A program made the translations under genes and the position numbers. The notes beneath the pieces are model-generated. The model was not told the origin of the DNA and did not search any database. It worked only from the letters and a program-made list of their open reading frames with translations. Positions 1 through 64,000 of a DNA stretch of 64,000 nucleotides are shown here, one piece after another (position 1 is the stretch's first letter; each line of letters opens with the position of its first letter). Source of the DNA: a virus; the IMG/VR virus record IMGVR_UViG_3300035188_000277, positions 1 through 64,000 of that record; one strand, given 5' to 3'.

Positions 1-611
1 TCGACCATATTAACTCTTTTTTTCTTGAAGCCTCTGTAGCACCAGTAGATCCAGAAACTACAGAGGCCAAACCTACTTCTGAAAAACTTTCACAGAATGA
101 TCTTACTGCGACAGCTGAAAGTGGAAAAAGAAAACTAAAAGAAGGAACTTGGAGCAGTTCAAGAATGTCTCATCCAAGACCAATGAGCTTATCATCCGGT
201 GGTGGATTAGATTCAGAAAAAAGAAAAGCTCTTGCGGCTAGTATGGCCAAATATAAGCCTAATATGAAAGCTGGTGAATCGGACGAAGAATATAAAGCCA
301 GAACTACAAAAAACGCTGCAAGTCAAAGAGCAGCAGTTGGAATGAAAGAGGAAACTCTTGAAGAAGGTCGTCCAAAGAAGAACCCAGAACCTGAAACAAC
401 TGAACGTGATCCACGTAAGCATATTCAGGTAGAGGCAGGACGTGCTGCTGCTGGTAATGTTGTTGACTTCCATCACAATGATGGTACAACTTCAAAGATT
501 ACACCAGGTATGGGTAGAAGAATTACTTCTCACCTTAATGGTCTAAAGCCAGCTGATCGTCAAGCTGCTGTTAATAAAATGCATGACAGTGCAGAAGGAC
601 TAAAGGTTTAA
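1..611 (+). CDS. Virion-associated protein, 5' truncated by the window edge
   Basis: The reading frame is open from the first bases, so the start lies outside the window and the internal ATG at 165 need not be the true start. The visible part is hydrophilic and rich in Lys, Glu, Ser and Ala. It ends in a compact domain (VVDFHHNDG ... HLNGLKPADRQ) of a kind I have seen in hypothetical virion proteins of T4-like phages. The stop overlaps the next ATG (TAATG), so the genes are translationally coupled. No function is recognised. Confidence 0.6.
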   Translation, partial: DHINSFFLEASVAPVDPETTEAKPTSEKLSQNDLTATAESGKRKLKEGTWSSSRMSHPRPMSLSSGGGLDSEKRKALAASMAKYKPNMKAGESDEEYKARTTKNAASQRAAVGMKEETLEEGRPKKNPEPETTERDPRKHIQVEAGRAAAGNVVDFHHNDGTTSKITPGMGRRITSHLNGLKPADRQAAVNKMHDSAEGLKV

Positions 612-859
612 TGGCCGTTATTGCTAAGAATATCGTTCTAGGAGAGGTTGCTAAACCAGCAGCCCCTCCGGAACCACCAAAACATGTTAGTATTTTTGAA
701 AAACTTAGACAACATTCAGTTGTAGAAGAAAAACCAAAACCTGTTATTGAAGAAGCCCCAGAAAAGTATCATCATATTAAAGACGGAGAGCTTCATAAAA
801 TGATTAATAAAAAGTCAGAATATCTTAATGATATGTTGGCTCTCGAAAAAAATAAATAG
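611..859 (+). CDS. Hypothetical protein, Pro/Lys-rich
   Basis: 82 residues. The ATG overlaps the stop of the gene before it. A proline-rich stretch (residues about 15-23) is followed by charged helix-forming sequence. Not recognised. It sits among virion proteins and is probably structural or an assembly factor, by position only. Confidence 0.6.
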   Translation: MAVIAKNIVLGEVAKPAAPPEPPKHVSIFEKLRQHSVVEEKPKPVIEEAPEKYHHIKDGELHKMINKKSEYLNDMLALEKNK

Positions 860-890
860 AGAAATAGAATTCTTTTAGGAGGAATATCAA

Positions 891-1520
891 ATGCCATTAT
901 GGGGTAAAAACGACGCTGCTTCTAATTCAACTATCTACGCACCAGCGCAGATGAAGCAGGCACCAAACACAGCCAATAGAGATCTTCTATTCGGTAATAC
1001 AACAGCTAATGCTTATTTCGACGGCGTAACTGTCGGACAGTATGCAGTTGACTCAAACGAAATCGCAGCTGGTGGTGGCAAGGTTGCTCACACTGGCTGG
1101 GTTCTAAGAACTGTTGGTCAGGGAGGACGTGCTGGCCGTGTAATGACAGAAGTTCTAGTTGCTGGTGGTATCACTGGTGATGCTTCTGATGATACGCCAT
1201 TCCCAGATTATACTTTAACAATTACAACCAATCCATTAGCCAATAGTGGCAGTATTTCTGGTAATATAACAAGAACATTTACTGTTGCTGCTGCTTCAAC
1301 ACCATCAGGAGCCTCATTAAGCTACCTTTGGTACTATTCAACAGACAACGTAACATTCAACACTACAGCCGCTGTATCTGGCTTCTCAAACCAGACAACT
1401 GCAACTCTAAGCGCAAACGTAGCAACTCTTGGTGCCAACGTTTGGGTCAAGGCTGTCGTTTCTGCTACAGGCGCTGCAAGCGTCAATTCTACAGCAGCCA
1501 AGTTTACTGCTACAGCTTAA
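891..1520 (+). CDS. Virion structural protein with Ig-like C-terminal domain
   Basis: 209 residues, preceded by a strong ribosome binding site (AGGAGG at 876-882). The N-terminus MPLWGKNDAASNS and the following WVLRTVGQGGRAGRVMTEVLV segment are of a type common in structural proteins of T4-like marine and cyanophages. Residues about 105-209 are Ser/Thr/Ala-rich beta sequence with the SLSYLWYYSTDNVTF pattern of Ig-like or PKD-like adhesion folds. It could be a decoration protein. Exact role unknown. Confidence 0.65.
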   Translation: MPLWGKNDAASNSTIYAPAQMKQAPNTANRDLLFGNTTANAYFDGVTVGQYAVDSNEIAAGGGKVAHTGWVLRTVGQGGRAGRVMTEVLVAGGITGDASDDTPFPDYTLTITTNPLANSGSISGNITRTFTVAAASTPSGASLSYLWYYSTDNVTFNTTAAVSGFSNQTTATLSANVATLGANVWVKAVVSATGAASVNSTAAKFTATA

Positions 1521-1530
1521 TAGGTGATAG

Positions 1531-1806
1531 ATGACAGATAACAGCAAAAAAGTTTCTGAATTACCAACAGCTGCTAATGTGACGTCAACTGATAGGGTCT
1601 TAGTCCTCCGAGACCCTTCAGGGACTCCATCAGTAAGAACTGTTAATGTGAGCATTTTTGCTGCTAATCTAATCATATCAAATACTGTTCCAGGCACTGC
1701 AGACGCTTCTGGTTTGCCTGGAACGATTCGTTACGATTCTTCTTACATCTATGTCTGTGTGGCCAATAACACATGGAAACGAGCACAACTTAGCACTTGG
1801 TCGTAA
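1531..1806 (+). CDS. Small virion/fibre-associated protein
   Basis: 91 residues. The C-terminal stretch GTIRYDSSYIYVCVANNTWKR resembles a short beta module often seen in phage structural and fibre proteins. The N-terminal KKVSELPTA motif also occurs in tail-fibre-associated modules. The stop overlaps the next ATG. A tail or capsid accessory role is inferred from context. Confidence 0.55.
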   Translation: MTDNSKKVSELPTAANVTSTDRVLVLRDPSGTPSVRTVNVSIFAANLIISNTVPGTADASGLPGTIRYDSSYIYVCVANNTWKRAQLSTWS

Positions 1807-2195
1807 TGAATGATATTTTGAATGATAAAAACTTTTTGTTATTTTGCGCTCATCATTATGATAATGCAAAGTATGTATCGACTGAAGATTTTTTAGAAGA
1901 TCTTAACAGAATTAAATATATTAAAAAACTTATTACTAGATATGTTGAGTATGGGGAACTGAAAGAGCGACTTATACTCAACCATATTATTGTTCTGAAT
2001 AATTGTTTTGGAGCTGATGCTTGTTGTAAAATACTTTATTTCAAGTTAAAGCCTCAAATGAAATACATAAAACCATTTCTTATATTATTGAATATATTGC
2101 CTGATAGAATTTTTAATGTTGGTGGTGAAACCGTTGTTGACACAGACTTGATAGAAATGGACGAAGAAATCGTAGCAAGGTTAAGGAAAGTTTAA
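1806..2195 (+). CDS. Conserved T4-like phage protein of unknown function
   Basis: 129 residues from the ATG that overlaps the previous stop (TAATG at 1804-1808). This start is preferred over an in-frame TTG at 1797. The pattern MNDILNDKNFL ... ELKERLILNHIIVLNN is one I have seen conserved in many T4-like phages of cyanobacteria and proteobacteria near virion genes. No catalytic motif is visible; it is helical. Confidence 0.6.
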   Translation: MNDILNDKNFLLFCAHHYDNAKYVSTEDFLEDLNRIKYIKKLITRYVEYGELKERLILNHIIVLNNCFGADACCKILYFKLKPQMKYIKPFLILLNILPDRIFNVGGETVVDTDLIEMDEEIVARLRKV

Positions 2196-2746
2196 TGGAA
2201 AACATTAACAAATTTATTAAATTTGCTGCGAAAGAGTTACAGTTACCTTCGTTACCAAAAATACATTTGGTTGGTAAAGAAGAGGACAAATATTCAGCCT
2301 TTGGTCATTCTAAAGGCGATGCAATCTGGGTGAGAGTTACTGGTAGACATCCAGGGGATATTATGAGAACTATTGCACACGAATTAACACATTATAGTCA
2401 GAATCACAGAGGAGCAAAGGGCGAGAAAATGAGAGAAGATCAAGCTAATGCTCTTGCTGGCAGACTAATGAGAAAATTCAATACAGAAAATCCAGAAGTT
2501 TTTAAAGATTCTCCTATTCCAGAAGAAGTCGCATCAAACGTTCCAAACAATTTGATGGGCGCTTCTAGTTCCGCCTCTGACAGTAAAGGCGGCATTGCAA
2601 CTTTTGAACCTTTATTGGGAAAAAAGAAAAACACTCAGAACACATTCCTTACTCAACGTGTTCATGATATGAAAAAACTATCCGACATTATTGGTAGTAA
2701 TTCTACTCTGAAAAAGTTAAACACTAAATTCAAGAGAACTCAATAA
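2195..2746 (+). CDS. Metallopeptidase-like protein with a capsid-like C-terminal segment
   Basis: 183 residues. Residues 62-66 are HELTH, an HExxH zinc-binding motif in a helix (TIAHELTHYSQN), typical of minimal metallopeptidases; the third ligand is not certain. After about residue 105 the protein is linker-like and contains NNLMGASSS (118-126) followed by GGIATFEPLL. That segment closely matches the major capsid protein encoded at 58106-59494 (NNLMGASSS ... GGIDTFDPVL). An IPE tripeptide at 108-110 resembles a prohead-protease cleavage site placed just as in the capsid protein. It may be an internal head protein. Start is coupled to the previous stop. Confidence 0.65.
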   Translation: MENINKFIKFAAKELQLPSLPKIHLVGKEEDKYSAFGHSKGDAIWVRVTGRHPGDIMRTIAHELTHYSQNHRGAKGEKMREDQANALAGRLMRKFNTENPEVFKDSPIPEEVASNVPNNLMGASSSASDSKGGIATFEPLLGKKKNTQNTFLTQRVHDMKKLSDIIGSNSTLKKLNTKFKRTQ

Positions 2747-3120
2747 TGGCAGACCTAGAATTCAGACAAGCTAAAATCGAAGATGCTATAACTAAACTTA
2801 CTGAGATCTCTGCAGACCTCAACAAGATGGTTGCAGTGCACGAACTACGTATAACTCAACAAGAGAAAATGACCGATAGCATCGAGATCATTCTTGAAAA
2901 AAGAAGAGATGAAGTAGAAGCTAAAGAAGAAGCTATTTACGAAACTATTGAAAAAGAAAAAAATGAATTCACTAGAAAAATGGATGAATCTTTTGAAAGC
3001 GTTTCGAAAAAGATAGATGCTCTTGAGAAGATGATGTGGGTGTATGGTGGTGGATTTGCTCTTGCTGCATTCATTATCGCAAACTGGGGCGATGTAGCCA
3101 AACTTCTCCTAAAAAATTAA
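2746..3120 (+). CDS. Coiled-coil protein with C-terminal membrane segment (XhlA-like)
   Basis: 124 residues. Residues about 5-90 are strongly heptad-patterned coiled coil (IEDAITKLTEISADLNKM, VHELRITQQEK). One hydrophobic helix near residues 97-115 (WVYGGGFALAAFIIA) ends the protein. This layout, including the VHE-RIT-QE motif, matches XhlA-type hemolysin/holin accessory proteins, which act at the inner membrane. A lysis role is an inference; a structural tether is an alternative. Overlaps the previous stop (TAATG). Confidence 0.55.
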   Translation: MADLEFRQAKIEDAITKLTEISADLNKMVAVHELRITQQEKMTDSIEIILEKRRDEVEAKEEAIYETIEKEKNEFTRKMDESFESVSKKIDALEKMMWVYGGGFALAAFIIANWGDVAKLLLKN

Positions 3121-3121
3121 T

Positions 3122-3149
3122 TTGTCTTTTTTGAAAAACCCAGTATAAT
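3122..3149 (+). promoter_or_regulatory. Sigma70-like promoter for the primase operon
   Basis: TTGTCT (3122-3127), 16-base spacer, perfect TATAAT (3144-3149). It lies in the gap after the virion genes and about 30 bases before the primase ATG. This supports the downstream ATG rather than the in-frame TTG at 3155 as the start. Confidence 0.65.
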
Positions 3150-3178
3150 CATATTTGAGGTTATATTATGGAGTTGTT

Positions 3179-4204
3179 ATGGATTGGCTTGTTCACAAGT
3201 ATATTGGTATTGTTTCTACACGTCTAGAGAAATTCAAACGTAAAAGTTCGAACCTTTACAATTTCCGTTGCCCTATCTGCGGAGATTCAGAATCACATCA
3301 AAATAAAGCACGAGGATACATCTACCAGAAAGACGGTAAGATGATGTTCCATTGTCATAATTGTAATGCGACGATGGGTATTCCAAACTTCATTAAGATG
3401 CTAGACGTCAACCTATATAATGAATATCAGCTGGAGAGGCTGCAGGATAAAAAGCCTCCAGAACAAGATGAATACGAAAAGTTCGTTGAGAAGATGCGTA
3501 AGCCAGTGTTTATGACATCTGGTCCATTGAAAGGTCTTAAGAAGGTTAGCCAACTTTCTCCTGATCATCCTATTAAGAAATTCGTAGTTGAGAGAAAGAT
3601 CCCTAATGTTTACCATGCCAAGTTATTCGCATGTCCTAATTTTAAGCATTATGTTAATAATTTGGTTCCCAACAAGTTTCCAGTTGAGTCTTTGGCTCGG
3701 GATGAGACAAGGTTGCTTATCCCTTTTCTGGATTCTGATAAGAGCGTGCATGCCTTCCAAGGTAGATCCCTCAAATCGTCTAATGGAATTAAATATATTA
3801 CAATTATACTTAATGAGTCAGTACCTAAACTTTATGGCTTGGACACTGTGGATCGTAACCGTATTATACCAGTCCTTGAAGGTCCGATTGATAGTATGTT
3901 CGTTCCTAATAGTATTGCTACTGCTGGAGGTGATCTGGTTAGCGCAATTAGAGATTTTGACAAATCAGGACTTACGATCGTATATGACAACGAGCCTCGG
4001 TCTGTAGAGACTAAAAAGAAACTTGACAAAGCTATCATGAATGGTTATAATGTCTGTATTTGGCCGGAAACAATGGAACACAAAGACGTTAATGATATGG
4101 TCCTAGCAGGATTATCTCCGGAGTTTATCGAACATATTATTAAAACGAATACATATAGAGATTTGTCAGCGAAACTGGCATTACAGAAATGGAGTAAGGT
4201 ATGA
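3179..4204 (+). CDS. 61: DNA primase, T4 gp61 family
   Basis: 341 residues from the ATG at 3179 (GGAG six bases upstream); T4 gp61 is nearly the same length. The N-terminus has a zinc ribbon C31-P-I-C34 ... C59-H-N-C62. The middle has a TOPRIM-type region: VLEGPIDSMF carries the conserved acidic residue, and TIVYDNEPR is the following acidic motif. It would lay RNA primers for lagging-strand synthesis with the gp41 helicase, which is not in this window. It heads a run of tightly overlapping early genes. Confidence 0.93.
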   Translation: MDWLVHKYIGIVSTRLEKFKRKSSNLYNFRCPICGDSESHQNKARGYIYQKDGKMMFHCHNCNATMGIPNFIKMLDVNLYNEYQLERLQDKKPPEQDEYEKFVEKMRKPVFMTSGPLKGLKKVSQLSPDHPIKKFVVERKIPNVYHAKLFACPNFKHYVNNLVPNKFPVESLARDETRLLIPFLDSDKSVHAFQGRSLKSSNGIKYITIILNESVPKLYGLDTVDRNRIIPVLEGPIDSMFVPNSIATAGGDLVSAIRDFDKSGLTIVYDNEPRSVETKKKLDKAIMNGYNVCIWPETMEHKDVNDMVLAGLSPEFIEHIIKTNTYRDLSAKLALQKWSKV

Positions 4205-4413
4205 AGTTTGTTAAACTTTCTAATACTGGTAAGTATAGGGGCGATCCGATTTATATTAACATTGATTGGATTACCAGCGTTTTCGAAGAATCCAGCGAAC
4301 AGTATGGTTCATTATCGACTATCGTTTTTGGTGGTCCAGGAAATGGCACACGGTGGATTGTAGAAGAATCTGCTAAAGAAGTTTTGCGTAAAATTGAAGA
4401 GGCAAGTAAATGA
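4201..4413 (+). CDS. Hypothetical protein
   Basis: 70 residues; ATGA overlap with the primase stop and with the next gene. Predicted beta-rich (YINIDWITSVFE, STIVFGGPGNG). Not recognised. Position implies early expression. Confidence 0.6.
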   Translation: MKFVKLSNTGKYRGDPIYINIDWITSVFEESSEQYGSLSTIVFGGPGNGTRWIVEESAKEVLRKIEEASK

Positions 4414-4664
4414 TCGTTCGTAAGAAGCCAGTTGAAGTGGAAGCATTTCTTTTTACTGAGAAGAAAGCAAAAGAAATCTCTGATTGGTGTAATGGTTTGT
4501 TAATCTCTCGTGGAGAAAACACAGAACCATTTATTCAGATCATGACTCTAGAGGGTATGATGACTGCTCGTCTTAATGATTATATTATTAAGGGAGTTGC
4601 CGGAGAGTTTTATCCATGCGCTCCTGCTATCTTTGAAAAGACTTATGAGGTAATTTCGGAATGA
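4410..4664 (+). CDS. Conserved small phage protein
   Basis: 84 residues. The C-terminal pattern DYIIKGVAGEFYPCAPAIFEKTYE is a hallmark of a widespread small phage protein of unknown function found in many siphoviruses and myoviruses. The N-terminus (KKPVEVEAFLFT) fits the same family. ATGA overlaps on both sides. Confidence 0.65.
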   Translation: MIVRKKPVEVEAFLFTEKKAKEISDWCNGLLISRGENTEPFIQIMTLEGMMTARLNDYIIKGVAGEFYPCAPAIFEKTYEVISE

Positions 4665-4828
4665 AAGGATCAAAAGAATATAAAGATTATGTCAAAAAGC
4701 ATCGCAAATATCTAAAAGCGATTCATTGGGATAGTCTTATGATTCTTTTGAAGTTTCCTAACTGTAAAAAATGGCGCAAGATAAAACGCCGACCAAGAGA
4801 TGGATATTTAAAAGATGATCAAGGTTAA
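4661..4828 (+). CDS. Short basic hypothetical protein
   Basis: 55 residues, very basic (MKGSKEYKDYVKKHRKYLKA ...). ATG overlaps the upstream stop, and its 3' end overlaps the next gene by 14 bases. Not recognised. The tight packing and continuous coding supports a real gene. Confidence 0.5.
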   Translation: MKGSKEYKDYVKKHRKYLKAIHWDSLMILLKFPNCKKWRKIKRRPRDGYLKDDQG

Positions 4829-5045
4829 AGGATATGTCATCTGCATGCCCAGCAGCGTTTGGGCCAAGAGCGATGACAAGTTTCCGTGGATTCCTCGTGA
4901 ACATTCTTTTGGTAAGACTGCAACAGAAGCATGGATTCGATTTATGAATATTCATCCTAATGATTATGAATGGGATAGGAAACAGACATATTGGATCGAT
5001 CGTGGTTATTGCGTAAAAGAAGCTACATTGGAGATTAAAATATGA
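4815..5045 (+). CDS. Hypothetical protein
   Basis: 76 residues. It contains several aromatic/charged motifs (WIRFMNIHPNDYEWDRK) and a possible substrate-binding-like N-terminus (KGYVICMPSS), but no known motif. It overlaps both neighbours by a few bases, as expected in this operon. Confidence 0.5.
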   Translation: MIKVKGYVICMPSSVWAKSDDKFPWIPREHSFGKTATEAWIRFMNIHPNDYEWDRKQTYWIDRGYCVKEATLEIKI

Positions 5046-5221
5046 ACAAGATTGATATAGCATATGTAGTTAGAAATGAATTGCATCGACTTGAAAAGTA
5101 TGAGAAGCTGGTTCAGTTCATCGCTAATGATTATCATGAACTGTCGCACGACAAAGCACAATGGCAACGTGACGATTGGAAGAAGCGTTGTAAGAAACTG
5201 ATAGAGGAAGATAACAAATGA
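5042..5221 (+). CDS. Short helical hypothetical protein
   Basis: 59 residues (MNKIDIAYVVRNELHRLEKY ...), predicted mostly helical, with charged amphipathic segments. ATGA overlap with the preceding stop and with the following ATG. No recognised function. Confidence 0.5.
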   Translation: MNKIDIAYVVRNELHRLEKYEKLVQFIANDYHELSHDKAQWQRDDWKKRCKKLIEEDNK

Positions 5222-5439
5222 CTATGACTTGGAGAGGAATGGACCTCAACTATGTTAGCAAAGACGTTGCTAACCGTTTCTTTGGTGACGTTATTAATAT
5301 GTCAAGAGAAGAACTTGTAAAGCAGATTGTGGAATCGCCCATATATAATCTTCTTCCTAAAGATACTGCTGAAAAACTCAAGTATGAGAGAGTGATTGAA
5401 TTTCTTGATATGAAGAAAAAACTGGAAGAAGCACGATGA
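5218..5439 (+). CDS. Hypothetical protein
   Basis: 73 residues, charged and helical. ATGA-type overlap with the gene before and with thyX after, so it is in the same transcription unit. Not recognised. Confidence 0.5.
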   Translation: MTMTWRGMDLNYVSKDVANRFFGDVINMSREELVKQIVESPIYNLLPKDTAEKLKYERVIEFLDMKKKLEEAR

Positions 5440-6200
5440 ACGACGCTAAGATTATTGCAGTAACACAACCGCTTATTGAAAACAAAAACGATGTTGGGCA
5501 AATTCGTTGTGATAAGATGACACCCAACGAATTTATCGCATACACCGCCCGAGTATCTAATCCATCCAATCAGCATAACACACTAACATCAGAAAAACTC
5601 CTCAAGTATCTAATCGAACATAAGCACTGGTCTCCGTTTGAGATGGTTTCTATCACAATGGAAATCAATACAACTCGTGATATCTCTCACCAGATCATTC
5701 GCCATCGTTCTTTTTCGTTTCAGGAATTTAGCCAGCGTTATGCCGATCCCACTAAGGACATGCAGTTTGTAACGAGAGAAGCAAGACTACAGGACGCCAA
5801 GAACCGTCAGAATAGTATTGAGGTTGATGATAAAGATTTGGAAGAAGAATGGGATGTTCATCAACACCTAGTAAAAAGTCAGGCAGAATATTCTTATAAA
5901 AAGGCTATTGAACTTGGCATAGCAAAGGAACAAGCAAGAGCAATTCTACCAGAAGGTCTAACCACAACCCGTCTATATATGTCAGGGACGCTTCGTTCTT
6001 GGATTCATTACATTGACGTTAGAGCCGAAGAAGGCACACAGAAAGAACACCGTCAGGTTGCTCTTGCTGCACAGGAAGAGATTCTAAAACACTTCCCGTC
6101 ATTGAAAGAATATTGGTTTCCAGAGCCTTGGTTTCATGGTGTTCCTGTGAATAAGTCGGAAGAAGAACCTAAATCATGGTGGTGGAGATTTTGGTCATGA
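5436..6200 (+). CDS. thyX: Flavin-dependent thymidylate synthase ThyX
   Basis: 254 residues. The family signature RHRxxSxxEFSxRY is present at residues 89-102 (RHRSFSFQEFSQRY), with Gln in place of the usual Asn before EFS. The segment IEHKHWSPFEM also fits. ThyX methylates dUMP to dTMP with methylenetetrahydrofolate as carbon donor and FAD/NADPH as reductant, supplying thymidylate for phage DNA. It lies upstream of the ribonucleotide reductase, so the two probably form a nucleotide-supply operon. Confidence 0.93.
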   Translation: MNDAKIIAVTQPLIENKNDVGQIRCDKMTPNEFIAYTARVSNPSNQHNTLTSEKLLKYLIEHKHWSPFEMVSITMEINTTRDISHQIIRHRSFSFQEFSQRYADPTKDMQFVTREARLQDAKNRQNSIEVDDKDLEEEWDVHQHLVKSQAEYSYKKAIELGIAKEQARAILPEGLTTTRLYMSGTLRSWIHYIDVRAEEGTQKEHRQVALAAQEEILKHFPSLKEYWFPEPWFHGVPVNKSEEEPKSWWWRFWS

Positions 6201-6325
6201 CACACGAAGATGCAATGCTTATTGTCACAGCAATTCATGACATATATAAGATTCTTTATCTAATTTGCATAGGTGTATTTTCACTGGTAGTTGCCACGGT
6301 TGCTACATGGAAGTTCTGGTCATGA
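6197..6325 (+). CDS. Single-span small membrane protein
   Basis: 42 residues: a short N-terminal part, then one long hydrophobic helix (LYLICIGVFSLVVATVAT) and WKFWS at the end. ATGA overlap with thyX and with the next gene. Function unknown. Confidence 0.5.
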   Translation: MTHEDAMLIVTAIHDIYKILYLICIGVFSLVVATVATWKFWS

Positions 6326-6459
6326 ATAGAATCGTAACGATGATCAATATCCATGGAGAAACAATCAGGTCTATAAAGGCGCTTGATGATGGCAGGTGGT
6401 TTATCTGGCACGACGAATATCATAATTTTCCGTGGTCAAGAAAGAAGTTTGGTTTATAA
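6322..6459 (+). CDS. Short hypothetical protein
   Basis: 45 residues starting MNRIVTMINIHGETIRSIKA, probably a small beta-sheet protein (DDGRWFIWHDEY). The ATG at 6322 overlaps the previous stop and is preferred to upstream in-frame ATGs. The stop overlaps the following ATG (TAATG). Confidence 0.5.
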   Translation: MNRIVTMINIHGETIRSIKALDDGRWFIWHDEYHNFPWSRKKFGL

Positions 6460-6614
6460 TGCTGTTCGATAGATATGACTTTAAGAAATTCGCCAGAGCC
6501 GTTCGCAAAGTGAATAGCAGGTTCATGGGTAGAGAAATCAGACAGCTATATTCTGGTTATCTATATCCAGAGCTACCTTTATATTTGAAAATCACGGAGA
6601 TTCTTGATGCCTAA
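6459..6614 (+). CDS. Short hypothetical protein
   Basis: 51 residues (MLFDRYDFKKFARAVRKVNS ...), basic at the N-terminus and aromatic at the C-terminus. TAATG overlap with the preceding gene; it overlaps the next start by 8 bases. Not recognised. Confidence 0.45.
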   Translation: MLFDRYDFKKFARAVRKVNSRFMGREIRQLYSGYLYPELPLYLKITEILDA

Positions 6615-6915
6615 AATCGTATTAGTTGAAACCGTCTCCACGTTCAGGCATATATACGCTGTAGAACTTGAAGATGACCAACCAGCAGATTATGCTGTAG
6701 AAGATGTTATGTATTTTACTACTGGTGGTGAAACAGAATTTGATGAAGTAGCACAAGAACATGTTGGTGAAAACATCTTATCACATCGTGTAGTAACTGA
6801 AGAAGAATACTTAGAACTTTTTGATCAACATAATCCATATGCCGCTCCTATATGGACAGTAGACGAAAAGAAGAGATATATATACAAGGCTAAAGAGAAC
6901 AAAGAGGCAAAATAA
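6607..6915 (+). CDS. Acidic hypothetical protein
   Basis: 102 residues, strongly acidic (VELEDDQPADYAVEDVMYF, VVTEEEYLELF). A similar protein precedes nucleotide-metabolism genes in some T4-like phages. The ATG at 6607 is preferred over a TTG three bases earlier. The stop overlaps the reductase start. Confidence 0.5.
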   Translation: MPKIVLVETVSTFRHIYAVELEDDQPADYAVEDVMYFTTGGETEFDEVAQEHVGENILSHRVVTEEEYLELFDQHNPYAAPIWTVDEKKRYIYKAKENKEAK

Positions 6916-8816
6916 TGACAGACTTTACAGTTTACCAGCAGTACATCCACAAATCCCGTTATGCACGTTTCCTTCCAGAGAAGAATCGTCGTGAACACTG
7001 GAATGAAACGGTCCAGCGTTATGTGGATTATATGTTCACAAAAGTTTCAACAGGCCAGGGATGGACGGTTGATCAAAAGCTAAAGCAAGAAGTATTTGAC
7101 GCAATTTATAATCTTGAAGTAATGCCATCAATGAGAGCATTGATGACTGCTGGTAAGGCTCTAGATCGTGATAACGTCGCTGGCTACAATTGTTCTTATC
7201 TTCCTATTGACGATCCAAAGGCTTTTGATGAAGCCATGTGCATTCTTATGAATGGCACTGGTGTTGGCTTCTCTGTTGAGCGTCAGTATGTGAATAAGCT
7301 ACCAGAAATTCCAGAACAGCTTTTTGACTGTGATACCATGATCACAGTACGTGACAGCAAGGAAGGTTGGGCAAAAGCATTACGTATGCTTATTTCACTC
7401 CTTTACGCTGGTGAAGTTCCAAAGTGGGATTTATCAAACCTTCGTCCTGCTGGTGCACCACTAAAGGTGTTTGGTGGCCGTTCTTCTGGTCCAGATCCAT
7501 TGAACGATCTATTCAAGTTCGTTATTCGTGTTTTCAAGAATGCACATGGTCGTAAACTAACATCGTTAGAATGCCATGACATTATGTGTAAAATTGGTGA
7601 AGTTGTTGTAGTTGGTGGAGTGCGACGTTCAGCAATGATCTCCCTATCTAACTTATCAGATGATCGCATGCGCCATGCAAAAGCAGGACAGTGGTGGGAA
7701 GCAAATGTTCAAAGAGCTCTTTCAAACAACTCAGCAGTCTATACAGAAAAGCCAGAAGTCGGGCAGTTTATGTCTGAATGGCTTGCAATCTATGAATCTA
7801 AGTCGGGCGAGCGTGGAATCTTTTCCAGAGAAGCAAGCCAAAAAGTTGCTAAAAGAAGTGGTCGCAGAGATTCATCGTTTGAATTCGGAACTAACCCCTG
7901 CTCAGAGATTATCCTTCGACCCTACCAATTTTGCAATCTTACAGAGGTCGTTATTCGAAGCACTGATAGTGAGAAATCTCTTGCTAGAAAGATTAGAGTC
8001 GCAACGATATTGGGAACTTTCCAATCGACTATGACTTATTTCCCATATCTACGTAAGATTTGGCAGAAGAATACAGAAGAAGAAAGATTGCTCGGTGTAT
8101 CATTCACTGGCATCTATGATTGCCCAATCATGAACGACTATAATGATCCAGAGTTACCTGCACGCCTAGAACGTCTACGACAGGTCGCTATTGATACAAA
8201 TAAGGAATGGAGCGAGAAACTTGGTATTAATCAATCAGTCGCCATTACTTGCGTTAAGCCAAGTGGAACAGTCAGTCAATTGGTCCTTAGTCCTTCTGGT
8301 ATTCATCCAGGTCATGATAGGCACTATATCCGCCGTGTTCGTAGCGACAACAAGGATCCCCTTACAAAGCATCTTATTGATGCTGGCGTTCCTCATGAGC
8401 CAGACGTTACTAAACCTCATTCTACTACTGTCTTTAGTTTCCCAATGAGACTACCAGAAACTTCAATCACAAGAGAGAATGTATCTGCTATTGATCATCT
8501 AGAACTTTGGTTGAAGTATCAGCGTCATTGGTGCGAGCATAAGCCATCAGTAACAATTAACGTAACTGAAGACGAATGGCCACGTGTTGGTGCTTGGGTT
8601 TATGATCACTTTGACGAAATGTCAGGTGTTTCGTTCCTACCTTATGATGGTGGAACTTATCGTCAGGCTCCATATGAAACCATTACCGAAGCCGATTACG
8701 AAGATCTAAATAAAACTATTCCAACTTCTGTGGATTGGGATGCTCTTGTCGAGATGGATGATAATGTAGAAGGAGTTCAAACTCTCGCATGTACATCAGG
8801 CAATTGCGAAATCTAA
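6915..8816 (+). CDS. nrdJ: Adenosylcobalamin-dependent (class II) ribonucleoside-triphosphate reductase
   Basis: 633 residues, close to the monomeric RTPR type. Expected cysteines are visible: C93 (YNCSY) and C340 (QFCNL) as the redox pair, C329 (TNPCSE) as the thiyl-radical cysteine with E331, and a C-terminal CTSGNC tail (C626, C631) for re-reduction. The substrate-site segments GVGFSVER and GGVRRSAMISL are present. It reduces NTPs to dNTPs using B12 and no oxygen. The class II enzyme replaces the NrdA/NrdB found in T4. Glutaredoxin at 14382 may be a reductant. Confidence 0.93.
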   Translation: MTDFTVYQQYIHKSRYARFLPEKNRREHWNETVQRYVDYMFTKVSTGQGWTVDQKLKQEVFDAIYNLEVMPSMRALMTAGKALDRDNVAGYNCSYLPIDDPKAFDEAMCILMNGTGVGFSVERQYVNKLPEIPEQLFDCDTMITVRDSKEGWAKALRMLISLLYAGEVPKWDLSNLRPAGAPLKVFGGRSSGPDPLNDLFKFVIRVFKNAHGRKLTSLECHDIMCKIGEVVVVGGVRRSAMISLSNLSDDRMRHAKAGQWWEANVQRALSNNSAVYTEKPEVGQFMSEWLAIYESKSGERGIFSREASQKVAKRSGRRDSSFEFGTNPCSEIILRPYQFCNLTEVVIRSTDSEKSLARKIRVATILGTFQSTMTYFPYLRKIWQKNTEEERLLGVSFTGIYDCPIMNDYNDPELPARLERLRQVAIDTNKEWSEKLGINQSVAITCVKPSGTVSQLVLSPSGIHPGHDRHYIRRVRSDNKDPLTKHLIDAGVPHEPDVTKPHSTTVFSFPMRLPETSITRENVSAIDHLELWLKYQRHWCEHKPSVTINVTEDEWPRVGAWVYDHFDEMSGVSFLPYDGGTYRQAPYETITEADYEDLNKTIPTSVDWDALVEMDDNVEGVQTLACTSGNCEI

Positions 8817-8828
8817 GAAGGAAAACTA

Positions 8829-9014
8829 ATGAGAATAGATTCAGAACTATTTGATTTATGTAAGGACTTTATAAGAGAAAACGAAATTTCTTGTCCAGAA
8901 ACGATTTACGATAGAGATTCTCTTCAACTACAGTGTTTAGAATTACTAGAGCAAATTTGTGATCTTATTGGTTATCATGAAGACGAAGAAGAACTAGACT
9001 TCGAAGACGACTAA
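8829..9014 (+). CDS. Small acidic hypothetical protein
   Basis: 61 residues, ending in a run of acidic residues (HEDEEELDFEDD). An acceptable GGAAAA ribosome site precedes it. Not recognised; acidic tails like this occur in DNA-mimic and protein-interaction factors, but nothing specific supports that here. Confidence 0.5.
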   Translation: MRIDSELFDLCKDFIRENEISCPETIYDRDSLQLQCLELLEQICDLIGYHEDEEELDFEDD

Positions 9015-9038
9015 TAAATATCCCGAAGGAGATTCGGG

Positions 9039-9443
9039 ATGTGGACATATAAAGGTGAAATCGTAGAAGATATTGGTAATTATATTGGATTCGTCTATAT
9101 AATTACCAATCTTCGCACCGAAAGAAAATATATCGGTAAGAAAAATTTCTATTTCTCAAAGACTAAGCAAGTCAAAGGTAAGAAAAAGAAATACAAAGTA
9201 GAGTCTGATTGGAAAGACTACTTTGGTTCCAACGAAGAATTAAATCATCACGTAAATATTTTTGGCAAAGATGCTTTTAGAAGAGAGATTCTTAGATTCT
9301 GTTCTTCGAAAGGCGAGATGTCATATTTTGAAGCGAAACTTCAATTCCAGTATGATGTTTTAGAATCAGATCAGTGGTATAATTCTTGGATCTCTTGTAA
9401 GATCCATAAGAAACATTTGACTTTTCTGAAAAAGAAGGTATAA
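9039..9443 (+). CDS. GIY-YIG-like nuclease domain protein
   Basis: 134 residues. GFVYIITN ... RKYIGKKNF has the GIY-YIG spacing (VYI about 19-21, YIG about 33-35). A conserved Asn/Glu-rich region (DWKDYFGSNEELN) follows, as in phage GIY-YIG proteins. A stand-alone homing or degradative endonuclease is likely. Preceded by GAAGGAG at 9024-9030. Confidence 0.65.
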   Translation: MWTYKGEIVEDIGNYIGFVYIITNLRTERKYIGKKNFYFSKTKQVKGKKKKYKVESDWKDYFGSNEELNHHVNIFGKDAFRREILRFCSSKGEMSYFEAKLQFQYDVLESDQWYNSWISCKIHKKHLTFLKKKV

Positions 9444-9444
9444 T

Positions 9445-10113
9445 ATGGATATATTAAATGGTAGTCCTTCGCTTGTCTGTGATAACGCAATAGATAACCT
9501 ATCTTTTAAAAAGATATGCGAACACGTGCGTAAGCCCGAATTTAGGTGGGATTATTGGCCTGTCGGAAAACGATACATAGATTATGATCCAAACTATCCA
9601 TGGTTCTTAGACCCAGATACTGGAAAATACACCAATCAGAATAAATATAAAGATAGTTTCTCGAGTATGGGTCTAGTAGACAATAGAGTTGTCTCAGAAA
9701 TTGGTGGATTGTGCAAAGATGCTTTACTGCAAGTTGCATCGAGATTAAATCTAAAAATCAAAAATATCTATAGAGTAAGATTAGGGTTGATTTTACCCAA
9801 AGAAGATGGTAAGATCATTAATATGCCTCATGTGGATAATGAAATACCTCACTACACAGGATTACTTTATCTAACAAACAATGATGGCGAAACAGTATTA
9901 TACAATGAAATGTATAATTTAGACCGTAAAATTAATAGTGCCGAGCGCTATAAACAAATTATGGATAATGGCGGATTTACGGTCGCCGATAAAGTAGAGT
10001 CTAAAGAAAATCGTTTCATGATATTCCAAGGTAATAGGTATCATTCGAGCACCTGCCCTACTAATATCAAGGAGAGGATAACTGTAAACTACAATTTTGA
10101 TTTGGAGGTATAA
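9445..10113 (+). CDS. 2-oxoglutarate/Fe(II)-dependent oxygenase
   Basis: 222 residues. The double-stranded beta-helix ligands are visible: H129-V-D131 (NMPHVDNE), a distal H200 (GNRYHSS) and R near 211 (KERITVNYNF) for 2-oxoglutarate. Substrate unknown. This is one of four stand-alone 2OG oxygenase-like genes in the window, besides the TET/JBP-like gene. Confidence 0.75.
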   Translation: MDILNGSPSLVCDNAIDNLSFKKICEHVRKPEFRWDYWPVGKRYIDYDPNYPWFLDPDTGKYTNQNKYKDSFSSMGLVDNRVVSEIGGLCKDALLQVASRLNLKIKNIYRVRLGLILPKEDGKIINMPHVDNEIPHYTGLLYLTNNDGETVLYNEMYNLDRKINSAERYKQIMDNGGFTVADKVESKENRFMIFQGNRYHSSTCPTNIKERITVNYNFDLEV

Positions 10114-10114
10114 T

Positions 10115-10213
10115 ATGCCATGGCCAAGTAAGAATCGACCACGCAAGGGTCGCCGTAAAGTCGGCAGTCAGAAGCGCAAGGCTCGTCGTTTGAAGGGTCG
10201 TAAGCGTAAGTAA
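10115..10213 (+). CDS. Tiny, extremely basic protein
   Basis: 32 residues, with more than half Lys or Arg (for example RKGRRKVGSQKRKARR). A strong GGAGG site precedes the ATG. The composition resembles ribosomal L36-like or protamine-like peptides, and similar Lys/Arg-rich mini-proteins occur in some T4-like phages. A nucleic-acid-binding role is likely on composition alone. The following gene starts with its own site, so this is not a leader fragment. Confidence 0.6.
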   Translation: MPWPSKNRPRKGRRKVGSQKRKARRLKGRKRK

Positions 10214-10237
10214 TTTTAATCAGAAAGGTGAATAAGT

Positions 10238-10519
10238 ATGAATAAGTTTTTTCTAGCAGCAGCAATCGTTCTGGGTCTAACAGTTTCCGCTGGTGCATAT
10301 CAGGACGAGACACATAACGGAACAACCGTTGCTGTTCCAGGCGCTGCTAAGAGCAAGGGCGTGTTCGCTCCAGCTATTCAGCTAACTCCACATGGCACCG
10401 TCGTAACTGCTCCTCCAGGTGCAGATGTTGACGTTGATAACGATGGTGATGATGTCTCTGTTGACATTACTCCAAAGGGTAAGCGTGGCCTTCTAGGTCT
10501 CGGCATTCTAGGAATGTAA
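10238..10519 (+). CDS. Exported protein with signal peptide
   Basis: 93 residues. Residues 1-19 form a classical signal peptide (MNKFFLAAAIVLGLTVSAGA) with an AxA-type cleavage site. The mature part is acidic in the middle (DVDVDNDGDDVSVD) and ends with a short Gly/Leu-rich tail. A periplasmic role is inferred. Neighbouring genes at 11684 and 12127 are also exported. Confidence 0.6.
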   Translation: MNKFFLAAAIVLGLTVSAGAYQDETHNGTTVAVPGAAKSKGVFAPAIQLTPHGTVVTAPPGADVDVDNDGDDVSVDITPKGKRGLLGLGILGM

Positions 10520-10521
10520 CA

Positions 10522-10980
10522 ATGAAAAAGCTGAATCTGGACGAAGTCAGAGAGTTCATTGTCAACACATCATTGTCAACAAAGATCTACATCGGTTCAG
10601 ATTCAGCCCGTTACCGTAAGGGTGAAGTTTGGTTTGCTGAATACTGTACTGTAGTTGTTGTTCACTATGATGGCAACCGTGGATGTAAAGTTTTTGGTCA
10701 TTTAGAATCTGAAAGAGACTATGACCAGAAGATGAATCGCCCACGTATGCGTTTGATGAATGAAGTGCAGCGTACTGCGCAGATGTATTTGGATCTAGCA
10801 GAAGCTATTGGTCAAAGAAAAACAGAAATACATCTGGACATCAACCCTGACGAAAAGCATGGATCTTCATGCGTTATTTTAGAAGCAGTTGGATACATCA
10901 AGGGAATGTGTAATGTCATTCCTTTTGTAAAACCAAACGCCTTCGCAGCTTCTATTGCTGCAGATAGATTGCTGGCGTAA
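10522..10980 (+). CDS. RNase H-like fold protein, YkuK/DUF458 family
   Basis: 152 residues. IYIGSDSARYRKGEVWFAEY resembles the first strand of the DUF458 (YkuK) RNase H-like domain with its Asp. IHLDINPDEKHGSSCVI supplies later acidic/His residues. This family is widespread in T4-like phages; its activity is not established, and ribonuclease H-like chemistry is an inference. It starts two bases after the upstream stop. Confidence 0.65.
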   Translation: MKKLNLDEVREFIVNTSLSTKIYIGSDSARYRKGEVWFAEYCTVVVVHYDGNRGCKVFGHLESERDYDQKMNRPRMRLMNEVQRTAQMYLDLAEAIGQRKTEIHLDINPDEKHGSSCVILEAVGYIKGMCNVIPFVKPNAFAASIAADRLLA

Positions 10981-10986
10981 TAATAA

Positions 10987-11062
10987 ACTCCGGTAGCCAA
11001 GTGGTTAAGGCCAGCCGCTCATAACGGTTCCATCGGGGGTTCGAATCCCTCCCGGAGTACCA
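10987..11062 (+). tRNA. tRNA with CAT anticodon (Met or Ile2), plus strand
   Basis: 76 bases. Acceptor ACTCCGG/CCGGAGT, D arm, anticodon loop CTCATAA (CAT), T loop TTCGAAT and encoded ACCA end. It is the only tRNA outside the minus-strand array. A CAT anticodon may be Met, initiator Met, or Ile2 after lysidine modification; I cannot tell which. Confidence 0.92.
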
Positions 11063-11076
11063 CCAAAGGTTTGATA

Positions 11077-11667
11077 ATGCAATCGATCAATAATTATATT
11101 TTCAAAAAACAATTATCTTTAGATCTTAACCTTATCAAACAAGAATGTTGGTCTGCATACGATATAATCAAAGAAAATTATATAGATAAAAATTCTAAAC
11201 ACAACAGACAGTGGTCTTTAGGATATGTCAGTTACAAATATAATTTATTCAGGTTAGGGTATCCAGGGTTTAGTTTATTACATGAACAAATTAGAGATAT
11301 GTTCTTTGAAATAAATCCTAATTCCCGAGAGCAACATTATATACATTGTTGGTTAAACCTTTGCGATCAAAATGGTAATTTTCCATGGCATAACCATTCG
11401 TATAGATTTGCTATGCTTCTTGGTATGCATGGTTTCTTTTGCGTAGACGTTGAACCTTCTTCGACATACTATAAATTCTTGGACACAGAAGATATTTACG
11501 AATTAGAAGACAAAGATAATCTTCTGATTATGGCCAAAAACGATAACGATGAACATAGAACTTATCCTTGGCCATACAATAGAACCAGAATAACTATTCC
11601 TTTTAACATAGTTTCATCTAAGTATACAGGTGTTTTGCCTTGTACTGCTTCCTGGTTCCCTTTATAA
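11077..11667 (+). CDS. 2OG oxygenase/cupin-like protein
   Basis: 196 residues from ATG 11077. FPWHNHSYRFAML gives a possible metal-binding His pair, and EHRTYPWPYNRTRITIPFNI a distal His and Arg, as in Fe(II)/2OG oxygenases lacking a classical HxD. Possibly a hydroxylase. It follows the tRNA directly. Family assignment is moderate. Confidence 0.55.
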   Translation: MQSINNYIFKKQLSLDLNLIKQECWSAYDIIKENYIDKNSKHNRQWSLGYVSYKYNLFRLGYPGFSLLHEQIRDMFFEINPNSREQHYIHCWLNLCDQNGNFPWHNHSYRFAMLLGMHGFFCVDVEPSSTYYKFLDTEDIYELEDKDNLLIMAKNDNDEHRTYPWPYNRTRITIPFNIVSSKYTGVLPCTASWFPL

Positions 11668-11683
11668 TCTGAAAGGATATATT

Positions 11684-12091
11684 ATGCGTTATATTATTGT
11701 GCTAGCATTTGCGCTTTTCTCTACAACAGCAAACGCTGGCTTCTTGGATGATCTATTTGGTGGTTGGAATCAACACCAGCAAGTCGCCTATGGCAAGCAT
11801 TCCAAGCATATAAATACCTATTCCACTGGTGGCGGACATAACGCCTCGTGGTATAACGACCGGAGCGGACGGACAGCATCCGGTATGCGTCATCACTATG
11901 GGGTGGCGCATAGAACCTTACCATTTGGAACAACGGTTTGTATCCACAACCCGTCGAATGGTAGGCAAGTAGAAGCCGTTGTAACCGATAGAGGGCCATT
12001 CGTCAGAGGAAGAACAATTGACGTCAATCAAAACGTGGCTCGTGCCCTTGGTTTCCGAGGAACCGCACATCTAAATTACCATCCGTGTTAA
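11684..12091 (+). CDS. RlpA-like double-psi beta-barrel exported protein
   Basis: 135 residues from ATG 11684 (AAAGGA site; upstream in-frame starts lie in the previous gene). Signal peptide 1-18 (TANA|GF). The RlpA-type DPBB domain spans about 53-131: ASWYNDRSGRTASG, H76 (AHRTLPFGT), D102 (TDRGPF). RlpA-type proteins are lytic transglycosylases acting on naked peptidoglycan. A host-wall role at lysis or superinfection is inferred. Confidence 0.8.
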   Translation: MRYIIVLAFALFSTTANAGFLDDLFGGWNQHQQVAYGKHSKHINTYSTGGGHNASWYNDRSGRTASGMRHHYGVAHRTLPFGTTVCIHNPSNGRQVEAVVTDRGPFVRGRTIDVNQNVARALGFRGTAHLNYHPC

Positions 12092-12126
12092 GGGTCGGTT
12101 GCACATAACAGAAAGGTAAATCCCAA

Positions 12127-12654
12127 ATGAAGAAGATTATTCTAGCTGCGATGACAGCAGCTGCTGTGCTTGCGTATGCAAGTGTGGCAGAAGCAAAAGT
12201 TCATCCTGGCAAACATAGTCAGTATTCAGCAAATCTCGAAGAACCAGATCCGATTGGATCGATCTTCGATGGTTGGGGAGACGTTACTCCTCAGCTACGT
12301 TTTAAAAACAAACGACAGGCTCGCATTTACAGCGAGCGTAGAGAAGCAACTTATGGCTTTGAGCGTGCGGACGATGGATACTCAGGTTCGATCGTAGCTC
12401 TTGGTCATCAGCTTCAGCATCAGGGTCTCCGTGTGTCTGAGCATCCATCATTCGGTGGAGTGCACCATGTTCATCATGGTTGGGCACACTACGCAGGGCG
12501 TGCGATCGACGTAAATGTTGGTCGTGGCGTTTTCGAGGCTCACTCAGCGTATGCACACAATTTTGATCACCTTGCTGCTCAGTTAAGATCAGAAGGTTAC
12601 ACAGTGCTCTGGAGAGTTCCAGGTCACTATAATCATATGCATATTCAAAAATAA
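12127..12654 (+). CDS. Exported M15/VanY-like zinc peptidase
   Basis: 175 residues. Signal peptide 1-23. Zinc ligands of the D-Ala-D-Ala-type fold are visible: H121 with D128 (HYAGRAIDVN) and H170-M-H172 near the C-terminus. This suggests a peptidoglycan peptidase acting in the periplasm. It immediately follows the RlpA-like gene and precedes a terminator, so the two may be a small wall-degrading unit. Confidence 0.7.
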   Translation: MKKIILAAMTAAAVLAYASVAEAKVHPGKHSQYSANLEEPDPIGSIFDGWGDVTPQLRFKNKRQARIYSERREATYGFERADDGYSGSIVALGHQLQHQGLRVSEHPSFGGVHHVHHGWAHYAGRAIDVNVGRGVFEAHSAYAHNFDHLAAQLRSEGYTVLWRVPGHYNHMHIQK

Positions 12655-12660
12655 CAACGA

Positions 12661-12689
12661 GGGTGGCAATGTCCGTGCCACCCTTTTTT
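12661..12689 (+). terminator. Intrinsic terminator after the wall-enzyme genes
   Basis: Perfect 8-bp stem GGGTGGCA/TGCCACCC with a 7-base loop, then six T. It ends the 9.0-12.7 kb operon. Confidence 0.85.
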
Positions 12690-12702
12690 CTTGGAGGCTA
12701 TT

Positions 12703-13269
12703 TTGAATTTAGAAAAAGAAGACAAAACAATAGACATTCCGAATATCGAAGACCACCACTATTATCTATTCAACTCAACATTCGACGCAAGTTCTACGGG
12801 CGAAGCATTAAAGTTTATTCTTGCCCGTAACCTAATGAAAAAAGACCGCCCGAAGTTTATGAAATTTATTATTAACTCTCCTGGCGGCGAAGTTCCCTCA
12901 GCCTTTTCTCTCATCGATACGATGAAGGGTTCAAAGATTCCGGTATATACATATGGACTTGGTGAAATTGCTTCTTGTGGTCTACTTACGTTTATGGCGG
13001 GAGCAAAAGGACATCGTTACATTACTAGAAATACCGCAATTCTATCCCACCAGTTCTCATGGGGATCTATGGGTAAAGAACATGAATTGATGGCATCAGT
13101 CAAAGAATTTAATAATACCAGTCAGCGCATTGTAGATCATTATAAGAAGTGCACTGGTCAAACCGAAGCAACTATTAAGAAGTATCTACTACCACCAGAA
13201 GATGTTTGGTTAACTCCAAAGGAAGCAGTGAAATATGGAATCGCAGACGAAATTGTGGATTTTTATTGA
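12703..13269 (+). CDS. clpP: ClpP-like serine protease
   Basis: 188 residues from the TTG at 12703, five bases after GGAGG; the earlier in-frame TTG contains the ribosome site itself and is rejected. Strand-loop INSPGGEV, catalytic S91 (EIASCG) and H116 (LSHQFSWG) match ClpP. Residue Cys follows Ser where Met is usual. No partner ATPase is seen in this window, so it may work with host ClpX/ClpA or as a prohead protease-like enzyme in another role. Confidence 0.8.
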   Translation: MNLEKEDKTIDIPNIEDHHYYLFNSTFDASSTGEALKFILARNLMKKDRPKFMKFIINSPGGEVPSAFSLIDTMKGSKIPVYTYGLGEIASCGLLTFMAGAKGHRYITRNTAILSHQFSWGSMGKEHELMASVKEFNNTSQRIVDHYKKCTGQTEATIKKYLLPPEDVWLTPKEAVKYGIADEIVDFY

Positions 13270-13471
13270 GTGGGTAGCAACTGTTGTTCTAATCGTAGGT
13301 GTTGCTCTGACTTCATGGAATATCTATCCAGCTAATATATACGTAAGTGCTGCTGGTAATCTATTGTGGTTTGTGATAGGTTGGCACTGGAGAAAATTGT
13401 CTCTAATCACAATCCAAATTATAGTTACTGGTATATATGCAGTTGGGTTGTGGAAGTATTGGTTCTTATAA
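13235..13471 (+). CDS. Small multi-span membrane protein
   Basis: 78 residues with three hydrophobic spans (VATVVLIVGVALTSW, GNLLWFVIGWHW, IIVTGIYAVGL). It resembles the DUF6552-type membrane proteins. The ATG at 13235 overlaps the protease end by 35 bases; a TTG at 13253 is an alternative start. Function unknown. Confidence 0.55.
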   Translation: MESQTKLWIFIEWVATVVLIVGVALTSWNIYPANIYVSAAGNLLWFVIGWHWRKLSLITIQIIVTGIYAVGLWKYWFL

Positions 13472-13474
13472 ATA
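13467..13474 (+). promoter_or_regulatory. T4-type late promoter TATAAATA
   Basis: Exact TATAAATA on the plus strand 19 bases before the next ATG. It is read by the gp55 sigma factor in T4-like phages. It also overlaps the end of the preceding gene, so it could be chance. Confidence 0.45.
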
Positions 13475-13492
13475 ATCCAAAAAGGAATCAAT

Positions 13493-14215
13493 ATGCAGAA
13501 CTTCTCAGAATTTATTGCCGAGTTAAAAATAACTCTAAAATGTCACGAAGAGCTTAATGAGAAGCTCTGGGATGGCGATAAAATAAAGCCAGAAGTTCGT
13601 AAGGCTCTTATAAAATTCGGCGAGACTTGGGCTGACTTTGCTAAGATTCCCAAGAGTATGATTGAAGATATCGTAATGACAGGTGGTAACACTAACTTCA
13701 ATTACACTTCTAAATCTGATATTGATGTTCATCTTATCGTCGACCGTTCTAAATTGTTTAGCGATCCAAAATTCGTAGAGGAATATCTCCAGGATAAAAA
13801 ATCTCTCTGGACTCTATCTCACGATGTTAATGTATATGGATATCCGCTAGAACCTTACGCTCAAGATAATAGTATTAAATATCCGAAAGATCAGGGCGTC
13901 TATTCTCTTAAAAACGATGAATGGTTAAAGAAACCTGGTAAGTGCGACTACGATTATCAGAACGATCACCTTCTTAAACAGAAGGTTAAGCACTATATGC
14001 ACGCCATTGACCATCTAATCAAAAATAAGATGGGCGAGGGTGCAGTCAATGTTTTGAAAACAAAACTAAAGAACATGCGAGCCGCTGGCATCCAGCAGTA
14101 TGGTGAATATTCCAGAGAGAACCTAGTATTCAAAGAGCTACGTAACAGAGGATATCTGGATAAGATGAATGCCTATGATAAGGGCGTCCAAGATCAAGAG
14201 CTCTCGCTAAAATAA
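13493..14215 (+). CDS. Nucleotidyltransferase-fold protein
   Basis: 240 residues. GGN at 64-66 and D76-I-D78-V-H (SKSDIDVHL) form the minimal nucleotidyltransferase motif (GG ... DxD). Such phage proteins may modify RNA, proteins or small molecules. Substrate unknown. Good AAAGGA site upstream. Confidence 0.65.
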   Translation: MQNFSEFIAELKITLKCHEELNEKLWDGDKIKPEVRKALIKFGETWADFAKIPKSMIEDIVMTGGNTNFNYTSKSDIDVHLIVDRSKLFSDPKFVEEYLQDKKSLWTLSHDVNVYGYPLEPYAQDNSIKYPKDQGVYSLKNDEWLKKPGKCDYDYQNDHLLKQKVKHYMHAIDHLIKNKMGEGAVNVLKTKLKNMRAAGIQQYGEYSRENLVFKELRNRGYLDKMNAYDKGVQDQELSLK

Positions 14216-14218
14216 ATA

Positions 14219-14247
14219 TTGCTTTCCACTAAAAAATAAGTTATAAT
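14219..14247 (+). promoter_or_regulatory. Sigma70-like promoter
   Basis: TTGCTT (14219-14224), 17-base spacer, TATAAT (14242-14247) in the gap before the 14273 gene. It would start the glutaredoxin, AdoMet decarboxylase and sugar gene run. Confidence 0.65.
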
Positions 14248-14272
14248 GTTCTGATCTAACTTGGAGGTTGTC

Positions 14273-14392
14273 ATGAATATGAGCAGTGATCTAGAATTTA
14301 TGGTTGAGACGGACATGATTTTGCTGGGCTATAATCCGTATAACCCTGCTGATGTCAATTTGTATTGGGAGGATTACTTTAATGGCCATTGA
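14273..14392 (+). CDS. Short acidic hypothetical protein
   Basis: 39 residues (MNMSSDLEFMVETDMILLGY ...), with a perfect GGAGG site upstream and directly after the promoter. It overlaps the glutaredoxin start by 11 bases, suggesting translational coupling. Not recognised. Confidence 0.5.
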   Translation: MNMSSDLEFMVETDMILLGYNPYNPADVNLYWEDYFNGH

Positions 14393-14657
14393 GATTTATT
14401 CAAAGACTAATTGTGTGCATTGCGATCAAGCAAAGCAAATCCTACGCACACACGGTAAAGATTTCATTGAGTATAAGTTAGACGAAGACTTTACTCGTGA
14501 GATTCTACTATCAAAGTTTCCAGAAGCTAAGACTTTTCCTGTCGTAGTCGTTGATGGTTTTAACATCGGCGGATATGAGCAGCTAAAGCAGCATCTTGTT
14601 GAAGAAACTTCAGACACTCGCAAGGTTCTATTGGAAAATAATTACCACGGAGCATAA
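14382..14657 (+). CDS. nrdC: Glutaredoxin (NrdC-like)
   Basis: 91 residues from ATG 14382, preceded by GGGAGGA. Thioredoxin-fold protein with C11-V-H-C14 active site and the TFPVVVVDG cis-Pro loop and GGYEQL glutathione region. It can deliver electrons to ribonucleotide reductase; for the class II enzyme here a reductant role is plausible but not proven. Confidence 0.85.
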   Translation: MAIEIYSKTNCVHCDQAKQILRTHGKDFIEYKLDEDFTREILLSKFPEAKTFPVVVVDGFNIGGYEQLKQHLVEETSDTRKVLLENNYHGA

Positions 14658-14660
14658 ATT

Positions 14661-14942
14661 ATGGCTACCTACGATCGTGACACTCTGCTAGAAGACCTAC
14701 GCAAGAATGTTGTTGCAGTTTATTTCACAAAGGTTAATGGCGAAAAGCGAGAGATGCGTTGCACTCTCATGCCAGGTCTACTTCCTCCGACATATGTCGA
14801 AGAAGAAAAAGACGTAAAGAAATTCCATGACGAGAACAAAGAAGTTCTTGCTGTATGGGACGTGATGAAGGGTGGATGGCGTTCATTCCGTATCGACTCT
14901 ATTGAATATGTTCAAGTTTTAGATCCATATCAATATTTTTAG
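14661..14942 (+). CDS. Conserved phage protein, DUF2693/SH3-like
   Basis: 93 residues. The KVNGEKREMRCTLMPGLLP pattern and WDVMKGGWRSFRIDSI resemble the SH3-barrel proteins conserved in T4-like phages. Unknown function. Separated from glutaredoxin by three bases. Confidence 0.6.
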   Translation: MATYDRDTLLEDLRKNVVAVYFTKVNGEKREMRCTLMPGLLPPTYVEEEKDVKKFHDENKEVLAVWDVMKGGWRSFRIDSIEYVQVLDPYQYF

Positions 14943-14951
14943 GAGTCAAGA

Positions 14952-15314
14952 ATGAACGAAAAGACCTACTGGGGTTATCACCTAATCATCAATGCGGGCG
15001 ATTGCGATAGAGCAGCAGTAACAAGTCCAGCAACAATTTACGAATTCGTTACCGATCTAGTTGAGAAGATTGACATGGTTGCTTATGGCGAACCACAGAT
15101 CGTTCACTTTGGCGACGGTAATAAGTCTGGATATACTCTTGTCCAGCTAATCGAAACAAGTAACATTTGTGCACATTTCTGCGACGATTCAGGTGATATG
15201 TACCTAGACGTCTTTTCGTGCAAGCCTTTTGATAAAAACGTAGTTGCTCAACTTGTTGATGACTATTTCCTACCTACTAGATCAAATACTACATATCTAG
15301 AAAGACAAGCATAA
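14952..15314 (+). CDS. speD: S-adenosylmethionine decarboxylase-like protein
   Basis: 120 residues. S70 (IETSN), H75 (CAHF) and C90 (DVFSCKPF) match the SpeD pyruvoyl serine, processing His and catalytic Cys. The HFGDGNKSGYTLVQL region fits as well. It would make decarboxylated AdoMet for spermidine synthesis. No spermidine synthase gene is in the window. Polyamines could neutralise packaged DNA, or feed the predicted base-modification pathway; both are inferences. Confidence 0.75.
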   Translation: MNEKTYWGYHLIINAGDCDRAAVTSPATIYEFVTDLVEKIDMVAYGEPQIVHFGDGNKSGYTLVQLIETSNICAHFCDDSGDMYLDVFSCKPFDKNVVAQLVDDYFLPTRSNTTYLERQA

Positions 15315-15332
15315 CATAATTGGAGTTTGGTA

Positions 15333-16163
15333 ATGAATATTATTTGGTCGGACTTTGATCCGAATTCAGAATGGTCTGTGAAGCAGCGTGAAGCTAAAGC
15401 GGTAAACGGGTCAGATTATTGGCCAACGATGCGGGAAGTGTTCAAGCATGATTGTGCTACACTCCCGCTCAATCGTTTTCGTTTGTGGGCTAGTATCCAC
15501 AACGTTCCTCTTGTAACACAGTACAGAACATCTCGTTTCTTTGGCGAAGCATTCTATCATGCTTATCGTGACGAAGAAATCTATAATGCTCTGCTAGAAA
15601 ACTGGATTGGTATTCCAGAAGGTATGGCAGAAGCACTTCGCCCAACTAATGATTTTGATACATCAACGCAGCGTATCCAGAACCTTGGTCATCTTATGAT
15701 TACTGGGTTCGGTAAGGAGAAGCTACGTTCTATCAAGTCAATTGTTGAAATTGGTGCTGGCTATGGTGACATGTGTTCACTAATCCACGACCTTGGTTTC
15801 GAGGGCGAATATACTATCGTTGATATTCCAGAGACTCAGCCAATTCAGGAATTCTATCTTGGTAAGCAGGGCATTACTCCAAAGTGGTCTTTCGAAGACG
15901 ACAACGTCTCTCATGCTGATCTTGTAATTGCTACTTGGTCTCTATCAGAAACGCCACTCGAATATCGTGCGCAGCTAATGCCAAAGATCGACCAGTCAAA
16001 GAACTGGCTAATCATGGCACAGTCTGAAATCTTTGGACAGAAGGTAAATGACGAATATTTTACTAACTTCTTCAAAGATAAGAACATGACAAAGATTCCA
16101 CTTGGTTCAGAGCAGATGAAGCAGTGGGATGGTGATAACAATTATTATGTTGTGAGGGATTAA
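15333..16163 (+). CDS. Putative sugar O-methyltransferase
   Basis: 276 residues from ATG 15333. SAM-binding glycine motif VEIGAGYGDMC near the middle. It starts the cassette of sugar genes. Substrate unknown; a sugar or sugar-nucleotide intermediate is inferred from context. The stop overlaps the cytidylyltransferase start (TAATG). Confidence 0.65.
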   Translation: MNIIWSDFDPNSEWSVKQREAKAVNGSDYWPTMREVFKHDCATLPLNRFRLWASIHNVPLVTQYRTSRFFGEAFYHAYRDEEIYNALLENWIGIPEGMAEALRPTNDFDTSTQRIQNLGHLMITGFGKEKLRSIKSIVEIGAGYGDMCSLIHDLGFEGEYTIVDIPETQPIQEFYLGKQGITPKWSFEDDNVSHADLVIATWSLSETPLEYRAQLMPKIDQSKNWLIMAQSEIFGQKVNDEYFTNFFKDKNMTKIPLGSEQMKQWDGDNNYYVVRD

Positions 16164-16669
16164 TGCTTAACGTTCGTTCAACTTATCCTATGGCAGAACC
16201 TTGTTATAACCATGCAGAAAAGTGGCGTCCTAATAATGGTATTACATTCGGAACGTTTGATCTGATGCATGCTGGCCATGTTACAATGCTCGAGGTATGT
16301 CGAGCGCAGTGTGATCATCTAATCGTTGGGTTGCAGTCTGACCCAACGATCGACCGTCCAGATACAAAGAACAAGCCAGTTCAATCTCTTTTTGAAAGAT
16401 ATGCGCAGTTATCTGCTTGTCGGTTCGTAGACCAGATCATTCCCTACGACACAGAAGAGGATTTAGCAAATATGCTAAGTATCCTGGACGTTAAAAAGAG
16501 ATTCCTTGGCGAAGAATATAAGGGACAATTCGTATATGCCGCTGATGTCTGCAGACAGCGAGAGATTGAAGTCGTATATATTGATCGCAAACACTATTAT
16601 TCTTCATCAAATTTAAGAGGCAAAGTATATGCTAGAGAGTTGTCTAAACGCTCCAATAATCCATCTTGA
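16163..16669 (+). CDS. Cytidylyltransferase-like (HldE-C/HddC type)
   Basis: 168 residues. HAGH (36-39) in GTFDLMHAGHV is the HxGH nucleotidyltransferase motif, and YYSSSNLRG the C-terminal SS-x-x-R motif (ISSTxxR-like). This family activates sugar phosphates (RfaE/HldE, TagD, GCT). Its genomic place suggests it activates heptose-1-phosphate, though glycerol- or ethanolamine-phosphate cannot be excluded. Confidence 0.8.
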   Translation: MLNVRSTYPMAEPCYNHAEKWRPNNGITFGTFDLMHAGHVTMLEVCRAQCDHLIVGLQSDPTIDRPDTKNKPVQSLFERYAQLSACRFVDQIIPYDTEEDLANMLSILDVKKRFLGEEYKGQFVYAADVCRQREIEVVYIDRKHYYSSSNLRGKVYARELSKRSNNPS

Positions 16670-17183
16670 ATATTTCGCACAACAAGCTCAGAACCTTGAT
16701 GGTTTGGTTCTAGAGTTTGGTGTAGCTACAGGCGGAACTATCAAAAGAATTGCATCAACATTACCAGACAGAACTGTGTATGGATTTGATTGGTTCCAAG
16801 GTTTGCCAGAAGATTGGACTAACGGTTACAACGCTGGGCATTTTTCTTGTGAGAAACCATCAGACCTACCAGAGAATGTAGTAATCGTAGAAGGTCTATT
16901 CAAGAAAACTGTTCCAGGATTTATCAAACAACACAAAGAAGAAAAAGTTGCATTCATGCATGTTGATTGCGATATCTATTCTTCTGCAAAATATGTTCTT
17001 GATAAGTTCGAAAAGAAGTTCCAAGATGGTTCTGTTATTGTCTTTGACGAATTTATCATATATAATAATTATCAGCATCATGAATGGAAAGCATGGAATG
17101 AATTCTTAGAAAAGACTAAGTATAAGTATGAAGTGCTCGGTAGAGCTCATGCAGAAAGCGTGGCGTTTAGAATTTATAAGTGA
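16629..17183 (+). CDS. TylF/MycF-like macrocin O-methyltransferase
   Basis: 184 residues. Begins 41 bases inside the preceding gene. VLEFGVATGGTI is the SAM-binding motif and MHVDCDIYSSAKYVLD the metal-binding DxD region of TylF-family sugar O-methyltransferases. It likely methylates a sugar in this cassette. ATG at 16629 has purine-rich upstream sequence. Confidence 0.75.
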   Translation: MLESCLNAPIIHLEYFAQQAQNLDGLVLEFGVATGGTIKRIASTLPDRTVYGFDWFQGLPEDWTNGYNAGHFSCEKPSDLPENVVIVEGLFKKTVPGFIKQHKEEKVAFMHVDCDIYSSAKYVLDKFEKKFQDGSVIVFDEFIIYNNYQHHEWKAWNEFLEKTKYKYEVLGRAHAESVAFRIYK

Positions 17184-17189
17184 GGCATA

Positions 17190-17774
17190 ATGACATTTAG
17201 TGATCAATATTTTAACGAAGTAGTAGACATCGCAAATGCAATCGATAAGAACAAAATTGATAAGCTGGCTAAAGCTGTTGCAGATGTCGGTGCGCATGCT
17301 GGTCGTGTGTTTGTTCTTGGCGTTGGTGGTAGCGCTGGCAACGCTTCCCATATGGTTAATGATCTACGTAAACTATGCGGAATCGAATCATACTCTCCAA
17401 CAGACAACGTGTCGGAACTTACCGCAAGGACTAACGATGAGGGCTTCGACACCATCTTTACAGAATACCTCAAAGTCAGCAATTTTTCTTCACGTGATGC
17501 GCTGTTCGTCTTATCAGTAGGCGGTGGTAATAAAGAGAAGAATGTATCAGTTGGTCTAGTTAATGCCATTGATCTAGCAAAAGAATACGGTGCGAAGGTA
17601 TTCGGTATTGTTGGTAAGAAAGATGGTTATGCTGCTAAGAATGGTGACATTGTTGTAGTTGTCCCGCAACTATCTCCTGATAGAGTTACTCCTCACTCCG
17701 AAGCATTCCAGGGCGTAGTCTGGCATTGCTTAGTTTCTAATCCTGTCCTACAGAAGAACAAAACCAAATGGTAA
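17190..17774 (+). CDS. gmhA: Phosphoheptose isomerase-like SIS protein
   Basis: 194 residues. VLGVGGSAGNASHM and LFVLSVGGGNKEKN are the SIS-domain phosphosugar motifs of GmhA. GmhA converts sedoheptulose 7-phosphate to D-glycero-D-manno-heptose 7-phosphate in the cytoplasm. It overlaps the GmhB-like gene by 7 bases. Confidence 0.85.
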   Translation: MTFSDQYFNEVVDIANAIDKNKIDKLAKAVADVGAHAGRVFVLGVGGSAGNASHMVNDLRKLCGIESYSPTDNVSELTARTNDEGFDTIFTEYLKVSNFSSRDALFVLSVGGGNKEKNVSVGLVNAIDLAKEYGAKVFGIVGKKDGYAAKNGDIVVVVPQLSPDRVTPHSEAFQGVVWHCLVSNPVLQKNKTKW

Positions 17775-18310
17775 AAGCAGTATTCCTTGATCGTGATGGC
17801 ACGCTCAACGAGCTAGTCCATGGTAGAGATAATCCAAAGCACGTTTGTCCTTGGTATTTCTCTGAGTTCAATTACATCAATGGTGTAGAGGAAGCAATTA
17901 AGGGATTGAGATCTCTTGGATTTTCTCTACACGTTGTGACCAATCAGCCAGACGTTGATGATGGATACACAACCGAAGAAACTATGAATGTCATTCATGA
18001 TTGTTTAAAGAACGACTTAAAGGTTGATACAATTCAGGCAGCAAGAACACGTGGTACTGAAGAGTATAAACCTAATCCTGGTATGTTGAATAAGATCATC
18101 AAAGAATGGATGGTAAGTAAGGAACGTAGCTGGATGATTGGTGATACATGGCGTGACGTTGTTGCAGGAAATCGTGCTGGCGTCAAGACTATATACCTTG
18201 GTGATATATACAATGCGCCTCAAGAATATTTGCATATTACTCCAGATTTCTATGCCAAAAACCTTCTTGAAGCAGTAACAATTATTCAACAAAATGTAGG
18301 TGGACAATGA
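17768..18310 (+). CDS. gmhB: GmhB-like HAD phosphatase
   Basis: 180 residues. HAD motif D8-R-D10-G-T (FLDRDGTLNE), Thr/Asn motif II (VVTNQPDV), and motif III/IV (KPNPGM, IGDTWRDV). Matches D-glycero-D-manno-heptose 1,7-bisphosphate 7-phosphatase. The zinc-loop cysteines of classical GmhB are not evident. ATGA-type overlap with the transaldolase gene. Confidence 0.85.
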   Translation: MVKAVFLDRDGTLNELVHGRDNPKHVCPWYFSEFNYINGVEEAIKGLRSLGFSLHVVTNQPDVDDGYTTEETMNVIHDCLKNDLKVDTIQAARTRGTEEYKPNPGMLNKIIKEWMVSKERSWMIGDTWRDVVAGNRAGVKTIYLGDIYNAPQEYLHITPDFYAKNLLEAVTIIQQNVGGQ

Positions 18311-19047
18311 TTGAGATTTATGCAGACGGTGCAGACTTTGATGGTATTATGAAGGCTGCTGAGAATCCAAGAGTTACAGGATTTACTACTAACCCAACAC
18401 TAATGAAGCAAGCTGGTATTACAGACTATGAATTATTCGCAAAGAATACAATTCGTTCTCTTGCTGAAAAGCGCCCAGGAACTAATATCTCTCTTGAAGT
18501 ATTCGCTGACGATACAAATAATATGTATCTACAGGCAAAAAAGATTGCTTCGTGGGGAGCAGAATGTAACTACGATGTGTTCGTAAAGATTCCAGTTATG
18601 AATACAAAGGGCGAACCAAATTATGGTTTAATTAGATTGCTTAACGAAGAAGGCGTAAAGGTAAACGTTACTGCGGTCTTTACTCCTAACCAAACTCACA
18701 ATATTATAGAGAACATTACTAACCCAGATGTTCCCGTTATTATCTCTATTTTCTCTGGCCGTGTTGCTGATACTCTACGCAATCCTATTACTTGGACTAA
18801 GCAGTGTATTGGTGAATCAAACAACAAGCCAGCAGAGTTCGATAAGATTAAGTTCCTTTGGGCTTCTTGTAGAGAAATCTATCATCTGCAGATGGCAGAA
18901 GCTGCTGGTTGTGATATCATTACCATGCTTCATGATCAGATCAAGAAGTTAAACCTACAAGGTAAAGATCTAACAAAGTTTTCTCAGGAAACTGTTGAAA
19001 TGTTTTATAATGATGCTGTTGCATCTGGATATAGGATTGAAGTATAA
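18307..19047 (+). CDS. Transaldolase-like enzyme
   Basis: 246 residues. Schiff-base lysine K94 in VFVKIPV; D6 near the start (IYADGAD) and TTNP (27-30) are family motifs. Transaldolase interconverts fructose 6-phosphate and erythrose 4-phosphate with sedoheptulose 7-phosphate and glyceraldehyde 3-phosphate. Among cyanophages it is a known auxiliary gene, but there it sits with pentose-phosphate genes; here it adjoins GmhA/GmhB, so it may feed heptose synthesis. Confidence 0.85.
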   Translation: MIEIYADGADFDGIMKAAENPRVTGFTTNPTLMKQAGITDYELFAKNTIRSLAEKRPGTNISLEVFADDTNNMYLQAKKIASWGAECNYDVFVKIPVMNTKGEPNYGLIRLLNEEGVKVNVTAVFTPNQTHNIIENITNPDVPVIISIFSGRVADTLRNPITWTKQCIGESNNKPAEFDKIKFLWASCREIYHLQMAEAAGCDIITMLHDQIKKLNLQGKDLTKFSQETVEMFYNDAVASGYRIEV

Positions 19048-20048
19048 TGAAGGGGTTTGAAGAAAACGAAATTTCCGAAAAGGCGTTTGGTGGTACAGAG
19101 ATTGCCAAGCGTAAGTTGGCAGAGATTCTACCAGAAGATTTGCTCGAGAATTTCCAGATTATCTGTTCACGTCCTCGTGATCTAGACGAAAGCAAGATTC
19201 GTTTATTCTGGTGTCATGATCTTCCAGAAGATCCAGAGTCTGCTAAGTTCCGTGACGCTAATTGGCGTTCTAAGTTTCATAAGTTTATCTTTATTTCTAA
19301 CTGGCAGTATCAACGCTATCAGTTAGTGCATGGACTACCTTATGATCAGAATTCTCTAATTCTAGAATCAGGTATTGTTCCTGCTCCTGAAACTTGTTTT
19401 GATAAGCCAGACGACAAGATTCGTTTAGTATACACATCAACTCCACAACGTGGTCTTGATATTCTTGTTCATGTATTCAAGGAGCTAGCAGAGAAGCATC
19501 CAGATATTCACCTTGATGTATTCTCTTCGTTTAAGATTTATGGTTGGGATGATGCTGACAAGCAGTTCGAACCGTTGTACGACGAGATTCGTAATCATCC
19601 ACAAATGACATATCATGGATTCGTTCCGAATGAACAACTCAAAGAGCACCTTAACAAGTCTCATATCTTCGCTTACCCCTCTATTTGGACAGAGACATCC
19701 TGCCGAGCCATGCTCGAAGCTATGTCCGCTGGTTTGGTTTGTGTTCATCCTAATCTTGGCGCTCTACCGGAATCTTCCGGTGGGTTAAACGTAATGTTCC
19801 AGGGTGATCTTACTAACATTAATAATCATGCAGCTGCCTTTGCTGGTAATCTAAACGCTGCTATTGATTTTGTTAGAACAAAGAACCACGACAAGATGAT
19901 TCGCTTTAACAAAATCTTTGTTGACAGCCGTTACAATATCGATTATGTTAAGACTCGTTGGCAAGCAAATCTAGAAAAGCTACTTGCTCATTATCCCGAC
20001 GAGGAATCAAGAAAGTTTCCAAAGGAAATGTTTACTTACAAGGCATAA
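19047..20048 (+). CDS. Glycosyltransferase, GT4-like
   Basis: 333 residues. GT-B fold features: an N-terminal EKAFGGTEI and C-terminal TETSCRAMLEAMSAGLVCVH (the E-x7-E region near residues 215-225). It may attach a cassette-made sugar to a capsid, lipopolysaccharide or other acceptor. The ATG overlaps the transaldolase stop. Confidence 0.75.
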   Translation: MKGFEENEISEKAFGGTEIAKRKLAEILPEDLLENFQIICSRPRDLDESKIRLFWCHDLPEDPESAKFRDANWRSKFHKFIFISNWQYQRYQLVHGLPYDQNSLILESGIVPAPETCFDKPDDKIRLVYTSTPQRGLDILVHVFKELAEKHPDIHLDVFSSFKIYGWDDADKQFEPLYDEIRNHPQMTYHGFVPNEQLKEHLNKSHIFAYPSIWTETSCRAMLEAMSAGLVCVHPNLGALPESSGGLNVMFQGDLTNINNHAAAFAGNLNAAIDFVRTKNHDKMIRFNKIFVDSRYNIDYVKTRWQANLEKLLAHYPDEESRKFPKEMFTYKA

Positions 20049-20052
20049 TGAA

Positions 20053-21042
20053 ATGATTCTAACAAAGACTCCGCTACGTGTATCGTTCTTTAGTGGAGGA
20101 AGTGATATGCCGTCCTTCTATGAACAGGAGGACGGCGCTGCTCTCTCCGTCACCATCAACAAATTCATTTACGTATTTGCTCATAAGGTTCCACATATGG
20201 GAGTGCGTTGTATGTATGATGACGTTGAAGAGCAACATGATATCGAACAGATGCAGCATGCAATCACTCGTGAGACTTTGAAGTATTATGACATCAAAAA
20301 GGAGATGACCGTTGCTTCAATATCTGATATTGTTACTAAGGGTTCTGGCCTTGGTAGCTCTTCTGCTTTTACAGTGGGTCTTGTTAAAGCATTATCTACC
20401 ACAAAATACGATAACAGCACACGTAAATATGTTGCCGACATTGCATGTCAGATAGAAATGGAAAGGTGTGGCTATCCTGTTGGTAAGCAGGATCAGTACG
20501 CTGCAGCTTGGGGTGGGTTTAATCTATTCCGTTTCCGTAAGAATGGTGAAGTAGAAGTTGAAGAACTTAGACTAACCAATCCTAATGTAATGGCTCTTGA
20601 AAAGAATCTAATGCTTGTTTATTCTGGCAGAAGTAGAAATGCTAATAACATTCTACAGAAGCAACAGAAGGCGATGCTAGATGCAGATAAGTTCAACAAG
20701 GTTAAACGATCAAAGGATAAAGCATTCGAAGCATTGAACTTAATCCACAAGGGAAAGATCGATGACTTCGGTAGACTGTTACACGAGTCTTGGATTGATA
20801 AGAAGGGTGTCTGTGAAGAAATTACGCAGGACTATTTCGACGAGATCTATCAGACAGCTATAGATGCAGGCGCTCTTGGTGGTAAGCTACTCGGTGCTGG
20901 TGGTGGAGGATTCTTTATCTTCTACGTTCCAGAAAAAAGTAGAACAAAGGTTGAGGGAGCGATCTCTACCAAACACAAAGATTGTAGGATCTATGACTTC
21001 GAGTTCTACGGGTCTGGATCTCATATGGTCTATACTAATTAA
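20053..21042 (+). CDS. hddA: GHMP kinase, HddA-like heptose 7-phosphate kinase
   Basis: 329 residues from ATG 20053, five bases after the previous stop; an in-frame TTG upstream lies in that gene. The GHMP ATP motif GSGLGSSSA (96-104) and C-terminal LGAGGGGFF are clear; residues 1-20 match HddA (ILTKTPLRVSFFSGGSDMP). It would phosphorylate D-glycero-D-manno-heptose 7-phosphate at C1, linking GmhA and GmhB. GDP-type heptose routes use HddA; ADP-type use HldE. Confidence 0.8.
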   Translation: MILTKTPLRVSFFSGGSDMPSFYEQEDGAALSVTINKFIYVFAHKVPHMGVRCMYDDVEEQHDIEQMQHAITRETLKYYDIKKEMTVASISDIVTKGSGLGSSSAFTVGLVKALSTTKYDNSTRKYVADIACQIEMERCGYPVGKQDQYAAAWGGFNLFRFRKNGEVEVEELRLTNPNVMALEKNLMLVYSGRSRNANNILQKQQKAMLDADKFNKVKRSKDKAFEALNLIHKGKIDDFGRLLHESWIDKKGVCEEITQDYFDEIYQTAIDAGALGGKLLGAGGGGFFIFYVPEKSRTKVEGAISTKHKDCRIYDFEFYGSGSHMVYTN

Positions 21043-21051
21043 TAAATACTG

Positions 21052-21080
21052 TTGACATTTTAGTCAAGATAAGGTATTAT
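21052..21080 (+). promoter_or_regulatory. Sigma70-like promoter
   Basis: TTGACA (21052-21057), 17-base spacer, TATTAT (21075-21080). It is close to the TTG start at 21084, leaving almost no leader. Confidence 0.6.
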
Positions 21081-21083
21081 AAT

Positions 21084-21485
21084 TTGTCTGATAGTTCGAA
21101 CAACGTTATATCTTTTCCAAAGTCTAACAAGAAGATTGTTATGGCAGCGGAGACTGTAGAACATATTCATAACAATCTCGAGATGATGAAACATTATCAC
21201 ATTCAAGAGACAATTCTTAATATGGCGCCAATCCTTTTCAACCAGTTAGACATCGCAGGTTTTGGAATGACCGACGATGAAGACGAGGATGTAAGGGATG
21301 GCGCTTTTATTGTTGAAGCATTAAGAGCAGTTATGTGTAAGTATTATGGTATCTACCATCCGTTCCAAACAATCATCGAGAATATCTTCGAAGATAAATT
21401 AACCGAAGAAGGTTCTTATAAGATTGTGGATTATCTAGAATTAGATCTAACTGAACCAGAAGAAACAGAAACTGAAACCGAATAG
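21084..21485 (+). CDS. Conserved hypothetical phage protein, TTG start
   Basis: 133 residues if it starts at TTG 21084 (MSDSSNNVISFPKSNK). The promoter would place transcription near this codon, so the message may be leaderless; otherwise translation may begin at a later ATG (about 21138). C-terminal half acidic. Probably a T4-like small protein near RNase H; not otherwise recognised. Confidence 0.5.
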   Translation: MSDSSNNVISFPKSNKKIVMAAETVEHIHNNLEMMKHYHIQETILNMAPILFNQLDIAGFGMTDDEDEDVRDGAFIVEALRAVMCKYYGIYHPFQTIIENIFEDKLTEEGSYKIVDYLELDLTEPEETETETE

Positions 21486-21492
21486 GTGATTT

Positions 21493-22350
21493 GTGATTAT
21501 TGTTGACTTGAATCAGGTTATGTTATCCAATCTACTCATGCAGCTTGGTAATCATACCAATGCTCAAGTAGAAGAAAATATGGTTCGCCATATGATCTTA
21601 AACTCTCTCCGTTCTTATAAGGTAAAGTTCGGCGACGAATATGGCGAGATGGTTATCGCTTGCGACAATACCAACTACTGGCGTAAGCAGCGCTTCCCTT
21701 ACTATAAAGCTAATCGTAAAAAGAATATTGAGGCTTCTGAGCTTAATTGGAAGAGCATTTTCGAATGCATGAATAAGATTCGTGCAGAGCTAAAAGAGTA
21801 TTTCCCCTACCGAGTTCTTGATGTAGAGTCCGCAGAGGCTGACGATATTATCGCAACTCTTGTCTCTAAATTCGGTACAGAACTAAATACTGGCGAGAAG
21901 ATTCTAATTCTTTCTGGTGACAAGGACTTCATTCAGTTGCATGTTTATGCCAACGTAGAACAGTATGACCCCACCCGTAAGAAGTGGATTAAACATGATG
22001 ATCCAGAACGATATCTACACGAACATATTCTAAAGGGAGATGCAGGAGATGGTATTCCTAATGTTCTTTCTCCTGATAATGTTTTTGTTGTGGGTGATCG
22101 CCAGCGACCCCTGACAGCAAAGAAGCTAGAAAAGATTATGGGCACAGACCTAGAAGAAATGGATACTACTCTTGCCCGAAATTATTCTCGTAATGCTAAC
22201 CTTATTGATCTCAGTTTTACCCCAGATACTATTCGTGAGAAAGTTATGGAACAATACAATGCTCAAGAAGGACGTGATCGCAGTAAACTACTAAATTACT
22301 TTATCGCAAACAAACTAAAAAATCTAACTGACCACTTGAGTGAGTTCTAA
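21493..22350 (+). CDS. rnh: RNase H / 5'-3' exonuclease, T4 Rnh family
   Basis: 285 residues from a GTG start. FEN1-type nuclease: MIIVDLNQ (first Asp), MVIACDN, ESAEADDIIATL and LSGDKDF are the acidic metal sites, with GDAGDGIPN the helical H3TH region. T4 RNase H removes primers behind gp61 primase. Followed by AAGGAG and the next gene. Confidence 0.9.
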   Translation: MIIVDLNQVMLSNLLMQLGNHTNAQVEENMVRHMILNSLRSYKVKFGDEYGEMVIACDNTNYWRKQRFPYYKANRKKNIEASELNWKSIFECMNKIRAELKEYFPYRVLDVESAEADDIIATLVSKFGTELNTGEKILILSGDKDFIQLHVYANVEQYDPTRKKWIKHDDPERYLHEHILKGDAGDGIPNVLSPDNVFVVGDRQRPLTAKKLEKIMGTDLEEMDTTLARNYSRNANLIDLSFTPDTIREKVMEQYNAQEGRDRSKLLNYFIANKLKNLTDHLSEF

Positions 22351-22360
22351 GGAGAAAATA

Positions 22361-22780
22361 ATGGCTGTTCTCGGCATGTATGAATTTTTACATCGTGTAT
22401 CTAAACTAAAAAAGACACAAGAAAAAGTAGACAATCTAAAAGCTAATGATACATTCGCACTAAGAATTATTCTTCAAGCTGCGTTTGACCCATCTATTAA
22501 GTTCCTTCTCCCAGAAGGCGAGCCTCCATATAAGCCAACCGAAGTAGTTGATCAGCAGCATGTGCTCCACAGAGAAGCAGAAAAGCTACGTTACTTCGTA
22601 GAAGGTTTCTATCCAGACCTCAACCAGAATAAGCGAGAGATGATGTTCATTGAAATGCTTGAACGTGTAGATCCTCTCGATGCAAAACTTCTAGTCGCAA
22701 TCAAGGACAAGAAGATGCCATTCCCTGGCATTACAATCGGACATGTTAAAGAAGCACTACCAGGATTAATCGCAGAATGA
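22361..22780 (+). CDS. Conserved T4-like hypothetical protein
   Basis: 139 residues from ATG 22361 (AAGGAG upstream; the earlier in-frame start lies in the RNase H end). Helical, with REMMFIEMLERVDPLDAKLL, a sequence shared by a small-protein family of T4-like phages (DUF6433-like). No motif identifies its function. Confidence 0.55.
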   Translation: MAVLGMYEFLHRVSKLKKTQEKVDNLKANDTFALRIILQAAFDPSIKFLLPEGEPPYKPTEVVDQQHVLHREAEKLRYFVEGFYPDLNQNKREMMFIEMLERVDPLDAKLLVAIKDKKMPFPGITIGHVKEALPGLIAE

Positions 22781-22983
22781 GTAAGTCAGCATTAAAGAAG
22801 TTCAAGAAGAATGATTATTCAGACCGTGACGAGTATCATGATGATCCTCGTGAACGTGAGAACAAGCGCAAGGCAAAGCGTGAACAACGTGCGCTAAAGA
22901 CAAAAGATATTTCTTCTCTTGTCGAGGAAGATTATGAATCTGGTGATGATTACCAGTTTATTTGGAATCAGGAAACTGACTAA
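22777..22983 (+). CDS. Charged hypothetical protein
   Basis: 68 residues, Lys/Arg-rich in the first half, acidic in the second. Overlaps both neighbours (ATGA at 22777; TAATG at 22981). Not recognised. Confidence 0.5.
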   Translation: MSKSALKKFKKNDYSDRDEYHDDPRERENKRKAKREQRALKTKDISSLVEEDYESGDDYQFIWNQETD

Positions 22984-23216
22984 TGCCTATCTATAAGCTA
23001 CGCAATACGCAGACTGAAGAAGAATGGGAAGAGCTAATTTCTATCTCTGAGATGGAACAGAAGTTAGCCGATCATCCTCATGTCGAACTTCTTATCAATG
23101 GAGCACCTATGGTTACTGGAACCATGGGAAAGAACACTCCCATGAAGACTAAGTATAAGGACTCTACTTCAGTAAAGAAACCTGTTCTAGATGCTACAAG
23201 TTATTCAGGAAACTAA
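22983..23216 (+). CDS. Hypothetical protein, paralogue of the gene at 23541
   Basis: 77 residues. MPIYKLRNTQTEEEWEELIS and LLINGAPMV parallel MPTYKFLNNETGEEYEDFMS and LVNGAPMI of the gene 0.6 kb downstream. The start resembles an FmdB-type zinc ribbon without its cysteines. Function unknown. Confidence 0.55.
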   Translation: MPIYKLRNTQTEEEWEELISISEMEQKLADHPHVELLINGAPMVTGTMGKNTPMKTKYKDSTSVKKPVLDATSYSGN

Positions 23217-23220
23217 ATCA

Positions 23221-23541
23221 ATGGATCCTTTACAGTTTTGTTATTGGCTGCAAGGTTTTGCAGAATTAAACAGTGGCACACCACCAAACGATATGCAGTG
23301 GAAAGCTATTAGAGATCATCTAGCAACAGTCTTTAATAAGGTTACTCCATCATATCCTGGACTTGGTCCTGATTGGCAAAAGGAAATCATTAAAGATTGG
23401 AAGCCTAATCCAAGTTCTGCTCCAGAAAATCCATATCCAAATAGAATAAATTTGCCACCTGTTTGGTATGGTCCAAATGTATCGCCTCCAACTACCCCAT
23501 ATACGGTTACTTGTAATAACTCAACAATGAGTATTTGCTAA
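23221..23541 (+). CDS. Conserved hypothetical phage protein
   Basis: 106 residues from ATG 23221. DPLQFCYWLQGFAELN resembles a widespread small phage protein. The C-terminal half is Pro-rich and weakly conserved. Sits between the two paralogues. Overlaps the next ATG (TAATG). Confidence 0.55.
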   Translation: MDPLQFCYWLQGFAELNSGTPPNDMQWKAIRDHLATVFNKVTPSYPGLGPDWQKEIIKDWKPNPSSAPENPYPNRINLPPVWYGPNVSPPTTPYTVTCNNSTMSIC

Positions 23542-23783
23542 TGCCTACATATAAGTTTTTAAATAATGAGACTGGCGAAGAATATGAGGACTTCATGAGC
23601 ATCAGTGCACTTGAAGTTTACCTTGAAGAGAATCCAAATGTAACACAACTCGTAAATGGCGCTCCTATGATCCATTCTGGCAGAGGCATGGGTAAACCCG
23701 ATCAGGGTTTCCGTGATCTGCTTAAACATATGAAGAAGGGAAACCAAAAAGGTATTTCGAGGAGCACTATTAACACATTCTAG
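23541..23783 (+). CDS. Hypothetical protein, paralogue of the gene at 22983
   Basis: 80 residues from ATG 23541. Shares the MP-YK ... NGAPM framework with the 22983 gene; the C-terminus is basic (DLLKHMKKGNQKG). A tandem duplication flanking another gene is the simplest explanation. Confidence 0.55.
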   Translation: MPTYKFLNNETGEEYEDFMSISALEVYLEENPNVTQLVNGAPMIHSGRGMGKPDQGFRDLLKHMKKGNQKGISRSTINTF

Positions 23784-23793
23784 TAGAGGAAAA

Positions 23794-24555
23794 ATGGAAG
23801 AAGAAACAAGAACACGTCGATTAACTCGCAAAGAAAAAAGACTTCTTCGTCAACAAGGTAAAGAACCAAAGGAAAATTACCAAGAGAAATTAAATTTTAA
23901 TCTAAAACATTTTCATCCTCTTACAGAGAATCAGAAATTAGCATTTGATTCTTTTGATGACGATAAAAATCTAATGCTACATGGTATTGCTGGTACTGGT
24001 AAATCCTTTATGGCATTATACCTTTCTTTGAAACAGATCCTCAGCGATCCAGAATGTATCTATAAGAAAGTTGTTATTGTAAGATCTGTTGTTCCTACTA
24101 GAGATATGGGATTCCTTCCTGGTAGTGACAGAGAAAAGACTAAAGTTTATGAAGCGCCTTACTATGCCATCTGTACCGAGTTGTTCGGTAGAGGTGATGC
24201 ATACGAGTATCTAAAGAAGAGAAACGTAGTTGAGTTTATCTCTACTTCTTTTATCAGAGGCATTACACTCAACGATTGTATTGTCGTTGTTGATGAGATG
24301 CAGAATGCTACTCTTCACGAGTTGGATTCTGTTATTACTCGTATTGGTCACAACTGTAAGGTAGTATTCTGCGGAGACTTCAGACAGTCAGACTTCACAA
24401 GAGAACACGAGAAGAGCGGTCTAACCGACTTCATGAGAGTGGTTCGCTCTATGAAATCTTTTGATCTAGTAGAATTCGAAGCCAAAGATATTGTTCGTTC
24501 TGCTCTTGTTAAAGAATACATCATCCTTAAAGACAAGATGAGAATTATAACGTAG
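23794..24555 (+). CDS. phoH: PhoH-like ATPase
   Basis: 253 residues. Walker A GIAGTGKS (64-71), Walker B VVVDEMQ (DE at 167-168). PhoH is a P-loop protein of the phosphate-starvation group in many bacteria and is common in marine phages. Its biochemical role is unsettled. Here it stands directly before the PlcP-like and Agt-like genes. Confidence 0.9.
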   Translation: MEEETRTRRLTRKEKRLLRQQGKEPKENYQEKLNFNLKHFHPLTENQKLAFDSFDDDKNLMLHGIAGTGKSFMALYLSLKQILSDPECIYKKVVIVRSVVPTRDMGFLPGSDREKTKVYEAPYYAICTELFGRGDAYEYLKKRNVVEFISTSFIRGITLNDCIVVVDEMQNATLHELDSVITRIGHNCKVVFCGDFRQSDFTREHEKSGLTDFMRVVRSMKSFDLVEFEAKDIVRSALVKEYIILKDKMRIIT

Positions 24556-24563
24556 GAGGAGTT

Positions 24564-25307
24564 GTGTCAAAAGATAAAAAGAAAAGTTATCGTTCGATCT
24601 TTATATCTGATGTGCACCTTGGAACCCGTCACTCTAACGCAAAATTGTTATTAGAATTTTTAAAAGAAACAGAAGCCGACAGATATTATCTTGTTGGTGA
24701 TATCATTGATGGCTGGATGATGCGCAAAAACGTTTACTGGCCACAAGAACATAACGAAGTCGTGCAATTCTTTTTAAAACAGTCAAAGAAATCTGTTGAA
24801 GTTATTTTTGTCATAGGTAACCATGATGAGTTCCTTCGTGAATATTCGGGAACCGAGATGGGTAATATTAAACTGGTTAACGAAGTAATACATCATGGAG
24901 AAAATAATAAAAAATATCTAGTCATACATGGCGATCAGTTCGACCTTGTCACTAAAAACGCAAGATGGTTAGCATATATTGGCGGCTGGATGTATGATCG
25001 AATGATTGACATAAACCGTTATTTACAATGGGTTTATAATGCTCTTAACATAAATGGTTTCTCTCTATCTGCTTGGGCGAAATCTAATGTCAAAGAAGCA
25101 GTAAACTTCATTGGAGACTACGAAAAGGTAGTTGCCGATGCAGCCAAAAGGAGATGCGTCGATGGGGTTATTTGCGGTCATATACATTCTGTTAATATAT
25201 CTACTATTGATGGTATTGAATACGTAAACTGCGGTGACTGGGTGGAATCCTGCACTGCCATTGTTGAACATTACAATGGTAAATTTGAGATCATAAGGAA
25301 ACTATAA
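24564..25307 (+). CDS. plcP: PlcP-like metallophosphoesterase (phospholipase C type)
   Basis: 247 residues from GTG. Calcineurin-type metal motifs D16-V-H18, GD46, GNHD (85-88), H122, GHIH (205-208). The sequence resembles proteins usually labelled UDP-2,3-diacylglucosamine diphosphatase (LpxH), but the long KARWLAYIGGWMYD ... WAKSNVKEAVNFIGDYE type region and partner gene fit alphaproteobacterial PlcP, which cleaves phospholipids under phosphate limitation. It overlaps the glycosyltransferase start. Confidence 0.75.
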   Translation: MSKDKKKSYRSIFISDVHLGTRHSNAKLLLEFLKETEADRYYLVGDIIDGWMMRKNVYWPQEHNEVVQFFLKQSKKSVEVIFVIGNHDEFLREYSGTEMGNIKLVNEVIHHGENNKKYLVIHGDQFDLVTKNARWLAYIGGWMYDRMIDINRYLQWVYNALNINGFSLSAWAKSNVKEAVNFIGDYEKVVADAAKRRCVDGVICGHIHSVNISTIDGIEYVNCGDWVESCTAIVEHYNGKFEIIRKL

Positions 25308-26293
25308 TGAATATTACTATTTTTACTGATGCTTGGGATCCGCAGATCAATGGCGTTGTCACTACGCTGAAGACAACGATCAAGCATCTCGAATCACGAG
25401 GTCACGTAGTGAAGGTGATTCATCCTGGTCTCTATAAACTAACGATACCACTACAACCATCTACTGGCATTTTTATGCCAGTTTTGCCCATGGGTATTGC
25501 TGATGAAGAAGTAAAGAATGCTGACAAGATTCACATCTCAACAGAAGGAGCCATAGGTCTTGCCGCTAGATATAGCTGTAAAAAATACAAGAAGTCTTTT
25601 ACAACTTCCTTTCACACTAAGTATCCGGAATACGTTAAGATACATACTGGTATTTCACCAAGAGTTAGCGGTGAGTATTTTCGTTGGTTCCATAGAGACA
25701 GCAGTGCTGTTATGGTTACAACCCCCAGTATGGTTGATTACTGTAAAGAATTGGGTATCAAACATCTAAAGATTTGGTCACGTGGCGTTGATACAAAACT
25801 GTTCCATCCAATTTACCCAAAGCCAAAGTCCGAACATATCTCGGCTGTATATTGCGGTAGAATATCAGCCGAGAAAAATTTAGAAGCATTTCTTTCTATC
25901 AATAATCCGTCAATCAGCAAAACTCTTATTGGCGATGGACCACAATTAGAAGAATACAAATCTAAATATCCAGAAGCTATCTTTCTCGGTAAGATGAACG
26001 CTAAACAAATTGCTGCAGAACTACCAAAGCATGACGTGTTTGCTTGGCCTTCTCTAACAGACACTTTTGGTTTAGTGGTGTTAGAAGGAATGGCATGCGG
26101 ATTACCTGTAGCAGCATTTAGAAATGATGTCAACGAATATATCATAGACGAAAAGTCAGGTGCGTTGATGGATTGGGATTTTGAAGAAGGTATATTGGTC
26201 GCCAAAACACTAAAACCAGAGGACGCTGTTGCTCGTGCAGCTAAATTCTCTTGGGAAGCGGCGACAGATCAGTTCTTGGAGAACCTATCATGA
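25307..26293 (+). CDS. Glycosyltransferase, Agt-like
   Basis: 328 residues, GT4 family. FTDAWDPQINGVV at the start, and LVVLEGMACGLPVA (E-x7-E region) in the C-terminal half. In Agt, the enzyme glycosylates diacylglycerol left by PlcP. Adjacent to the PlcP-like gene with one-base overlap, which supports this reading. Other acceptors are possible. Confidence 0.7.
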   Translation: MNITIFTDAWDPQINGVVTTLKTTIKHLESRGHVVKVIHPGLYKLTIPLQPSTGIFMPVLPMGIADEEVKNADKIHISTEGAIGLAARYSCKKYKKSFTTSFHTKYPEYVKIHTGISPRVSGEYFRWFHRDSSAVMVTTPSMVDYCKELGIKHLKIWSRGVDTKLFHPIYPKPKSEHISAVYCGRISAEKNLEAFLSINNPSISKTLIGDGPQLEEYKSKYPEAIFLGKMNAKQIAAELPKHDVFAWPSLTDTFGLVVLEGMACGLPVAAFRNDVNEYIIDEKSGALMDWDFEEGILVAKTLKPEDAVARAAKFSWEAATDQFLENLS

Positions 26294-27000
26294 CAGAAGC
26301 AAAAGACATTATCAAAGCATGGGACTATTGGCCAGCGCCGCCAATAGATAAGATTGCTAAGTTCCATTACATCGATGTCGGTAGAGAACCAGACACCAAT
26401 CTAACTGCTACAATGCCAGATATGCATTCTTGGTTTGCTTGGGATCAGAGCAGTCAGTCTATTTTATATGTCGATTATGACAAGGATATGAAATGGAAAG
26501 ACACTTGGTATCTACGTTACAAACTTGGTTATGGTATTGCTGAATGGCGAGACGATAATATCGTTGATAAAGAAAGTATCTTTACTAAGATCTTTGGAAA
26601 CAGAAACAAGATTGTATTCCAAGATAAGAATCCTATATGGTGGGGCAACTATTGCGAGATTGGTAAAGAATATGAGAACAATCCTAGGTCAGACTTCTTT
26701 GCTTGTTCGCCACCACAGTTACTAAATGGTATACAGTCTTTCGTTTATGAGAGAAAGATTGATAAGTGGACCAATGCATTCGGCGAAACATATAAAGACG
26801 TCGTCACATTAGTGTATCAACAAGCATGGGGATCTAAGGTTGGTGGTGCCAGATATTGGATGGCCAGAGGTATTGGCCCCGTAGCAGTTCAGTGGATCTC
26901 AACCGTTAAAGAAGCGTCTGGAAATAAGATATATATAACTAATAGAATGGATGCGAAATATAGAATGGAAAACGGATTTGCGAAAGATATTCAAACATAA
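26290..27000 (+). CDS. Hypothetical protein
   Basis: 236 residues from ATG 26290 (ATGA overlap with the glycosyltransferase stop). Trp/Tyr-rich, no clear motif. Not recognised. It precedes an exonuclease-like gene. Confidence 0.5.
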   Translation: MTEAKDIIKAWDYWPAPPIDKIAKFHYIDVGREPDTNLTATMPDMHSWFAWDQSSQSILYVDYDKDMKWKDTWYLRYKLGYGIAEWRDDNIVDKESIFTKIFGNRNKIVFQDKNPIWWGNYCEIGKEYENNPRSDFFACSPPQLLNGIQSFVYERKIDKWTNAFGETYKDVVTLVYQQAWGSKVGGARYWMARGIGPVAVQWISTVKEASGNKIYITNRMDAKYRMENGFAKDIQT

Positions 27001-27637
27001 TATAGTCCCAGAAGTAGATATTACTACTGAGACTATTGACGGTAAAAGATATTATGTGTTACCGAATGGACAAAAGTTTCGTTCGGTAACTACTGTATTA
27101 GATTCAGCCCTAGACAAAACTGCACTAATGGAGTGGAAGAAACGTGTCGGTCACGAAGAAGCTCAAAAGATTACTGTCCAAGCTGCTCGTCGTGGAACCG
27201 CCGTACATTCCATCGCAGAGCGTTATGTCCTCAATGAAGAGAATTATCTTCGGGGTGCTATGCCTTCTGGAATTGATTCTTTTAAAGGTATTCAATCGCT
27301 CTTAGACAAACACGTCGATAACATTCTTGGTATCGAGTTGCCTTTATATTCTGTTGCCATGAGAACTGCTGGGCGCTGCGATCTTATTGCAGAGTTTAAT
27401 GGTATACCTTCTGTGATTGATTTCAAAACAAGTCGTAAAACAAAAAAGGAGGAGTGGATTGAATCCTACTTCCTCCAGACAACTTGTTACTCGATGATGT
27501 TCGAATGGATCTATAAAATAAAAATCCCGCAGATCGCAATACTAATAGCAGTGGACAACGAGCAGCCACAACTATTTGTAAAGGATCGTGCGGAATATGT
27601 TAATAGAGTATTAGAGATCTTTACACAACCTACATAG
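26951..27637 (+). CDS. PD-(D/E)XK nuclease (RecB/Cas4-like)
   Basis: 228 residues. GRCDLIAEF ... SVIDFKTS is the D ... D-x-K core (D about 141, K about 158). QAARRGTAVHSIAERYV is the upstream H helix of RecB-like nucleases. It is likely a single-strand exonuclease. It starts within the end of the preceding gene and converges with the minus-strand deaminase, sharing 8 bases. Confidence 0.75.
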   Translation: MRNIEWKTDLRKIFKHNIVPEVDITTETIDGKRYYVLPNGQKFRSVTTVLDSALDKTALMEWKKRVGHEEAQKITVQAARRGTAVHSIAERYVLNEENYLRGAMPSGIDSFKGIQSLLDKHVDNILGIELPLYSVAMRTAGRCDLIAEFNGIPSVIDFKTSRKTKKEEWIESYFLQTTCYSMMFEWIYKIKIPQIAILIAVDNEQPQLFVKDRAEYVNRVLEIFTQPT

Positions 27638-28040
27638 AGCCGTAGGCGTTTTCTTCTTCGAGAGAGAATACTGTTCTCTTAATACCAAAGTGTTCGATCG
27701 CTTTCTGGCACCCCGGACAAGGTTCGGCCAGTCCACTTACCCACCCAGTGTCTCCCTTGTTTTGTTTCTTAACACGGTAGACATATAGGGTGGCATCTTT
27801 TAGATCATCTTCTTCGACAACTTTCAATGCTTTGATAATACAATCCACCTCTGCGTGTTTAAAGATCGCATCGATATTCTTTGCGAACCTTTTCTGCAGA
27901 GGATGGGATTTATCTGAGTTGAAACCGACAGAGATAATCTCGTTACGAAGAACGAGACACGCTGCCAGTTTCATCTTCATATTATTGGAAGTAGCTAGTC
28001 TACGGACAAAGTCCATATATTTCTTATCACGAGAACTCAT
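27630..28040 (-). CDS. Deoxycytidylate deaminase-like zinc protein
   Basis: 136 residues. H62-A-E64 and P-C108-P-G-C111 are the zinc and catalytic motif of cytidine/dCMP deaminases. It may convert dCMP to dUMP for ThyX. Overlaps the nuclease gene at its 3' end and the sulfotransferase at its 5' side. Confidence 0.75.
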   Translation of the reverse strand: MSSRDKKYMDFVRRLATSNNMKMKLAACLVLRNEIISVGFNSDKSHPLQKRFAKNIDAIFKHAEVDCIIKALKVVEEDDLKDATLYVYRVKKQNKGDTGWVSGLAEPCPGCQKAIEHFGIKRTVFSLEEENAYGSM

Positions 28041-28587
28041 CTGAGTATCCTAGATTACGAAAGTCTCGGGCGTAGATCTTTCGAACCATATCCACGCTTT
28101 CCGAATCATAATCATTATTATACTCTTCTTTTGAATAAGAGCCAACGTTTATTTTTGGTATACGAATGTTTAGATCTACCTCGAGCTCCCAGAGCTCTTC
28201 GTATCTGTAGATCTTATCCATCTCTGTTATATCTTCTTCAAAGATATAAAAAGATTGATCGTATTTCATAAGAGGAGTTTTCTCGGTAACTTCTCCTACC
28301 ATAATCATGGACAAAAAGTTTTTAAAAGATATTTGTATTTGATTGAATCGCAAAAAATGATGATAATAACTATACGCTCTTGTGAAGGGATTTCTTACGA
28401 CAGAGAACTTGAAGACTTCTGGAGTAATGTTATTATTAAGTTTGAGAACATGATAAGGATCGTGACCGATATGCCATGTTCTTAACCATGGTTGTTCTCT
28501 AAGTTGAGACCTGATAGCGATGCCACCAGTCTTAGGTATATGAACAAAGAGAAGAGGGGGAAGATCCCCCTCTACATTAGTAATCAT
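28027..28587 (-). CDS. Sulfotransferase-like protein
   Basis: 186 residues. FVHIPKTGGIAI (residues about 14-25) is the PAPS 5'-phosphosulfate loop and VVRNPFTRAYSYY (about 63-75) the 3'-phosphate loop. It probably transfers sulfate to a carbohydrate. Shares its first codons with the Ro-like gene's end; a stem-loop spans its codons 6-12. Confidence 0.75.
   Translation of the reverse strand: MITNVEGDLPPLLFVHIPKTGGIAIRSQLREQPWLRTWHIGHDPYHVLKLNNNITPEVFKFSVVRNPFTRAYSYYHHFLRFNQIQISFKNFLSMIMVGEVTEKTPLMKYDQSFYIFEEDITEMDKIYRYEELWELEVDLNIRIPKINVGSYSKEEYNNDYDSESVDMVRKIYARDFRNLGYSDEFS
28553..28573 (-). terminator. Stem-loop just after the Ro-like gene
   Basis: Nine-bp perfect stem (AGAGGGGGA/TCCCCCTCT) with a 3-base loop begins four bases after the Ro-like stop. 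It is followed by a pyrimidine-rich tract, not a clean T run. It could be an attenuator or a 3'-end protector. It lies inside the sulfotransferase start region. Confidence 0.45.
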
Positions 28588-30001
28588 AACGCTCGTTCAT
28601 GATAGTGTCGAGCATAATCGATTCGGGAGTAAAGGTCTCTACGTTAGCCAAACCCTTCACCAGTGCTGGCGAGAATCCAGAAACAAGAGCAACTCCAGAA
28701 GTATCATACTTCACAGGCTGATTACCATACGCAGCATTTAGATTCCAGAACACGATCTTTGGTAGATCATAACCAGCATCCTGATACTTACGAGCAATCA
28801 TCTGTAATGCGCTATCGTCGAAACGAGTGCACTGGTTGAACTGCATGTCTGATAGAATAAGCAGCATGTCAGGCATTTCTTCCTGAGGCACATTACCCTT
28901 CTTAGCTACATCAAGAACCTTATCCAGAGCACGGTGCAGATCAGTAGACATAGCCCACTTAGACTGAACCATCTGCTGGCACTTCTGAACGATATTACCG
29001 TTTAGGTGCAGCAACTGTGGGTTGTCGCTGAAAGTCAAGAAGGTATCCTTGAACGCTCCAGTGTTCTTGTCTGCAAGATACAGACCAAGAGACACAGCAA
29101 CGTCAATGCAAGTAGTACCACTCTTTGAGTTGTATCCACCAGCAGGAGTGGTCATTGAACCAGAAACGTCAACCAAAGGTAGGATACGGGCATCCCCAAC
29201 GAAGTTAGGAAGAGCATCCCACTGAGCCTGAAGATGTCCAAGTTCAGTGGCATCATAGTCGTTTGACCAACGATATGAACATAGACCCTTTAGAACATCG
29301 TAAGGATACACAGCACCAGCGTTCACCTTTACGCCAGCTTCGCCCTTTACGAGCTTCTGAACATACTCAGCAAACTTTACAGAGTGCTTGTTGAATGCCT
29401 TCTTGTAACGAGAAGCAGCAAGAGAAGGAACCTTGTTGTAGTCGATCTCTTCCCACTGCTTTGCGCACATCTGAGTTTCAACAACGTTGGTTAGATTAAC
29501 CAAAGTCTTACGATACTGCTTTGGAGTCATACCAAGGAATGCACGTAGCTCTGCAGCCACTTCACCCTTACGAGGCATCCACTTAGCAACTAGACCAGCA
29601 GTATTCTGGTTAGACAATCCTTCACGGATAAACTCGAACGCTTCCTTACGGACATCGCCCTTTGCAGTTAGGAGATCATCCCAACGACCAAGTTCCGGAA
29701 CCTTATGCACGATACGAGCAGCAAGTGCAGGATCGTTGTCGCATAGGTACTGGAAAATATCACGGAAGATCTTACGTTCACCAGATCCACCACGAGCATC
29801 ACGTGCCCATAGAGCAATACGAGTTGCAAGTTCCTTGTTGGTAACATATGCAGCTACGAAAGCAGGGATGATATCCTTACCACGAGAAGCACCAATGTTG
29901 AAGTATAGATCAACTAGCGGAGACGCAGTTGACTTCAGAGCCTTCATACCATTTTCAGTACGTGCTTCCTGATTCTTCACGGCATTAACAAAAGTAGACA
30001 T
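28577..30001 (-). CDS. Ro60-like (TROVE/DUF2828-type) RNA-binding ring protein
   Basis: 474 residues. N-terminal 1-265 is alpha-helical repeat sequence (IALWARDARGGSGERKIF, VPELGRWDDLL) typical of TROVE/DUF2828 proteins, which form rings binding misfolded and Y RNAs. C-terminal 272-474 is a von Willebrand A domain with an intact MIDAS: D278-V-S280-G-S282, T353, D385. A GGAAAG site precedes the ATG. Seven stem-closed RNA genes lie directly upstream on the same strand, one abutting the start region. Whether it is a true Ro60 orthologue or DUF2828 member cannot be settled by eye. Confidence 0.8.
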   Translation of the reverse strand: MSTFVNAVKNQEARTENGMKALKSTASPLVDLYFNIGASRGKDIIPAFVAAYVTNKELATRIALWARDARGGSGERKIFRDIFQYLCDNDPALAARIVHKVPELGRWDDLLTAKGDVRKEAFEFIREGLSNQNTAGLVAKWMPRKGEVAAELRAFLGMTPKQYRKTLVNLTNVVETQMCAKQWEEIDYNKVPSLAASRYKKAFNKHSVKFAEYVQKLVKGEAGVKVNAGAVYPYDVLKGLCSYRWSNDYDATELGHLQAQWDALPNFVGDARILPLVDVSGSMTTPAGGYNSKSGTTCIDVAVSLGLYLADKNTGAFKDTFLTFSDNPQLLHLNGNIVQKCQQMVQSKWAMSTDLHRALDKVLDVAKKGNVPQEEMPDMLLILSDMQFNQCTRFDDSALQMIARKYQDAGYDLPKIVFWNLNAAYGNQPVKYDTSGVALVSGFSPALVKGLANVETFTPESIMLDTIMNERYDY

Positions 30002-30019
30002 TTCACTTTCCTTTTCTAC

Positions 30020-30078
30020 AGATTGAACTTTGAGTCAAATTATCAGTTTGATTTTCATTGGATTGCTGAACTCAATCT
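30020..30078 (-). ncRNA. Y-RNA-like element 1 (short type)
   Basis: Closing helix AGATTGA/TCAATCT (30020-30026/30072-30078). Read on the minus strand, the 5' helix is followed by TTCAGCAA. It ends just before the Ro-like ribosome site. Short form without tRNA-like module. Confidence 0.65.
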
Positions 30079-30087
30079 AAAATTAAC

Positions 30088-30196
30088 AGGATAGATTTTA
30101 CGTGCTCTACCGACTGAGCTACTCCCCCATAGGGAAGGTGGGGCTCGAACCCACGACCACGGCTGTGTAAAAGCAAAACATTGCGGAAACTATCCT
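30088..30196 (-). ncRNA. Y-RNA-like element 2 with circularly permuted tRNA module
   Basis: Closing helix AGGATAG/CTATCCT. Inside, 30096-30172 is a tRNA body in permuted order: stem TTTTAC/GTAAAA (in place of the anticodon stem), T arm (30138-30154, loop TTCGAGC), acceptor 3' strand (30131-30137), tight loop, acceptor 5' strand (30122-30128), D arm (30104-30119). Acceptor pairing includes G-U pairs that hold only for the minus-strand RNA. The halves resemble the phage tRNA-Val(TAC). It is the first RNA after the 30213 promoter. Confidence 0.8.
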
Positions 30197-30212
30197 AAAA
30201 CTCTATATTACT

Positions 30213-30240
30213 ATTATACTACACTTTGCTTAGAAGTCAA
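30213..30240 (-). promoter_or_regulatory. Sigma70 promoter for the Y-RNA/Ro transcript
   Basis: Read on the minus strand: TTGACT (30235-30240), 16-base spacer, perfect TATAAT (30213-30218). Transcription would start near 30206, ten bases before element 2, and run through element 1 into the Ro-like gene. Confidence 0.75.
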
Positions 30241-30251
30241 GCAAAAATAAC

Positions 30252-30317
30252 AGGATAACATCTTTCTTCGATTACAAGTCGAGTGCTTATTCAGCGATGG
30301 TTTGCTGTAGTTATCCT
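30252..30317 (-). ncRNA. Y-RNA-like element 3
   Basis: Closing helix AGGATAAC/GTTATCCT; CAGCAAACC follows the 5' helix. An internal hairpin has a 7-base loop CTTGTAA on a TCGA stem, resembling an anticodon arm with TGT. Confidence 0.65.
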
Positions 30318-30326
30318 AGAACTAAC

Positions 30327-30377
30327 GGGATCAACTTGGCTTGTTTGTGAGCAACAGTTGAATGCTGAACTGATCCC
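30327..30377 (-). ncRNA. Y-RNA-like element 4 (short type)
   Basis: Closing helix GGGATCA/TGATCCC, extended by AGTTC/AAGTT-type pairing; TTCAGCA follows the 5' helix. Close sister of elements 1 and 7. Confidence 0.65.
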
Positions 30378-30392
30378 AAAACTTTATACAAC

Positions 30393-30499
30393 AGGATATA
30401 TTTTTTAGCTCCATGGCTATTAACCACGATAGGATTTGAACCTATTATCTTCTGTAATAATACAGATGCTTCGACCGAAGTGTTTGCTGAAAATATCCT
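30393..30499 (-). ncRNA. Y-RNA-like element 5 with reduced permuted tRNA module
   Basis: Closing helix AGGATAT/ATATCCT with TTCAGCAAAC after the 5' strand. Inside are an anticodon-like hairpin (30451-30466), T arm (30429-30445, loop TTCAAAT) directly abutting a 7-bp acceptor-like helix (30412-30418/30422-30428) closed by three bases. A D arm is not evident. Confidence 0.7.
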
Positions 30500-30509
30500 A
30501 AAACTAAAC

Positions 30510-30710
30510 TGGATGGTTGAAGGAATTTTTATTATTGTTCTGGAGAGACCGATTAACTCGTACGAGTATATCCTTCAACTCTCCCTATCTAATGATTCTC
30601 ACTAGCAATATTTTCTCTCACCGTAGTGGAGAAACTCTCTGAACAGTAAGAACCAAAGTTCTTACATCGGAGGAGCCTTACGACTCCGAGTGGTTTGCTG
30701 TATCCATCCA
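30510..30710 (-). ncRNA. Y-RNA-like element 6 (long)
   Basis: About 200 bases closed by TGGATGG/CCATCCA, with TACAGCAAACC after the 5' helix. Several internal hairpins are visible, including a perfect 8-bp stem GTAAGAAC/GTTCTTAC. It has no clear T arm. Confidence 0.6.
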
Positions 30711-30719
30711 CAATAAAAC

Positions 30720-30774
30720 AGGATCAACTTGCATTTTTCGTTCAAAGAAAAGTAGTTATTGCTGAACTGATCCT
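30720..30774 (-). ncRNA. Y-RNA-like element 7 (short type)
   Basis: Closing helix AGGATCA/TGATCCT; GTTCAGCAA follows it and CAAGTT precedes the 3' strand, as in element 4. It lies between element 6 and tRNA-Gly. Confidence 0.65.
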
Positions 30775-30780
30775 AAAATT

Positions 30781-30855
30781 TGGAGCGGGCGACCAGAATC
30801 GAACTGGCGACCAACAGTTTGGAAGACTGTGACTCTACCCCTGAGTTACACCCGC
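30781..30855 (-). tRNA. tRNA-Gly(TCC)
   Basis: 75 bases. Acceptor GCGGGTG/CGCCCGC, anticodon loop CTTCCAA, T loop TTCGATT, CCA encoded. Last tRNA before the Y-RNA-like cluster. Confidence 0.93.
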
Positions 30856-31055
30856 AAACCCCATTTAATTTTCAACCAAATCCTTTCATGAATATAATAA
30901 TCTATACTAAGAAGAAGATGAAGTATTGTAGCAAATCCTGTAGACTTGCCAATGTCACCAGTAAAAACGAAAGTCCAGAATATCGTAAACACCCATGCGG
31001 TTAAACGATAACTAATCATTCTTACTACTGTACGTTTATGAGTTTCTTGTATCAT
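30846..31055 (-). CDS. DUF2061-like membrane protein
   Basis: 69 residues. TVVRMISYRLTAWVFTIFWTF ... YYIHERIW has the DUF2061 pattern with two hydrophobic segments. Its last codons overlap the tRNA-Gly 5' end by ten bases. Confidence 0.6.
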   Translation of the reverse strand: MIQETHKRTVVRMISYRLTAWVFTIFWTFVFTGDIGKSTGFATILHLLLSIDYYIHERIWLKIKWGLRV

Positions 31056-31153
31056 TGAGATAACATATTTATATCAGAAAGAATAAAACCAGCGACTATC
31101 ATCAGTCCAAAGAAACAAATAATTTTGATTATTGCGCTCAATTTATGATTCAT
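31052..31153 (-). CDS. Tiny single-span membrane protein
   Basis: 33 residues (MNHKLSAIIKIICFFGLMIV ...), one hydrophobic helix, with a GAGGATA site upstream. The stop overlaps the DUF2061-like start (ATGA). A TATAAATA-like string inside is judged incidental. Confidence 0.5.
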   Translation of the reverse strand: MNHKLSAIIKIICFFGLMIVAGFILSDINMLSQ

Positions 31154-31167
31154 AATATATCCTCGAT

Positions 31168-31242
31168 TGGATCAGGAACCTGGACTCGAACCAAGATTAA
31201 CGGAGTCAGAGTCCGTGGTTTTACCGATTAAACTATTCCTGA
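31168..31242 (-). tRNA. tRNA-Gln(CTG)
   Basis: 75 bases; acceptor TCAGGAA/TTCCTGA, anticodon loop CTCTGAC, T loop TTCGAGT, CCA encoded. Confidence 0.9.
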
Positions 31243-31243
31243 A

Positions 31244-31319
31244 TGGTGCTGGCAGAAGGAATCGAACCCTCGACCTGATGCTTACAAGGCAACTGCTCTA
31301 CCGTCTGAGCTATACCAGC
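31244..31319 (-). tRNA. tRNA-Thr(TGT)
   Basis: 76 bases; acceptor GCTGGTA/TGCCAGC, anticodon loop CTTGTAA, T loop TTCGATT, CCA encoded. Confidence 0.93.
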
Positions 31320-31320
31320 G

Positions 31321-31680
31321 TTATTGACACACGGTGATCATAATAGGATCACCAAAAATATATCCCAGCGTATCCCATGGATCAGGATATGAAGTGCAAA
31401 CTGGTTGAACAGGAACTTGCTGAACAACTACCGTTGGCGTAACTGGCATCATGTAAACTTGATTACTGACAATGCCAACTCCATTGGGAACGTATTGTGG
31501 AGGAATAACCTGCACAACTGGTGCTGGAGCAACTACAACAGGAGCAGGTCTTACGACCTTCTTAACAACTCGAGTTGTCTTGTATGTGATAGTGCAACCA
31601 TTACATACATCGATCTCTTGACCTGCATAAGCAGGAGTAGCGAAGAGAATAAGAGCGAGAGCGAGCTTCTTAATATCCAT
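31321..31680 (-). CDS. Exported Pro/Val-rich protein
   Basis: 119 residues from ATG 31680. Signal peptide 1-19 (TPAYA|GQE). A Pro/Val/Ala-rich stretch follows (RPAPVVVAPAPVVQVIPP). Two cysteines flank a CNGC motif. Periplasmic or outer surface role inferred. It overlaps the previous gene by 11 bases. Confidence 0.6.
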   Translation of the reverse strand: MDIKKLALALILFATPAYAGQEIDVCNGCTITYKTTRVVKKVVRPAPVVVAPAPVVQVIPPQYVPNGVGIVSNQVYMMPVTPTVVVQQVPVQPVCTSYPDPWDTLGYIFGDPIMITVCQ

Positions 31681-31954
31681 AGTAGTATCCTGACGGACCA
31701 GAGTAATACTGATAGCGAACTCCCGGATAGGGACCATACGCATAGCCTGGACCAGTCGAGTAATATGGATACGGAGCGCCACGATAATACGGACCAGAAG
31801 CTAGACCACCAATGAGACCACCAAGAGCAAAACCAGCAATGGCAGCACCACCGTAACCCCATCCTCCGCCATAGCCCCATCCGCCACGATACCAGGCATT
31901 AGCAGGAGTAGTAAGTATACCTAAAACAGCGGCAATAGCAACAATCTTTTTCAT
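31670..31954 (-). CDS. Exported Gly/Tyr-rich protein
   Basis: 94 residues from the ATG at 31954 (GGAG six bases upstream; ATG at 31966 is an alternative). Signal peptide to about residue 20 (ANA|WY). Mature sequence is Gly/Tyr/Pro-rich (WGYGGGWGYGG, GPYPGVRYQYYSG). Such low-complexity repeats resist functional naming. Confidence 0.6.
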   Translation of the reverse strand: MKKIVAIAAVLGILTTPANAWYRGGWGYGGGWGYGGAAIAGFALGGLIGGLASGPYYRGAPYPYYSTGPGYAYGPYPGVRYQYYSGPSGYYYGY

Positions 31955-32032
31955 CTTCATCTCCATAAGATAGCAGATTAACCTTTGATCTACACGAGAC
32001 TATTTCTGGCGTCCATCCCAATCTATAATTCT

Positions 32033-32060
32033 ATTATACCCTATTTATCCTACTAGTCAA
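32033..32060 (-). promoter_or_regulatory. Sigma70 promoter
   Basis: Minus strand TTGACT (32055-32060), 16-base spacer, TATAAT (32033-32038). It would drive the two exported proteins, Thr, Gln and the following genes. Its -35 overlaps the stop region of the 32053 gene. Confidence 0.7.
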
Positions 32061-32979
32061 CAAGTAACTGTCTTTTTGTCTGAAAAAGATACTGCTCTCT
32101 AATTTTATCGCCAAGTTCTATATAACAACAATCGCCGCAATTCCTACCAGTAACGAGATAGTTAAGGACAGCATTTTTATAATTTGCTATGCGGTCTCCA
32201 ACATTAAGAGCTCTCACATCAACCCCAAACCGATGTAACAAAGATATAGAGTTATCAATGTAATACATATCTGAGTTATGGTCAAGTTTACATTCTCGGA
32301 GAAACTCTGCGTATTTATCAGGAGATAACTTACCAAGACTATAAAGAACAGAATAAACGGTACCAAGTTTATTACCAAGGTTTCCGGATTTAAAAATGTC
32401 GCCCACATCCGATACAAGGCCATTGTATGAGATATCCTCTATAGAAGTCTTGTCCCAGATAAAGTTCCAATCGTTCTTGATCATATACTCTAGTAACATA
32501 TACAAACAGCTTGGTTCGCCCAGTTCTAGATATTTAATCCTATCACATTTATAATTTAAAACAAAATAGTATTGCTGATTATCTTTATCGTAATTTACTG
32601 CTTTGATAACTTTAACAGAAGACAAATCAAATTCTTCTGAGTTTTCAATAATAGATAATTCTTTTACGCCACAAGAGCCAATGAAGTCTGTAAACTGTGG
32701 CTGATATTTCTCTTGAAAGATACCACTCTTATTATTGAACGCCCACTTACGAGCGTATGGTCCCATATAAAAAACGTCAGAGAAATCTACAACATCATAA
32801 CCGTAAGTATTTACGATTGGATTACTATCCAAAAACTGGCCATGATATGGAGCACCAGCGCCTTTGTAATAATACTCTTTACCTTTCGACACTCTTCCAT
32901 TTACATGCTGCAGGTCATCATCAATCTCTAGTTTGTCTACTACTTGGCCAACAGAATTATAAATTGGAACAGTTGTCAT
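32053..32979 (-). CDS. Hypothetical protein
   Basis: 308 residues from ATG 32979 (a GTG at 32985 overlapping the upstream stop is an alternative). Cys-rich near the end (GRNCGDCCYIEL). Tyr/Asp-rich, no known motif. Not recognised. Confidence 0.5.
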   Translation of the reverse strand: MTTVPIYNSVGQVVDKLEIDDDLQHVNGRVSKGKEYYYKGAGAPYHGQFLDSNPIVNTYGYDVVDFSDVFYMGPYARKWAFNNKSGIFQEKYQPQFTDFIGSCGVKELSIIENSEEFDLSSVKVIKAVNYDKDNQQYYFVLNYKCDRIKYLELGEPSCLYMLLEYMIKNDWNFIWDKTSIEDISYNGLVSDVGDIFKSGNLGNKLGTVYSVLYSLGKLSPDKYAEFLRECKLDHNSDMYYIDNSISLLHRFGVDVRALNVGDRIANYKNAVLNYLVTGRNCGDCCYIELGDKIREQYLFQTKRQLLVD

Positions 32980-32981
32980 AA

Positions 32982-33566
32982 TCACTCGCTGTAATGCATA
33001 TACGAACTTAGTAAATACTTATCGCCTCTTAATACTGCCTCGCCTGCATGCGGATACATCCAGAAAGGAGGGAACATTAACAGCTTACCTTTTGCTGGTT
33101 CGTAATGCAGATTGATATTCGTTATACAGGTATTTCCGCCACTCTCTGGTCTGTTTAGATACCAAAAGAAAATCATAAACCGTTTGCCAGAAATAAGATC
33201 ATTCGAATCGATATGTTCATCGAACCGATCTATTGACTGTCTGTTAGGATACTCTCTGCCATCCGAATAATGTTTGATTCTAAACTCTTCGAATGCGAAA
33301 TTCTTTGGCCAGAACCTAGTCTCCGGAACTTCCTTACGATATCTCTCGATACCATCGAATGCACGTTCAACTAGATGCTGATGTAGTGTAGGATGTATTA
33401 GTTTATGACGACTAAAATTCATCTGCGTCATATTCGGAAAACCGTCATCATCATATCTGATATGAAGATCTGGTTTCCATTTAAACATCGCAATCAATTC
33501 ATCGCAAATATCTTCTCCCAAATGATTGGGATAGACCTTGCAATAATCATGTATGAAGGCAGACAT
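32982..33566 (-). CDS. 2OG-Fe(II) oxygenase (prolyl 4-hydroxylase-like)
   Basis: 194 residues. H118-I-D120 (DEHIDSND), distal H about 173 (MYPHAGEA) and K/R (RGDKYLLSSY) form the dioxygenase site. Domain pattern GKRFMIFFWYLNRPESGGNT fits P4H-like enzymes. Substrate unknown. Confidence 0.75.
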   Translation of the reverse strand: MSAFIHDYCKVYPNHLGEDICDELIAMFKWKPDLHIRYDDDGFPNMTQMNFSRHKLIHPTLHQHLVERAFDGIERYRKEVPETRFWPKNFAFEEFRIKHYSDGREYPNRQSIDRFDEHIDSNDLISGKRFMIFFWYLNRPESGGNTCITNINLHYEPAKGKLLMFPPFWMYPHAGEAVLRGDKYLLSSYMHYSE

Positions 33567-33581
33567 ACAACATCCTAAAAA

Positions 33582-33656
33582 TGGCTCCCTGAGAAGGATT
33601 CGAACCTCCGGCCAAGTCGTTAACAGCGACCTGCTCTACCACTGAGCTACCAGGGA
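33582..33656 (-). tRNA. tRNA-Asn(GTT)
   Basis: 75 bases; acceptor TCCCTGG/TCAGGGA, anticodon loop CTGTTAA, T loop TTCGAAT, CCA encoded. Confidence 0.93.
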
Positions 33657-33660
33657 ATAT

Positions 33661-34395
33661 TCATTCTAAGAGATTATCTAAAACCTCTTCCATAAACTGT
33701 TTTCTAAGTTTTGATTTTCTAAACAAGTCATAATAATATTCTAAAGGACTAATCAAAGGATATTTATTATTTCTTGCAGACAAATTTCGTTGCATCAAAT
33801 GTAAAATTTTCTCTGATGGATAGAACTTTACCAGTTCTACATTTTCATCGGTCATAAACTTTACATTAAGATAAGGATCTCCACGTTTTAAAGTTACCTC
33901 ATTATATCCGTTCCTCACGAAAAAGGCAAACTCTATGTTTCTAATCCATTCATATATATTAAACTGTCCTGGCATACCAATGGTTGTTTTACCAAACTCG
34001 GTATCGCCGAGATACGTAGGAGTCGTCTGAATCTCTACGCTTTGTTCTGGAATAAACCAATAGTATAAATTAAGAGAGATCAATCTCTCTTTTGCCATTC
34101 TAACTCTAACAACATCATCAAAAAATTTCTGATCATACATATCAGAATAGACATCGCCATCGTCAGTAAATTTTAAAGTGTAATCAATAGGAAATCTTAA
34201 CTCATACGAATTATGAATTCTTCTTTTCATACTAGGACAATACTTAAAATTGTCCAACGGTTTTAGATCGTTCGAAGGTAATTTATTAAACAGTTCCGAA
34301 GTTTTCATCGGTTCGTAATAATTCAAAAACTGGAGCGAATGATTATCACTCTCATTTACATTGAATGTATTTACTGCTGTCCAATAAACTTTCAT
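33661..34395 (-). CDS. Hypothetical protein
   Basis: 244 residues (MKVYWTAVNTFNVNESDNHS ...), Tyr/Phe-rich, no motif recognised. Similar-looking proteins occur in other large phages. It lies inside the tRNA array between Asn and His. Confidence 0.5.
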   Translation of the reverse strand: MKVYWTAVNTFNVNESDNHSLQFLNYYEPMKTSELFNKLPSNDLKPLDNFKYCPSMKRRIHNSYELRFPIDYTLKFTDDGDVYSDMYDQKFFDDVVRVRMAKERLISLNLYYWFIPEQSVEIQTTPTYLGDTEFGKTTIGMPGQFNIYEWIRNIEFAFFVRNGYNEVTLKRGDPYLNVKFMTDENVELVKFYPSEKILHLMQRNLSARNNKYPLISPLEYYYDLFRKSKLRKQFMEEVLDNLLE

Positions 34396-34406
34396 AACAA
34401 CCTCAA

Positions 34407-34480
34407 TGGTACTGGGACCAGGTATCGATCCTGAACTACAAGCTCCACAAACTCGTGTGCTACCACTACACTATCCCAGC
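34407..34480 (-). tRNA. tRNA-His(GTG)
   Basis: 74 bases; acceptor GCTGGGA/TCCCAGT, anticodon loop TTGTGGA, T loop ATCGATA, CCA encoded. The extra 5' G expected in tRNA-His is not clearly encoded. Confidence 0.88.
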
Positions 34481-34484
34481 AAAC

Positions 34485-34559
34485 TGGATCGGGGACAAGG
34501 ACTCGAACCCTGATAGACAGAACCAAAATCTGCCGTTCTACCAATTAAACTATCCCCGA
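34485..34559 (-). tRNA. tRNA-Gln(TTG)
   Basis: 75 bases; acceptor TCGGGGA/TCCCCGA, anticodon loop TTTTGGT, T loop TTCGAGT, CCA encoded. Confidence 0.9.
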
Positions 34560-34566
34560 ACAAAAA

Positions 34567-34650
34567 TGGTGCCGAGAGTAGGGTTCGAACCTACCGTGCT
34601 ATAAGCGTCCGATTTACAGTCGGGTGCCCGTCCACTCAGGCGGTCTCGGC
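34567..34650 (-). tRNA. tRNA-Tyr(GTA)
   Basis: 84 bases, class II with long variable arm; anticodon loop CTGTAAA, acceptor GCCGAGA/TCTCGGC, T loop TTCGAAC, CCA encoded. Confidence 0.92.
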
Positions 34651-34655
34651 ATTAA

Positions 34656-34732
34656 TGGAGTCCCGAACAGGATTCAAACCTGTAGCCTTCGGTTTCGTAG
34701 ACCGATGCTCTATTCAGTTGAGCTATCGAGAC
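34656..34732 (-). tRNA. tRNA-Arg(ACG)
   Basis: 77 bases; acceptor GTCTCGA/TCGGGAC, anticodon loop CTACGAA, T loop TTTGAAT, CCA encoded. Its 5' region overlaps the end of the phosphoesterase gene. Confidence 0.9.
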
Positions 34733-35210
34733 AATCCAGTAATGGAACAGGTGTGTAATCAATTACCTCAACGGAAACATTCTTATATGCTTCATCGGGC
34801 AAACTATTACGATGCACATGTCCATGAACATTATACTTTGTTTTATACAGACTAGAAACATGCAATGGAATATGCGACAGAGTAGCATTGTATTCCGGAA
34901 ACATTCTCCAGACCATAATCTTTTGAAAGACATTCTGTATGTGTTCGTTCTTAGCATTATCATGGTTGCCAAGAATAAGACGCTTACGCCCTTTCAATCT
35001 GTAAAGATGCTGATGACCTTTACCAAAATAAACATCACCTAGATGATACACAATGTCAGAGTCAGAAACAACACTGTTCCAACGTTCAACCATATGCTCA
35101 TCCATTTCTTCAACAGAAGAAAAGTTTCTAACAGGAGAACCATCTGCCTGTTTGAAGTTGAGTATATTAGCATGACCAAAGTGCGTATCACTAACAACAA
35201 AGATAGTCAT
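34710..35210 (-). CDS. Calcineurin-like metallophosphoesterase
   Basis: 166 residues. D8-T-H10, HLGDVYFG, GNHDNA and HGHVH motifs. Phosphatase or nuclease of unknown substrate. The final codons run 23 bases into tRNA-Arg. Confidence 0.8.
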   Translation of the reverse strand: MTIFVVSDTHFGHANILNFKQADGSPVRNFSSVEEMDEHMVERWNSVVSDSDIVYHLGDVYFGKGHQHLYRLKGRKRLILGNHDNAKNEHIQNVFQKIMVWRMFPEYNATLSHIPLHVSSLYKTKYNVHGHVHRNSLPDEAYKNVSVEVIDYTPVPLLDCLDSSTE

Positions 35211-35214
35211 AATA

Positions 35215-35292
35215 TGGTACTCCTAGTCAGATTCGAACTGACACTAGCGATGATTTTGAGTCAACGTCCTCTACCAGTTGGGATATAGGAGC
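35215..35292 (-). tRNA. tRNA with CAA anticodon (Leu), short variable arm
   Basis: 78 bases; acceptor GCTCCTA/TAGGAGT, anticodon loop CTCAAAA (CAA), T loop TTCGAAT, discriminator A. The variable region is only about six bases, not the long arm of usual tRNA-Leu. One mismatch is seen in the anticodon stem. Confidence 0.8.
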
Positions 35293-35298
35293 ATTATA

Positions 35299-35400
35299 TG
35301 GTAGGCCAGGTAGGAGTTGCACCTACACGTTATCCATTATCCGGATAATAGACAACAGCGCCCAGCGTTAGCGCCACGGTTACTATTACGTCACTGACCT
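35299..35400 (-). tRNA. Class II-like tRNA or tRNA-like RNA, anticodon unclear
   Basis: 102 bases; acceptor AGGTCAG/CTGGCCT (7 bp), T stem GTAGG/CCTAC with unusual loop TGCAACT, long variable hairpin, CCA encoded. The anticodon stem GCGCT/GGCGC holds loop AACGCTG with no U33, so no codon can be assigned. It could be a decayed tRNA or another RNA. Confidence 0.6.
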
Positions 35401-35404
35401 ATAA

Positions 35405-35480
35405 TGGTGCTTCCCCTCAGAATCAAACAGAGTCCTCTCGTTCTTCAGACGAGCGTGCGCATCAGCTACACCAGAGAAGC
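35405..35480 (-). tRNA. tRNA-Phe(GAA)
   Basis: 76 bases; acceptor GCTTCTC/GGGAAGC, anticodon loop CTGAAGA, T loop TTTGATT (unusual), CCA encoded. Confidence 0.88.
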
Positions 35481-35481
35481 A

Positions 35482-35558
35482 TGGTGCCCCAGGAGAGATT
35501 CGAACTCCCAACCTTCGGTTCCTAAGACCGACGCCTCTACCAATTGGGCTATTGGGGC
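35482..35558 (-). tRNA. tRNA with TAG anticodon (Leu), short variable arm
   Basis: 77 bases; acceptor GCCCCAA/CTGGGGC, anticodon loop CTTAGGA (TAG, reads CUA Leu), T loop TTCGAAT, discriminator A. The variable region is only five bases; tRNA-Leu normally has a long one. Confidence 0.8.
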
Positions 35559-35566
35559 ATAAACTT

Positions 35567-35633
35567 ACGGGTCTGTGATAGTTACGAGCTAACCAGCACC
35601 CTGCCAGAGACTAAGCCATACGTCTATGACCGT
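35567..35633 (-). ncRNA. Possible structured inter-tRNA RNA
   Basis: The 90-base gap 35559-35647 has no coding or tRNA match. ACGG/CCGT and ATAG/CTAT could close it with an asymmetric internal loop, and GTTACGAGCTAAC could form a small hairpin. It could be a decayed tRNA. Weak. Confidence 0.3.
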
Positions 35634-35647
35634 CCTACTGGAACATA

Positions 35648-35723
35648 TGGTAGGGGATGACAGGATTGAACTGCCGACCTTCGCCGTGTAAAAGCGTTGC
35701 TCTCCCAGCTGAGCTAATCCCCC
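35648..35723 (-). tRNA. tRNA-Val(TAC)
   Basis: 76 bases; acceptor GGGGGAT/ATCCCCT, anticodon loop TTTACAC, T loop TTCAATC, CCA encoded. Its D and anticodon arms resemble the permuted module of Y-like element 2. Confidence 0.93.
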
Positions 35724-35733
35724 AAAATTCCCT

Positions 35734-35814
35734 GGACCGAAGACTCGTCCGCCTTCCTGCTACTAGTGCACTTTCGCAGTATGGCTCAAATTGTGTCCTG
35801 TCTGCACTCGGTCC
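35734..35814 (-). ncRNA. Stem-closed inter-tRNA RNA
   Basis: About 81 bases closed by a perfect 7-bp helix GGACCGA/TCGGTCC; an AGTGCA/TGCACT pairing lies inside. It has no tRNA T arm or coding potential. The gap 35724-35852 holds nothing else I can name. Confidence 0.45.
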
Positions 35815-35852
35815 TACATGCGCTCTATTTTTCTACGCCGAAGCGGGCGAAT

Positions 35853-35929
<77 letters not shown>

Positions 35930-35936
35930 ATTATAC

Positions 35937-36010
35937 TGGATGCGATGCGTTGGAATTGCACCAACTTCTACTGGTTTATGAGACCAGCGAGATACTATAC
36001 CTCCCGCCCG
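35937..36010 (-). tRNA. tRNA-Met-like (CAT) with irregular acceptor
   Basis: About 74 bases; anticodon loop CTCATAA on stem CTGGT/ACCAG, T stem GTTGG/CCAAC with unusual loop TGCAATT. Only about five acceptor pairs form (TGCG/CGCA plus a wobble). May be a diverged or inactive tRNA. Confidence 0.6.
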
Positions 36011-36094
36011 CAAAACTCGCTGTCCCTCACGCCTTGGGACGAATGTTGTCTAGTATTACGACACTCCATAAAGGCTGTGTATCTAGATCAAACC

Positions 36095-36169
36095 TGGTGC
36101 TGATAGTTGGAATCAAACCAACCTTTAAAGCCTTATGAGGACTCCTCGACATCTTGCCGACCTACCAGC
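36095..36169 (-). tRNA. tRNA with CAT anticodon (Met-type)
   Basis: 75 bases; acceptor GCTGGTA/TATCAGC, anticodon loop CTCATAA, T loop TTTGATT, CCA encoded. Elongator Met or Ile2. The short stretch 36011-36094 before it has no evident gene. Confidence 0.8.
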
Positions 36170-36268
36170 GAAATAGCTTCCCTGTTATTATAGAGGTATC
36201 GGGACCCTCTACTGGTAAACACCTCGACAGACCTAGGAACCATCGATTAGCAGTCCAGCGAAAAATAG
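36165..36268. repeat. Short direct repeat CCAGCGAAA(AA)TAG
   Basis: CCAGCGAAATAG (36165-36176) recurs as CCAGCGAAAAATAG (36255-36268), 90 bases apart. The first copy overlaps the end of the Met-type tRNA. The spacing suggests a decayed tRNA copy. No clean tRNA fold is found in 36177-36254. Confidence 0.35.
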
Positions 36269-36304
36269 AGTCAGGGCACAAATTGTGTCATACATCCCCG
36301 ACTC
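36261..36304 (-). terminator. Terminator-like hairpin inside the tRNA array
   Basis: On the minus strand GAGTC and GGG pair with CCC and GACTC around an inner CACAA/TTGTG stem, followed by TATTTTT. It may attenuate read-through. Confidence 0.45.
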
Positions 36305-36311
36305 ATTAAAT

Positions 36312-36385
36312 TGGCACCAGTGGAAGGAGTCGAACCCTCGCCTAGAGTTTTGGAGACTCCCGTGCTACCGTAACACTTCACTGAT
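36312..36385 (-). tRNA. tRNA-Trp(CCA)
   Basis: 74 bases; acceptor ATCAGTG/CACTGGT, anticodon loop CTCCAAA, T loop TTCGACT, CCA encoded. Confidence 0.92.
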
Positions 36386-36387
36386 AC

Positions 36388-36471
36388 TGGCGGAGGATGA
36401 AGGAATCGAACCATCAACCTTTCGGTGGCGGAGTTTTCAAGACTCTGTGTGCCCCAGGCACGCCATCCTCC
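36388..36471 (-). tRNA. tRNA-Ser(TGA)
   Basis: 84 bases, class II; acceptor GGAGGAT/ATCCTCC, anticodon loop CTTGAAA, long variable arm, T loop TTCGATT, CCA encoded. Confidence 0.93.
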
Positions 36472-36474
36472 AAT

Positions 36475-36550
36475 TGGTGGAAGTGACAGGCATCGAACCT
36501 GCAACCTGCTGCGTGCAAGGCAGCTGCTCTCCCAGTTGAGCTACACCCCC
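36475..36550 (-). tRNA. tRNA-Ala(TGC)
   Basis: 76 bases; acceptor GGGGGTG/CACTTCC, anticodon loop CTTGCAC, T loop TTCGATG, CCA encoded. Confidence 0.93.
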
Positions 36551-36553
36551 ATT

Positions 36554-36714
36554 GATAATACGCCAACGGACCAACAATGACCAATAGGTAGCCTTATCAC
36601 CGTTTGCTATTACACCCTCATCGGGTGCTAACCATCGCAGGTTAGTCTGGATCAATTCTTACCGTATCATTTGTCAACGTTTCGAACCGTAGTCTGATCC
36701 GTTGGCGTATTATC
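36554..36714 (-). ncRNA. Stem-closed RNA with a perfect 17-bp helix
   Basis: About 161 bases closed by GATAATACGCCAACGGA and its exact complement. It starts about ten bases after the promoter at 36732. Internal hairpins include CTAACC/GGTTAG and CACCC/GGGTG. No reading frame or tRNA fits. It is an undescribed structured RNA. Confidence 0.75.
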
Positions 36715-36731
36715 AAGTATTCTATTTAGTC

Positions 36732-36760
36732 ATAATACTATAAATTTTCTAACAAGTCAA
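36732..36760 (-). promoter_or_regulatory. Sigma70 promoter inside the tRNA array
   Basis: Minus strand TTGACT (36755-36760), 17-base spacer, TATTAT (36732-36737). It drives the stem-closed RNA and Ala, Ser, Trp and later tRNAs. Confidence 0.65.
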
Positions 36761-36769
36761 TAACTTTTT

Positions 36770-36859
36770 TGGCGGAGAGTGAGAGATTCGAACTCTCGGA
36801 AGACTTTCGCCCTCGCTTCGTTAGCAGTGAAGTGCCTTCGACCACTCGGCCAACTCTCC
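36770..36859 (-). tRNA. tRNA-Ser(GCT)
   Basis: 90 bases, class II; anticodon loop CTGCTAA, acceptor GGAGAGT/ACTCTCC, T loop TTCGAAT, CCA encoded. Confidence 0.92.
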
Positions 36860-36862
36860 AAT

Positions 36863-36954
36863 TGGTAGGGGATCCCGGATTCGAACCGAGTCGAGAACGC
36901 TAATCGGGCGCTGAAAGGTTTATAAAACCTCCCTGTGTACCAACACCATCCCCC
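36863..36954 (-). tRNA. Class II tRNA with TAT anticodon
   Basis: 92 bases; acceptor GGGGGAT/ATCCCCT, anticodon loop TTTATAA on stem GAGGT/ACCTT, long variable arm, T loop TTCGAAT, CCA encoded. Anticodon TAT would read AUA (Ile), but the body with a long variable arm and D arm looks like tRNA-Leu, whose usual loop is TTTAAAA. Confidence 0.8.
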
Positions 36955-36959
36955 ATATA

Positions 36960-37035
36960 TGGCGGGAGCGACGAGTTTCGATCTCGCTACCTCAGCAGTG
37001 ACAGTGCTGCGCTCTCCCAATTGAGCTACGCCCCC
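36960..37035 (-). tRNA. tRNA-Asp(GTC)
   Basis: 76 bases; acceptor GGGGGCG/CGCTCCC, anticodon loop CTGTCAC, T loop ATCGAAA, CCA encoded. Confidence 0.9.
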
Positions 37036-37036
37036 A

Positions 37037-37429
37037 TTAAATCAATTTAGAATACTTGTGTCTTTCTTTGTTACCATTGCCTTTATTTAAGGCTTTCCAA
37101 GTTGGAGTTAAAGAATGACAATTAGGACAAAGAACTTTTAAATTCTCTTCTTTACAGTTAGCACAATCTCCATCTATATGATCTATTTCTAGAGGAGAAT
37201 TACCAGTCACTGGATTTATTTTATTCCATCCACATTCAGAACAACTATAATTAGATTTCTCTAACATATATCTTCTGATATGAGACTTAACTCTTAATCC
37301 AGCTTTATATCCTTTGTCATTACCATCAAACCATTCTTGTAATAGTTTCTTGGTTCTTAACTCTCCCTGGCATTTATTATTACAATACTTACCAGCTTTT
37401 ATTTCTTTACCGCAATTTAAGCAATGCAT
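37037..37429 (-). CDS. HNH endonuclease
   Basis: 130 residues. N-terminal CxxC zinc site (HCLNCGK ... YCNNKC), SYSCSECG-like pair, HNH core LEIDHIDGD ... NLKVLCPNCHSL. It is inserted between tRNA-Asp and tRNA-Lys and is likely a homing endonuclease. A TATAAATA late-type promoter stands upstream. Confidence 0.8.
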   Translation of the reverse strand: MHCLNCGKEIKAGKYCNNKCQGELRTKKLLQEWFDGNDKGYKAGLRVKSHIRRYMLEKSNYSCSECGWNKINPVTGNSPLEIDHIDGDCANCKEENLKVLCPNCHSLTPTWKALNKGNGNKERHKYSKLI

Positions 37430-37460
37430 CTAATACCTCATAAACTGACGCCTTTTGCTT

Positions 37461-37468
37461 TATTTATA
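37461..37468 (-). promoter_or_regulatory. T4-type late promoter TATAAATA
   Basis: Minus-strand TATAAATA 32 bases before the HNH gene start. Confidence 0.5.
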
Positions 37469-37484
37469 AAACCACGGTGTTTAA

Positions 37485-37561
37485 TGGAGGATCCTCTGGG
37501 ATTCGAACCCAGGACATACCGATTAAAAGTCGGATGTTCTAACCTACTGAACTAAGGATCC
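37485..37561 (-). tRNA. tRNA-Lys(TTT)
   Basis: 77 bases; acceptor GGATCCT/AGGATCC, anticodon loop CTTTTAA, T loop TTCGAAT, CCA encoded. Confidence 0.93.
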
Positions 37562-37564
37562 AAA

Positions 37565-37640
37565 TGGTAGACCTGGAGGGATTCGAACCCCCGTCAAGAG
37601 ATTAAGAGTCTCCTGCTAAAACCAACTCAGCTACAGGTCC
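37565..37640 (-). tRNA. tRNA-Lys(CTT)
   Basis: 76 bases; acceptor GGACCTG/CAGGTCT, anticodon loop CTCTTAA, T loop TTCGAAT, CCA encoded. Confidence 0.93.
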
Positions 37641-37651
37641 ATAAATTCCTT

Positions 37652-37748
37652 GTACCGTTTCCATCTTACCCTTCCATGGCGAGAAAAGACAGCGCCCTTG
37701 CGGGTTATTTTAATTCGGACACTCCTCCATCGAGGATTCGCACGGTAC
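37652..37748 (-). ncRNA. Stem-closed inter-tRNA RNA
   Basis: About 97 bases closed by a perfect 7-bp helix GTACCGT/ACGGTAC. Contains a TCCTC/GAGGA tetraloop hairpin. No coding or tRNA match. Confidence 0.45.
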
Positions 37749-37765
37749 CACACGGACCGAATATA

Positions 37766-37840
37766 TGGTGACTCCTGGGGGAATCGAACCCCCCTACCAA
37801 GATTGAAAGTCTTGTGTCCTAACCGATAGACGAAGGAGCC
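37766..37840 (-). tRNA. tRNA-Glu(TTC)
   Basis: 75 bases; acceptor GGCTCCT/AGGAGTC, anticodon loop CTTTCAA, T loop TTCGATT, CCA encoded. Confidence 0.92.
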
Positions 37841-37846
37841 ATAAAC

Positions 37847-37879
37847 TCTCGGGTTGCTACCACCCAACCCTTCCCGAGA
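37847..37879 (-). ncRNA. Short stem-closed RNA
   Basis: 33 bases closed by TCTCGGG/CCCGAGA with a GGGTTG/CAACCC alternative stem inside. It lies between Glu and Ile genes; no coding. May be a processing or terminator-like hairpin. Confidence 0.35.
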
Positions 37880-37913
37880 CCATTAAAATGGTAGTTGTAG
37901 CCTCGGAGTATTC

Positions 37914-37989
37914 TGGTTGTTCCACCAAGAATCGAACTTGGATCTAACGATTATCAGTCGTTTGCACTAACCGTTGTGCTATGGAACAA
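37914..37989 (-). tRNA. tRNA-Ile(GAT)
   Basis: 76 bases; acceptor TTGTTCC/GGAACAA, anticodon loop CTGATAA, T loop TTCGATT, CCA encoded. Confidence 0.93.
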
Positions 37990-37997
37990 TAATAACA

Positions 37998-38126
37998 CTT
38001 AGAAAGATACAGGTTTACTATATCTCGGACGGAGATGGTTGCAACCAGAGCCCACGGATAAAGATACAAGGTTTGAGCATCAGTATTTACTGGCGCCTTG
38101 CTCGCACGAGCCTGTACCTATCTAAG
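37998..38126 (-). ncRNA. Stem-closed RNA at the head of the tRNA array
   Basis: About 129 bases. CTTAGA/TCTAAG and TACAGG/CCTGTA helices, separated by an internal loop, close it. It begins about five bases after the promoter at 38139. No coding or tRNA fold seen. It precedes tRNA-Ile. Confidence 0.65.
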
Positions 38127-38138
38127 CATTATATATTC

Positions 38139-38167
38139 ATTATAACCTAAACTTCCGAAGAAGTCAA
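38139..38167 (-). promoter_or_regulatory. Sigma70 promoter of the tRNA array
   Basis: Minus strand TTGACT (38162-38167), 17-base spacer, perfect TATAAT (38139-38144). It reads into the stem-closed RNA and then the tRNAs. Confidence 0.8.
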
Positions 38168-38175
38168 CAACTTTT

Positions 38176-38255
38176 TGGAGGGAGTGATGGGACTCGAACC
38201 CACATATTTTAGGTTTTGCAGACCTTGCCGTAACCAATTCCGGACACACACTCCC
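38176..38255 (-). tRNA. tRNA-Cys(GCA)
   Basis: 80 bases; acceptor GGGAGTG/CACTCCC, anticodon loop CTGCAAA, T loop TTCGAGT, CCA encoded. It lies between a terminator and the array promoter, so its own transcription is unclear. Confidence 0.88.
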
Positions 38256-38257
38256 AT

Positions 38258-38282
38258 AAAAAAGGCGGCCACTAGGACCGCC
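38258..38282 (-). terminator. Intrinsic terminator
   Basis: Minus-strand 7-bp hairpin GGCGGTC/GGCCGCC, loop CTAGT, then six T, just after the stop of the 38293 gene. Confidence 0.8.
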
Positions 38283-38292
38283 CCTCTATTAA

Positions 38293-38556
38293 TCAGAGAC
38301 CAGCGGCCAACGCTCGATAACCAGCAGCGATAATCTTGCGGCTTGGTTTACCACAGCGATACTTAGCGACAGTTTCGCCCTTTGAATTCTTCGATTCGTT
38401 TAGATAGATAGCATAACCCATCTGACGAATCTTATAGACAAGATCGTGCGGATTGCCTGCACCATAACGAGCCTTAATCTGCGCTGCAGTAAGTTCCTCG
38501 CCACGATTAACAAGAGCCTCGAAAACCTTATCTAGCTGAGTTGCATTCTGAACCAT
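38293..38556 (-). CDS. Helix-turn-helix-like small protein
   Basis: 87 residues. TAAQIKARYGAGNPHDLVYKIRQMGYAIYL is a winged-helix-like element, with a basic tail. Similar small proteins occur in other phages. DNA-binding regulator is plausible. Confidence 0.55.
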   Translation of the reverse strand: MVQNATQLDKVFEALVNRGEELTAAQIKARYGAGNPHDLVYKIRQMGYAIYLNESKNSKGETVAKYRCGKPSRKIIAAGYRALAAGL

Positions 38557-38579
38557 TATATACCTCTTTCTTTCTCAAG

Positions 38580-38762
38580 TCAAATTATGTTAACTAACAT
38601 ACCCTTCTCATCGATAGCACGGACACGACTGTCCGGAAACTGATCTTTGAGGCTTTTCATTGCCGAAATAATCAGCAAATCATTATTAGATGTAACAGTA
38701 TAGGTTCTCCAGTTACCAGTATCATCTTGTCTCTGGATGTAGATATTTCCCATACCACTCAT
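38580..38762 (-). CDS. Hypothetical protein
   Basis: 60 residues (MSGMGNIYIQRQDDTGNWRT ...), beta-rich. Has a sigma70-like promoter directly upstream. Not recognised. Confidence 0.5.
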   Translation of the reverse strand: MSGMGNIYIQRQDDTGNWRTYTVTSNNDLLIISAMKSLKDQFPDSRVRAIDEKGMLVNII

Positions 38763-38774
38763 CGTTTTCTCCTC

Positions 38775-38975
38775 TTAGGATAGATTAATCTTACTATATT
38801 CTTCCACAAAAGTCAACACTGATTTTAGATCAGAGAAGATAAACTTTTTATTCTGCCACCGATCGTCGTGATCGTTGCCAGAGACCTCCACCATCCAACC
38901 GTTCTCATAACGATTGAGTGTGATACCCTCTGAAACATTCATGAATACTTCTGAAAGTTTAATATTCGTAGCCAT
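38775..38975 (-). CDS. Hypothetical protein
   Basis: 66 residues. Contains the next gene's promoter in its end. No known motif (NGWMVEVSGNDHDDRW). Confidence 0.5.
   Translation of the reverse strand: MATNIKLSEVFMNVSEGITLNRYENGWMVEVSGNDHDDRWQNKKFIFSDLKSVLTFVEEYSKINLS
38788..38816 (-). promoter_or_regulatory. Sigma70-like promoter
   Basis: Minus strand TTGACT (38811-38816), 17-base spacer, TAAGAT (38788-38793). Confidence 0.55.
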
Positions 38976-38983
38976 CTATTTAG

Positions 38984-39403
38984 TCATCCTCTTCGAGATT
39001 TTGATCCAACAGTAGTAAGATCTACGTCTGGACCAGCATACTGCAGACCGCCCTTGTTATAGAGCGGCATAACTAGACTAGCCTTCTTCAGAATTTCCTT
39101 CTGAACATGCTCTGGTTCTTTATGAAGGTTGGTCATGATGTCCCGTTTAGCACAGGCAGACTTAGAACCTGACAAACCTGAGGAAACGTAACCCTCACGA
39201 TCAACCTTCATATCCTCAGTATACTTCTTTTTCCAGTTTTTGTCAACACCTTTTTTCAACTTTATCTGATCGGGATGAAGACCCTTCGATAACAACCACC
39301 TATCGTGGTCAGAGACTAGCTTAGTCTTAGCCTTACTCTTACGGTTGAGCTTACGTTTACTAACAGTCGTGGTATAATAAGCAGGTAAGATATGCATAGA
39401 CAT
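38984..39403 (-). CDS. Basic hypothetical protein
   Basis: 139 residues from ATG 39403 (GGAG six bases upstream; an earlier TTG overlaps that site). Lys-rich N-terminus (SKRKLNRKSKAKTK). Residues after 75 resemble phage proteins of unknown role (GSKSACAKRDIMTNLHKEPEH). Not recognised. Confidence 0.5.
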   Translation of the reverse strand: MSMHILPAYYTTTVSKRKLNRKSKAKTKLVSDHDRWLLSKGLHPDQIKLKKGVDKNWKKKYTEDMKVDREGYVSSGLSGSKSACAKRDIMTNLHKEPEHVQKEILKKASLVMPLYNKGGLQYAGPDVDLTTVGSKSRRG

Positions 39404-39447
39404 AGAAATCTCCAATCGAATTTCTATTCTACTACAAAATTAGAAAA

Positions 39448-40176
39448 TTACAATCTTTCAAACAAGAAAAAAGATTGTCCTAATTGGTATCGAAAAACGT
39501 TTATTTGTTTGAATTTCCAAAGCCCATCGCAACTTTTTTCAATATCCGAAATCTTTGTATAATATGGTGGTCTGTTATAATATGTTGTTCTTGAGAAATA
39601 GTTCTCTTCTGAAAACTCAAAAGGTTTAGATGTATCAAAAGAATCTTCAACGATCCAAAAAGATATAATGATTTTAGATTTTTCGTTAAAGCTATTATAA
39701 GAATCTTTCAAAAACATTTTTAATTTTTCTATAGGCAAAAAAGTGAAAACCGAATTTGCCAGAGCCATGTCAAATTTTATATCGAAATTGTTGATATGAA
39801 AATTATCAGTAGCTAAAAAATTGTTTTCTGTTATTTTATCTATTAAACCTTTTTTATATAACTCGTTGTTCACACCTATTATTAGAGATTTTTTATTTAC
39901 GTCTATTCCATAATATTTAAACGGATCTAAAAAATTTATTATGTGAGATCCTGCCCTCATATACCCGCAGCCAATCTCCAAAAAATTCATATCTTTTTTC
40001 AGGCCATTATCTATCAACATATTTAATTGTTTTTCGCCATCTAAATCCCAATGGTTCCCCATTTCATTTCTATATTGATCGCCGAATAATTCTTTTTCAT
40101 ATATCTGTTCGTCAAAAACATAATATTTGTTATATGTTTTCGATTTGTCATCGAACGATTCTTTTATTTTTATCAC
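39448..40176 (-). CDS. SAM-dependent methyltransferase
   Basis: 242 residues, GTG start overlapping the upstream stop. NFLEIGCGYMRAGSHI is the SAM-binding motif. Substrate unknown. It is noticeably AT-rich relative to its neighbours, which may indicate recent acquisition. Confidence 0.7.
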   Translation of the reverse strand: MIKIKESFDDKSKTYNKYYVFDEQIYEKELFGDQYRNEMGNHWDLDGEKQLNMLIDNGLKKDMNFLEIGCGYMRAGSHIINFLDPFKYYGIDVNKKSLIIGVNNELYKKGLIDKITENNFLATDNFHINNFDIKFDMALANSVFTFLPIEKLKMFLKDSYNSFNEKSKIIISFWIVEDSFDTSKPFEFSEENYFSRTTYYNRPPYYTKISDIEKSCDGLWKFKQINVFRYQLGQSFFLFERL

Positions 40177-40379
40177 GTCAATATTTCTATGATCTGTTTT
40201 AATTTTTCAACAGCTGGTTTATATTCTTCGTCGAGAATTTTTCTCGCATGACGATGATTTTCGTATTCTAATTCTTTAAGATATTTAAATCTAGAATCGA
40301 CAACAGCCTCTATCACTAACGGAAGTAGATCCGACATTTTCACAAATGTTTCGCCGTTGCTGAATACTTTGTCACTCAT
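40173..40379 (-). CDS. Small helical hypothetical protein
   Basis: 68 residues from ATG 40379. Helical and charged. Overlaps its neighbours. Not recognised. Confidence 0.45.
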   Translation of the reverse strand: MSDKVFSNGETFVKMSDLLPLVIEAVVDSRFKYLKELEYENHRHARKILDEEYKPAVEKLKQIIEILT

Positions 40380-40710
40380 CAACCTCTTCCTTCAAGTTCT
40401 CTACGACAATATATTCTGCTTCTTTACTTATCTGCATATGCTCGTCGAGAATATCCCTGACTTTAATAAGACGATCTTCAATATCAGTAATGGTATTGTG
40501 AACCGCCTTATCATTATGACCTTCTTGAAGATCGATCAAAGCAGCATTTAAATTTAAATCAGCAGAGTAATCCACTTGCCATTTATGAAACTCTCCGCCT
40601 TCATCCATATCTTCCATAAGTTTACATGGAGGAAATAGAATCTGTTTAATTTGCTCGAGCTTTTCTTCTGCCGGAGTGTTTGGTCTTTTCTCAATTTTAA
40701 ACGGCCACAT
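40372..40710 (-). CDS. Hypothetical protein
   Basis: 112 residues (MWPFKIEKRPNTPAEEKLEQ ...), helical, acidic tail. In an operon with RegA and clamp-loader genes. Not recognised. Confidence 0.5.
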   Translation of the reverse strand: MWPFKIEKRPNTPAEEKLEQIKQILFPPCKLMEDMDEGGEFHKWQVDYSADLNLNAALIDLQEGHNDKAVHNTITDIEDRLIKVRDILDEHMQISKEAEYIVVENLKEEVDE

Positions 40711-40726
40711 AATATAATCCCTTCAA

Positions 40727-41128
40727 TTACTTTTTCTTACGACCCATGTTATACTTGGCTTCTAGAGTCCAATCATGCTTTTCTTTATGATTGATAATCT
40801 TAATCTGACTCATCGATGCTTGTGGTTCGCCTATGCGATCTGGTTCTACTACTTTAAGTAGTCCCCAGTCCTGTAGTAACATGGCAATTTTATTACGACG
40901 ACCTTTATCTTCTTCTGAGAAGTCTGATGGTTTACCGTCGATCAAAAACATTTCCTTAAAGTGCACAATGTAATATCTACCTTGCTTATGAAAAATATGA
41001 CAAGATTGATATAGTTTTCTTTCCTTGCGAGAAGCGACACCAATACGAGTGAGCGTCTCTTTAATCTTCAAGAAGTCTTCTTCTTCTGCAATTTTGACTT
41101 CTACAAGAGAGTCTAAGAGTTCGTTCAT
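40727..41128 (-). CDS. regA: RegA translational repressor
   Basis: 133 residues. LKIKETLTRIGVAS ... LYQSCHIFHKQGRYYIVHFK follows T4 RegA. RegA binds early mRNAs near the start codon and blocks translation. It stands between gp62 and small genes, the T4 order. Confidence 0.93.
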   Translation of the reverse strand: MNELLDSLVEVKIAEEEDFLKIKETLTRIGVASRKERKLYQSCHIFHKQGRYYIVHFKEMFLIDGKPSDFSEEDKGRRNKIAMLLQDWGLLKVVEPDRIGEPQASMSQIKIINHKEKHDWTLEAKYNMGRKKK

Positions 41129-41622
41129 TTCATTCCACCTTTTTCTTGTTTTTTCTTTATTTCATTAATTTGCGCCTCCGTTAAAACTTTCAATGCTTCT
41201 TTTGCACGGATTGCGTTATATTTATAATGGGTGGAAATAAGGTCTATTAGTGCTTCTTTCTTCTCTCTGGCTTTCTTTTCTTCCTTGGTTTCTGCTTTTG
41301 ACCAACGTTTTGTTTTACGAATACTATTATACAAGTAGTCATAATGCATTTGATCTGTTACGCCATAATGACAATTCATTTCATTGGTGTAAAATATTAA
41401 CTCCTTGTAATTAGAAAGTATGTTATTGGTTCTCCATTGACTATAATCACCGTCAAGTTCGACCTTCTTCCCACTCGTAATTGAATTTTCATAACGCCAA
41501 TCATACCTCGGTTTGGGTTGCTTCTGTTCCTCTGCCCATTTGGCCCAATTACCAAAGAATCCTACTGCTTCTTTCTCGAAATCTCTTTCTTCTCCCAATA
41601 CGTTGACGAACTTCTTAGACAT
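41125..41622 (-). CDS. 62: Clamp loader small subunit gp62
   Basis: 165 residues (T4 187). WRTNNILSNYKELIFYTNEMN is typical. It partners gp44 to load gp45. ATGA overlap with regA and one-base overlap with gp44. Confidence 0.88.
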   Translation of the reverse strand: MSKKFVNVLGEERDFEKEAVGFFGNWAKWAEEQKQPKPRYDWRYENSITSGKKVELDGDYSQWRTNNILSNYKELIFYTNEMNCHYGVTDQMHYDYLYNSIRKTKRWSKAETKEEKKAREKKEALIDLISTHYKYNAIRAKEALKVLTEAQINEIKKKQEKGGMK

Positions 41623-42560
41623 TACACAAACTCGCAGTTGATCATTATTTCAACTAAGAATGCTACGAAGTTAATTTCTGGATTGGCAGCGAAAGCGTTC
41701 TGATACTGATACTTGGCAAGATTAAGCACAAGAACAGGCGCTGTATTCTTTGAACAAATATCAGAAGAGATCTCATAGAACTGATTATAGAGAGCATTAA
41801 CATCTGTATCGATGTTGTTCTTCGCCCACTTACGGATCTCAGTATAGTTCTGTTCCTTTAGAAGCCCAACCAATTCCTTGATTGAAGTTTCTTGAAGGTT
41901 TACAAGAATACCAGAATCAATCTTACCTGTTGCTGAATAACGCTGAAGCTCGTTAAGAACACGACGCCAATCTGGGAAGTGCTTATTGATTACTTCGGCA
42001 ACAACCTTCTGATCGAATTCAATGCCTTCTGATTCTAGAATAAAAGTAACACGCTTGAAGAACTGCGTGGCAAGTTTAGCAATAGCTTTCTTGCTGATCT
42101 TAAAATCAATTACCGAGCATCTGGAATGGAGAGGGTCAATGATGCGGTTTTTAAAATTACAGGTGAGAATGAAGCCGCAATTCCTCGAGAATTCCTCCAT
42201 AAAATTTCGAAGTGCGGGTTGAGTAGAATTGGCATTAAGATAATCCGCTTCGTCAAGGATGACATATTTCCTTCCACCTGAAAGAGATACGCTGCTGGCA
42301 AAGTTAAGGATTTCGTTTCTGAGTGTGTCGATGTTTCCATTCATAGATCCATTAATTACGATATAATCACAACCCAATTGTTCAAGCATGGCACGTGCAA
42401 CAGTTGTCTTACCAACACCTGCTGTACCAGACAAAATCAAATTGGGGATATTCTTTTGATCAACAAACTGTTGGAATGTTGCTTTCAAGTCACATGGAAG
42501 AATAGTATCTTCGATAGTTTTTGGACGATACTTTTCAACCCAAAGAAATTCTTCGTTCAT
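41622..42560 (-). CDS. 44: Clamp loader large subunit gp44
   Basis: 312 residues (T4 319). Walker A GTAGVGKTT (45-53), DEAD (103-106), arginine-finger region SRCSVI. It hydrolyses ATP to open the sliding clamp. Confidence 0.95.
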   Translation of the reverse strand: MNEEFLWVEKYRPKTIEDTILPCDLKATFQQFVDQKNIPNLILSGTAGVGKTTVARAMLEQLGCDYIVINGSMNGNIDTLRNEILNFASSVSLSGGRKYVILDEADYLNANSTQPALRNFMEEFSRNCGFILTCNFKNRIIDPLHSRCSVIDFKISKKAIAKLATQFFKRVTFILESEGIEFDQKVVAEVINKHFPDWRRVLNELQRYSATGKIDSGILVNLQETSIKELVGLLKEQNYTEIRKWAKNNIDTDVNALYNQFYEISSDICSKNTAPVLVLNLAKYQYQNAFAANPEINFVAFLVEIMINCEFV

Positions 42561-42850
42561 TACTTTACCTCTTCACAAAACATAACAATAGTATTACCAG
42601 AAACATTTCTCGGAGCGCCCATATAACCATTATGTTCGTCCCAACAAATCACGCACTGCTTTCTAACTTGATTTTCGTATTTTCTTTTACTCTTTGATTC
42701 AAGATAGAATTCTGATTTTAATTTCAATTTCCCACAAGTGACACATCTCAACTTTACAACTTCTTTAGTTCCAAAGATAGTCGTGGTAGCTAGATCATCA
42801 GCAGTCTTTCTAGTAACAACGCCGTTCTTTGGGCGTTTTGGCATTTTCAT
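42560..42850 (-). CDS. Zinc-ribbon-like small protein
   Basis: 96 residues. CVTCGK and CVICWD pairs form a likely zinc site. Between clamp and loader genes. Function unknown; it may modulate clamp or host polymerase. Confidence 0.55.
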   Translation of the reverse strand: MKMPKRPKNGVVTRKTADDLATTTIFGTKEVVKLRCVTCGKLKLKSEFYLESKSKRKYENQVRKQCVICWDEHNGYMGAPRNVSGNTIVMFCEEVK

Positions 42851-42868
42851 AATATAACTCCATCATAT

Positions 42869-42894
42869 CAAAAAGAGGGGAGCCGAAGCTCCCC
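42869..42894 (-). terminator. Intrinsic terminator after the sliding clamp
   Basis: Minus-strand GGGGAGC/GCTCCCC stem with TTCG tetraloop, then TCTTTTT, directly after the gp45 stop. Confidence 0.9.
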
Positions 42895-42901
42895 ATTCAA
42901 A

Positions 42902-43555
42902 TTAGAATGTTGAGTGCTGCTCAACTGCAATAAAGTATTCCACGTCCTTACCAATGAACTTAGAAATACCTCGTGCTGAAATGGTGACCTCATAATCACC
43001 AGGAAGAATCTTAATGTTCTCAAACTTAAAGACTGCGTTAAAAGTCTTTGTAGTTTCTCCAATTGGTAGAGAAAACTCATTACCTGGATTCTTTGAGTTA
43101 GCTGCCTTTAGGAAAACAGTCTTGCCGTCACCAGCAACAACGATTTCTGGCAGACTCAAAACACCAGCAGCCTTCTCGACCTTATTAAGATCTTCGTTCT
43201 TTAGAGTAAAGGTAACATCCGTTGATGGAATGTTAATATCCTTCTCTGGAGCCTTAGTGATTGTGCTCTCGTCAGCAAGAAGGAACTTGCCCTGTTCCGA
43301 AGAAGAGTCCTTCATATAAACAAAAGTCTCATCGATTTCTAGATCTGGGTCATTGTATAGACTCAGGCTAGAAAGGAACTGGTTAAGATCATAGATGGCA
43401 AACTTCTTAGTAAACTCTGTCGGAACAGTAGCCTTTGCCATAATGGTCTTATTTGGGGAAATGGTCTTAAGAACATTACCCTGCTGAACAACAATCGAAG
43501 GATTAATCTTTGAGAAGTTCTTCAAAACATTTACTGTATTAGTATCAATCTTCAT
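42902..43555 (-). CDS. 45: DNA sliding clamp gp45
   Basis: 217 residues (T4 228). MKIDTNTVNVLKNFSKINPS matches gp45. Trimeric clamp for replication and, with gp55, for late transcription. Confidence 0.93.
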   Translation of the reverse strand: MKIDTNTVNVLKNFSKINPSIVVQQGNVLKTISPNKTIMAKATVPTEFTKKFAIYDLNQFLSSLSLYNDPDLEIDETFVYMKDSSSEQGKFLLADESTITKAPEKDINIPSTDVTFTLKNEDLNKVEKAAGVLSLPEIVVAGDGKTVFLKAANSKNPGNEFSLPIGETTKTFNAVFKFENIKILPGDYEVTISARGISKFIGKDVEYFIAVEQHSTF

Positions 43556-43569
43556 TATATAATCTCCAC

Positions 43570-44436
43570 TTACTTCTTTTTGCCTTTGTCTTTATACTTA
43601 CCAAGTGCACCTGGATCGGCGGTCGCAGAAGCACCAACTGAAGCAAGATCAGCCAACGAACCACCAAAGATATAGGTGCCTACGTGCTGCATCTTCATCC
43701 ATGGACAGAACCATGTACGCAGTCCAATTTCCTGAGCCTTCTGACAGAACCAATAATCTTCTGAAAGATAACGCTTAGACTTAGGATCGATCTCTGCCTG
43801 AAAGAACATCATGATTTCACGAGTGCCATCAAAGTGTTCAGTACGGACATGATCTGGTTTATAATTATATTCTGGATAAGAATCGACAAACTTCTGCATT
43901 GCCTTCTTAGAAACCATCATGAAGCCAGTTCCAATTTCAAGAACTTCTACTGGTTCGCTAAGAGGAATAGACTGCTGCCCACCCTTTGGATTGAAGACAT
44001 AATCGCCAACGAACTTTTCAAGGACGTTTGGATCTTCGTCAGCAACACCCTTATCAACAGCGTGCTTAACCTTTTCCCAAGAAATACACTTCTTTGGATA
44101 TGGTCCGCCAATGATGTCATACTTATCTTCTTCCTGAACCTGAAGAGCCATAAGCGCAATGACGTCCTGTGGATTGAATCCGATGTCAGCATCAATAAAC
44201 ATCATGTGCTGCATATTGGAACGCATAAACTCGTCACAACAATAGTTACGTGCACGAGGAATTAGTGATTCATTAAACAAATAATAAAACTGTAGAGGAA
44301 TACCATACTGTGTGCACAAAGCAGACAAGTCAGCTGACGACTTTGCGAACATACCTGCACACTGTCCACCATACATTGGCGTGGCGACGAATAGACCACG
44401 CTCTCTCAATTTTTCAATAGGGATCTGAATTTCCAT
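43570..44436 (-). CDS. Glycosyltransferase, GT-A fold
   Basis: 288 residues. MFIDADIGF carries a DxD-type metal motif, preceded by ATPMYGGQC. Similar large-phage glycosyltransferases are common. It neighbours the base-modification operon, so DNA or protein glycosylation is possible. Confidence 0.7.
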   Translation of the reverse strand: MEIQIPIEKLRERGLFVATPMYGGQCAGMFAKSSADLSALCTQYGIPLQFYYLFNESLIPRARNYCCDEFMRSNMQHMMFIDADIGFNPQDVIALMALQVQEEDKYDIIGGPYPKKCISWEKVKHAVDKGVADEDPNVLEKFVGDYVFNPKGGQQSIPLSEPVEVLEIGTGFMMVSKKAMQKFVDSYPEYNYKPDHVRTEHFDGTREIMMFFQAEIDPKSKRYLSEDYWFCQKAQEIGLRTWFCPWMKMQHVGTYIFGGSLADLASVGASATADPGALGKYKDKGKKK

Positions 44437-44448
44437 TATATACCTTTC

Positions 44449-44658
44449 TTATGCTACTATAAAACTTTTAAACTTACAAGTATTACAATGAACTGCTTTT
44501 TGTGGAGGAAGCGAAGTTGTTACTACTGAGGGATTTGTATCTTGTAATTCATCTCCACAATGAGGACAAGCAATGCCTGTTCCTAGATTAATAAAATGAG
44601 ACATATATTCTCTATGTCTACGCTCGTTATGATCATGAAAATCTTTCAATTCTTTCAT
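44449..44658 (-). CDS. Small zinc-finger-like protein
   Basis: 69 residues. CPHCG and CNTC pairs suggest a zinc ribbon. Not otherwise recognised. Confidence 0.5.
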   Translation of the reverse strand: MKELKDFHDHNERRHREYMSHFINLGTGIACPHCGDELQDTNPSVVTTSLPPQKAVHCNTCKFKSFIVA

Positions 44659-45098
44659 TTCTTATCCTTATAATGATCGTTGTATAACATCATAAGAGTG
44701 TAATGAAGAACCTTCATAAGATCTGCTTTGTTGCTACCGTTCTTCTTACCGTAGCGCCAGAGATACTTAATAGCTGTGTTTCGGAAGGTAGGCATAGAAT
44801 CACCGAGGGCGAGCCACACGTCGAAACATTCTATATTTTGCTCTTCAGTCATATAATGTTGCCCATATGTCTTGTCGATATAGGCGTGGAAGTCACGAAT
44901 AATTTCGTCTTCCTTATATTTATATTTAGGCGGCCAAGTTGAAGCAATTGGCGGATCCATGCTCATTCCAACATAAGGATCTTCTTGTCGCTTTGAACCA
45001 ACAGCACCAGTAGGACCAGTTGCACCAATTGCCTGCGCTGACGCAGAAAGCGGTTGACCATAATAATCGCCATTCTCAAATCTATAAGTTTTGGTCAT
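44655..45098 (-). CDS. DUF3310-type protein
   Basis: 147 residues. RNTAIKYLWRYGKKNGSNKADLMKVLHYT is the DUF3310 (SaV-like) core; a GATGPTGAVG stretch precedes it. Role not established. ATGA overlaps both sides. Confidence 0.65.
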   Translation of the reverse strand: MTKTYRFENGDYYGQPLSASAQAIGATGPTGAVGSKRQEDPYVGMSMDPPIASTWPPKYKYKEDEIIRDFHAYIDKTYGQHYMTEEQNIECFDVWLALGDSMPTFRNTAIKYLWRYGKKNGSNKADLMKVLHYTLMMLYNDHYKDKK

Positions 45099-45634
45099 GA
45101 GTTCTCCAATTTATTCATAATATCTTCAATAATAAATTTCTGATCGTCTTTGTTATTATTTTTATATCTATTAGTGTTAAACATCAGAGTCATGTTTGTC
45201 ATAATATTAGCAATCTTAGTTTCACGACCCTGCAACCAAGTTTCGTTCTGATTGCTACCACGTTCCTTGTATCGCTCTTGGCGAACTTCCTTATCAGTTT
45301 CTAGATAAATGATTTCAGTATCGTAATTCTCAACACAATGTTCTAGGAACGTTGACGTGAAAAGACGATCGCCTTCGAAAAGAACGACCGCATCTTTATC
45401 TAAACTTGCTAGGAATTTAATTGCTTCTGGCTGAACCGCCATTGACATACGGTCTGTACCCGAGAAGGTTTCGCCTTCGTCATACTTACCAAGAATATAA
45501 TATTTTCCATACTGAAGATAGGGAACGAGCTTCACGCTATCATAAATCTTAGACCAAACAAACTTAGTAAGAATTTCTTTCATTAACGTAGACTTGCCAG
45601 CACCTGGCTCACCACCAATCGCAATCACTTTCAT
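45095..45634 (-). CDS. P-loop kinase, hydroxymethyl-pyrimidine DNA kinase-like
   Basis: 179 residues. GGEPGAGKST at 7-16 is Walker A; GTDRMSMAVQP and FEGDRLF fit a phage P-loop kinase family associated with thymine hypermodification. It may phosphorylate 5-hydroxymethyl bases in DNA. Other nucleotide kinases are possible. Confidence 0.6.
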   Translation of the reverse strand: MKVIAIGGEPGAGKSTLMKEILTKFVWSKIYDSVKLVPYLQYGKYYILGKYDEGETFSGTDRMSMAVQPEAIKFLASLDKDAVVLFEGDRLFTSTFLEHCVENYDTEIIYLETDKEVRQERYKERGSNQNETWLQGRETKIANIMTNMTLMFNTNRYKNNNKDDQKFIIEDIMNKLENS

Positions 45635-46611
45635 TACATAAACCTTTCAATACCGACACTCTCAGGTTCAACAAACAAACCTGTGCAATCTAGAACGCCA
45701 TTCTCAATATATAAAGCCATTTTACTATTGTCAATCTTGTTTGTCAACAGTTTATTATTTAGAGTTTCATTTCGAGCGTCCCACATTGGTTGCCAATCAA
45801 TACCATCCCAGCCATCCTTTTCACATTGAGCAATTTCTTCTGCCTGACGATCAAGATAGTAACTCAGGTAACGACCATGTTTTACTCTGAATAACTTTTT
45901 AAAAGAACAAAGACACGTTTCCATATCGAAATAATCAGTGTCAGGAAATTCCTCTTGAACTTCTTTTAGAATATAATATGCCTGACCGTCCAAATAGTTT
46001 ATCTGTTTGGCATTTAGTTTTTGATCATACCATTGATCTAATCCAACAGCGAGGCATAAACCGTTACGATGAGAACGAGAACCTGAATGATCTTCTAGCA
46101 TTAGATTACCAGGTTCAATAGGCAGATCACAACACTGTTTTAATGTTTGTAAATAGAACCAAGTAGAATATCTACCGAACTTATGGAACTTGGTTTTCAC
46201 TTCATCCCATAGCATATCAAAGTTTTCTCTTGGCGTTCCAGTAAGAAACGGACGAAACGCTTCTATCTGGGAACGATCTCCAACCCAGTTCTTATACGAT
46301 TCAAACTGCGCAGGTAAATGTCCTTTGTTCCATTTAGTGTCTGTTTGATAACGTAGGCGTTTATAATTCTTATTGTTCCAATCCTTTAGGCGATCAAGAC
46401 CAACAAGTTCCATATCAGGAAACTCATTCCATATCACCCATGTTGTTGGAAAATAATACGTTGTGCCGTAGATCCAAGCAATCCAGAGTTTTTGTTCTCT
46501 GTTATGCTCAAATCTTTTGAAAAGATAATTGGTCATGAATATCGCCGGATCGCAATCCTTAATGGAAAGTGACCACTTATACCAATTAATAAAGTCTTGT
46601 TTAACTTTCAA
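45634..46611 (-). CDS. Putative amino acid:DNA transferase
   Basis: 325 residues. Helical, with RFEHNREQKLWIAWIYGTTY and TWVIWNEFPDMELV patterns that recall DNA-glycosylase-like amino acid:DNA transferases of phage base-hypermodification systems. Adjacent kinase and TET/JBP genes support this. Assignment is by recollection and context. Confidence 0.5.
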   Translation of the reverse strand: MKVKQDFINWYKWSLSIKDCDPAIFMTNYLFKRFEHNREQKLWIAWIYGTTYYFPTTWVIWNEFPDMELVGLDRLKDWNNKNYKRLRYQTDTKWNKGHLPAQFESYKNWVGDRSQIEAFRPFLTGTPRENFDMLWDEVKTKFHKFGRYSTWFYLQTLKQCCDLPIEPGNLMLEDHSGSRSHRNGLCLAVGLDQWYDQKLNAKQINYLDGQAYYILKEVQEEFPDTDYFDMETCLCSFKKLFRVKHGRYLSYYLDRQAEEIAQCEKDGWDGIDWQPMWDARNETLNNKLLTNKIDNSKMALYIENGVLDCTGLFVEPESVGIERFM

Positions 46612-47249
46612 CTCAAGAAACTTTCAAGGGACGAATTGTTATATAATGCAGAGCGCAACCAATACTTTCCAACAGAATTTATTGCTTCTTCTACCTTTGT
46701 TTTCTTTTTTGTGCCAAAATTATGATTCTCTAAACCTTCAGAAAGAAATTGTTCGATGACTTTTTCTGGTGGCAACACCTGAGTAGGGTTATTAACTCCA
46801 TACTGTTGATATTCTAATTGCTCTTTTCTTGTAGGAAATAATTTTTGATCAGAACGAAGAGAACCAGTAGGATCAACAGCCCAAAATAAAAGACCATTTC
46901 TCATATGCCATGTAACAGAAGAAGGCGTGCAAGATATCTTTAATCTATCAGAACGTTTTTCTTTGACTGCGTATGAGATATATTCTTCCCAAATCTTGGA
47001 AGCGTAACCCTTACCTTCTTTACCTTGGACAGTTACAATCTCATACAGGTTAGTATATCCAGAACGATTGTATGTTGCAAAGATAATAGAAACTATTTCA
47101 TTATCTACTTCAAGAGCAACAGGCGGTGCTTTATCGTAGTTCTTAAACCTGAACCATAGTGAATGTGCAGCTTTTAAAAAGTTTGTGTTTCTACCTTCTG
47201 GAGACTTTTCAATTATACCATTAACTTGATCTGCTGTTAAAAATATCAC
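46608..47249 (-). CDS. GNAT-like acetyltransferase
   Basis: 213 residues. VTVQGKEGKGYASKIWEEYI is the acetyl-CoA pyrophosphate-loop region. It may acylate a modified base or amino group. Overlaps neighbours by four bases. Confidence 0.65.
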   Translation of the reverse strand: MIFLTADQVNGIIEKSPEGRNTNFLKAAHSLWFRFKNYDKAPPVALEVDNEIVSIIFATYNRSGYTNLYEIVTVQGKEGKGYASKIWEEYISYAVKEKRSDRLKISCTPSSVTWHMRNGLLFWAVDPTGSLRSDQKLFPTRKEQLEYQQYGVNNPTQVLPPEKVIEQFLSEGLENHNFGTKKKTKVEEAINSVGKYWLRSALYNNSSLESFLS

Positions 47250-47929
47250 TGTAAGTCCTCGATTGATGGAAACTCATACCTATTATAGCTTATAACTTTG
47301 AAATTATCAATAATGAAATGTTCAAACATAGGAGCAGCTACTTGAATATCTAATCCGCTTCTTTTTAGAATATCTGCTGTTGATGCAAATATAATACCAT
47401 TTGCTCCATAAGAATAATGCAATGGTCTGGCTTCGTTACGGAAAGCAGTAATTACTTTATCTTTATCAAGAGTGCAAACCGACATGCTTGCAGGATGGAA
47501 CTTATGTAAAGGGAGTTCGCCTTTCTCTAAACAACGAAGAATAAGTTCGCTATCATTCTTTGTGATAACATCATAACCAAATGTTTCTTTCCATTGTTCT
47601 GGATTCTCCTGAGAGATAACTCCATTATGAACAATAGAAAGTTCTTCGGTTGCCATTGGTTGATTGTAAGCAAGATCGCTAGTTGAGTAACGAACATGAC
47701 CAATACAATATAGATTGCCATCTTCATTAACCCAACTAGGAATATCTTGATTGTTTATGAATGTGCAAGCATTAACAGGTTCTTTAATAGTGTGAACCTT
47801 GCCATCTTTGACATATGATACACCAGTGGCATGTTTACCACGGATCATTGACTGAACAAAAAGCCGACGAACAAGTTCGAATTCCTGCTCGCTCGGCTTC
47901 TTGATCGCTATTCCTAGCACTCCGCACAT
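47246..47929 (-). CDS. Class II glutamine amidotransferase domain
   Basis: 227 residues. N-terminal MCGVLGIA with C2 as nucleophile; HVRYST and VHNGVI motifs match GATase II. It supplies ammonia from glutamine. No synthetase domain is attached, so it must act with a partner. Confidence 0.8.
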   Translation of the reverse strand: MCGVLGIAIKKPSEQEFELVRRLFVQSMIRGKHATGVSYVKDGKVHTIKEPVNACTFINNQDIPSWVNEDGNLYCIGHVRYSTSDLAYNQPMATEELSIVHNGVISQENPEQWKETFGYDVITKNDSELILRCLEKGELPLHKFHPASMSVCTLDKDKVITAFRNEARPLHYSYGANGIIFASTADILKRSGLDIQVAAPMFEHFIIDNFKVISYNRYEFPSIEDLQ

Positions 47930-49299
47930 TAGAAGAATGACTCCAATGAAGCAGCAGCGTCTTTACCGTATGGATCTTTCATATTATGAGCATGAAGATA
48001 TTCATACCATTCTTTGTCATCCCACATTCCAGGAGAGACGCCATTCCATAGTGGACGCTGAAGTGGATGAGCCTTATTCATACGACGTTCTTCGACATAT
48101 TGTTTACGTAACGCTTCATACTCATAAGACTTTAGTTCTAGCATCTTCTCACGGAAGTAACAAATTACTGAGATTCTTTCACAAGTAGAATCATCCGGAT
48201 TGTTAAGAACAATAGGAGTATTACCATGAATGATTTCGTGGTTGTTAACAAGGAGCAAATCACCGGGACGAACATTAACAGCAACACGATACTCAGGAAA
48301 TACGAGATAGCCACCAGTATATTCTCCTGTGCCTAGAACGAGTAGATTAGAAAGACCAGCATCAAGATCACCAGCGTCTCGATGACAGGCAGTGCGGAAA
48401 GTTTTATTAACTGTAATTGTGGTAAATACAGTTTCTGGTACAAGGAACCGAGGATCTAACTTATCTGCAGCTGCTCGCTGATTACCCCAACGCCAAGGTA
48501 GTAATTCCTTGAAACCCTTATTCAGTGATTGGAGGAATGGGTATGCCAGTTCGAAAAGTTCTGGATGCTTTTCAGTGTATGACGTTGCACGCCCGTAAGG
48601 AATGCGAGGGTAACGATCGTACCAACCAGCAACACCTGAGAATACGGATTGTGCGTAATTAGTGGCAGAAGCCCACTTTTCTGCGACCATTCTTGCTTCG
48701 GCATGAATTTCCTCCTGTGGTTTATTACTTAGGCCATCCACCCATTTATCAAACCAATCATGATATTCTGGATAAACCTTTGTTACCTCTGAACGCAACC
48801 AAACAACACCACGTGTTTCTTCAGCACCTTTTGGACCACCGTTTTTATATTTTTCTCTGATGGATTCGATTGATGTATCATCAATAAGAGATGCACCATC
48901 ATTCATAAGGAACTCTAGTATCTCCATCTGATATGGAGTAACCCAATCTCTACCACCACGGCTTTGCGCTGCAAGCATTTCACCACGAGGACCAGCAGCA
49001 TGGCCACGATTCTGGCTTTCAGTCGCAGCTTCTCTCAAGCCACGATAAGCCATATCCTGTTCTTCTTGACTGAAATAGTTTTTACGAAACTTGAAAGCAA
49101 TACGCAATTCGTCATTGCCCTTTTCACAAGTATCGCAAGCAGCCATACCACACTCAGCTTTTTCGAGAGGATCGCAGAGCGGGGGCATATAACAATCAGT
49201 GTCTTCTTCGATTAGAATATCGTAATTACTTTCATCGACAAACTGACCCAGAAGATGTTCGCAATCAATTTTATTCTTGGCGACAATACGTCTTACCAT
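47929..49299 (-). CDS. TET/JBP-like 2OG-Fe(II) dioxygenase
   Basis: 456 residues from ATG 49299 (a GTG one codon earlier overlaps the MazG stop). C-terminal domain: H306-R-D308, GTGEYTGGYLVFPEY, H358 (EIIHGN), R375 (ERISVICYFR). N-terminus has a Cys cluster (C36-C58). TET/JBP enzymes oxidise 5-methylcytosine or thymine in DNA. The operon suggests base modification. Confidence 0.75.
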   Translation of the reverse strand: MVRRIVAKNKIDCEHLLGQFVDESNYDILIEEDTDCYMPPLCDPLEKAECGMAACDTCEKGNDELRIAFKFRKNYFSQEEQDMAYRGLREAATESQNRGHAAGPRGEMLAAQSRGGRDWVTPYQMEILEFLMNDGASLIDDTSIESIREKYKNGGPKGAEETRGVVWLRSEVTKVYPEYHDWFDKWVDGLSNKPQEEIHAEARMVAEKWASATNYAQSVFSGVAGWYDRYPRIPYGRATSYTEKHPELFELAYPFLQSLNKGFKELLPWRWGNQRAAADKLDPRFLVPETVFTTITVNKTFRTACHRDAGDLDAGLSNLLVLGTGEYTGGYLVFPEYRVAVNVRPGDLLLVNNHEIIHGNTPIVLNNPDDSTCERISVICYFREKMLELKSYEYEALRKQYVEERRMNKAHPLQRPLWNGVSPGMWDDKEWYEYLHAHNMKDPYGKDAAASLESFF

Positions 49300-49679
49300 C
49301 ACTCAACTCCATAAAGAATAGATTTAATGTCAGGAGGGGTCCATCCTTCTGGCTTTAGAATCTTACCATCATCACGACGAATAACTTTACCATCAACTAA
49401 TTTTGCCATGTTCGATCTATGGACTTCGTCGAAGACTCTATCCAAGGGAATACCGTAAGATGCAGCAGTCCCACAGACAATGTAAATAATATCAGCAAGC
49501 TCTTTAGCGATGTTTTCCAAGTCATTTTTGCATTCACCTTGTATGTATTCTTCGTATTCTTCTTTCAAAAGTTTAATACGCAATTCACGTTCTGCGGGTT
49601 CAGGGAACACTGGAGCCTGACCAATATTCTGACCAACTGCTGTTTGAAATTCTTTTACATCTTGATACATATTAGACAT
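49299..49679 (-). CDS. MazG-like pyrophosphohydrolase
   Basis: 126 residues. LLKEEYEEYIQG ... NIAKELADIIYIVCG has the EExxE ... ExxD pattern. It may hydrolyse NTPs, dNTPs or ppGpp. ATGA overlap with the dioxygenase. Confidence 0.8.
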   Translation of the reverse strand: MSNMYQDVKEFQTAVGQNIGQAPVFPEPAERELRIKLLKEEYEEYIQGECKNDLENIAKELADIIYIVCGTAASYGIPLDRVFDEVHRSNMAKLVDGKVIRRDDGKILKPEGWTPPDIKSILYGVE

Positions 49680-50235
49680 ACATCCACTCCGGAGGGTTAC
49701 GTTTTTTCCAACTATGAAGATGAGTCTTACCCATCTTATAATAATTACGATAGTTTACAATAGGATCTTCTGAAATTTTATATTCATCGGCCATAGCAGA
49801 TGGCATAAGAGTCATATCGTATTCTTCTAAATTTTTGGGAGGAGTGCACAAAGCAAAACTCAACTCACCAAAACACTTATGTTCTTTCTCATAACGATAT
49901 GTATATTCCTTCATAAGAGCGAAGAAATGATCTACGAGCCAATTATAATTCTCGACACTTGCCCGAGTCCATACACAACTCGGATGATTAATGTGCGTAG
50001 CTGAATATAGTATGTCTTCACGACCATCTCCAAGTAACCACCATTTTTTCTTTTTCGTTTTAAAAGTGCCATCTTCTTGTTCGATCTGAACTTCTAACTG
50101 TATTTCTTTACCATCAAGAACACGATGTGCAGTCGAAAGCAGCTGAGCAGATTCGAGGATCATCTTAACAACGTGACGATCTACCATCCACTCGGCAGCT
50201 TCTACAGGATTATCAGAAAGATAAAAGATATTCAT
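49672..50235 (-). CDS. Conserved phage protein, pyrimidine-dimer glycosylase-like N-terminus
   Basis: 187 residues. HVVKMILESAQLLSTAHRVL resembles the Pyr_excise family start; HINHPSCVWTR and SWKKRNPPEW are conserved among large phages. No activity is established. Possibly a DNA-repair or base-related enzyme. Confidence 0.5.
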   Translation of the reverse strand: MNIFYLSDNPVEAAEWMVDRHVVKMILESAQLLSTAHRVLDGKEIQLEVQIEQEDGTFKTKKKKWWLLGDGREDILYSATHINHPSCVWTRASVENYNWLVDHFFALMKEYTYRYEKEHKCFGELSFALCTPPKNLEEYDMTLMPSAMADEYKISEDPIVNYRNYYKMGKTHLHSWKKRNPPEWMYV

Positions 50236-50369
50236 TAGTTATCCCAAGACAAGAACAATTTAACCCAAGTATAAACTAAAAATATAATAATAGCAAGCAA
50301 AATTGTTTGTTGACCACGATCCAACAAATCAGCCCATTGTTCTAGTTTATCAAAATCAAAATACTTCAT
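50235..50369 (-). CDS. Small single-span membrane protein
   Basis: 44 residues (MKYFDFDKLEQWADLLDRGQ ...), one hydrophobic helix. TAATG overlap with the next gene and overlap with peptide deformylase. Confidence 0.5.
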   Translation of the reverse strand: MKYFDFDKLEQWADLLDRGQQTILLAIIIFLVYTWVKLFLSWDN

Positions 50370-50863
50370 GCTCTAATCCTCATTTCTGTTTTCTCTCCAC
50401 GACGCCACTTGTTCAGAGCTTTCTCCCTGTGGAATCTATTTGCTCTATCATAGAAACGAATACCGTCTAGATGATCCATCTCATGCTGGAATACTCTAGC
50501 AGACATACCAGTAAACTGTTGTGTTCTAGTATCCCCATTAGGGGTCGTGAATCTAACACGGACATGCTGAGGTCTTTTTATCTTAACTAACAATCCAGGA
50601 AAAGACAAGCATCCTTCTTCTAAAGAGATCTCTGCTTCACTAGGTTTAACGATCTTTGGATTGAAACAAACAAAGTTCTCTGGAGCACCACGCATGGCAA
50701 ACACACGCCAAGGATATCCTACCTGATTAGCAGCTAATCCCAGACCGTTCTTTTCATACATAGTTTTTACAAGTTCTTGTGCGAACTCTAAAGGGTCAAT
50801 TTGTGGGTTATTAAAATCAAACTCTTTACATACTTCTGTAAGGTATCTATCATCAAGTTCCAT
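50366..50863 (-). CDS. def: Peptide deformylase
   Basis: 165 residues. GLAANQVG (42-49), EEGCLS with C85, and HEMDH (127-131) are the three PDF motifs. It removes the N-formyl group from nascent proteins; phage copies are known in cyanophages. Overlaps the membrane gene. Confidence 0.93.
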   Translation of the reverse strand: MELDDRYLTEVCKEFDFNNPQIDPLEFAQELVKTMYEKNGLGLAANQVGYPWRVFAMRGAPENFVCFNPKIVKPSEAEISLEEGCLSFPGLLVKIKRPQHVRVRFTTPNGDTRTQQFTGMSARVFQHEMDHLDGIRFYDRANRFHREKALNKWRRGEKTEMRIRA

Positions 50864-50864
50864 A

Positions 50865-52571
50865 TTACACCTGCATCTGCGAAAAGTTTTTATTTTTTAT
50901 GAATCTAATTACATTACTGAATTTTTCATTCATATGATCTTTATGCGAAATAATAAAAATATTATTATCCTTGGCAACATCATTAATAATATTAAACAAA
51001 TAATCCGTAGCGTTCTGATCAAGAGAAGAATCAAACACCTCGTCCATAATCAATAGATTGGTGTTGATAGAGTTACGCATCTTAGCGATAGCTCTCCAAG
51101 TAAACAGAAGGGCCAAATCAATCTTCTGTTTCTCGCCTTCAGAGAAAGAAGCGTAAGTAAAATTATCTCTGTATCTTGATTTAATGGTTTCGTTAAACTC
51201 ACCATCAAGTTCGAATGAAACGAAAAAGTCCATAGCCGAAAGATATTTGTTAATAAGTTTATTGATTACTGGTATATATTGTTTAATAATTCTGGATTTA
51301 ATACCGCCATCCTTCAACAAAGTTCCTGCCGCCATAAGAATATGTTTATCTTCTACAAGCTCGTTATACTTTATTTCTATTTCTTTCAACTCGTTTTCAA
51401 AATCAACAATCTTAGTTTCTTTGGCTTCTTCTTGAGTTTGATTGATATTATCAATCTCAGCCTGAAGTTGATTTACATATTTGGATAATGAATTAACCGT
51501 TGTTTTACATTCAGCTTTTTTAATTTCAAATCTTTGAATGTTACTCTGAATTTCTAAGATTTTATCTAAACGATCTTTGGTAGTATTAAATTCAATAGTT
51601 AGCTGAGTCAACCCCGCATTCAGCTTTTCTATTTCTGTCTCATTATCCTTTACCATAACTTTTTTATGGTCAGAACTGATAGTCTGTTTACATGTAGGAC
51701 AATTATCATTATCATTAAAGAAATTCATATCCTTCTTCATCAATTCCACTTTAGCTTCTATTTGATGACGAAGTTTCTTTAACTTCTCAATTTTCTTATT
51801 AACGCTCTCGTTGTCTTTTATTTGCATCTCGAGAGAAGAGATCTGATCTTCAAAGAACGTATACTTTTCTCTCATTTCTAGAATATGATCTGTAGTTTCT
51901 TTAATGAGAACTTCTTTTTCAGAAATAAGTTTTTCATTGTTATGATGAATCTCTTTAAGGTGCTCGTTGGTCATCTCAATCTTAGACTCAACAAGATTTT
52001 TTTCTGCATACTTACTATTAATGGCGTCGTTATTGATTGCTACCTTATCTTTTAACAACGAATTCATAACCGTAAATATCTGCAGATCTAGAAGTTCTTC
52101 AATAATATCTCTACGTTGACCAGCTGGCAATTGCATGAACGGTTGAAAGGTCGCCGAACCTAATACGACAACCTGACAAAACGATCTTTGATTTACTTTG
52201 AGAATTTGTTTTTCTAGAATTTCTTGATAGTCTTTCATTTCAGCTGACTGATTTAAAAGGCTATCGTTCTGGTAAACTTCGAATACGTTAGGTTTAATAC
52301 CACGAATAATTTTATAATTAACCGTGCCTATTGAGAATTCTATCTCTACCAAACAATTCTTTTGTGTGATTGTGTTCACAAGCTGCGGCTTGTTGATCTT
52401 TCGGAACGGTTTTCCAAAAAGACCAAAAGTCAGAGCATCCAGAATCGTGGATTTGCCAGCCCCATTCTGACCAATGATAAGCGTAGTGTCCTTGCCCGCT
52501 AGATCGATCTCTGTGAAGATGTTTCCTGTTGAAAGAAAGTTTTTCCATCGTAACTTTTTAAAATAAATCAT
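50865..52571 (-). CDS. 46: Recombination endonuclease subunit gp46 (Rad50/SbcC-like)
   Basis: 568 residues. Walker A GQNGAGKST (34-42), zinc hook CPTC (291-294) between coiled coils, signature FSEGEKQKID, and Walker B LLIMDEVFDSSLD. With gp47 it resects DNA ends for recombination-dependent replication. Confidence 0.95.
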   Translation of the reverse strand: MIYFKKLRWKNFLSTGNIFTEIDLAGKDTTLIIGQNGAGKSTILDALTFGLFGKPFRKINKPQLVNTITQKNCLVEIEFSIGTVNYKIIRGIKPNVFEVYQNDSLLNQSAEMKDYQEILEKQILKVNQRSFCQVVVLGSATFQPFMQLPAGQRRDIIEELLDLQIFTVMNSLLKDKVAINNDAINSKYAEKNLVESKIEMTNEHLKEIHHNNEKLISEKEVLIKETTDHILEMREKYTFFEDQISSLEMQIKDNESVNKKIEKLKKLRHQIEAKVELMKKDMNFFNDNDNCPTCKQTISSDHKKVMVKDNETEIEKLNAGLTQLTIEFNTTKDRLDKILEIQSNIQRFEIKKAECKTTVNSLSKYVNQLQAEIDNINQTQEEAKETKIVDFENELKEIEIKYNELVEDKHILMAAGTLLKDGGIKSRIIKQYIPVINKLINKYLSAMDFFVSFELDGEFNETIKSRYRDNFTYASFSEGEKQKIDLALLFTWRAIAKMRNSINTNLLIMDEVFDSSLDQNATDYLFNIINDVAKDNNIFIISHKDHMNEKFSNVIRFIKNKNFSQMQV

Positions 52572-52601
52572 TCAATATCCATATCAAAATATTGTTAATA
52601 A

Positions 52602-52967
52602 TTATATAATATCCATAGTAAATATGGCACGAATGTAATGCTGGGGGTCGAACGGAATACGATTACGGGCGAATACAACGAAACCTAAATCCGTCCCTTT
52701 CATTACATCTTTCATTGACTTACCTGTAGTATATACATCATCAACAACCAAACGTAGTGGATGTCCAGGTGTAATATACTTCTCTAACGCTGTAGCCAGT
52801 TTAATGCCGCCACGAGGAATACCGTAAACACTACCAAATCTAGTACGTTCATGAATAATCCTTGCTAAACAATCCCAGTCTGCATCAGATAATGCATCGC
52901 ATTCGATTTTCCATTGTAATTCATTACCAGCGTGGGATATAAAATTTCCTTCTTGGAATAGATTCAT
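52602..52967 (-). CDS. Phosphoribosyltransferase-like protein
   Basis: 121 residues. LRLVVDDVYTTGKSM is the PRPP-binding motif of type I phosphoribosyltransferases. Orotate or purine specificity unclear. It lies between gp46 and small genes. Confidence 0.7.
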   Translation of the reverse strand: MNLFQEGNFISHAGNELQWKIECDALSDADWDCLARIIHERTRFGSVYGIPRGGIKLATALEKYITPGHPLRLVVDDVYTTGKSMKDVMKGTDLGFVVFARNRIPFDPQHYIRAIFTMDII

Positions 52968-52968
52968 A

Positions 52969-53112
52969 TTAGAATCCGAACTGCTGCTTTACAATACTAA
53001 CCACGTCGTCAATAATGCTGTTTAGTTCATCGTCTGTATAGTGACTAATTTCCATCTTCTCTCTAAGCAGAGCAATTACATTATTTCTAGTTTCTTCTGT
53101 TAGTTCGAACAT
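52969..53112 (-). CDS. Small acidic hypothetical protein
   Basis: 47 residues (MFELTEETRNNVIALLREKM ...), helical. GGAGAA site precedes it. Not recognised. Confidence 0.5.
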   Translation of the reverse strand: MFELTEETRNNVIALLREKMEISHYTDDELNSIIDDVVSIVKQQFGF

Positions 53113-53123
53113 ATTATTCTCCT

Positions 53124-54182
53124 TTATTCTAAGGTCAATGCCTCATGGTATAAGTCAACAATTTTATTTTCTAATTTATTCTTATCAATACCTTTAGCTT
53201 CTGTATTCTGAATATACTTCTTAAAAATATCAATAGTGGATTCTGCTTCGTCGATAATATCCTGATCGTCTTCAAGATTAAGATTCAAATGATCTTCTAC
53301 TATCTGAATATCAATAGGGTTTTTCTTTTCGATATTCTCAATAAACTTTTCAAACCAATAAGGATTATTTTTTTCAGTAATAATAATTTTAATTATCTTA
53401 CCTTCAAATTGGTTGTAGTCAATGTCGGAATCCACAAACGTTGGATCGCCGTCGTTATACCAGAACTTATGAAACATCTTATAAGGGTTTTCGATGAACG
53501 TTAGTTCTCTCGTTTCTGTGTCAAATATATGAAAGCCTCGAGGATCATCGTAATCAGACCAAGTATACTCTGCAGGAGAACCGAGATAATAAATGTTATC
53601 ACGGTGTGACCTATGATGATAATGGCCAGAACAAACAATATCAAAACGTCCAAACACAGACGGATCGTCTCCGTGAGATACGATTGATCCTTTAAACATT
53701 TCAAACCCTTGAATTTCAAGATGTCCGAAACAAATTTGAGCATTAGTTTCCTTAATTAACTTGAGTGCATGTTCTCTGTTCTCATCGTTAATCCATGGCA
53801 TTAGAAGAATATTGCAACCGTCAAAGTCAACTTCTGTTGCTTCTTCGTAAATATTTAGTGGAAACTTATTAAAAAGTTCTGTAAAAGAACTAATCTTATT
53901 AGTGTTTTTATGCATGACATCATGATTGCCTAGAATCTGATGCCAAGTAATTCCACGCTCAATAGCAGGTTCGATCAAATCTTTTCTGAGACGATAAGCA
54001 GTATTAATATTAATATACTTACGACGGTCAACAATATCCCCACAATGAACCACGTTTCGAATGCCATTTGTATCGAGGTATTTGAAAAACACATCATCAT
54101 AAAACTTTTTCATATAATCATGGAACGCAATAGAGTCATTTCTGACTCCTGCGTGACTATCGGTTAAAAGGGCGATTTTCAT
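53124..54182 (-). CDS. 47: Recombination endonuclease subunit gp47 (Mre11/SbcD-like)
   Basis: 352 residues. D8-S-H10, HCGDIVDRR, GNHDVMH and SGHYHH motifs of the Mre11 phosphodiesterase. Partner of gp46. Confidence 0.95.
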   Translation of the reverse strand: MKIALLTDSHAGVRNDSIAFHDYMKKFYDDVFFKYLDTNGIRNVVHCGDIVDRRKYININTAYRLRKDLIEPAIERGITWHQILGNHDVMHKNTNKISSFTELFNKFPLNIYEEATEVDFDGCNILLMPWINDENREHALKLIKETNAQICFGHLEIQGFEMFKGSIVSHGDDPSVFGRFDIVCSGHYHHRSHRDNIYYLGSPAEYTWSDYDDPRGFHIFDTETRELTFIENPYKMFHKFWYNDGDPTFVDSDIDYNQFEGKIIKIIITEKNNPYWFEKFIENIEKKNPIDIQIVEDHLNLNLEDDQDIIDEAESTIDIFKKYIQNTEAKGIDKNKLENKIVDLYHEALTLE

Positions 54183-54330
54183 TTGCTCTCACTACTGCGG
54201 CGGTGACATAATCACGAATAGCGTCAAGACGTAATAGAAGATTAGCCTTTTCGTTTTCTTTAATAGTCTTATCGTTTAATCTGTTAACAATATCCTGAAT
54301 ATTAACAGGCACGAGATGTTCATTCTTCAT
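54157..54330 (-). CDS. Small hypothetical protein overlapping gp47
   Basis: 57 residues (MKNEHLVPVNIQDIVNRLND ...). Its 3' end overlaps gp47 by 26 bases and its 5' end overlaps gp55. Probably coupled. Not recognised. Confidence 0.5.
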   Translation of the reverse strand: MKNEHLVPVNIQDIVNRLNDKTIKENEKANLLLRLDAIRDYVTAAVVRANENRPFNR

Positions 54331-54871
54331 TTTCTTCTACCTCTGAAAATTTCTCAACTCCAACTAGCTTACTAGGTTTTTTGCTTTTTGTCAACTTATC
54401 TTCAAACGACCTAACAACATCAGCTGAATACTCATTAGATTTCAATTGAGTAGCATGTCCTTCTTCTTGCATTTCAGAGAAGATAAAGCTGTTCTCAAAA
54501 TTCTTCATCTTGATATAAGTCTGTTTCTTTTCTTTTTGAATGCGACGAAGGAAAGCGTTCCATGCAATCTGGGTAAAATATGCGAACGGATTGTTTGTTT
54601 TATCAGGATTGAAATTATCAACTGCTGCAATACAATCCATAATGCCATCGCTGATCATATCGGATTTATAAGTGTATCCAGAGAAGTTTGGCTTCTTGGC
54701 AAGGTTGTTACAAATCAAAAGAATAGACTCTCCGATATATTTCGGAACGATAGGTTCTTCTTTTCCTGCAGCCACGGCTTCTTTCAATTCATTTTTATAA
54801 TGAATCATAGCTCCGTAGAGAGTCTTGTTGTTGATATAATTTGTTTTTCTTTTTGGCTTCTTTACTTCCAT
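54320..54871 (-). CDS. 55: Late sigma factor gp55
   Basis: 183 residues from the ATG at 54871 (AAGGA upstream); an in-frame TTG at 54895 is less likely. KSDMISDGIMDCIAAVDNFNPD ... NPFAYFTQIAWNAFLRRI matches T4 gp55, which directs RNA polymerase to TATAAATA late promoters with gp45 help. Confidence 0.93.
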   Translation of the reverse strand: MEVKKPKRKTNYINNKTLYGAMIHYKNELKEAVAAGKEEPIVPKYIGESILLICNNLAKKPNFSGYTYKSDMISDGIMDCIAAVDNFNPDKTNNPFAYFTQIAWNAFLRRIQKEKKQTYIKMKNFENSFIFSEMQEEGHATQLKSNEYSADVVRSFEDKLTKSKKPSKLVGVEKFSEVEENEE

Positions 54872-54881
54872 AATATATTCC

Positions 54882-54909
54882 TTGACATTTTTCAAGACAC
54901 AGGTATAAT
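54882..54909 (+). promoter_or_regulatory. Consensus sigma70 promoter, antisense to uvsW
   Basis: Plus-strand TTGACA (54882-54887), 16-base spacer, TATAAT (54904-54909). It points into the 3' end of the minus-strand uvsW gene. Both hexamers are perfect. Confidence 0.55.
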
Positions 54910-54930
54910 CACTAGTGCCAGAGTTGAATA

Positions 54931-56385
54931 TTAAAGCTTTAGTTCTACTTTATAGAGTTTATACTTAAACTTCTCTTCATTGTATATCTTTACTCGTTCC
55001 ATGAAGTGCAAAAGAGTAAAGTTCTTCTTTGATTTCCAAGACATATCATCTGCTATATCATATAAGGTAGCAGCAGTTTTCGTATCAGACTTACGTAGTC
55101 CACGGCCAATTGACTGTAGATTCCTGATGCGAGACTTACTTGGGCTAGCAAAAATAATAGAATGGAGATTCTTAATATTGACTCCGGTAGAAAAAGTACC
55201 AACACTAGCGACGATAATAGCATTAGACTCATTTTCAACAATCCTCCTAATTTCTTCTCTTTCTTCGCCATCGACTGAACCATGAACGAAGAAAATCTTA
55301 CGATCTCCTGCTTCTGAGAGAATCTTCTCATAGAGATCTTTACCATGCTTTTCAACGAATTGAAATAGTATCAGAGTATTACCTTCTAAAGATAATGCTA
55401 AGTTTTTAATAAATTTATTTCTTGCTTCGCATCTTACAATATAATCTAGCTCTGCTTGATACTTGTTCGAACGAGCAATCATCTTTCTAATATCATCAGG
55501 ATATGTTAGAACAATACCTTTAATATTAAAATCTGCAAGATGCTTCTTCTCAATTAGCTCTGCTGTTGAGATGACTTTTCTGACTGGCCCAAAGAGCCCT
55601 TCAAGGACGAGGCGGTGGGTTTGGCTACCATCCAGTGTTCCGGTAAGTCCAAAACGATAGCGACATCCGGAGAGTTTAGCAAGTATAGAAGTAAGAGATT
55701 TTGCTTTGAAGAGATGAGCCTCGTCTCCGATGACAACATCAAAGTTATTAAAGAATTCTTTAGGTAACTTGTATATGCTCTGCCAAGTTGTGATTGTGAT
55801 TGGTCGTTTTGTGACCTTATCTTTTCCAGCGTATACACGATGTACGTAAGTGGAAGAGTCGAAACCATAATCAGCAAAATCAGAGGAAAGCTGACTAACA
55901 AGAGAAGTAGTTGGTACAATAATGAGAGTTCTTTTCGCATAATACCTCACAAGCAAATAAATGATAAACGATTTACCAGAAGCAGTTGGTGATAGTAATA
56001 GTGATCTACGTTCTCTTACTGCATGCACGAATGCATCTAACTGATAATCTCTTGGTTGAAATGTTGGTTTTAGTCTTTGGATAAATTCTTTTGCTTCTTT
56101 GATAGAAAATTCTTCTGTAGAAAAATCAGAAAGATATTCTATTTGATATTCTCTTTTGTGACAGAATTCTTCGATGTAAGAAAGCAAACCATGATAGATA
56201 AGTCCAGTCATAGTGTTGAGCAAACGAATCTTACCGTCCCAAACTTTAGCTCTAAACTTTGGAGTGAACTGCGCTCCTGGAACAGAGAAGGTGAAGAAGT
56301 CACTCATCTCCATCATAATACTAGGTTCGCATTTAACCTTGATGTAAGTCTCGTCGCATTTCTCGACCTGGATAATATCTACCAT
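54931..56385 (-). CDS. uvsW: UvsW helicase
   Basis: 484 residues from ATG 56385, which overlaps the upstream stop (TAATG) and follows GGGAG. Walker A SPTASGKS (132-139), DEAH (221-224), SAT/QxxGRxxR motif (QSIGRGLRKS). UvsW unwinds recombination and replication intermediates. Confidence 0.93.
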   Translation of the reverse strand: MVDIIQVEKCDETYIKVKCEPSIMMEMSDFFTFSVPGAQFTPKFRAKVWDGKIRLLNTMTGLIYHGLLSYIEEFCHKREYQIEYLSDFSTEEFSIKEAKEFIQRLKPTFQPRDYQLDAFVHAVRERRSLLLSPTASGKSFIIYLLVRYYAKRTLIIVPTTSLVSQLSSDFADYGFDSSTYVHRVYAGKDKVTKRPITITTWQSIYKLPKEFFNNFDVVIGDEAHLFKAKSLTSILAKLSGCRYRFGLTGTLDGSQTHRLVLEGLFGPVRKVISTAELIEKKHLADFNIKGIVLTYPDDIRKMIARSNKYQAELDYIVRCEARNKFIKNLALSLEGNTLILFQFVEKHGKDLYEKILSEAGDRKIFFVHGSVDGEEREEIRRIVENESNAIIVASVGTFSTGVNIKNLHSIIFASPSKSRIRNLQSIGRGLRKSDTKTAATLYDIADDMSWKSKKNFTLLHFMERVKIYNEEKFKYKLYKVELKL

Positions 56386-56819
56386 TATGCTCCCATAGTG
56401 AACTTCTGCCAATCAATTGCATTACGAATGATATAATTTCTATTCATAACAAGTTTAATGATTGATTCAAGTAGTTCTATTTTTTCTTGCTGTAATCCAA
56501 CTTTCAAGGTAATGTTAATGATATCATCATCAGCATCAAGATACATAGGAATATCGCCTTTAAGGACCATTCCTCTTGCTGGTAATCTCCAGCCTTTATC
56601 TTTTGTCTCTTCGTTTGGACCTTGCGTTAAAAATTCGTATTTGTCTAGCTTGAGTTGTTTTAACTCTGCTTCGTATTTGCGAAGAGTTAATCTTTCTTTA
56701 ACTAGAATTTGAAAATATTTATGGTGGAGTTTAGGGGTGTCTAAAGAAGCATCCCCTAGCTCGGTCTTATCGACCTGAGTGTCTTTTTCCCACTGCTCAA
56801 AAATTTCATCAATCTTCAT
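56385..56819 (-). CDS. uvsY: UvsY-like recombination mediator
   Basis: 144 residues. Helical pattern EKDTQVDKTELGDAS and its location before uvsW match T4 uvsY, which loads UvsX on ssDNA. Sequence divergence keeps the call moderate. Confidence 0.75.
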   Translation of the reverse strand: MKIDEIFEQWEKDTQVDKTELGDASLDTPKLHHKYFQILVKERLTLRKYEAELKQLKLDKYEFLTQGPNEETKDKGWRLPARGMVLKGDIPMYLDADDDIINITLKVGLQQEKIELLESIIKLVMNRNYIIRNAIDWQKFTMGA

Positions 56820-56849
56820 ATTATCGCCTTTGACTTTTAAACTGTCAAT

Positions 56850-56878
56850 AGTATACTATAATTCTGGAAAAAAGTAAA
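56850..56878 (-). promoter_or_regulatory. Sigma70-like promoter for uvsY-uvsW
   Basis: Minus strand TTTACT (56873-56878), 17-base spacer, TATACT (56850-56855). Confidence 0.55.
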
Positions 56879-56883
56879 GATCT

Positions 56884-57405
56884 TTATACGTTATTAATGT
56901 CGTAATAAGTATATTTAAATGTAGCAGACGCTTCGATATAATTAACATCGTCGTCCGTTGTATTGAAAACTGCACCAGTCAAACTTGTTGGATGTGCATC
57001 TGTGAATACGATTTCATAATTAGCCATTTTTGTAGAAGAAAGAACCATAAGAGAAATATCCGAAGTTTCGCCATCTCCTGTATAAGAAGGGTTTTCTCTG
57101 ATAGCCTTTCTTTCAACAAAATCTTTAGGCTTACCAAGAGCCTTCATCCAATTATGAAGCTCTAGATAATTTTGTAGATCTTCGTCGACCTTAAAAGTAA
57201 TATTAAGTAAACCGTAATCTAAGTGATCCCCAATTTGCGGTATAACGACCATTGGGTTTGATGTGATAACAGGCTTTAAACTTAGGTCTGGTATATTAAC
57301 TTTCTGAATAAAGAAGTTGACATGCGGTGCTTTCTTAATCGTGAACTTGAAATTCAGAGGACTTAGAAAGTTTTTATTAGATGGTGTGTTATCTATCGCT
57401 GTCAT
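56884..57405 (-). CDS. 19: Tail tube protein gp19
   Basis: 173 residues (T4 163). FKFTIKKAPHVNFFIQKVNIPDLSL and the NWMKALG region fit myovirus tail tube proteins. A TATAAATA late promoter lies 17 bases upstream. Confidence 0.85.
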   Translation of the reverse strand: MTAIDNTPSNKNFLSPLNFKFTIKKAPHVNFFIQKVNIPDLSLKPVITSNPMVVIPQIGDHLDYGLLNITFKVDEDLQNYLELHNWMKALGKPKDFVERKAIRENPSYTGDGETSDISLMVLSSTKMANYEIVFTDAHPTSLTGAVFNTTDDDVNYIEASATFKYTYYDINNV

Positions 57406-57421
57406 TTTAACTCCTTTCTAC

Positions 57422-57429
57422 TATTTATA
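57422..57429 (-). promoter_or_regulatory. T4-type late promoter for gp19
   Basis: Exact TATAAATA on the minus strand, 17 bases before the gp19 ATG. Confidence 0.7.
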
Positions 57430-57439
57430 TGAGGATATA

Positions 57440-58051
57440 ATGGACTTTAATCATCTAAAAACTGACAAATTTTCTTTCGTCCTATATGAAAATATTTACG
57501 ACGATGAAGAACTACAAACCATATACAAAGAATGCATATTCTTATGCGATGAAAAGAAATTAGAATTGACTGCTAATTCTGGCGCTGCACGAGATAAAGA
57601 GGGTAATCTTTTAAAAACTAACAAAGGATTATTCTTGGAAGATATCTACTCTGAACCTATGAAGTTTTCAAATTACCTGAGGTTATCAAGTAAACAATTC
57701 GAGTATCTTCCTTTTTCTGAATTAAACGAAAAGGATAACAATTTTGAATTCTTTTCGAAGAACTTTTATAATACTAGGACTCTGTTTAGCTACTATCAAG
57801 ATAATGATTATTACTTAACACACAGAGACGCTAGTGAATTTACTTTTATATTTTGGCTGTTCAAAGAACCAAAACAATTTACTGGAGGAGATTTGATTCT
57901 GAACGATATTGATTATCGGGTAGAAATTAAAAATAATTCAGGGATATTATTTCCGTCAAAGGCTATGCATACAGTAGAGCCAGTAATTATGAAAGACAAA
58001 ACACCATTCAATAGGATGGGAAGATTTTCTTATTCAACCTTTATATACTAA
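57440..58051 (+). CDS. 2OG-Fe(II) oxygenase
   Basis: 203 residues from ATG 57440. H128-R-D130 (THRDASE), GGDLIL, H177 (MHTVEPV) and a C-terminal Arg (GRFSYS). A hydroxylase of unknown substrate. It is the only plus-strand gene in the structural region. Confidence 0.75.
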   Translation: MDFNHLKTDKFSFVLYENIYDDEELQTIYKECIFLCDEKKLELTANSGAARDKEGNLLKTNKGLFLEDIYSEPMKFSNYLRLSSKQFEYLPFSELNEKDNNFEFFSKNFYNTRTLFSYYQDNDYYLTHRDASEFTFIFWLFKEPKQFTGGDLILNDIDYRVEIKNNSGILFPSKAMHTVEPVIMKDKTPFNRMGRFSYSTFIY

Positions 58052-58085
58052 AAAGGGGGAGCCGAAGCTCCCCCTAAGTTTTTCG
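58051..58085. terminator. Bidirectional intrinsic terminator
   Basis: GGGGGAGC/GCTCCCCC with tetraloop CGAA/TTCG, T tracts on both strands. It separates the oxygenase (+) and capsid (-) genes. Same core as the gp45 terminator. Confidence 0.9.
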
Positions 58086-58105
58086 CCACCTTGCTTATGT
58101 GGTTC

Positions 58106-59494
58106 TTACATAAGGTTGTTAACGATAAGACGACGGTAGTACTTGTTAGTGCTGATAGCACGACGTCCAAGACCCTGGTTAGTACCTTCGGCGAATGGGT
58201 TTGCAACCATGCCGTAACGAGTCTTAAAGCCGATCTTTGGCTGGAATGATGACTGGTCAACAGCACGTACCATCTGTAGTGGAACGTATGGGCAGTAGAA
58301 TAGACCAGCGTCGAATGCTGATGAACCCTTATAGCCGACTGTTAGGTAGTTACCACCTAGAGCGTATGGATCGATATAAACCTTTAGACGTCCGTTTAGG
58401 ATACCAGCGAAGGTATTACCTGTATCGTCAACCTGTAGGTTGTTTGAGTTAAGGGCAGGAGTGTAGTCTAGAACACCAGCCATCTGTAGAGCAGAAGCAA
58501 CGTCTGAAGAACAGATAACGATGTTACCCTTACCACGACGAGTCTGCTTGGCGATAGCATTGGCTTCACGTTCTAGCTGGAACATAAGACCCTTGAACTT
58601 CTCAACTGACCAACGACCGTTTGAATCAGTATCAAGATCGAAGATACCTGGAGTAGTTGTGTTTTCCTGAGCGCCAGCTTCAGCAGTGATGTTGATAGTA
58701 CGAACAACTTCACGGTTGATTTCGGCTAGGATTTCAGCTGATAGAATGTTTGCTAGTTCTGTTTCAGCGTCTAGACCATGGATAGCCTTAAGATCCTGAG
58801 CTAGTTCCATAGTGTACTCTGCCTTTAGAGCACGAGTGTTAGCTGATACAGTAACCTTCTCGATTGAGAAAGCCATTTCTGGGAATGCAGTATTGGCATC
58901 AGTTCCTAGGGCTTCAGCCTGGAATGTTGACATACCGTAACCAGTGTTATAAGTGTTAACAGCTGTTAGTGGTGAAGTGTTAGTAGCACCTGGGATGGTA
59001 CCAACATGCTTCTGACCAAGAGTGTTAGCTCCTGAAGTAACAGATGAGAACTGAGTGTTAACTTCGTTGTAGAATGTTTCTGCGCCGGAGTTGTTGAATG
59101 ACTGGACTGAAGAGTTTCCGCCAGTAGCATAACGTGAACGCATTGCGAAGATAAGTCCAGTTGGACCAGTCATTGGCTGAACGCCGCAGATATCGTAAGC
59201 AATTAGGTTAGGCATTGCACGACGAACTAGAGAAATTAGGACAGGATCGAAAGTATCGATACCACCAGTTCCCTGAGTTGAAGATGAAGCGCCCATTAGG
59301 TTGTTATGAACGAATGAATCAGTTTCAGTTAGAGTCTGATACTGACCATGTGAAGCTGACTCACGAAGAGCCTTCTCTGTGTTCTCGAGCATAACTGCAG
59401 TTACTGAACGGCGGTGCTGGTCCTTAATGGTACCAAGAGCGTCGTGGTCAAGAACTGGTGCCCACTTGTTTTGAATTTCCTCAGCTAGATACAT
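58106..59494 (-). CDS. 23: Major capsid protein gp23
   Basis: 462 residues. MPNLIAYDICGVQPMTGPTGLIFAMR is the gp23 signature. LTE at 55-57 is a likely prohead-protease site, with NNLMGASSS (64-72) just after. It assembles on the gp22 scaffold and is cut by gp21. Confidence 0.95.
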   Translation of the reverse strand: MYLAEEIQNKWAPVLDHDALGTIKDQHRRSVTAVMLENTEKALRESASHGQYQTLTETDSFVHNNLMGASSSTQGTGGIDTFDPVLISLVRRAMPNLIAYDICGVQPMTGPTGLIFAMRSRYATGGNSSVQSFNNSGAETFYNEVNTQFSSVTSGANTLGQKHVGTIPGATNTSPLTAVNTYNTGYGMSTFQAEALGTDANTAFPEMAFSIEKVTVSANTRALKAEYTMELAQDLKAIHGLDAETELANILSAEILAEINREVVRTINITAEAGAQENTTTPGIFDLDTDSNGRWSVEKFKGLMFQLEREANAIAKQTRRGKGNIVICSSDVASALQMAGVLDYTPALNSNNLQVDDTGNTFAGILNGRLKVYIDPYALGGNYLTVGYKGSSAFDAGLFYCPYVPLQMVRAVDQSSFQPKIGFKTRYGMVANPFAEGTNQGLGRRAISTNKYYRRLIVNNLM

Positions 59495-59527
59495 TTGTTT
59501 TCCTTTCTAAGAAATAAATATCTTTTC

Positions 59528-59535
59528 TATTTATA
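59528..59535 (-). promoter_or_regulatory. T4-type late promoter for gp23
   Basis: Exact minus-strand TATAAATA upstream of the capsid gene. Confidence 0.75.
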
Positions 59536-59540
59536 ATATA

Positions 59541-60683
59541 TTACTTTTTAACTGTTCTTGCGAGAGCCTGAACGTAACGGCTGACCGAAGGATCAACGTT
59601 AACAACAGATTCATTAATCTCGCCTTCAAAAGTTTCTTCTTCAATGTTTGAAGAACTTACAGTAGCGTCATTCTTGAAGTAGTTCTCCTTAACGATCATT
59701 AGCTTCTTTTCGAAAACTTCTAGATCGCCGTCGAACTCAATTCCCTCTGCTAGAGCAGCGAACTTTTCTCTCTGAGTCAGTGCAAGATCAGAAGAAATGT
59801 TCTCAAAGATTTCATTTGCAGATGAAACTAGCAAATTATTCTTTAGCTCAACATTTTCAGAAATTATTTCATTCATCTTTTCTTCGAGAGCAGCAACCTT
59901 CTCGGCCATTGCCTCTAGAACGTCAACCTTATTCTCTGGAACATTGATGTAATGCTCAGCGAATAGGCTCTTCAATCCATCAACGAATTCTTCTGCGAGT
60001 TCGTTGCGTAGAGTTGATTCAATAGCTACTTCATTTTCCTTCATCCAGTTTTCAACACAATAATCAAGATATGTGTCGAGCTTTGAAGTTACTTCTTCAT
60101 TGAAGTTAGCGATTTCTTCCTGTAGCTTAGTTTCGAATTCTTCTTCAAGACGAGTAGTCTCAAGAATAGTTCTTGCTGAAACTGCAGCTTCGAATAGTGT
60201 AGAAATGTTTTCTTTAAATTCTTCGGAAAGATCCTGGCCATTGAACATTTCTTCAATGTCTTCCTTGACGTTTAGCTTTGGCATAGCATCACGAGTCTTT
60301 GGACCTGAACCAGTAGTCATGTCAATTGATGACTGATTCTGTGCTGACTTATCGCCAACACCATGATCCTTACCTGGACCAAACTGAGCCTGAACCTGAT
60401 TGAAGAAATTGATTAGGTCAGAATTACCCATACCAGCCATGACATTCATAACGCCAGTCATTGCCTTTAGCTTTGGCATAGCTTCTGAACCACGAGCCTT
60501 TGGATGAAGTGAAGATGCAGCGAGTGTTTCCTCGTCCATCTTTTCTTTCTTGTCTTTCTTGTCCTTCTTTTCAGACTTAGAAGACTCTTCTTCCTCTTCT
60601 TCTTCCTCTTCGTGCTTTGCCTCGGATACAGCAGTATCCTCTAGGTTAGCAACATCTTCAAGATCGAATTCTTGGTTATCCAT
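59541..60683 (-). CDS. 22: Prohead scaffold gp22
   Basis: 380 residues. Highly charged and coiled-coil, with a Glu-run (EEEEEEEE) near the N-terminus and two MPKL repeats. Position between gp21 and gp23 matches T4 scaffold. It directs capsid assembly and is degraded. Confidence 0.88.
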   Translation of the reverse strand: MDNQEFDLEDVANLEDTAVSEAKHEEEEEEEEESSKSEKKDKKDKKEKMDEETLAASSLHPKARGSEAMPKLKAMTGVMNVMAGMGNSDLINFFNQVQAQFGPGKDHGVGDKSAQNQSSIDMTTGSGPKTRDAMPKLNVKEDIEEMFNGQDLSEEFKENISTLFEAAVSARTILETTRLEEEFETKLQEEIANFNEEVTSKLDTYLDYCVENWMKENEVAIESTLRNELAEEFVDGLKSLFAEHYINVPENKVDVLEAMAEKVAALEEKMNEIISENVELKNNLLVSSANEIFENISSDLALTQREKFAALAEGIEFDGDLEVFEKKLMIVKENYFKNDATVSSSNIEEETFEGEINESVVNVDPSVSRYVQALARTVKK

Positions 60684-60715
60684 TGAAATAGTCTCCTATT
60701 AGTGAAATTTACATA

Positions 60716-60723
60716 TATTTATA
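60716..60723 (-). promoter_or_regulatory. T4-type late promoter for gp22
   Basis: Exact minus-strand TATAAATA upstream of the scaffold gene. Confidence 0.7.
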
Positions 60724-61387
60724 AAAATTTAGATTTTGCTAAAGAAGTAAGATATGCTTCAAATATAGCAAGTTTCTTTTCTTCTAACTGCGCTTTTGAA
60801 ATCTTATGAACAGTCTTTTTAATTTCATGAAGTTTTTCTTCATGCCATGTGTTCTTGACTGGATCGTAAATCCACTCAACGTTTTCCATAATACCATTTA
60901 CGAAGCAACCAGGACCACTAGGGTCAGAAACAATATCAACTGTTGAAAGTTTGAAATCGGATTGAACAACCATTACACCTTTTTCTTCTTTCAAAGAACC
61001 CATACCACGTGTAGAAACACCAAGCTGTCCACCTGATTCAAGGAGACCTCTAGCAATTTCACCCATTGGAGTTGATGTAATTTTGGCTTTACCGTTTACG
61101 TAGTTACCATCCCATGATAGTTCTGTAATGATATGTGAAACACGGTCTAGGTTAATTGTTGGTCCTGAAGGATGATTCAATTCGCCGAAAGCTCTTTTGG
61201 CCTGAACAACTTCTCTGAGATATCTAGAAACTTCATTTTCTAGAATATCCTTTTTATACATTCTACCATTCTTATTCTTTTCTTCAGCGGTCATGAAACG
61301 ACCAGTAATATAATGGCTTCTTTTACCGTCTTCAGATCTCTCAGTAATATATTGAGTATCTTCGTTTAATTCGGCGATGAGTTTCAT
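60719..61387 (-). CDS. 21: Prohead protease gp21
   Basis: 222 residues. H72 (GELNHP) and S125 (GVSTRG) are the catalytic pair of the phage prohead protease family. Cleaves capsid and core proteins after [LI]-x-E sites. Confidence 0.93.
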   Translation of the reverse strand: MKLIAELNEDTQYITERSEDGKRSHYITGRFMTAEEKNKNGRMYKKDILENEVSRYLREVVQAKRAFGELNHPSGPTINLDRVSHIITELSWDGNYVNGKAKITSTPMGEIARGLLESGGQLGVSTRGMGSLKEEKGVMVVQSDFKLSTVDIVSDPSGPGCFVNGIMENVEWIYDPVKNTWHEEKLHEIKKTVHKISKAQLEEKKLAIFEAYLTSLAKSKFL

Positions 61388-61390
61388 CTC

Positions 61391-61636
61391 TTATCCTCTG
61401 TATGCTACTGGAGTTGCTAATAAACCAGTACCTTGAAGTGTATCTGTTAATGATTTAACAACATAAATTGGAGCTGTATTTGTAACCGTTGTGTTAGCAT
61501 ATACAACACCATTAGCATATGCAATATTAAGAACAGCAGCAGTAGTTGGGTTTACAACTCTACAAAGATTTGCAGTGTTGCCAAAATTGTTTGCTGTAGT
61601 AATTGCTCTTTCGGCGCCAAGTAATTTAATAAACAT
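61391..61636 (-). CDS. Hypothetical virion protein
   Basis: 81 residues (MFIKLLGAERAITTANNFGN ...), Thr/Asn/Val-rich beta sequence. Between prohead genes; structural role inferred. Confidence 0.55.
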   Translation of the reverse strand: MFIKLLGAERAITTANNFGNTANLCRVVNPTTAAVLNIAYANGVVYANTTVTNTAPIYVVKSLTDTLQGTGLLATPVAYRG

Positions 61637-62418
61637 TATAGAGTCCCCACATCTAATCTACCAGTTGTCCATCCAGAGGCTCCTGGTCCAGTATAATCTG
61701 TATTTGTTGCAGAACCTGATTCTGACTGACCATGCATTTTCCACGCTTTGGCATAAAGAACCTGAGTGCCTTTTTCTTTACCATATTCTTTTACGAAACG
61801 CTCTTTGTTGGCCTTAACCCATGCTTCAATCTTTGGATTTGGCGGAGCGACTTCGCTGATAACTTCTTCTTTAACAGTTGCTTTTTTGTCTAGTAAAACT
61901 TTCTGACCAAACTTTGGAATGTCTTTTGGTTCAATACCTGGAGGGCATTTTTCTGTGCCATGCATTTCGCACATAACGCCAAGACCAGTATGATTGCACT
62001 TAGAGGTTGCTTCTCTTAACTTTTTACCCTTGGCAGCAGCTGCCTGAAACTTTTCTTTGCCGTATTTCTTACGCCCAATAGCAGCAGCAACGGCTCCTGG
62101 ATCTCTAACGTCGCCTTTGGCAGCGATAGATGCTTTGAGCTTCTTAAAACCCAAATATTTTTCGTCAAGCTCCTCTTCGGCTTCTTCGTAAACCTTAGCG
62201 TCTTGCTTGTCGTATTTGGCAACTTTTATGTTACTACCTTTGAACACTTCGTCGCCATTGCCAGCAGGATCTTCTTTTCTGCTAATTTTATGTTTCTTTG
62301 CAAACTCAATTTCACCCTTGTTACCTTCAGGTGACATGGCGAGATTTGTTAGATCGTTTGGTACTTCTTTACTAGCATTTACACCATGCTTTGTAATATC
62401 TCTAAGCGGCTTCGCCAT
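61636..62418 (-). CDS. Prohead/internal head protein
   Basis: 260 residues. Very basic stretch with DPGAVAAAIGRKKYGKEKFQ, common in internal proteins of T4-like heads. Overlaps its neighbours. Exact role unknown. Confidence 0.6.
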   Translation of the reverse strand: MAKPLRDITKHGVNASKEVPNDLTNLAMSPEGNKGEIEFAKKHKISRKEDPAGNGDEVFKGSNIKVAKYDKQDAKVYEEAEEELDEKYLGFKKLKASIAAKGDVRDPGAVAAAIGRKKYGKEKFQAAAAKGKKLREATSKCNHTGLGVMCEMHGTEKCPPGIEPKDIPKFGQKVLLDKKATVKEEVISEVAPPNPKIEAWVKANKERFVKEYGKEKGTQVLYAKAWKMHGQSESGSATNTDYTGPGASGWTTGRLDVGTL

Positions 62419-62653
62419 TTTCTTCTTCCTCTGAGTTGTCTACGTCCATATCAGCAGCGCCAAACTCATCATCATTTTCAGCTTCTGGTTCATAATTATA
62501 AAGCTGCTGAGCGACTTCGATTTTTTTATTTTCTACTGCAGTTCTAATTCTATCAGTAACAATATCAGCAAACGCTGTTTCGAACTCTAATGGTTTCTGA
62601 AGAACAGCTGCAGAAATTAAATCATTTATTCCATATTTATTATCTTCTGACAT
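62402..62653 (-). CDS. 67: Prohead core protein, gp67-like
   Basis: 83 residues, acidic C-terminus (NSEEEENGEAA). Place next to gp20 and length (T4 80) support gp67. Required for the prohead core in T4. Confidence 0.65.
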   Translation of the reverse strand: MSEDNKYGINDLISAAVLQKPLEFETAFADIVTDRIRTAVENKKIEVAQQLYNYEPEAENDDEFGAADMDVDNSEEEENGEAA

Positions 62654-62664
62654 TACATCTCACC

Positions 62665-64000
62665 TTACTGTTGTTGTTGCGGCGCACCACCAGCTAGCGC
62701 CTTTGTAGTTAAACCTGGATTCTTGGCGATAACTTGAACAGCCGCTTTATATTTGGCTTCATCAGCCATAGTTCTATTGCCCTTTGGCATTTTCTTCATC
62801 TGATCGACGATAATTTCAGCCTGACGAACTTGTTCAATTCTTTGCTGAGTTTCTGGGTCTGGTCCACCCATTTGTCCTTCAACTCCAGGCTGCAATCCTT
62901 GCTGTCCTTGTTGTTCCATCATATCAGTTTGCATTGCCATTTGTTCGTTGCTGAGAATAGTTGGATTAATCCATCTAGATTCACCAGAATTCTGTTCCTT
63001 ACCAATCTGACCGTCTTGTTCTTTCATATCAGTATCAGTCTGCTTAAGAACATTCTTACGAATCCACTGATGTGAATAATACTGACCAGCGATTGGTTGC
63101 ATTGAAGCAGCAAGCTGAATTCTACCATTAAGCATTTCAGCGTCTTTAAGCTCGCCAAAATAATTATCTGATGAGAAGTCAAAACGGATATTTGCTGCTA
63201 GCATTTTCCAATCATCAACCGTTGTTACACCCTTAAGAACTAACTGCTTTTCAAGTAGCTTTAGGAACAACTGTGAGAATCTGTTTCTTAGACGAACAAC
63301 AAACTTCTCGAATTTAAGTTCGTCTCTTGTAATTTCTGTTGCTCTACCGATAGAGAACAAAGCATCTGAATTAAGTCTTGACACCGGAACATTAAGCGCC
63401 TGTAAAAACTTCTTTTGGAAGTATAGGACGTCGTCCATTTGTCCCAGTGTCTGGCCACCTGGTAGGGTAGTAACCTCCGTACCTCTACCACCTTCACGGC
63501 GTGGTAGCCAATAGTCTTCAAGCATCGTCATGAACTTACGATCGTCACGAATGTCACCAGTCTGTGCGTCGTAAATTAGACGGTTTTTATGCTTAACCAT
63601 AATGTCACGAACATACTGCTCTGCCTTCATTTTAGGAAGATTACCAACGTCAATATACCAAATACGACGTTCTGGCGCACGAGCAAGACGATAGATAACT
63701 AGAGCGTCTTCCAATGTTCTTAACTGGTTAAGTGGCTTGATTGCTTTATGTAGATATGAGAGAACCATCGTTCCCTGATTGTCAGTAAGACCTGACACAA
63801 TATGTAGAACTGAATCCTTTGCGACCTTCAAACCAGTGGTTGATGGACCAACTGCCTTATTACCAAAGTTGAAACCCTTGTCATTGAAAATAAAATATTC
63901 GTTGACTGTCTTAGTTACAACTGCATCGCCAGGATTATTGGCTTGAATACGTTTCTTTTGAACTTCACGGACTTTACGGATCTTACGTGGATCAACGTAA
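62665..64000 (-). CDS. 20: Portal protein gp20, 5' truncated by the window edge
   Basis: About 445 visible residues. The frame is open to the window end, so the TTG at 63831 is not the start. RIWYIDVGNLPKMKAEQYVRDIM and TLPGGQTLGQMDDV match T4-like portals. The C-terminus is Gln-rich. Forms the dodecameric DNA entry port. Confidence 0.93.
   Translation of the reverse strand, partial: YVDPRKIRKVREVQKKRIQANNPGDAVVTKTVNEYFIFNDKGFNFGNKAVGPSTTGLKVAKDSVLHIVSGLTDNQGTMVLSYLHKAIKPLNQLRTLEDALVIYRLARAPERRIWYIDVGNLPKMKAEQYVRDIMVKHKNRLIYDAQTGDIRDDRKFMTMLEDYWLPRREGGRGTEVTTLPGGQTLGQMDDVLYFQKKFLQALNVPVSRLNSDALFSIGRATEITRDELKFEKFVVRLRNRFSQLFLKLLEKQLVLKGVTTVDDWKMLAANIRFDFSSDNYFGELKDAEMLNGRIQLAASMQPIAGQYYSHQWIRKNVLKQTDTDMKEQDGQIGKEQNSGESRWINPTILSNEQMAMQTDMMEQQGQQGLQPGVEGQMGGPDPETQQRIEQVRQAEIIVDQMKKMPKGNRTMADEAKYKAAVQVIAKNPGLTTKALAGGAPQQQQ

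What the first reader, a model, noticed from the sequence alone, without database searches (positions are those of the whole stretch)
28577..30774. Phage Ro60-like gene with seven adjacent Y-RNA-like genes
Seen: a 474-residue protein with helical-repeat N-terminus and vWA domain with intact MIDAS, preceded on the same strand by seven RNAs each closed by a 7-8 bp helix, with a promoter TTGACT-N16-TATAAT inside the cluster. Known: Ro60 binds Y RNAs that tether it to other RNA enzymes; bacterial and phage Y RNAs near Ro genes have been reported. Inferred: this phage runs its own Ro/Y particle, perhaps for tRNA or structured-RNA quality control during infection. Seven copies in a T4-like phage, next to about 27 tRNAs, seems unusual.
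Basis: partly seen in the sequence, partly recalled or inferred. Interest (0 to 1): 0.9.

Follow-up and report, generated by a model that had tools for sequence, protein, structure and literature searches.

The report
Phage Ro-like particle with seven RNAs
A phage carries a relative of the human Ro60 RNA-binding protein next to seven small RNA genes that share one presumed docking handle but carry different cargo, some of it shaped like rearranged transfer RNA, and a similar handle is known from an unexplained RNA class of social amoebae.

Summary
The 474-aa protein (28577-30001, minus strand) is DUF2828 + DUF7788, not TROVE by sequence, but its AlphaFold2 model finds Ro60/TROVE structures as its first six PDB matches; the MIDAS is invariant. 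A strict scan of the window finds seven RNA-like elements, all at 30020-30774. They belong to a phage-wide family: terminal helix, unpaired N-T-W-C-M-G-C-A-A, variable insert, A-rich 3' side. Model R1 matches 15 of 15 DUF2828 phage records given (E <= 0.0015; nine untrained) and 0 of 7 phages without the gene at E <= 0.01. Inserts are often tRNA parts: 11 of 64 mid-length ones give a tRNA only when circularly permuted, 0 of 64 in each of three shuffles. Best reading: a Ro/Y-like particle with exchangeable tRNA-mimic modules, probably tethers; binding and expression are unproven. Seven copies is not unusual. Unexpectedly, the handle resembles Dictyostelium Class I RNAs (RF01414), reported as unique to dictyostelids: 13 of 14 matches at E <= 0.05 in 12 phages lie within 1 kb of the gene, none reaching Rfam's cut-off.

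The parts
28577..30001 (-). Ro60-fold protein, 474 aa (DUF2828 + DUF7788; PHROG_850 'RNA-binding protein')
29213..29920 (-). helical N-terminal region, residues 28-263
   Evidence: AlphaFold2 helices; Foldseek to Ro60
28643..29176 (-). vWA-like domain, residues 276-453 (DUF7788)
   Evidence: 9e-47
29156..29170 (-). MIDAS D278-x-S280-x-S282 (with T353 and D385 further on)
   Evidence: invariant in 22 sequences
30020..30078 (-). RNA element, 59 nt, short class, just upstream of the gene
   Evidence: 47.2 bits; the record's best match to RF01414 (16.9 bits, E 0.161)
30087..30197 (-). RNA element, 111 nt, circularly permuted tRNA insert
   Evidence: 23.8 bits
30098..30162 (-). YrlA-like tRNA-mimic module (T arm, acceptor 3' strand, acceptor 5' strand, D arm) within the 111-nt element
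   Evidence: RF02553 model positions 23-87, 42 bits, E 8.5e-8; below Rfam's cut-off of 69
30213..30240 (-). sigma70-like promoter TTGACT-N16-TATAAT between two elements
   Evidence: sequence; promoter-like sites within 90 nt 5' of an element in 38 of 78 loci, in 6 at random positions
30251..30318 (-). RNA element, 68 nt, with anticodon-arm-like hairpin, loop CTTGTAA
   Evidence: (38.0 bits)
30327..30377 (-). RNA element, 51 nt, short class
   Evidence: 37.8 bits
30392..30500 (-). RNA element, 109 nt, insert with a T arm
   Evidence: 28.0 bits; fold z -4.05
30510..30710 (-). RNA element, 201 nt, large structured insert
   Evidence: fold z -3.57; not found by model R1
30720..30774 (-). RNA element, 55 nt, short class, next to tRNA-Gly
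   Evidence: 50.0 bits

Best explanation
The phage makes its own Ro/Y-type ribonucleoprotein. Shown here by computation: the protein has the Ro60 fold and an intact MIDAS, and the seven RNA elements belong to a family that accompanies this protein family in every DUF2828 phage record searched for it. Inferred: they are transcribed; the terminal helix with the unpaired N-T-W-C-M-G-C-A-A strand is the handle that the protein grips; the insert is the outward-facing module. Because the inserts are exchangeable and repeatedly built from tRNA parts (circularly permuted tRNA, lone anticodon arms, in two loci whole tRNA cores closed by the handle), I think the particle most likely works as a set of tethers: each RNA brings a different tRNA-recognising enzyme, of host or phage, to the protein during infection, as the Deinococcus Y RNA tethers Rsr to PNPase. 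The particle as such I hold at about 0.85; the tether role at about 0.45.
For: Fold: the first six Foldseek PDB matches are TROVE/Ro60 entries (9kop 8.6e-9, 2nvo, 1yvp, 9l5y from Thermus phage phiLo, 1yvr, 9nep). Co-occurrence: model R1 in 15 of 15 DUF2828 records given (of 20 in hand), best E <= 0.0015 in each, nine of them without training sequence; 0 of 7 phages without the gene at E <= 0.01, the gene's absence there checked beside three positive controls that rang. Linkage in the window's own group: 202 sense against 28 antisense near the gene, 74 of 74 loci. tRNA mimicry: T arms in 25 of 204 inserts against 0.08 in shuffles, T arm before D arm in 11 against 0; 12 of 64 give a tRNA in some rotation, 11 of them only then, 0 of 64 in each of three shuffles; anticodon-arm-like hairpins in 34 of 218 against 1.1. 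Large inserts covary: 21 of 33 and 13 of 23 predicted pairs change on both sides in at least one sequence. In Listeria phage CKA15 the homologue CKA15_055 was found in purified virions, 20 peptides, 57.1% coverage (PMC12282133, passages).
Against: No binding or expression was measured for these RNAs. In 10 of the 15 records the best R1 match lies more than 2 kb from the gene, and in 8 of 15 no match lies within 1 kb. The elements were collected by demanding a helix, so the 99.7% pairing of A7 is partly by construction. Single-sequence folding of three short window elements is no better than chance. The D-arm test alone is near chance (27 of 204 against 20.9). Mean pLDDT is 77.9 and rmsd to Ro60 entries 7-10 A. 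No RNA_ligase, RtcB or RNase_PH domain in the phage's own record. The stem is not YrlA's.
Confidence: 0.72

Rival explanations
1. The RNAs are decoys: the Ro-like protein holds tRNA look-alikes that soak up host anticodon nucleases or other tRNA-cutting defences, sparing the phage's own tRNAs.
For: Anticodon-arm-like hairpins, most often loop CTTGTAA, seen in ten loci; L005 carries a D-anticodon-T core with loop CTTTTAA and L009 one with anticodon TCC, closed by the handle; a tRNA cluster next door. PMC7790460 names competitive inhibition of the anticodon nuclease as a possible role of YrlA in Salmonella, its fragments not being detected (passages).
Against: 184 of 218 inserts have no anticodon arm by the test, and the classes of about 140-260 nt do not look like tRNA.
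Confidence: 0.25
2. The RNAs are real but their protein partner is another one (for example an RRM protein, as for dictyostelid Class I RNAs); the Ro-like gene merely keeps the same company.
For: In 10 of the 15 records the best R1 match lies more than 2 kb from the gene; the known binder of a Class I RNA is the RRM protein Rnp1A (PMC7919456, section 15). Odds raised from 0.12 to 0.15 when the distances were recounted.
Against: Co-occurrence 15 of 15 against 0 of 7, linkage in 74 of 74 loci of the window's group, and a Ro60 fold.
Confidence: 0.15
3. The elements are decayed tRNA genes of the neighbouring tRNA array, and the repeats and permutations are accidents of tandem tRNAs.
For: Tandem tRNA genes alone can imitate the YrlA module (L065 1239-1314, 27.8 bits).
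Against: The handle encloses inserts that are not tRNA at all, some of which covary, and is shared by phages of distant hosts.
Confidence: 0.03

Closest known systems
Ro60 / Rsr (TROVE proteins), incl. Ro60 of Thermus phage phiLo (PDB 9l5y)
   Same: whole-chain fold and MIDAS-bearing vWA half; that Y RNAs are encoded near bacterial Ro60 genes is stated in PMC7790460 (passages)
   Different: no TROVE match by Pfam; 13-17% identity over the six structural alignments; profile match to TROVE chains only at E 0.021
YrlA bacterial Y RNAs (RF02553)
   Same: circularly permuted tRNA-like module; the permutation is described for the Y RNA structure 6CU1 in PMC11472068 (passages)
   Different: stem sequence differs (YrlA consensus seen); 42 bits against a cut-off of 69; here several insert types in one array
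Dictyostelid Class I RNAs (RF01414)
   Same: about 60 nt, 6-bp terminal stem, motif CCUUACAGCAA beside the 5' strand (consensus), 3' CUGU, many gene copies (PMC7919456)
   Different: below Rfam's cut-off (best 29.8 of 41.5 bits); eukaryotic genes with a DUSE promoter; known binder is an RRM protein
'Ro-like RNA binding protein' of mycobacteriophages, 'putative Ro sixty-related protein' of Ochrobactrum phage OC, PHROG_850
   Same: the same protein family
   Different: in the annotated regions I opened, the RNA elements are not annotated

Membership tests
Ro60/TROVE | TROVE domain by sequence (Pfam) | tested here: not met
   only DUF7788, DUF2828 and a sub-threshold VWA_2 at E <= 0.1
Ro60/TROVE | Ro60 fold | tested here: met
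   first six Foldseek PDB matches
Ro60/TROVE | intact MIDAS | tested here: met
   D278, S280, S282, T353, D385 invariant in 22
Ro60/TROVE | binds Y RNA | not testable with these tools
   needs the bench
DUF2828 / PHROG_850 | profile match over the cut-off | tested here: met
   PF11443 86.1 of 29 bits, PF25043 159.6 of 27.1 bits; phrog_850 4.1e-142
YrlA (RF02553) | tRNA-like module | tested here: met
   30098-30162, E 8.5e-8; tRNA on rotation. One of the seven elements
YrlA (RF02553) | family gathering score and Ro-binding stem | tested here: not met
   42 of 69 bits, model positions 23-87 of 114 only
Dictyostelid Class I RNA (RF01414) | terminal stem, motif beside it, CUGU end, about 60 nt | tested here: met
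   short elements only. Motif position T3 has no fixed counterpart; the 5' AAG is seen in Aeromonas, while the window's short elements start TAG or TGG
Dictyostelid Class I RNA (RF01414) | Rfam gathering score | tested here: not met
   0 of 12 phage records over the cut-off

The most novel reading that the evidence does not exclude
The phage RNAs and the dictyostelid Class I RNAs are one kind of RNA: a Y-like RNA whose handle (stem, UUACAGCAA, A-rich strand, CUGU) docks on a Ro60-fold protein of the DUF2828 branch. Class I RNAs, reported as unique to social amoebae, would then be the eukaryotic end of a Ro/Y system spread across phages; structural relatives of the protein also occur in giant viruses.
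Probability: 0.4. Interest if true: 0.92.

Novelty: new variant of a known kind. Interest (0 to 1): 0.78.

Why it matters
It turns a widespread phage protein of uncertain role (672 of 50,697 phage records) into half of a defined RNA-protein system, supplies candidate RNA partners with a searchable model, shows a natural series of exchangeable tRNA-mimic modules on one handle, and gives a concrete, testable hypothesis for what Dictyostelium Class I RNAs bind.

Tried and rejected
Three papers on bacterial Ro60 and Y RNAs are not held; that likely Y RNAs with tRNA-like domains were reported near Ro60 in over 250 bacterial and phage species (Chen et al. 2014) is recalled, not read here.

The abundant RNAs CKA15_059-061, which Cucic et al. 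(PMC12282133) discuss as possible Y RNAs, were considered as expression evidence and rejected: they lie in a ROOL-like RNA (L021 2970-3521, RF03087, 90.1 bits, E 2.4e-18, below the cut-off of 99.1), not in the handle elements (record 25288-25552).

RF01414 alone is weak evidence: it gives one match at 0.0024 in T4, which lacks the gene, rings at E <= 10 in 8 of 14 control genomes, and its best match is away from the gene in 5 of 12 records and absent in 1; only the clustering carries weight. PADLOC and NCBIfam found nothing at E <= 0.01. Regex scans missed elements away from the gene (KVP40, Ochrobactrum, BF, Milchi), later found by R1. One scan element (L013 2542) is an ordinary tRNA gene; it was dropped but still counts in the 204, the 219 and the 64. 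Six of the 80 loci were left out by hand (a near-copy, cut genes or little upstream sequence). In alignment A7, 7 of the 53 candidates were left out by hand.
Full report
WHAT IS THERE. On the minus strand, 28577-30001 encodes a 474-residue protein. Pfam gives DUF7788 (9e-47) and DUF2828 (2.9e-24) and no TROVE; PHROGs gives family 850, 'RNA-binding protein' (4.1e-142); PADLOC and NCBIfam give nothing at E <= 0.01. An AlphaFold2 model from 40 sequences, all from this window and IMG/VR contigs, has mean pLDDT 77.9 and pTM 0.72. Its first six Foldseek matches in the PDB are all Ro60/TROVE entries, among them D. radiodurans Rsr (2nvo), Ro autoantigen (1yvp, 1yvr) and a Ro60 from Thermus phage phiLo (9l5y), at 13-17% identity and 7-10 A. 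By sequence profile the link is faint (TROVE chains at E 0.021). The MIDAS residues are invariant in 22 sequences. So the protein is built on the Ro60 plan without being a TROVE member by sequence.

THE RNAS. A strict scan of the window for T-W-C-M-G-C-A-W preceded by a strand that closes a helix finds seven elements, all on the minus strand at 30020-30774, none on plus. They follow tRNA-Gly and precede the gene. A promoter of good consensus lies between two of them. Model R1, four of whose 46 rows are from the window, finds six of the seven; the 201-nt one is missed.

A PHAGE-WIDE FAMILY. 672 of 50,697 phage records encode the protein. In 74 of the 80 loci the pattern occurs 202 times in sense and 28 times in antisense within -1500/+700 of the gene, at least once in 74 of 74. 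In 81 loci (74 + 6 + window) there are 219 upstream elements, 1 to 7 per locus; 93 of 138 gaps between neighbours are 6-14 nt; one element is an ordinary tRNA gene. Consensus: A-G at the start, helix, N-T-W-C-[A/C]-G-C-A-A, A-rich 3' side, T-rich after the helix. R1 was built from 46 short elements on a stated 7-bp helix; all 7 pairs change on both sides, but the elements had been chosen for pairing, so that count is partly circular. The independent test is occurrence. Of 20 DUF2828-bearing records in hand, 15 were given to R1 (the five left out are the three Listeria phages, VpaE1 and S-CoN_Ph1): 15 of 15 match at E <= 0.0015, nine of which gave no training sequence, including KVP40 (7.8e-8), Ochrobactrum phage OC, Serratia phage BF, Pseudomonas phage Milchi and Stenotrophomonas phage DLP_6. 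Linkage outside the window's own group is loose: the best match is more than 2 kb from the gene in 10 of 15 records, and 7 of 15 have some match within 1 kb. Seven phages without the gene (T4, phiKZ, SPO1, S-PM2, RB43, G, lambda) have no match at E <= 0.01; the only one at E <= 1 is 0.269 in G. Their lack of the gene was checked first without and then with three positive controls, all of which rang (the three are rows of the query alignment).

INSERTS. Length classes of 218 elements: up to 72 nt 79, 73-89 nt 7, 90-135 nt 57, 136-185 nt 36, longer 39. T arms occur in 25 of 204 inserts (0.08 in shuffles), with the T arm ahead of the D arm in 11 (none in 50 shuffles); the D-arm test alone is near chance (27 against 20.9). 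ARAGORN finds a tRNA in some rotation of 12 of 64 inserts of elements of 80-140 nt, and in 0 of 64 in each of three shuffles; 11 of the 12 only after rotation. As they stand two give a tRNA: L009 1452, also among the 12, and L013 2542, an ordinary tRNA gene. The window's 30087-30197 is one of the 11, and its core matches YrlA over the tRNA-like module only (42 bits, cut-off 69). L009 and L005 hold tRNA cores in normal order closed by the handle. Anticodon-arm-like hairpins occur in 34 of 218 inserts (1.1 in shuffles, maximum 6), most often with loop CTTGTAA, seen also in the window's 30251-30318. Alignments of the two large classes have covarying pairs (14 sequences, 21 of 33 pairs; 17 sequences, 13 of 23), and these inserts had no Rfam match at E <= 0.5 in the six loci tried. 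A permuted tRNA insert also stands, by eye, in Enterococcus phage EF1 (L118 146-275).

LINK TO DICTYOSTELIUM. Rfam's Class I RNA family appeared unasked among weak matches. Kjellin et al. 2021 (PMC7919456; abstract, passages and sections 10, 11, 14, 15 read) describe a 6-bp terminal stem that covaries, an 11-nt motif beside its 5' strand with T3, C6, C9, A10, A11 nearly identical throughout, 5' AAG and 3' CUGU, about 60 nt, and call the class unique to dictyostelids. Phage elements share this plan, and some the letters UUACAGCAA. In 12 whole phage records (of the 20 in hand) RF01414 gives 14 matches at E <= 0.05; 13 lie within 1 kb of the Ro-like gene and the fourteenth 4.4 kb away; eight of the 14 are in Aeromonas phage 4_4572; none reaches the cut-off. 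In seven control phages there is one such match, in T4 at 0.0024. In five of the 12 records the best match is not within 1 kb of the gene, and one record has none. Position T3 has no fixed counterpart in the phages. No paper in the held open-licence library has both 'Class I RNA' and 'Ro60', and 'DUF2828' occurs in four papers, all on plants by their titles. Whether dictyostelids encode DUF2828 could not be tested; structural relatives occur in Pithovirus LCPAC304, Marseillevirus LCMAC202, Mimiviridae ChoanoV1 and Cafeteria roenbergensis virus.

MECHANISM. Established elsewhere: a Y RNA tethers Rsr to PNPase in D. radiodurans (PMC7790460, passages). Here the conserved handle and the changing insert suggest the same division of labour, with tRNA mimicry to recruit enzymes that read tRNA. 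A decoy role is the main rival. Searches of the phage's own record found no RNA_ligase, RtcB or RNase_PH domain. The CKA15 homologue was found in purified virions (PMC12282133, passages), so delivery with the virion is possible.

NOVELTY. Phage Ro proteins are known (PDB 9l5y; TROVE in a subset of jumbo phages, PMC7824862, passages; a Ro60-related protein in Vibrio phage pir03, with the remark that several phages have YrlA, PMC7765460, passages; phage annotations), and phage Y RNAs with tRNA-like domains are recalled from Chen et al. 2014. Cucic et al. suggested Y RNAs beside the Listeria homologue (PMC12282133; abstract, passages, sections 8, 15, 17 read). New here, as far as the searches in an open-licence library can show: the handle family that goes with DUF2828, its array of insert types, and the Class I resemblance.

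Noticed in passing
L021 2970-3521 (Listeria phage cka18; the same stretch is in cka15): ROOL RNA match (RF03087, 90.1 bits, E 2.4e-18, cut-off 99.1) covers CKA15_059-061; 059 and 060 are the most transcribed phage genes in PMC12282133, which discusses them as possible Y RNAs or small RNAs.
   Followed up: partly
L027 (CKA15_055): The Ro-like homologue was detected in purified virions (20 peptides, 57.1% coverage) according to PMC12282133.
   Followed up: no
L120 and L121 (Aeromonas phage 4_4572): A denser array than the window's: ten R1 matches in the record, nine within 5 kb of the gene; by eye some inserts hold anticodon-arm-like hairpins.
   Followed up: partly
T4 NC_000866 132052-132103 (-): RF01414 match at E 0.0024 in a phage without the gene; T4 has no R1 match at E <= 1.
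   Followed up: no
Campylobacter phages F371, F375, F341, NCTC12673, CP30A: Two places per record match the protein: a second copy or a fragment.
   Followed up: no
L093 2643-2728: Match to selenocysteine tRNA at its cut-off (47 bits) in a viral contig.
   Followed up: no
28027-28587 (-): Sulfotransferase-like protein directly downstream of the Ro-like gene, overlapping its end.
   Followed up: no
L065 1239-1314: Two tandem ordinary tRNA genes imitate the YrlA module (27.8 bits), a trap for YrlA searches in tRNA clusters.
   Followed up: no
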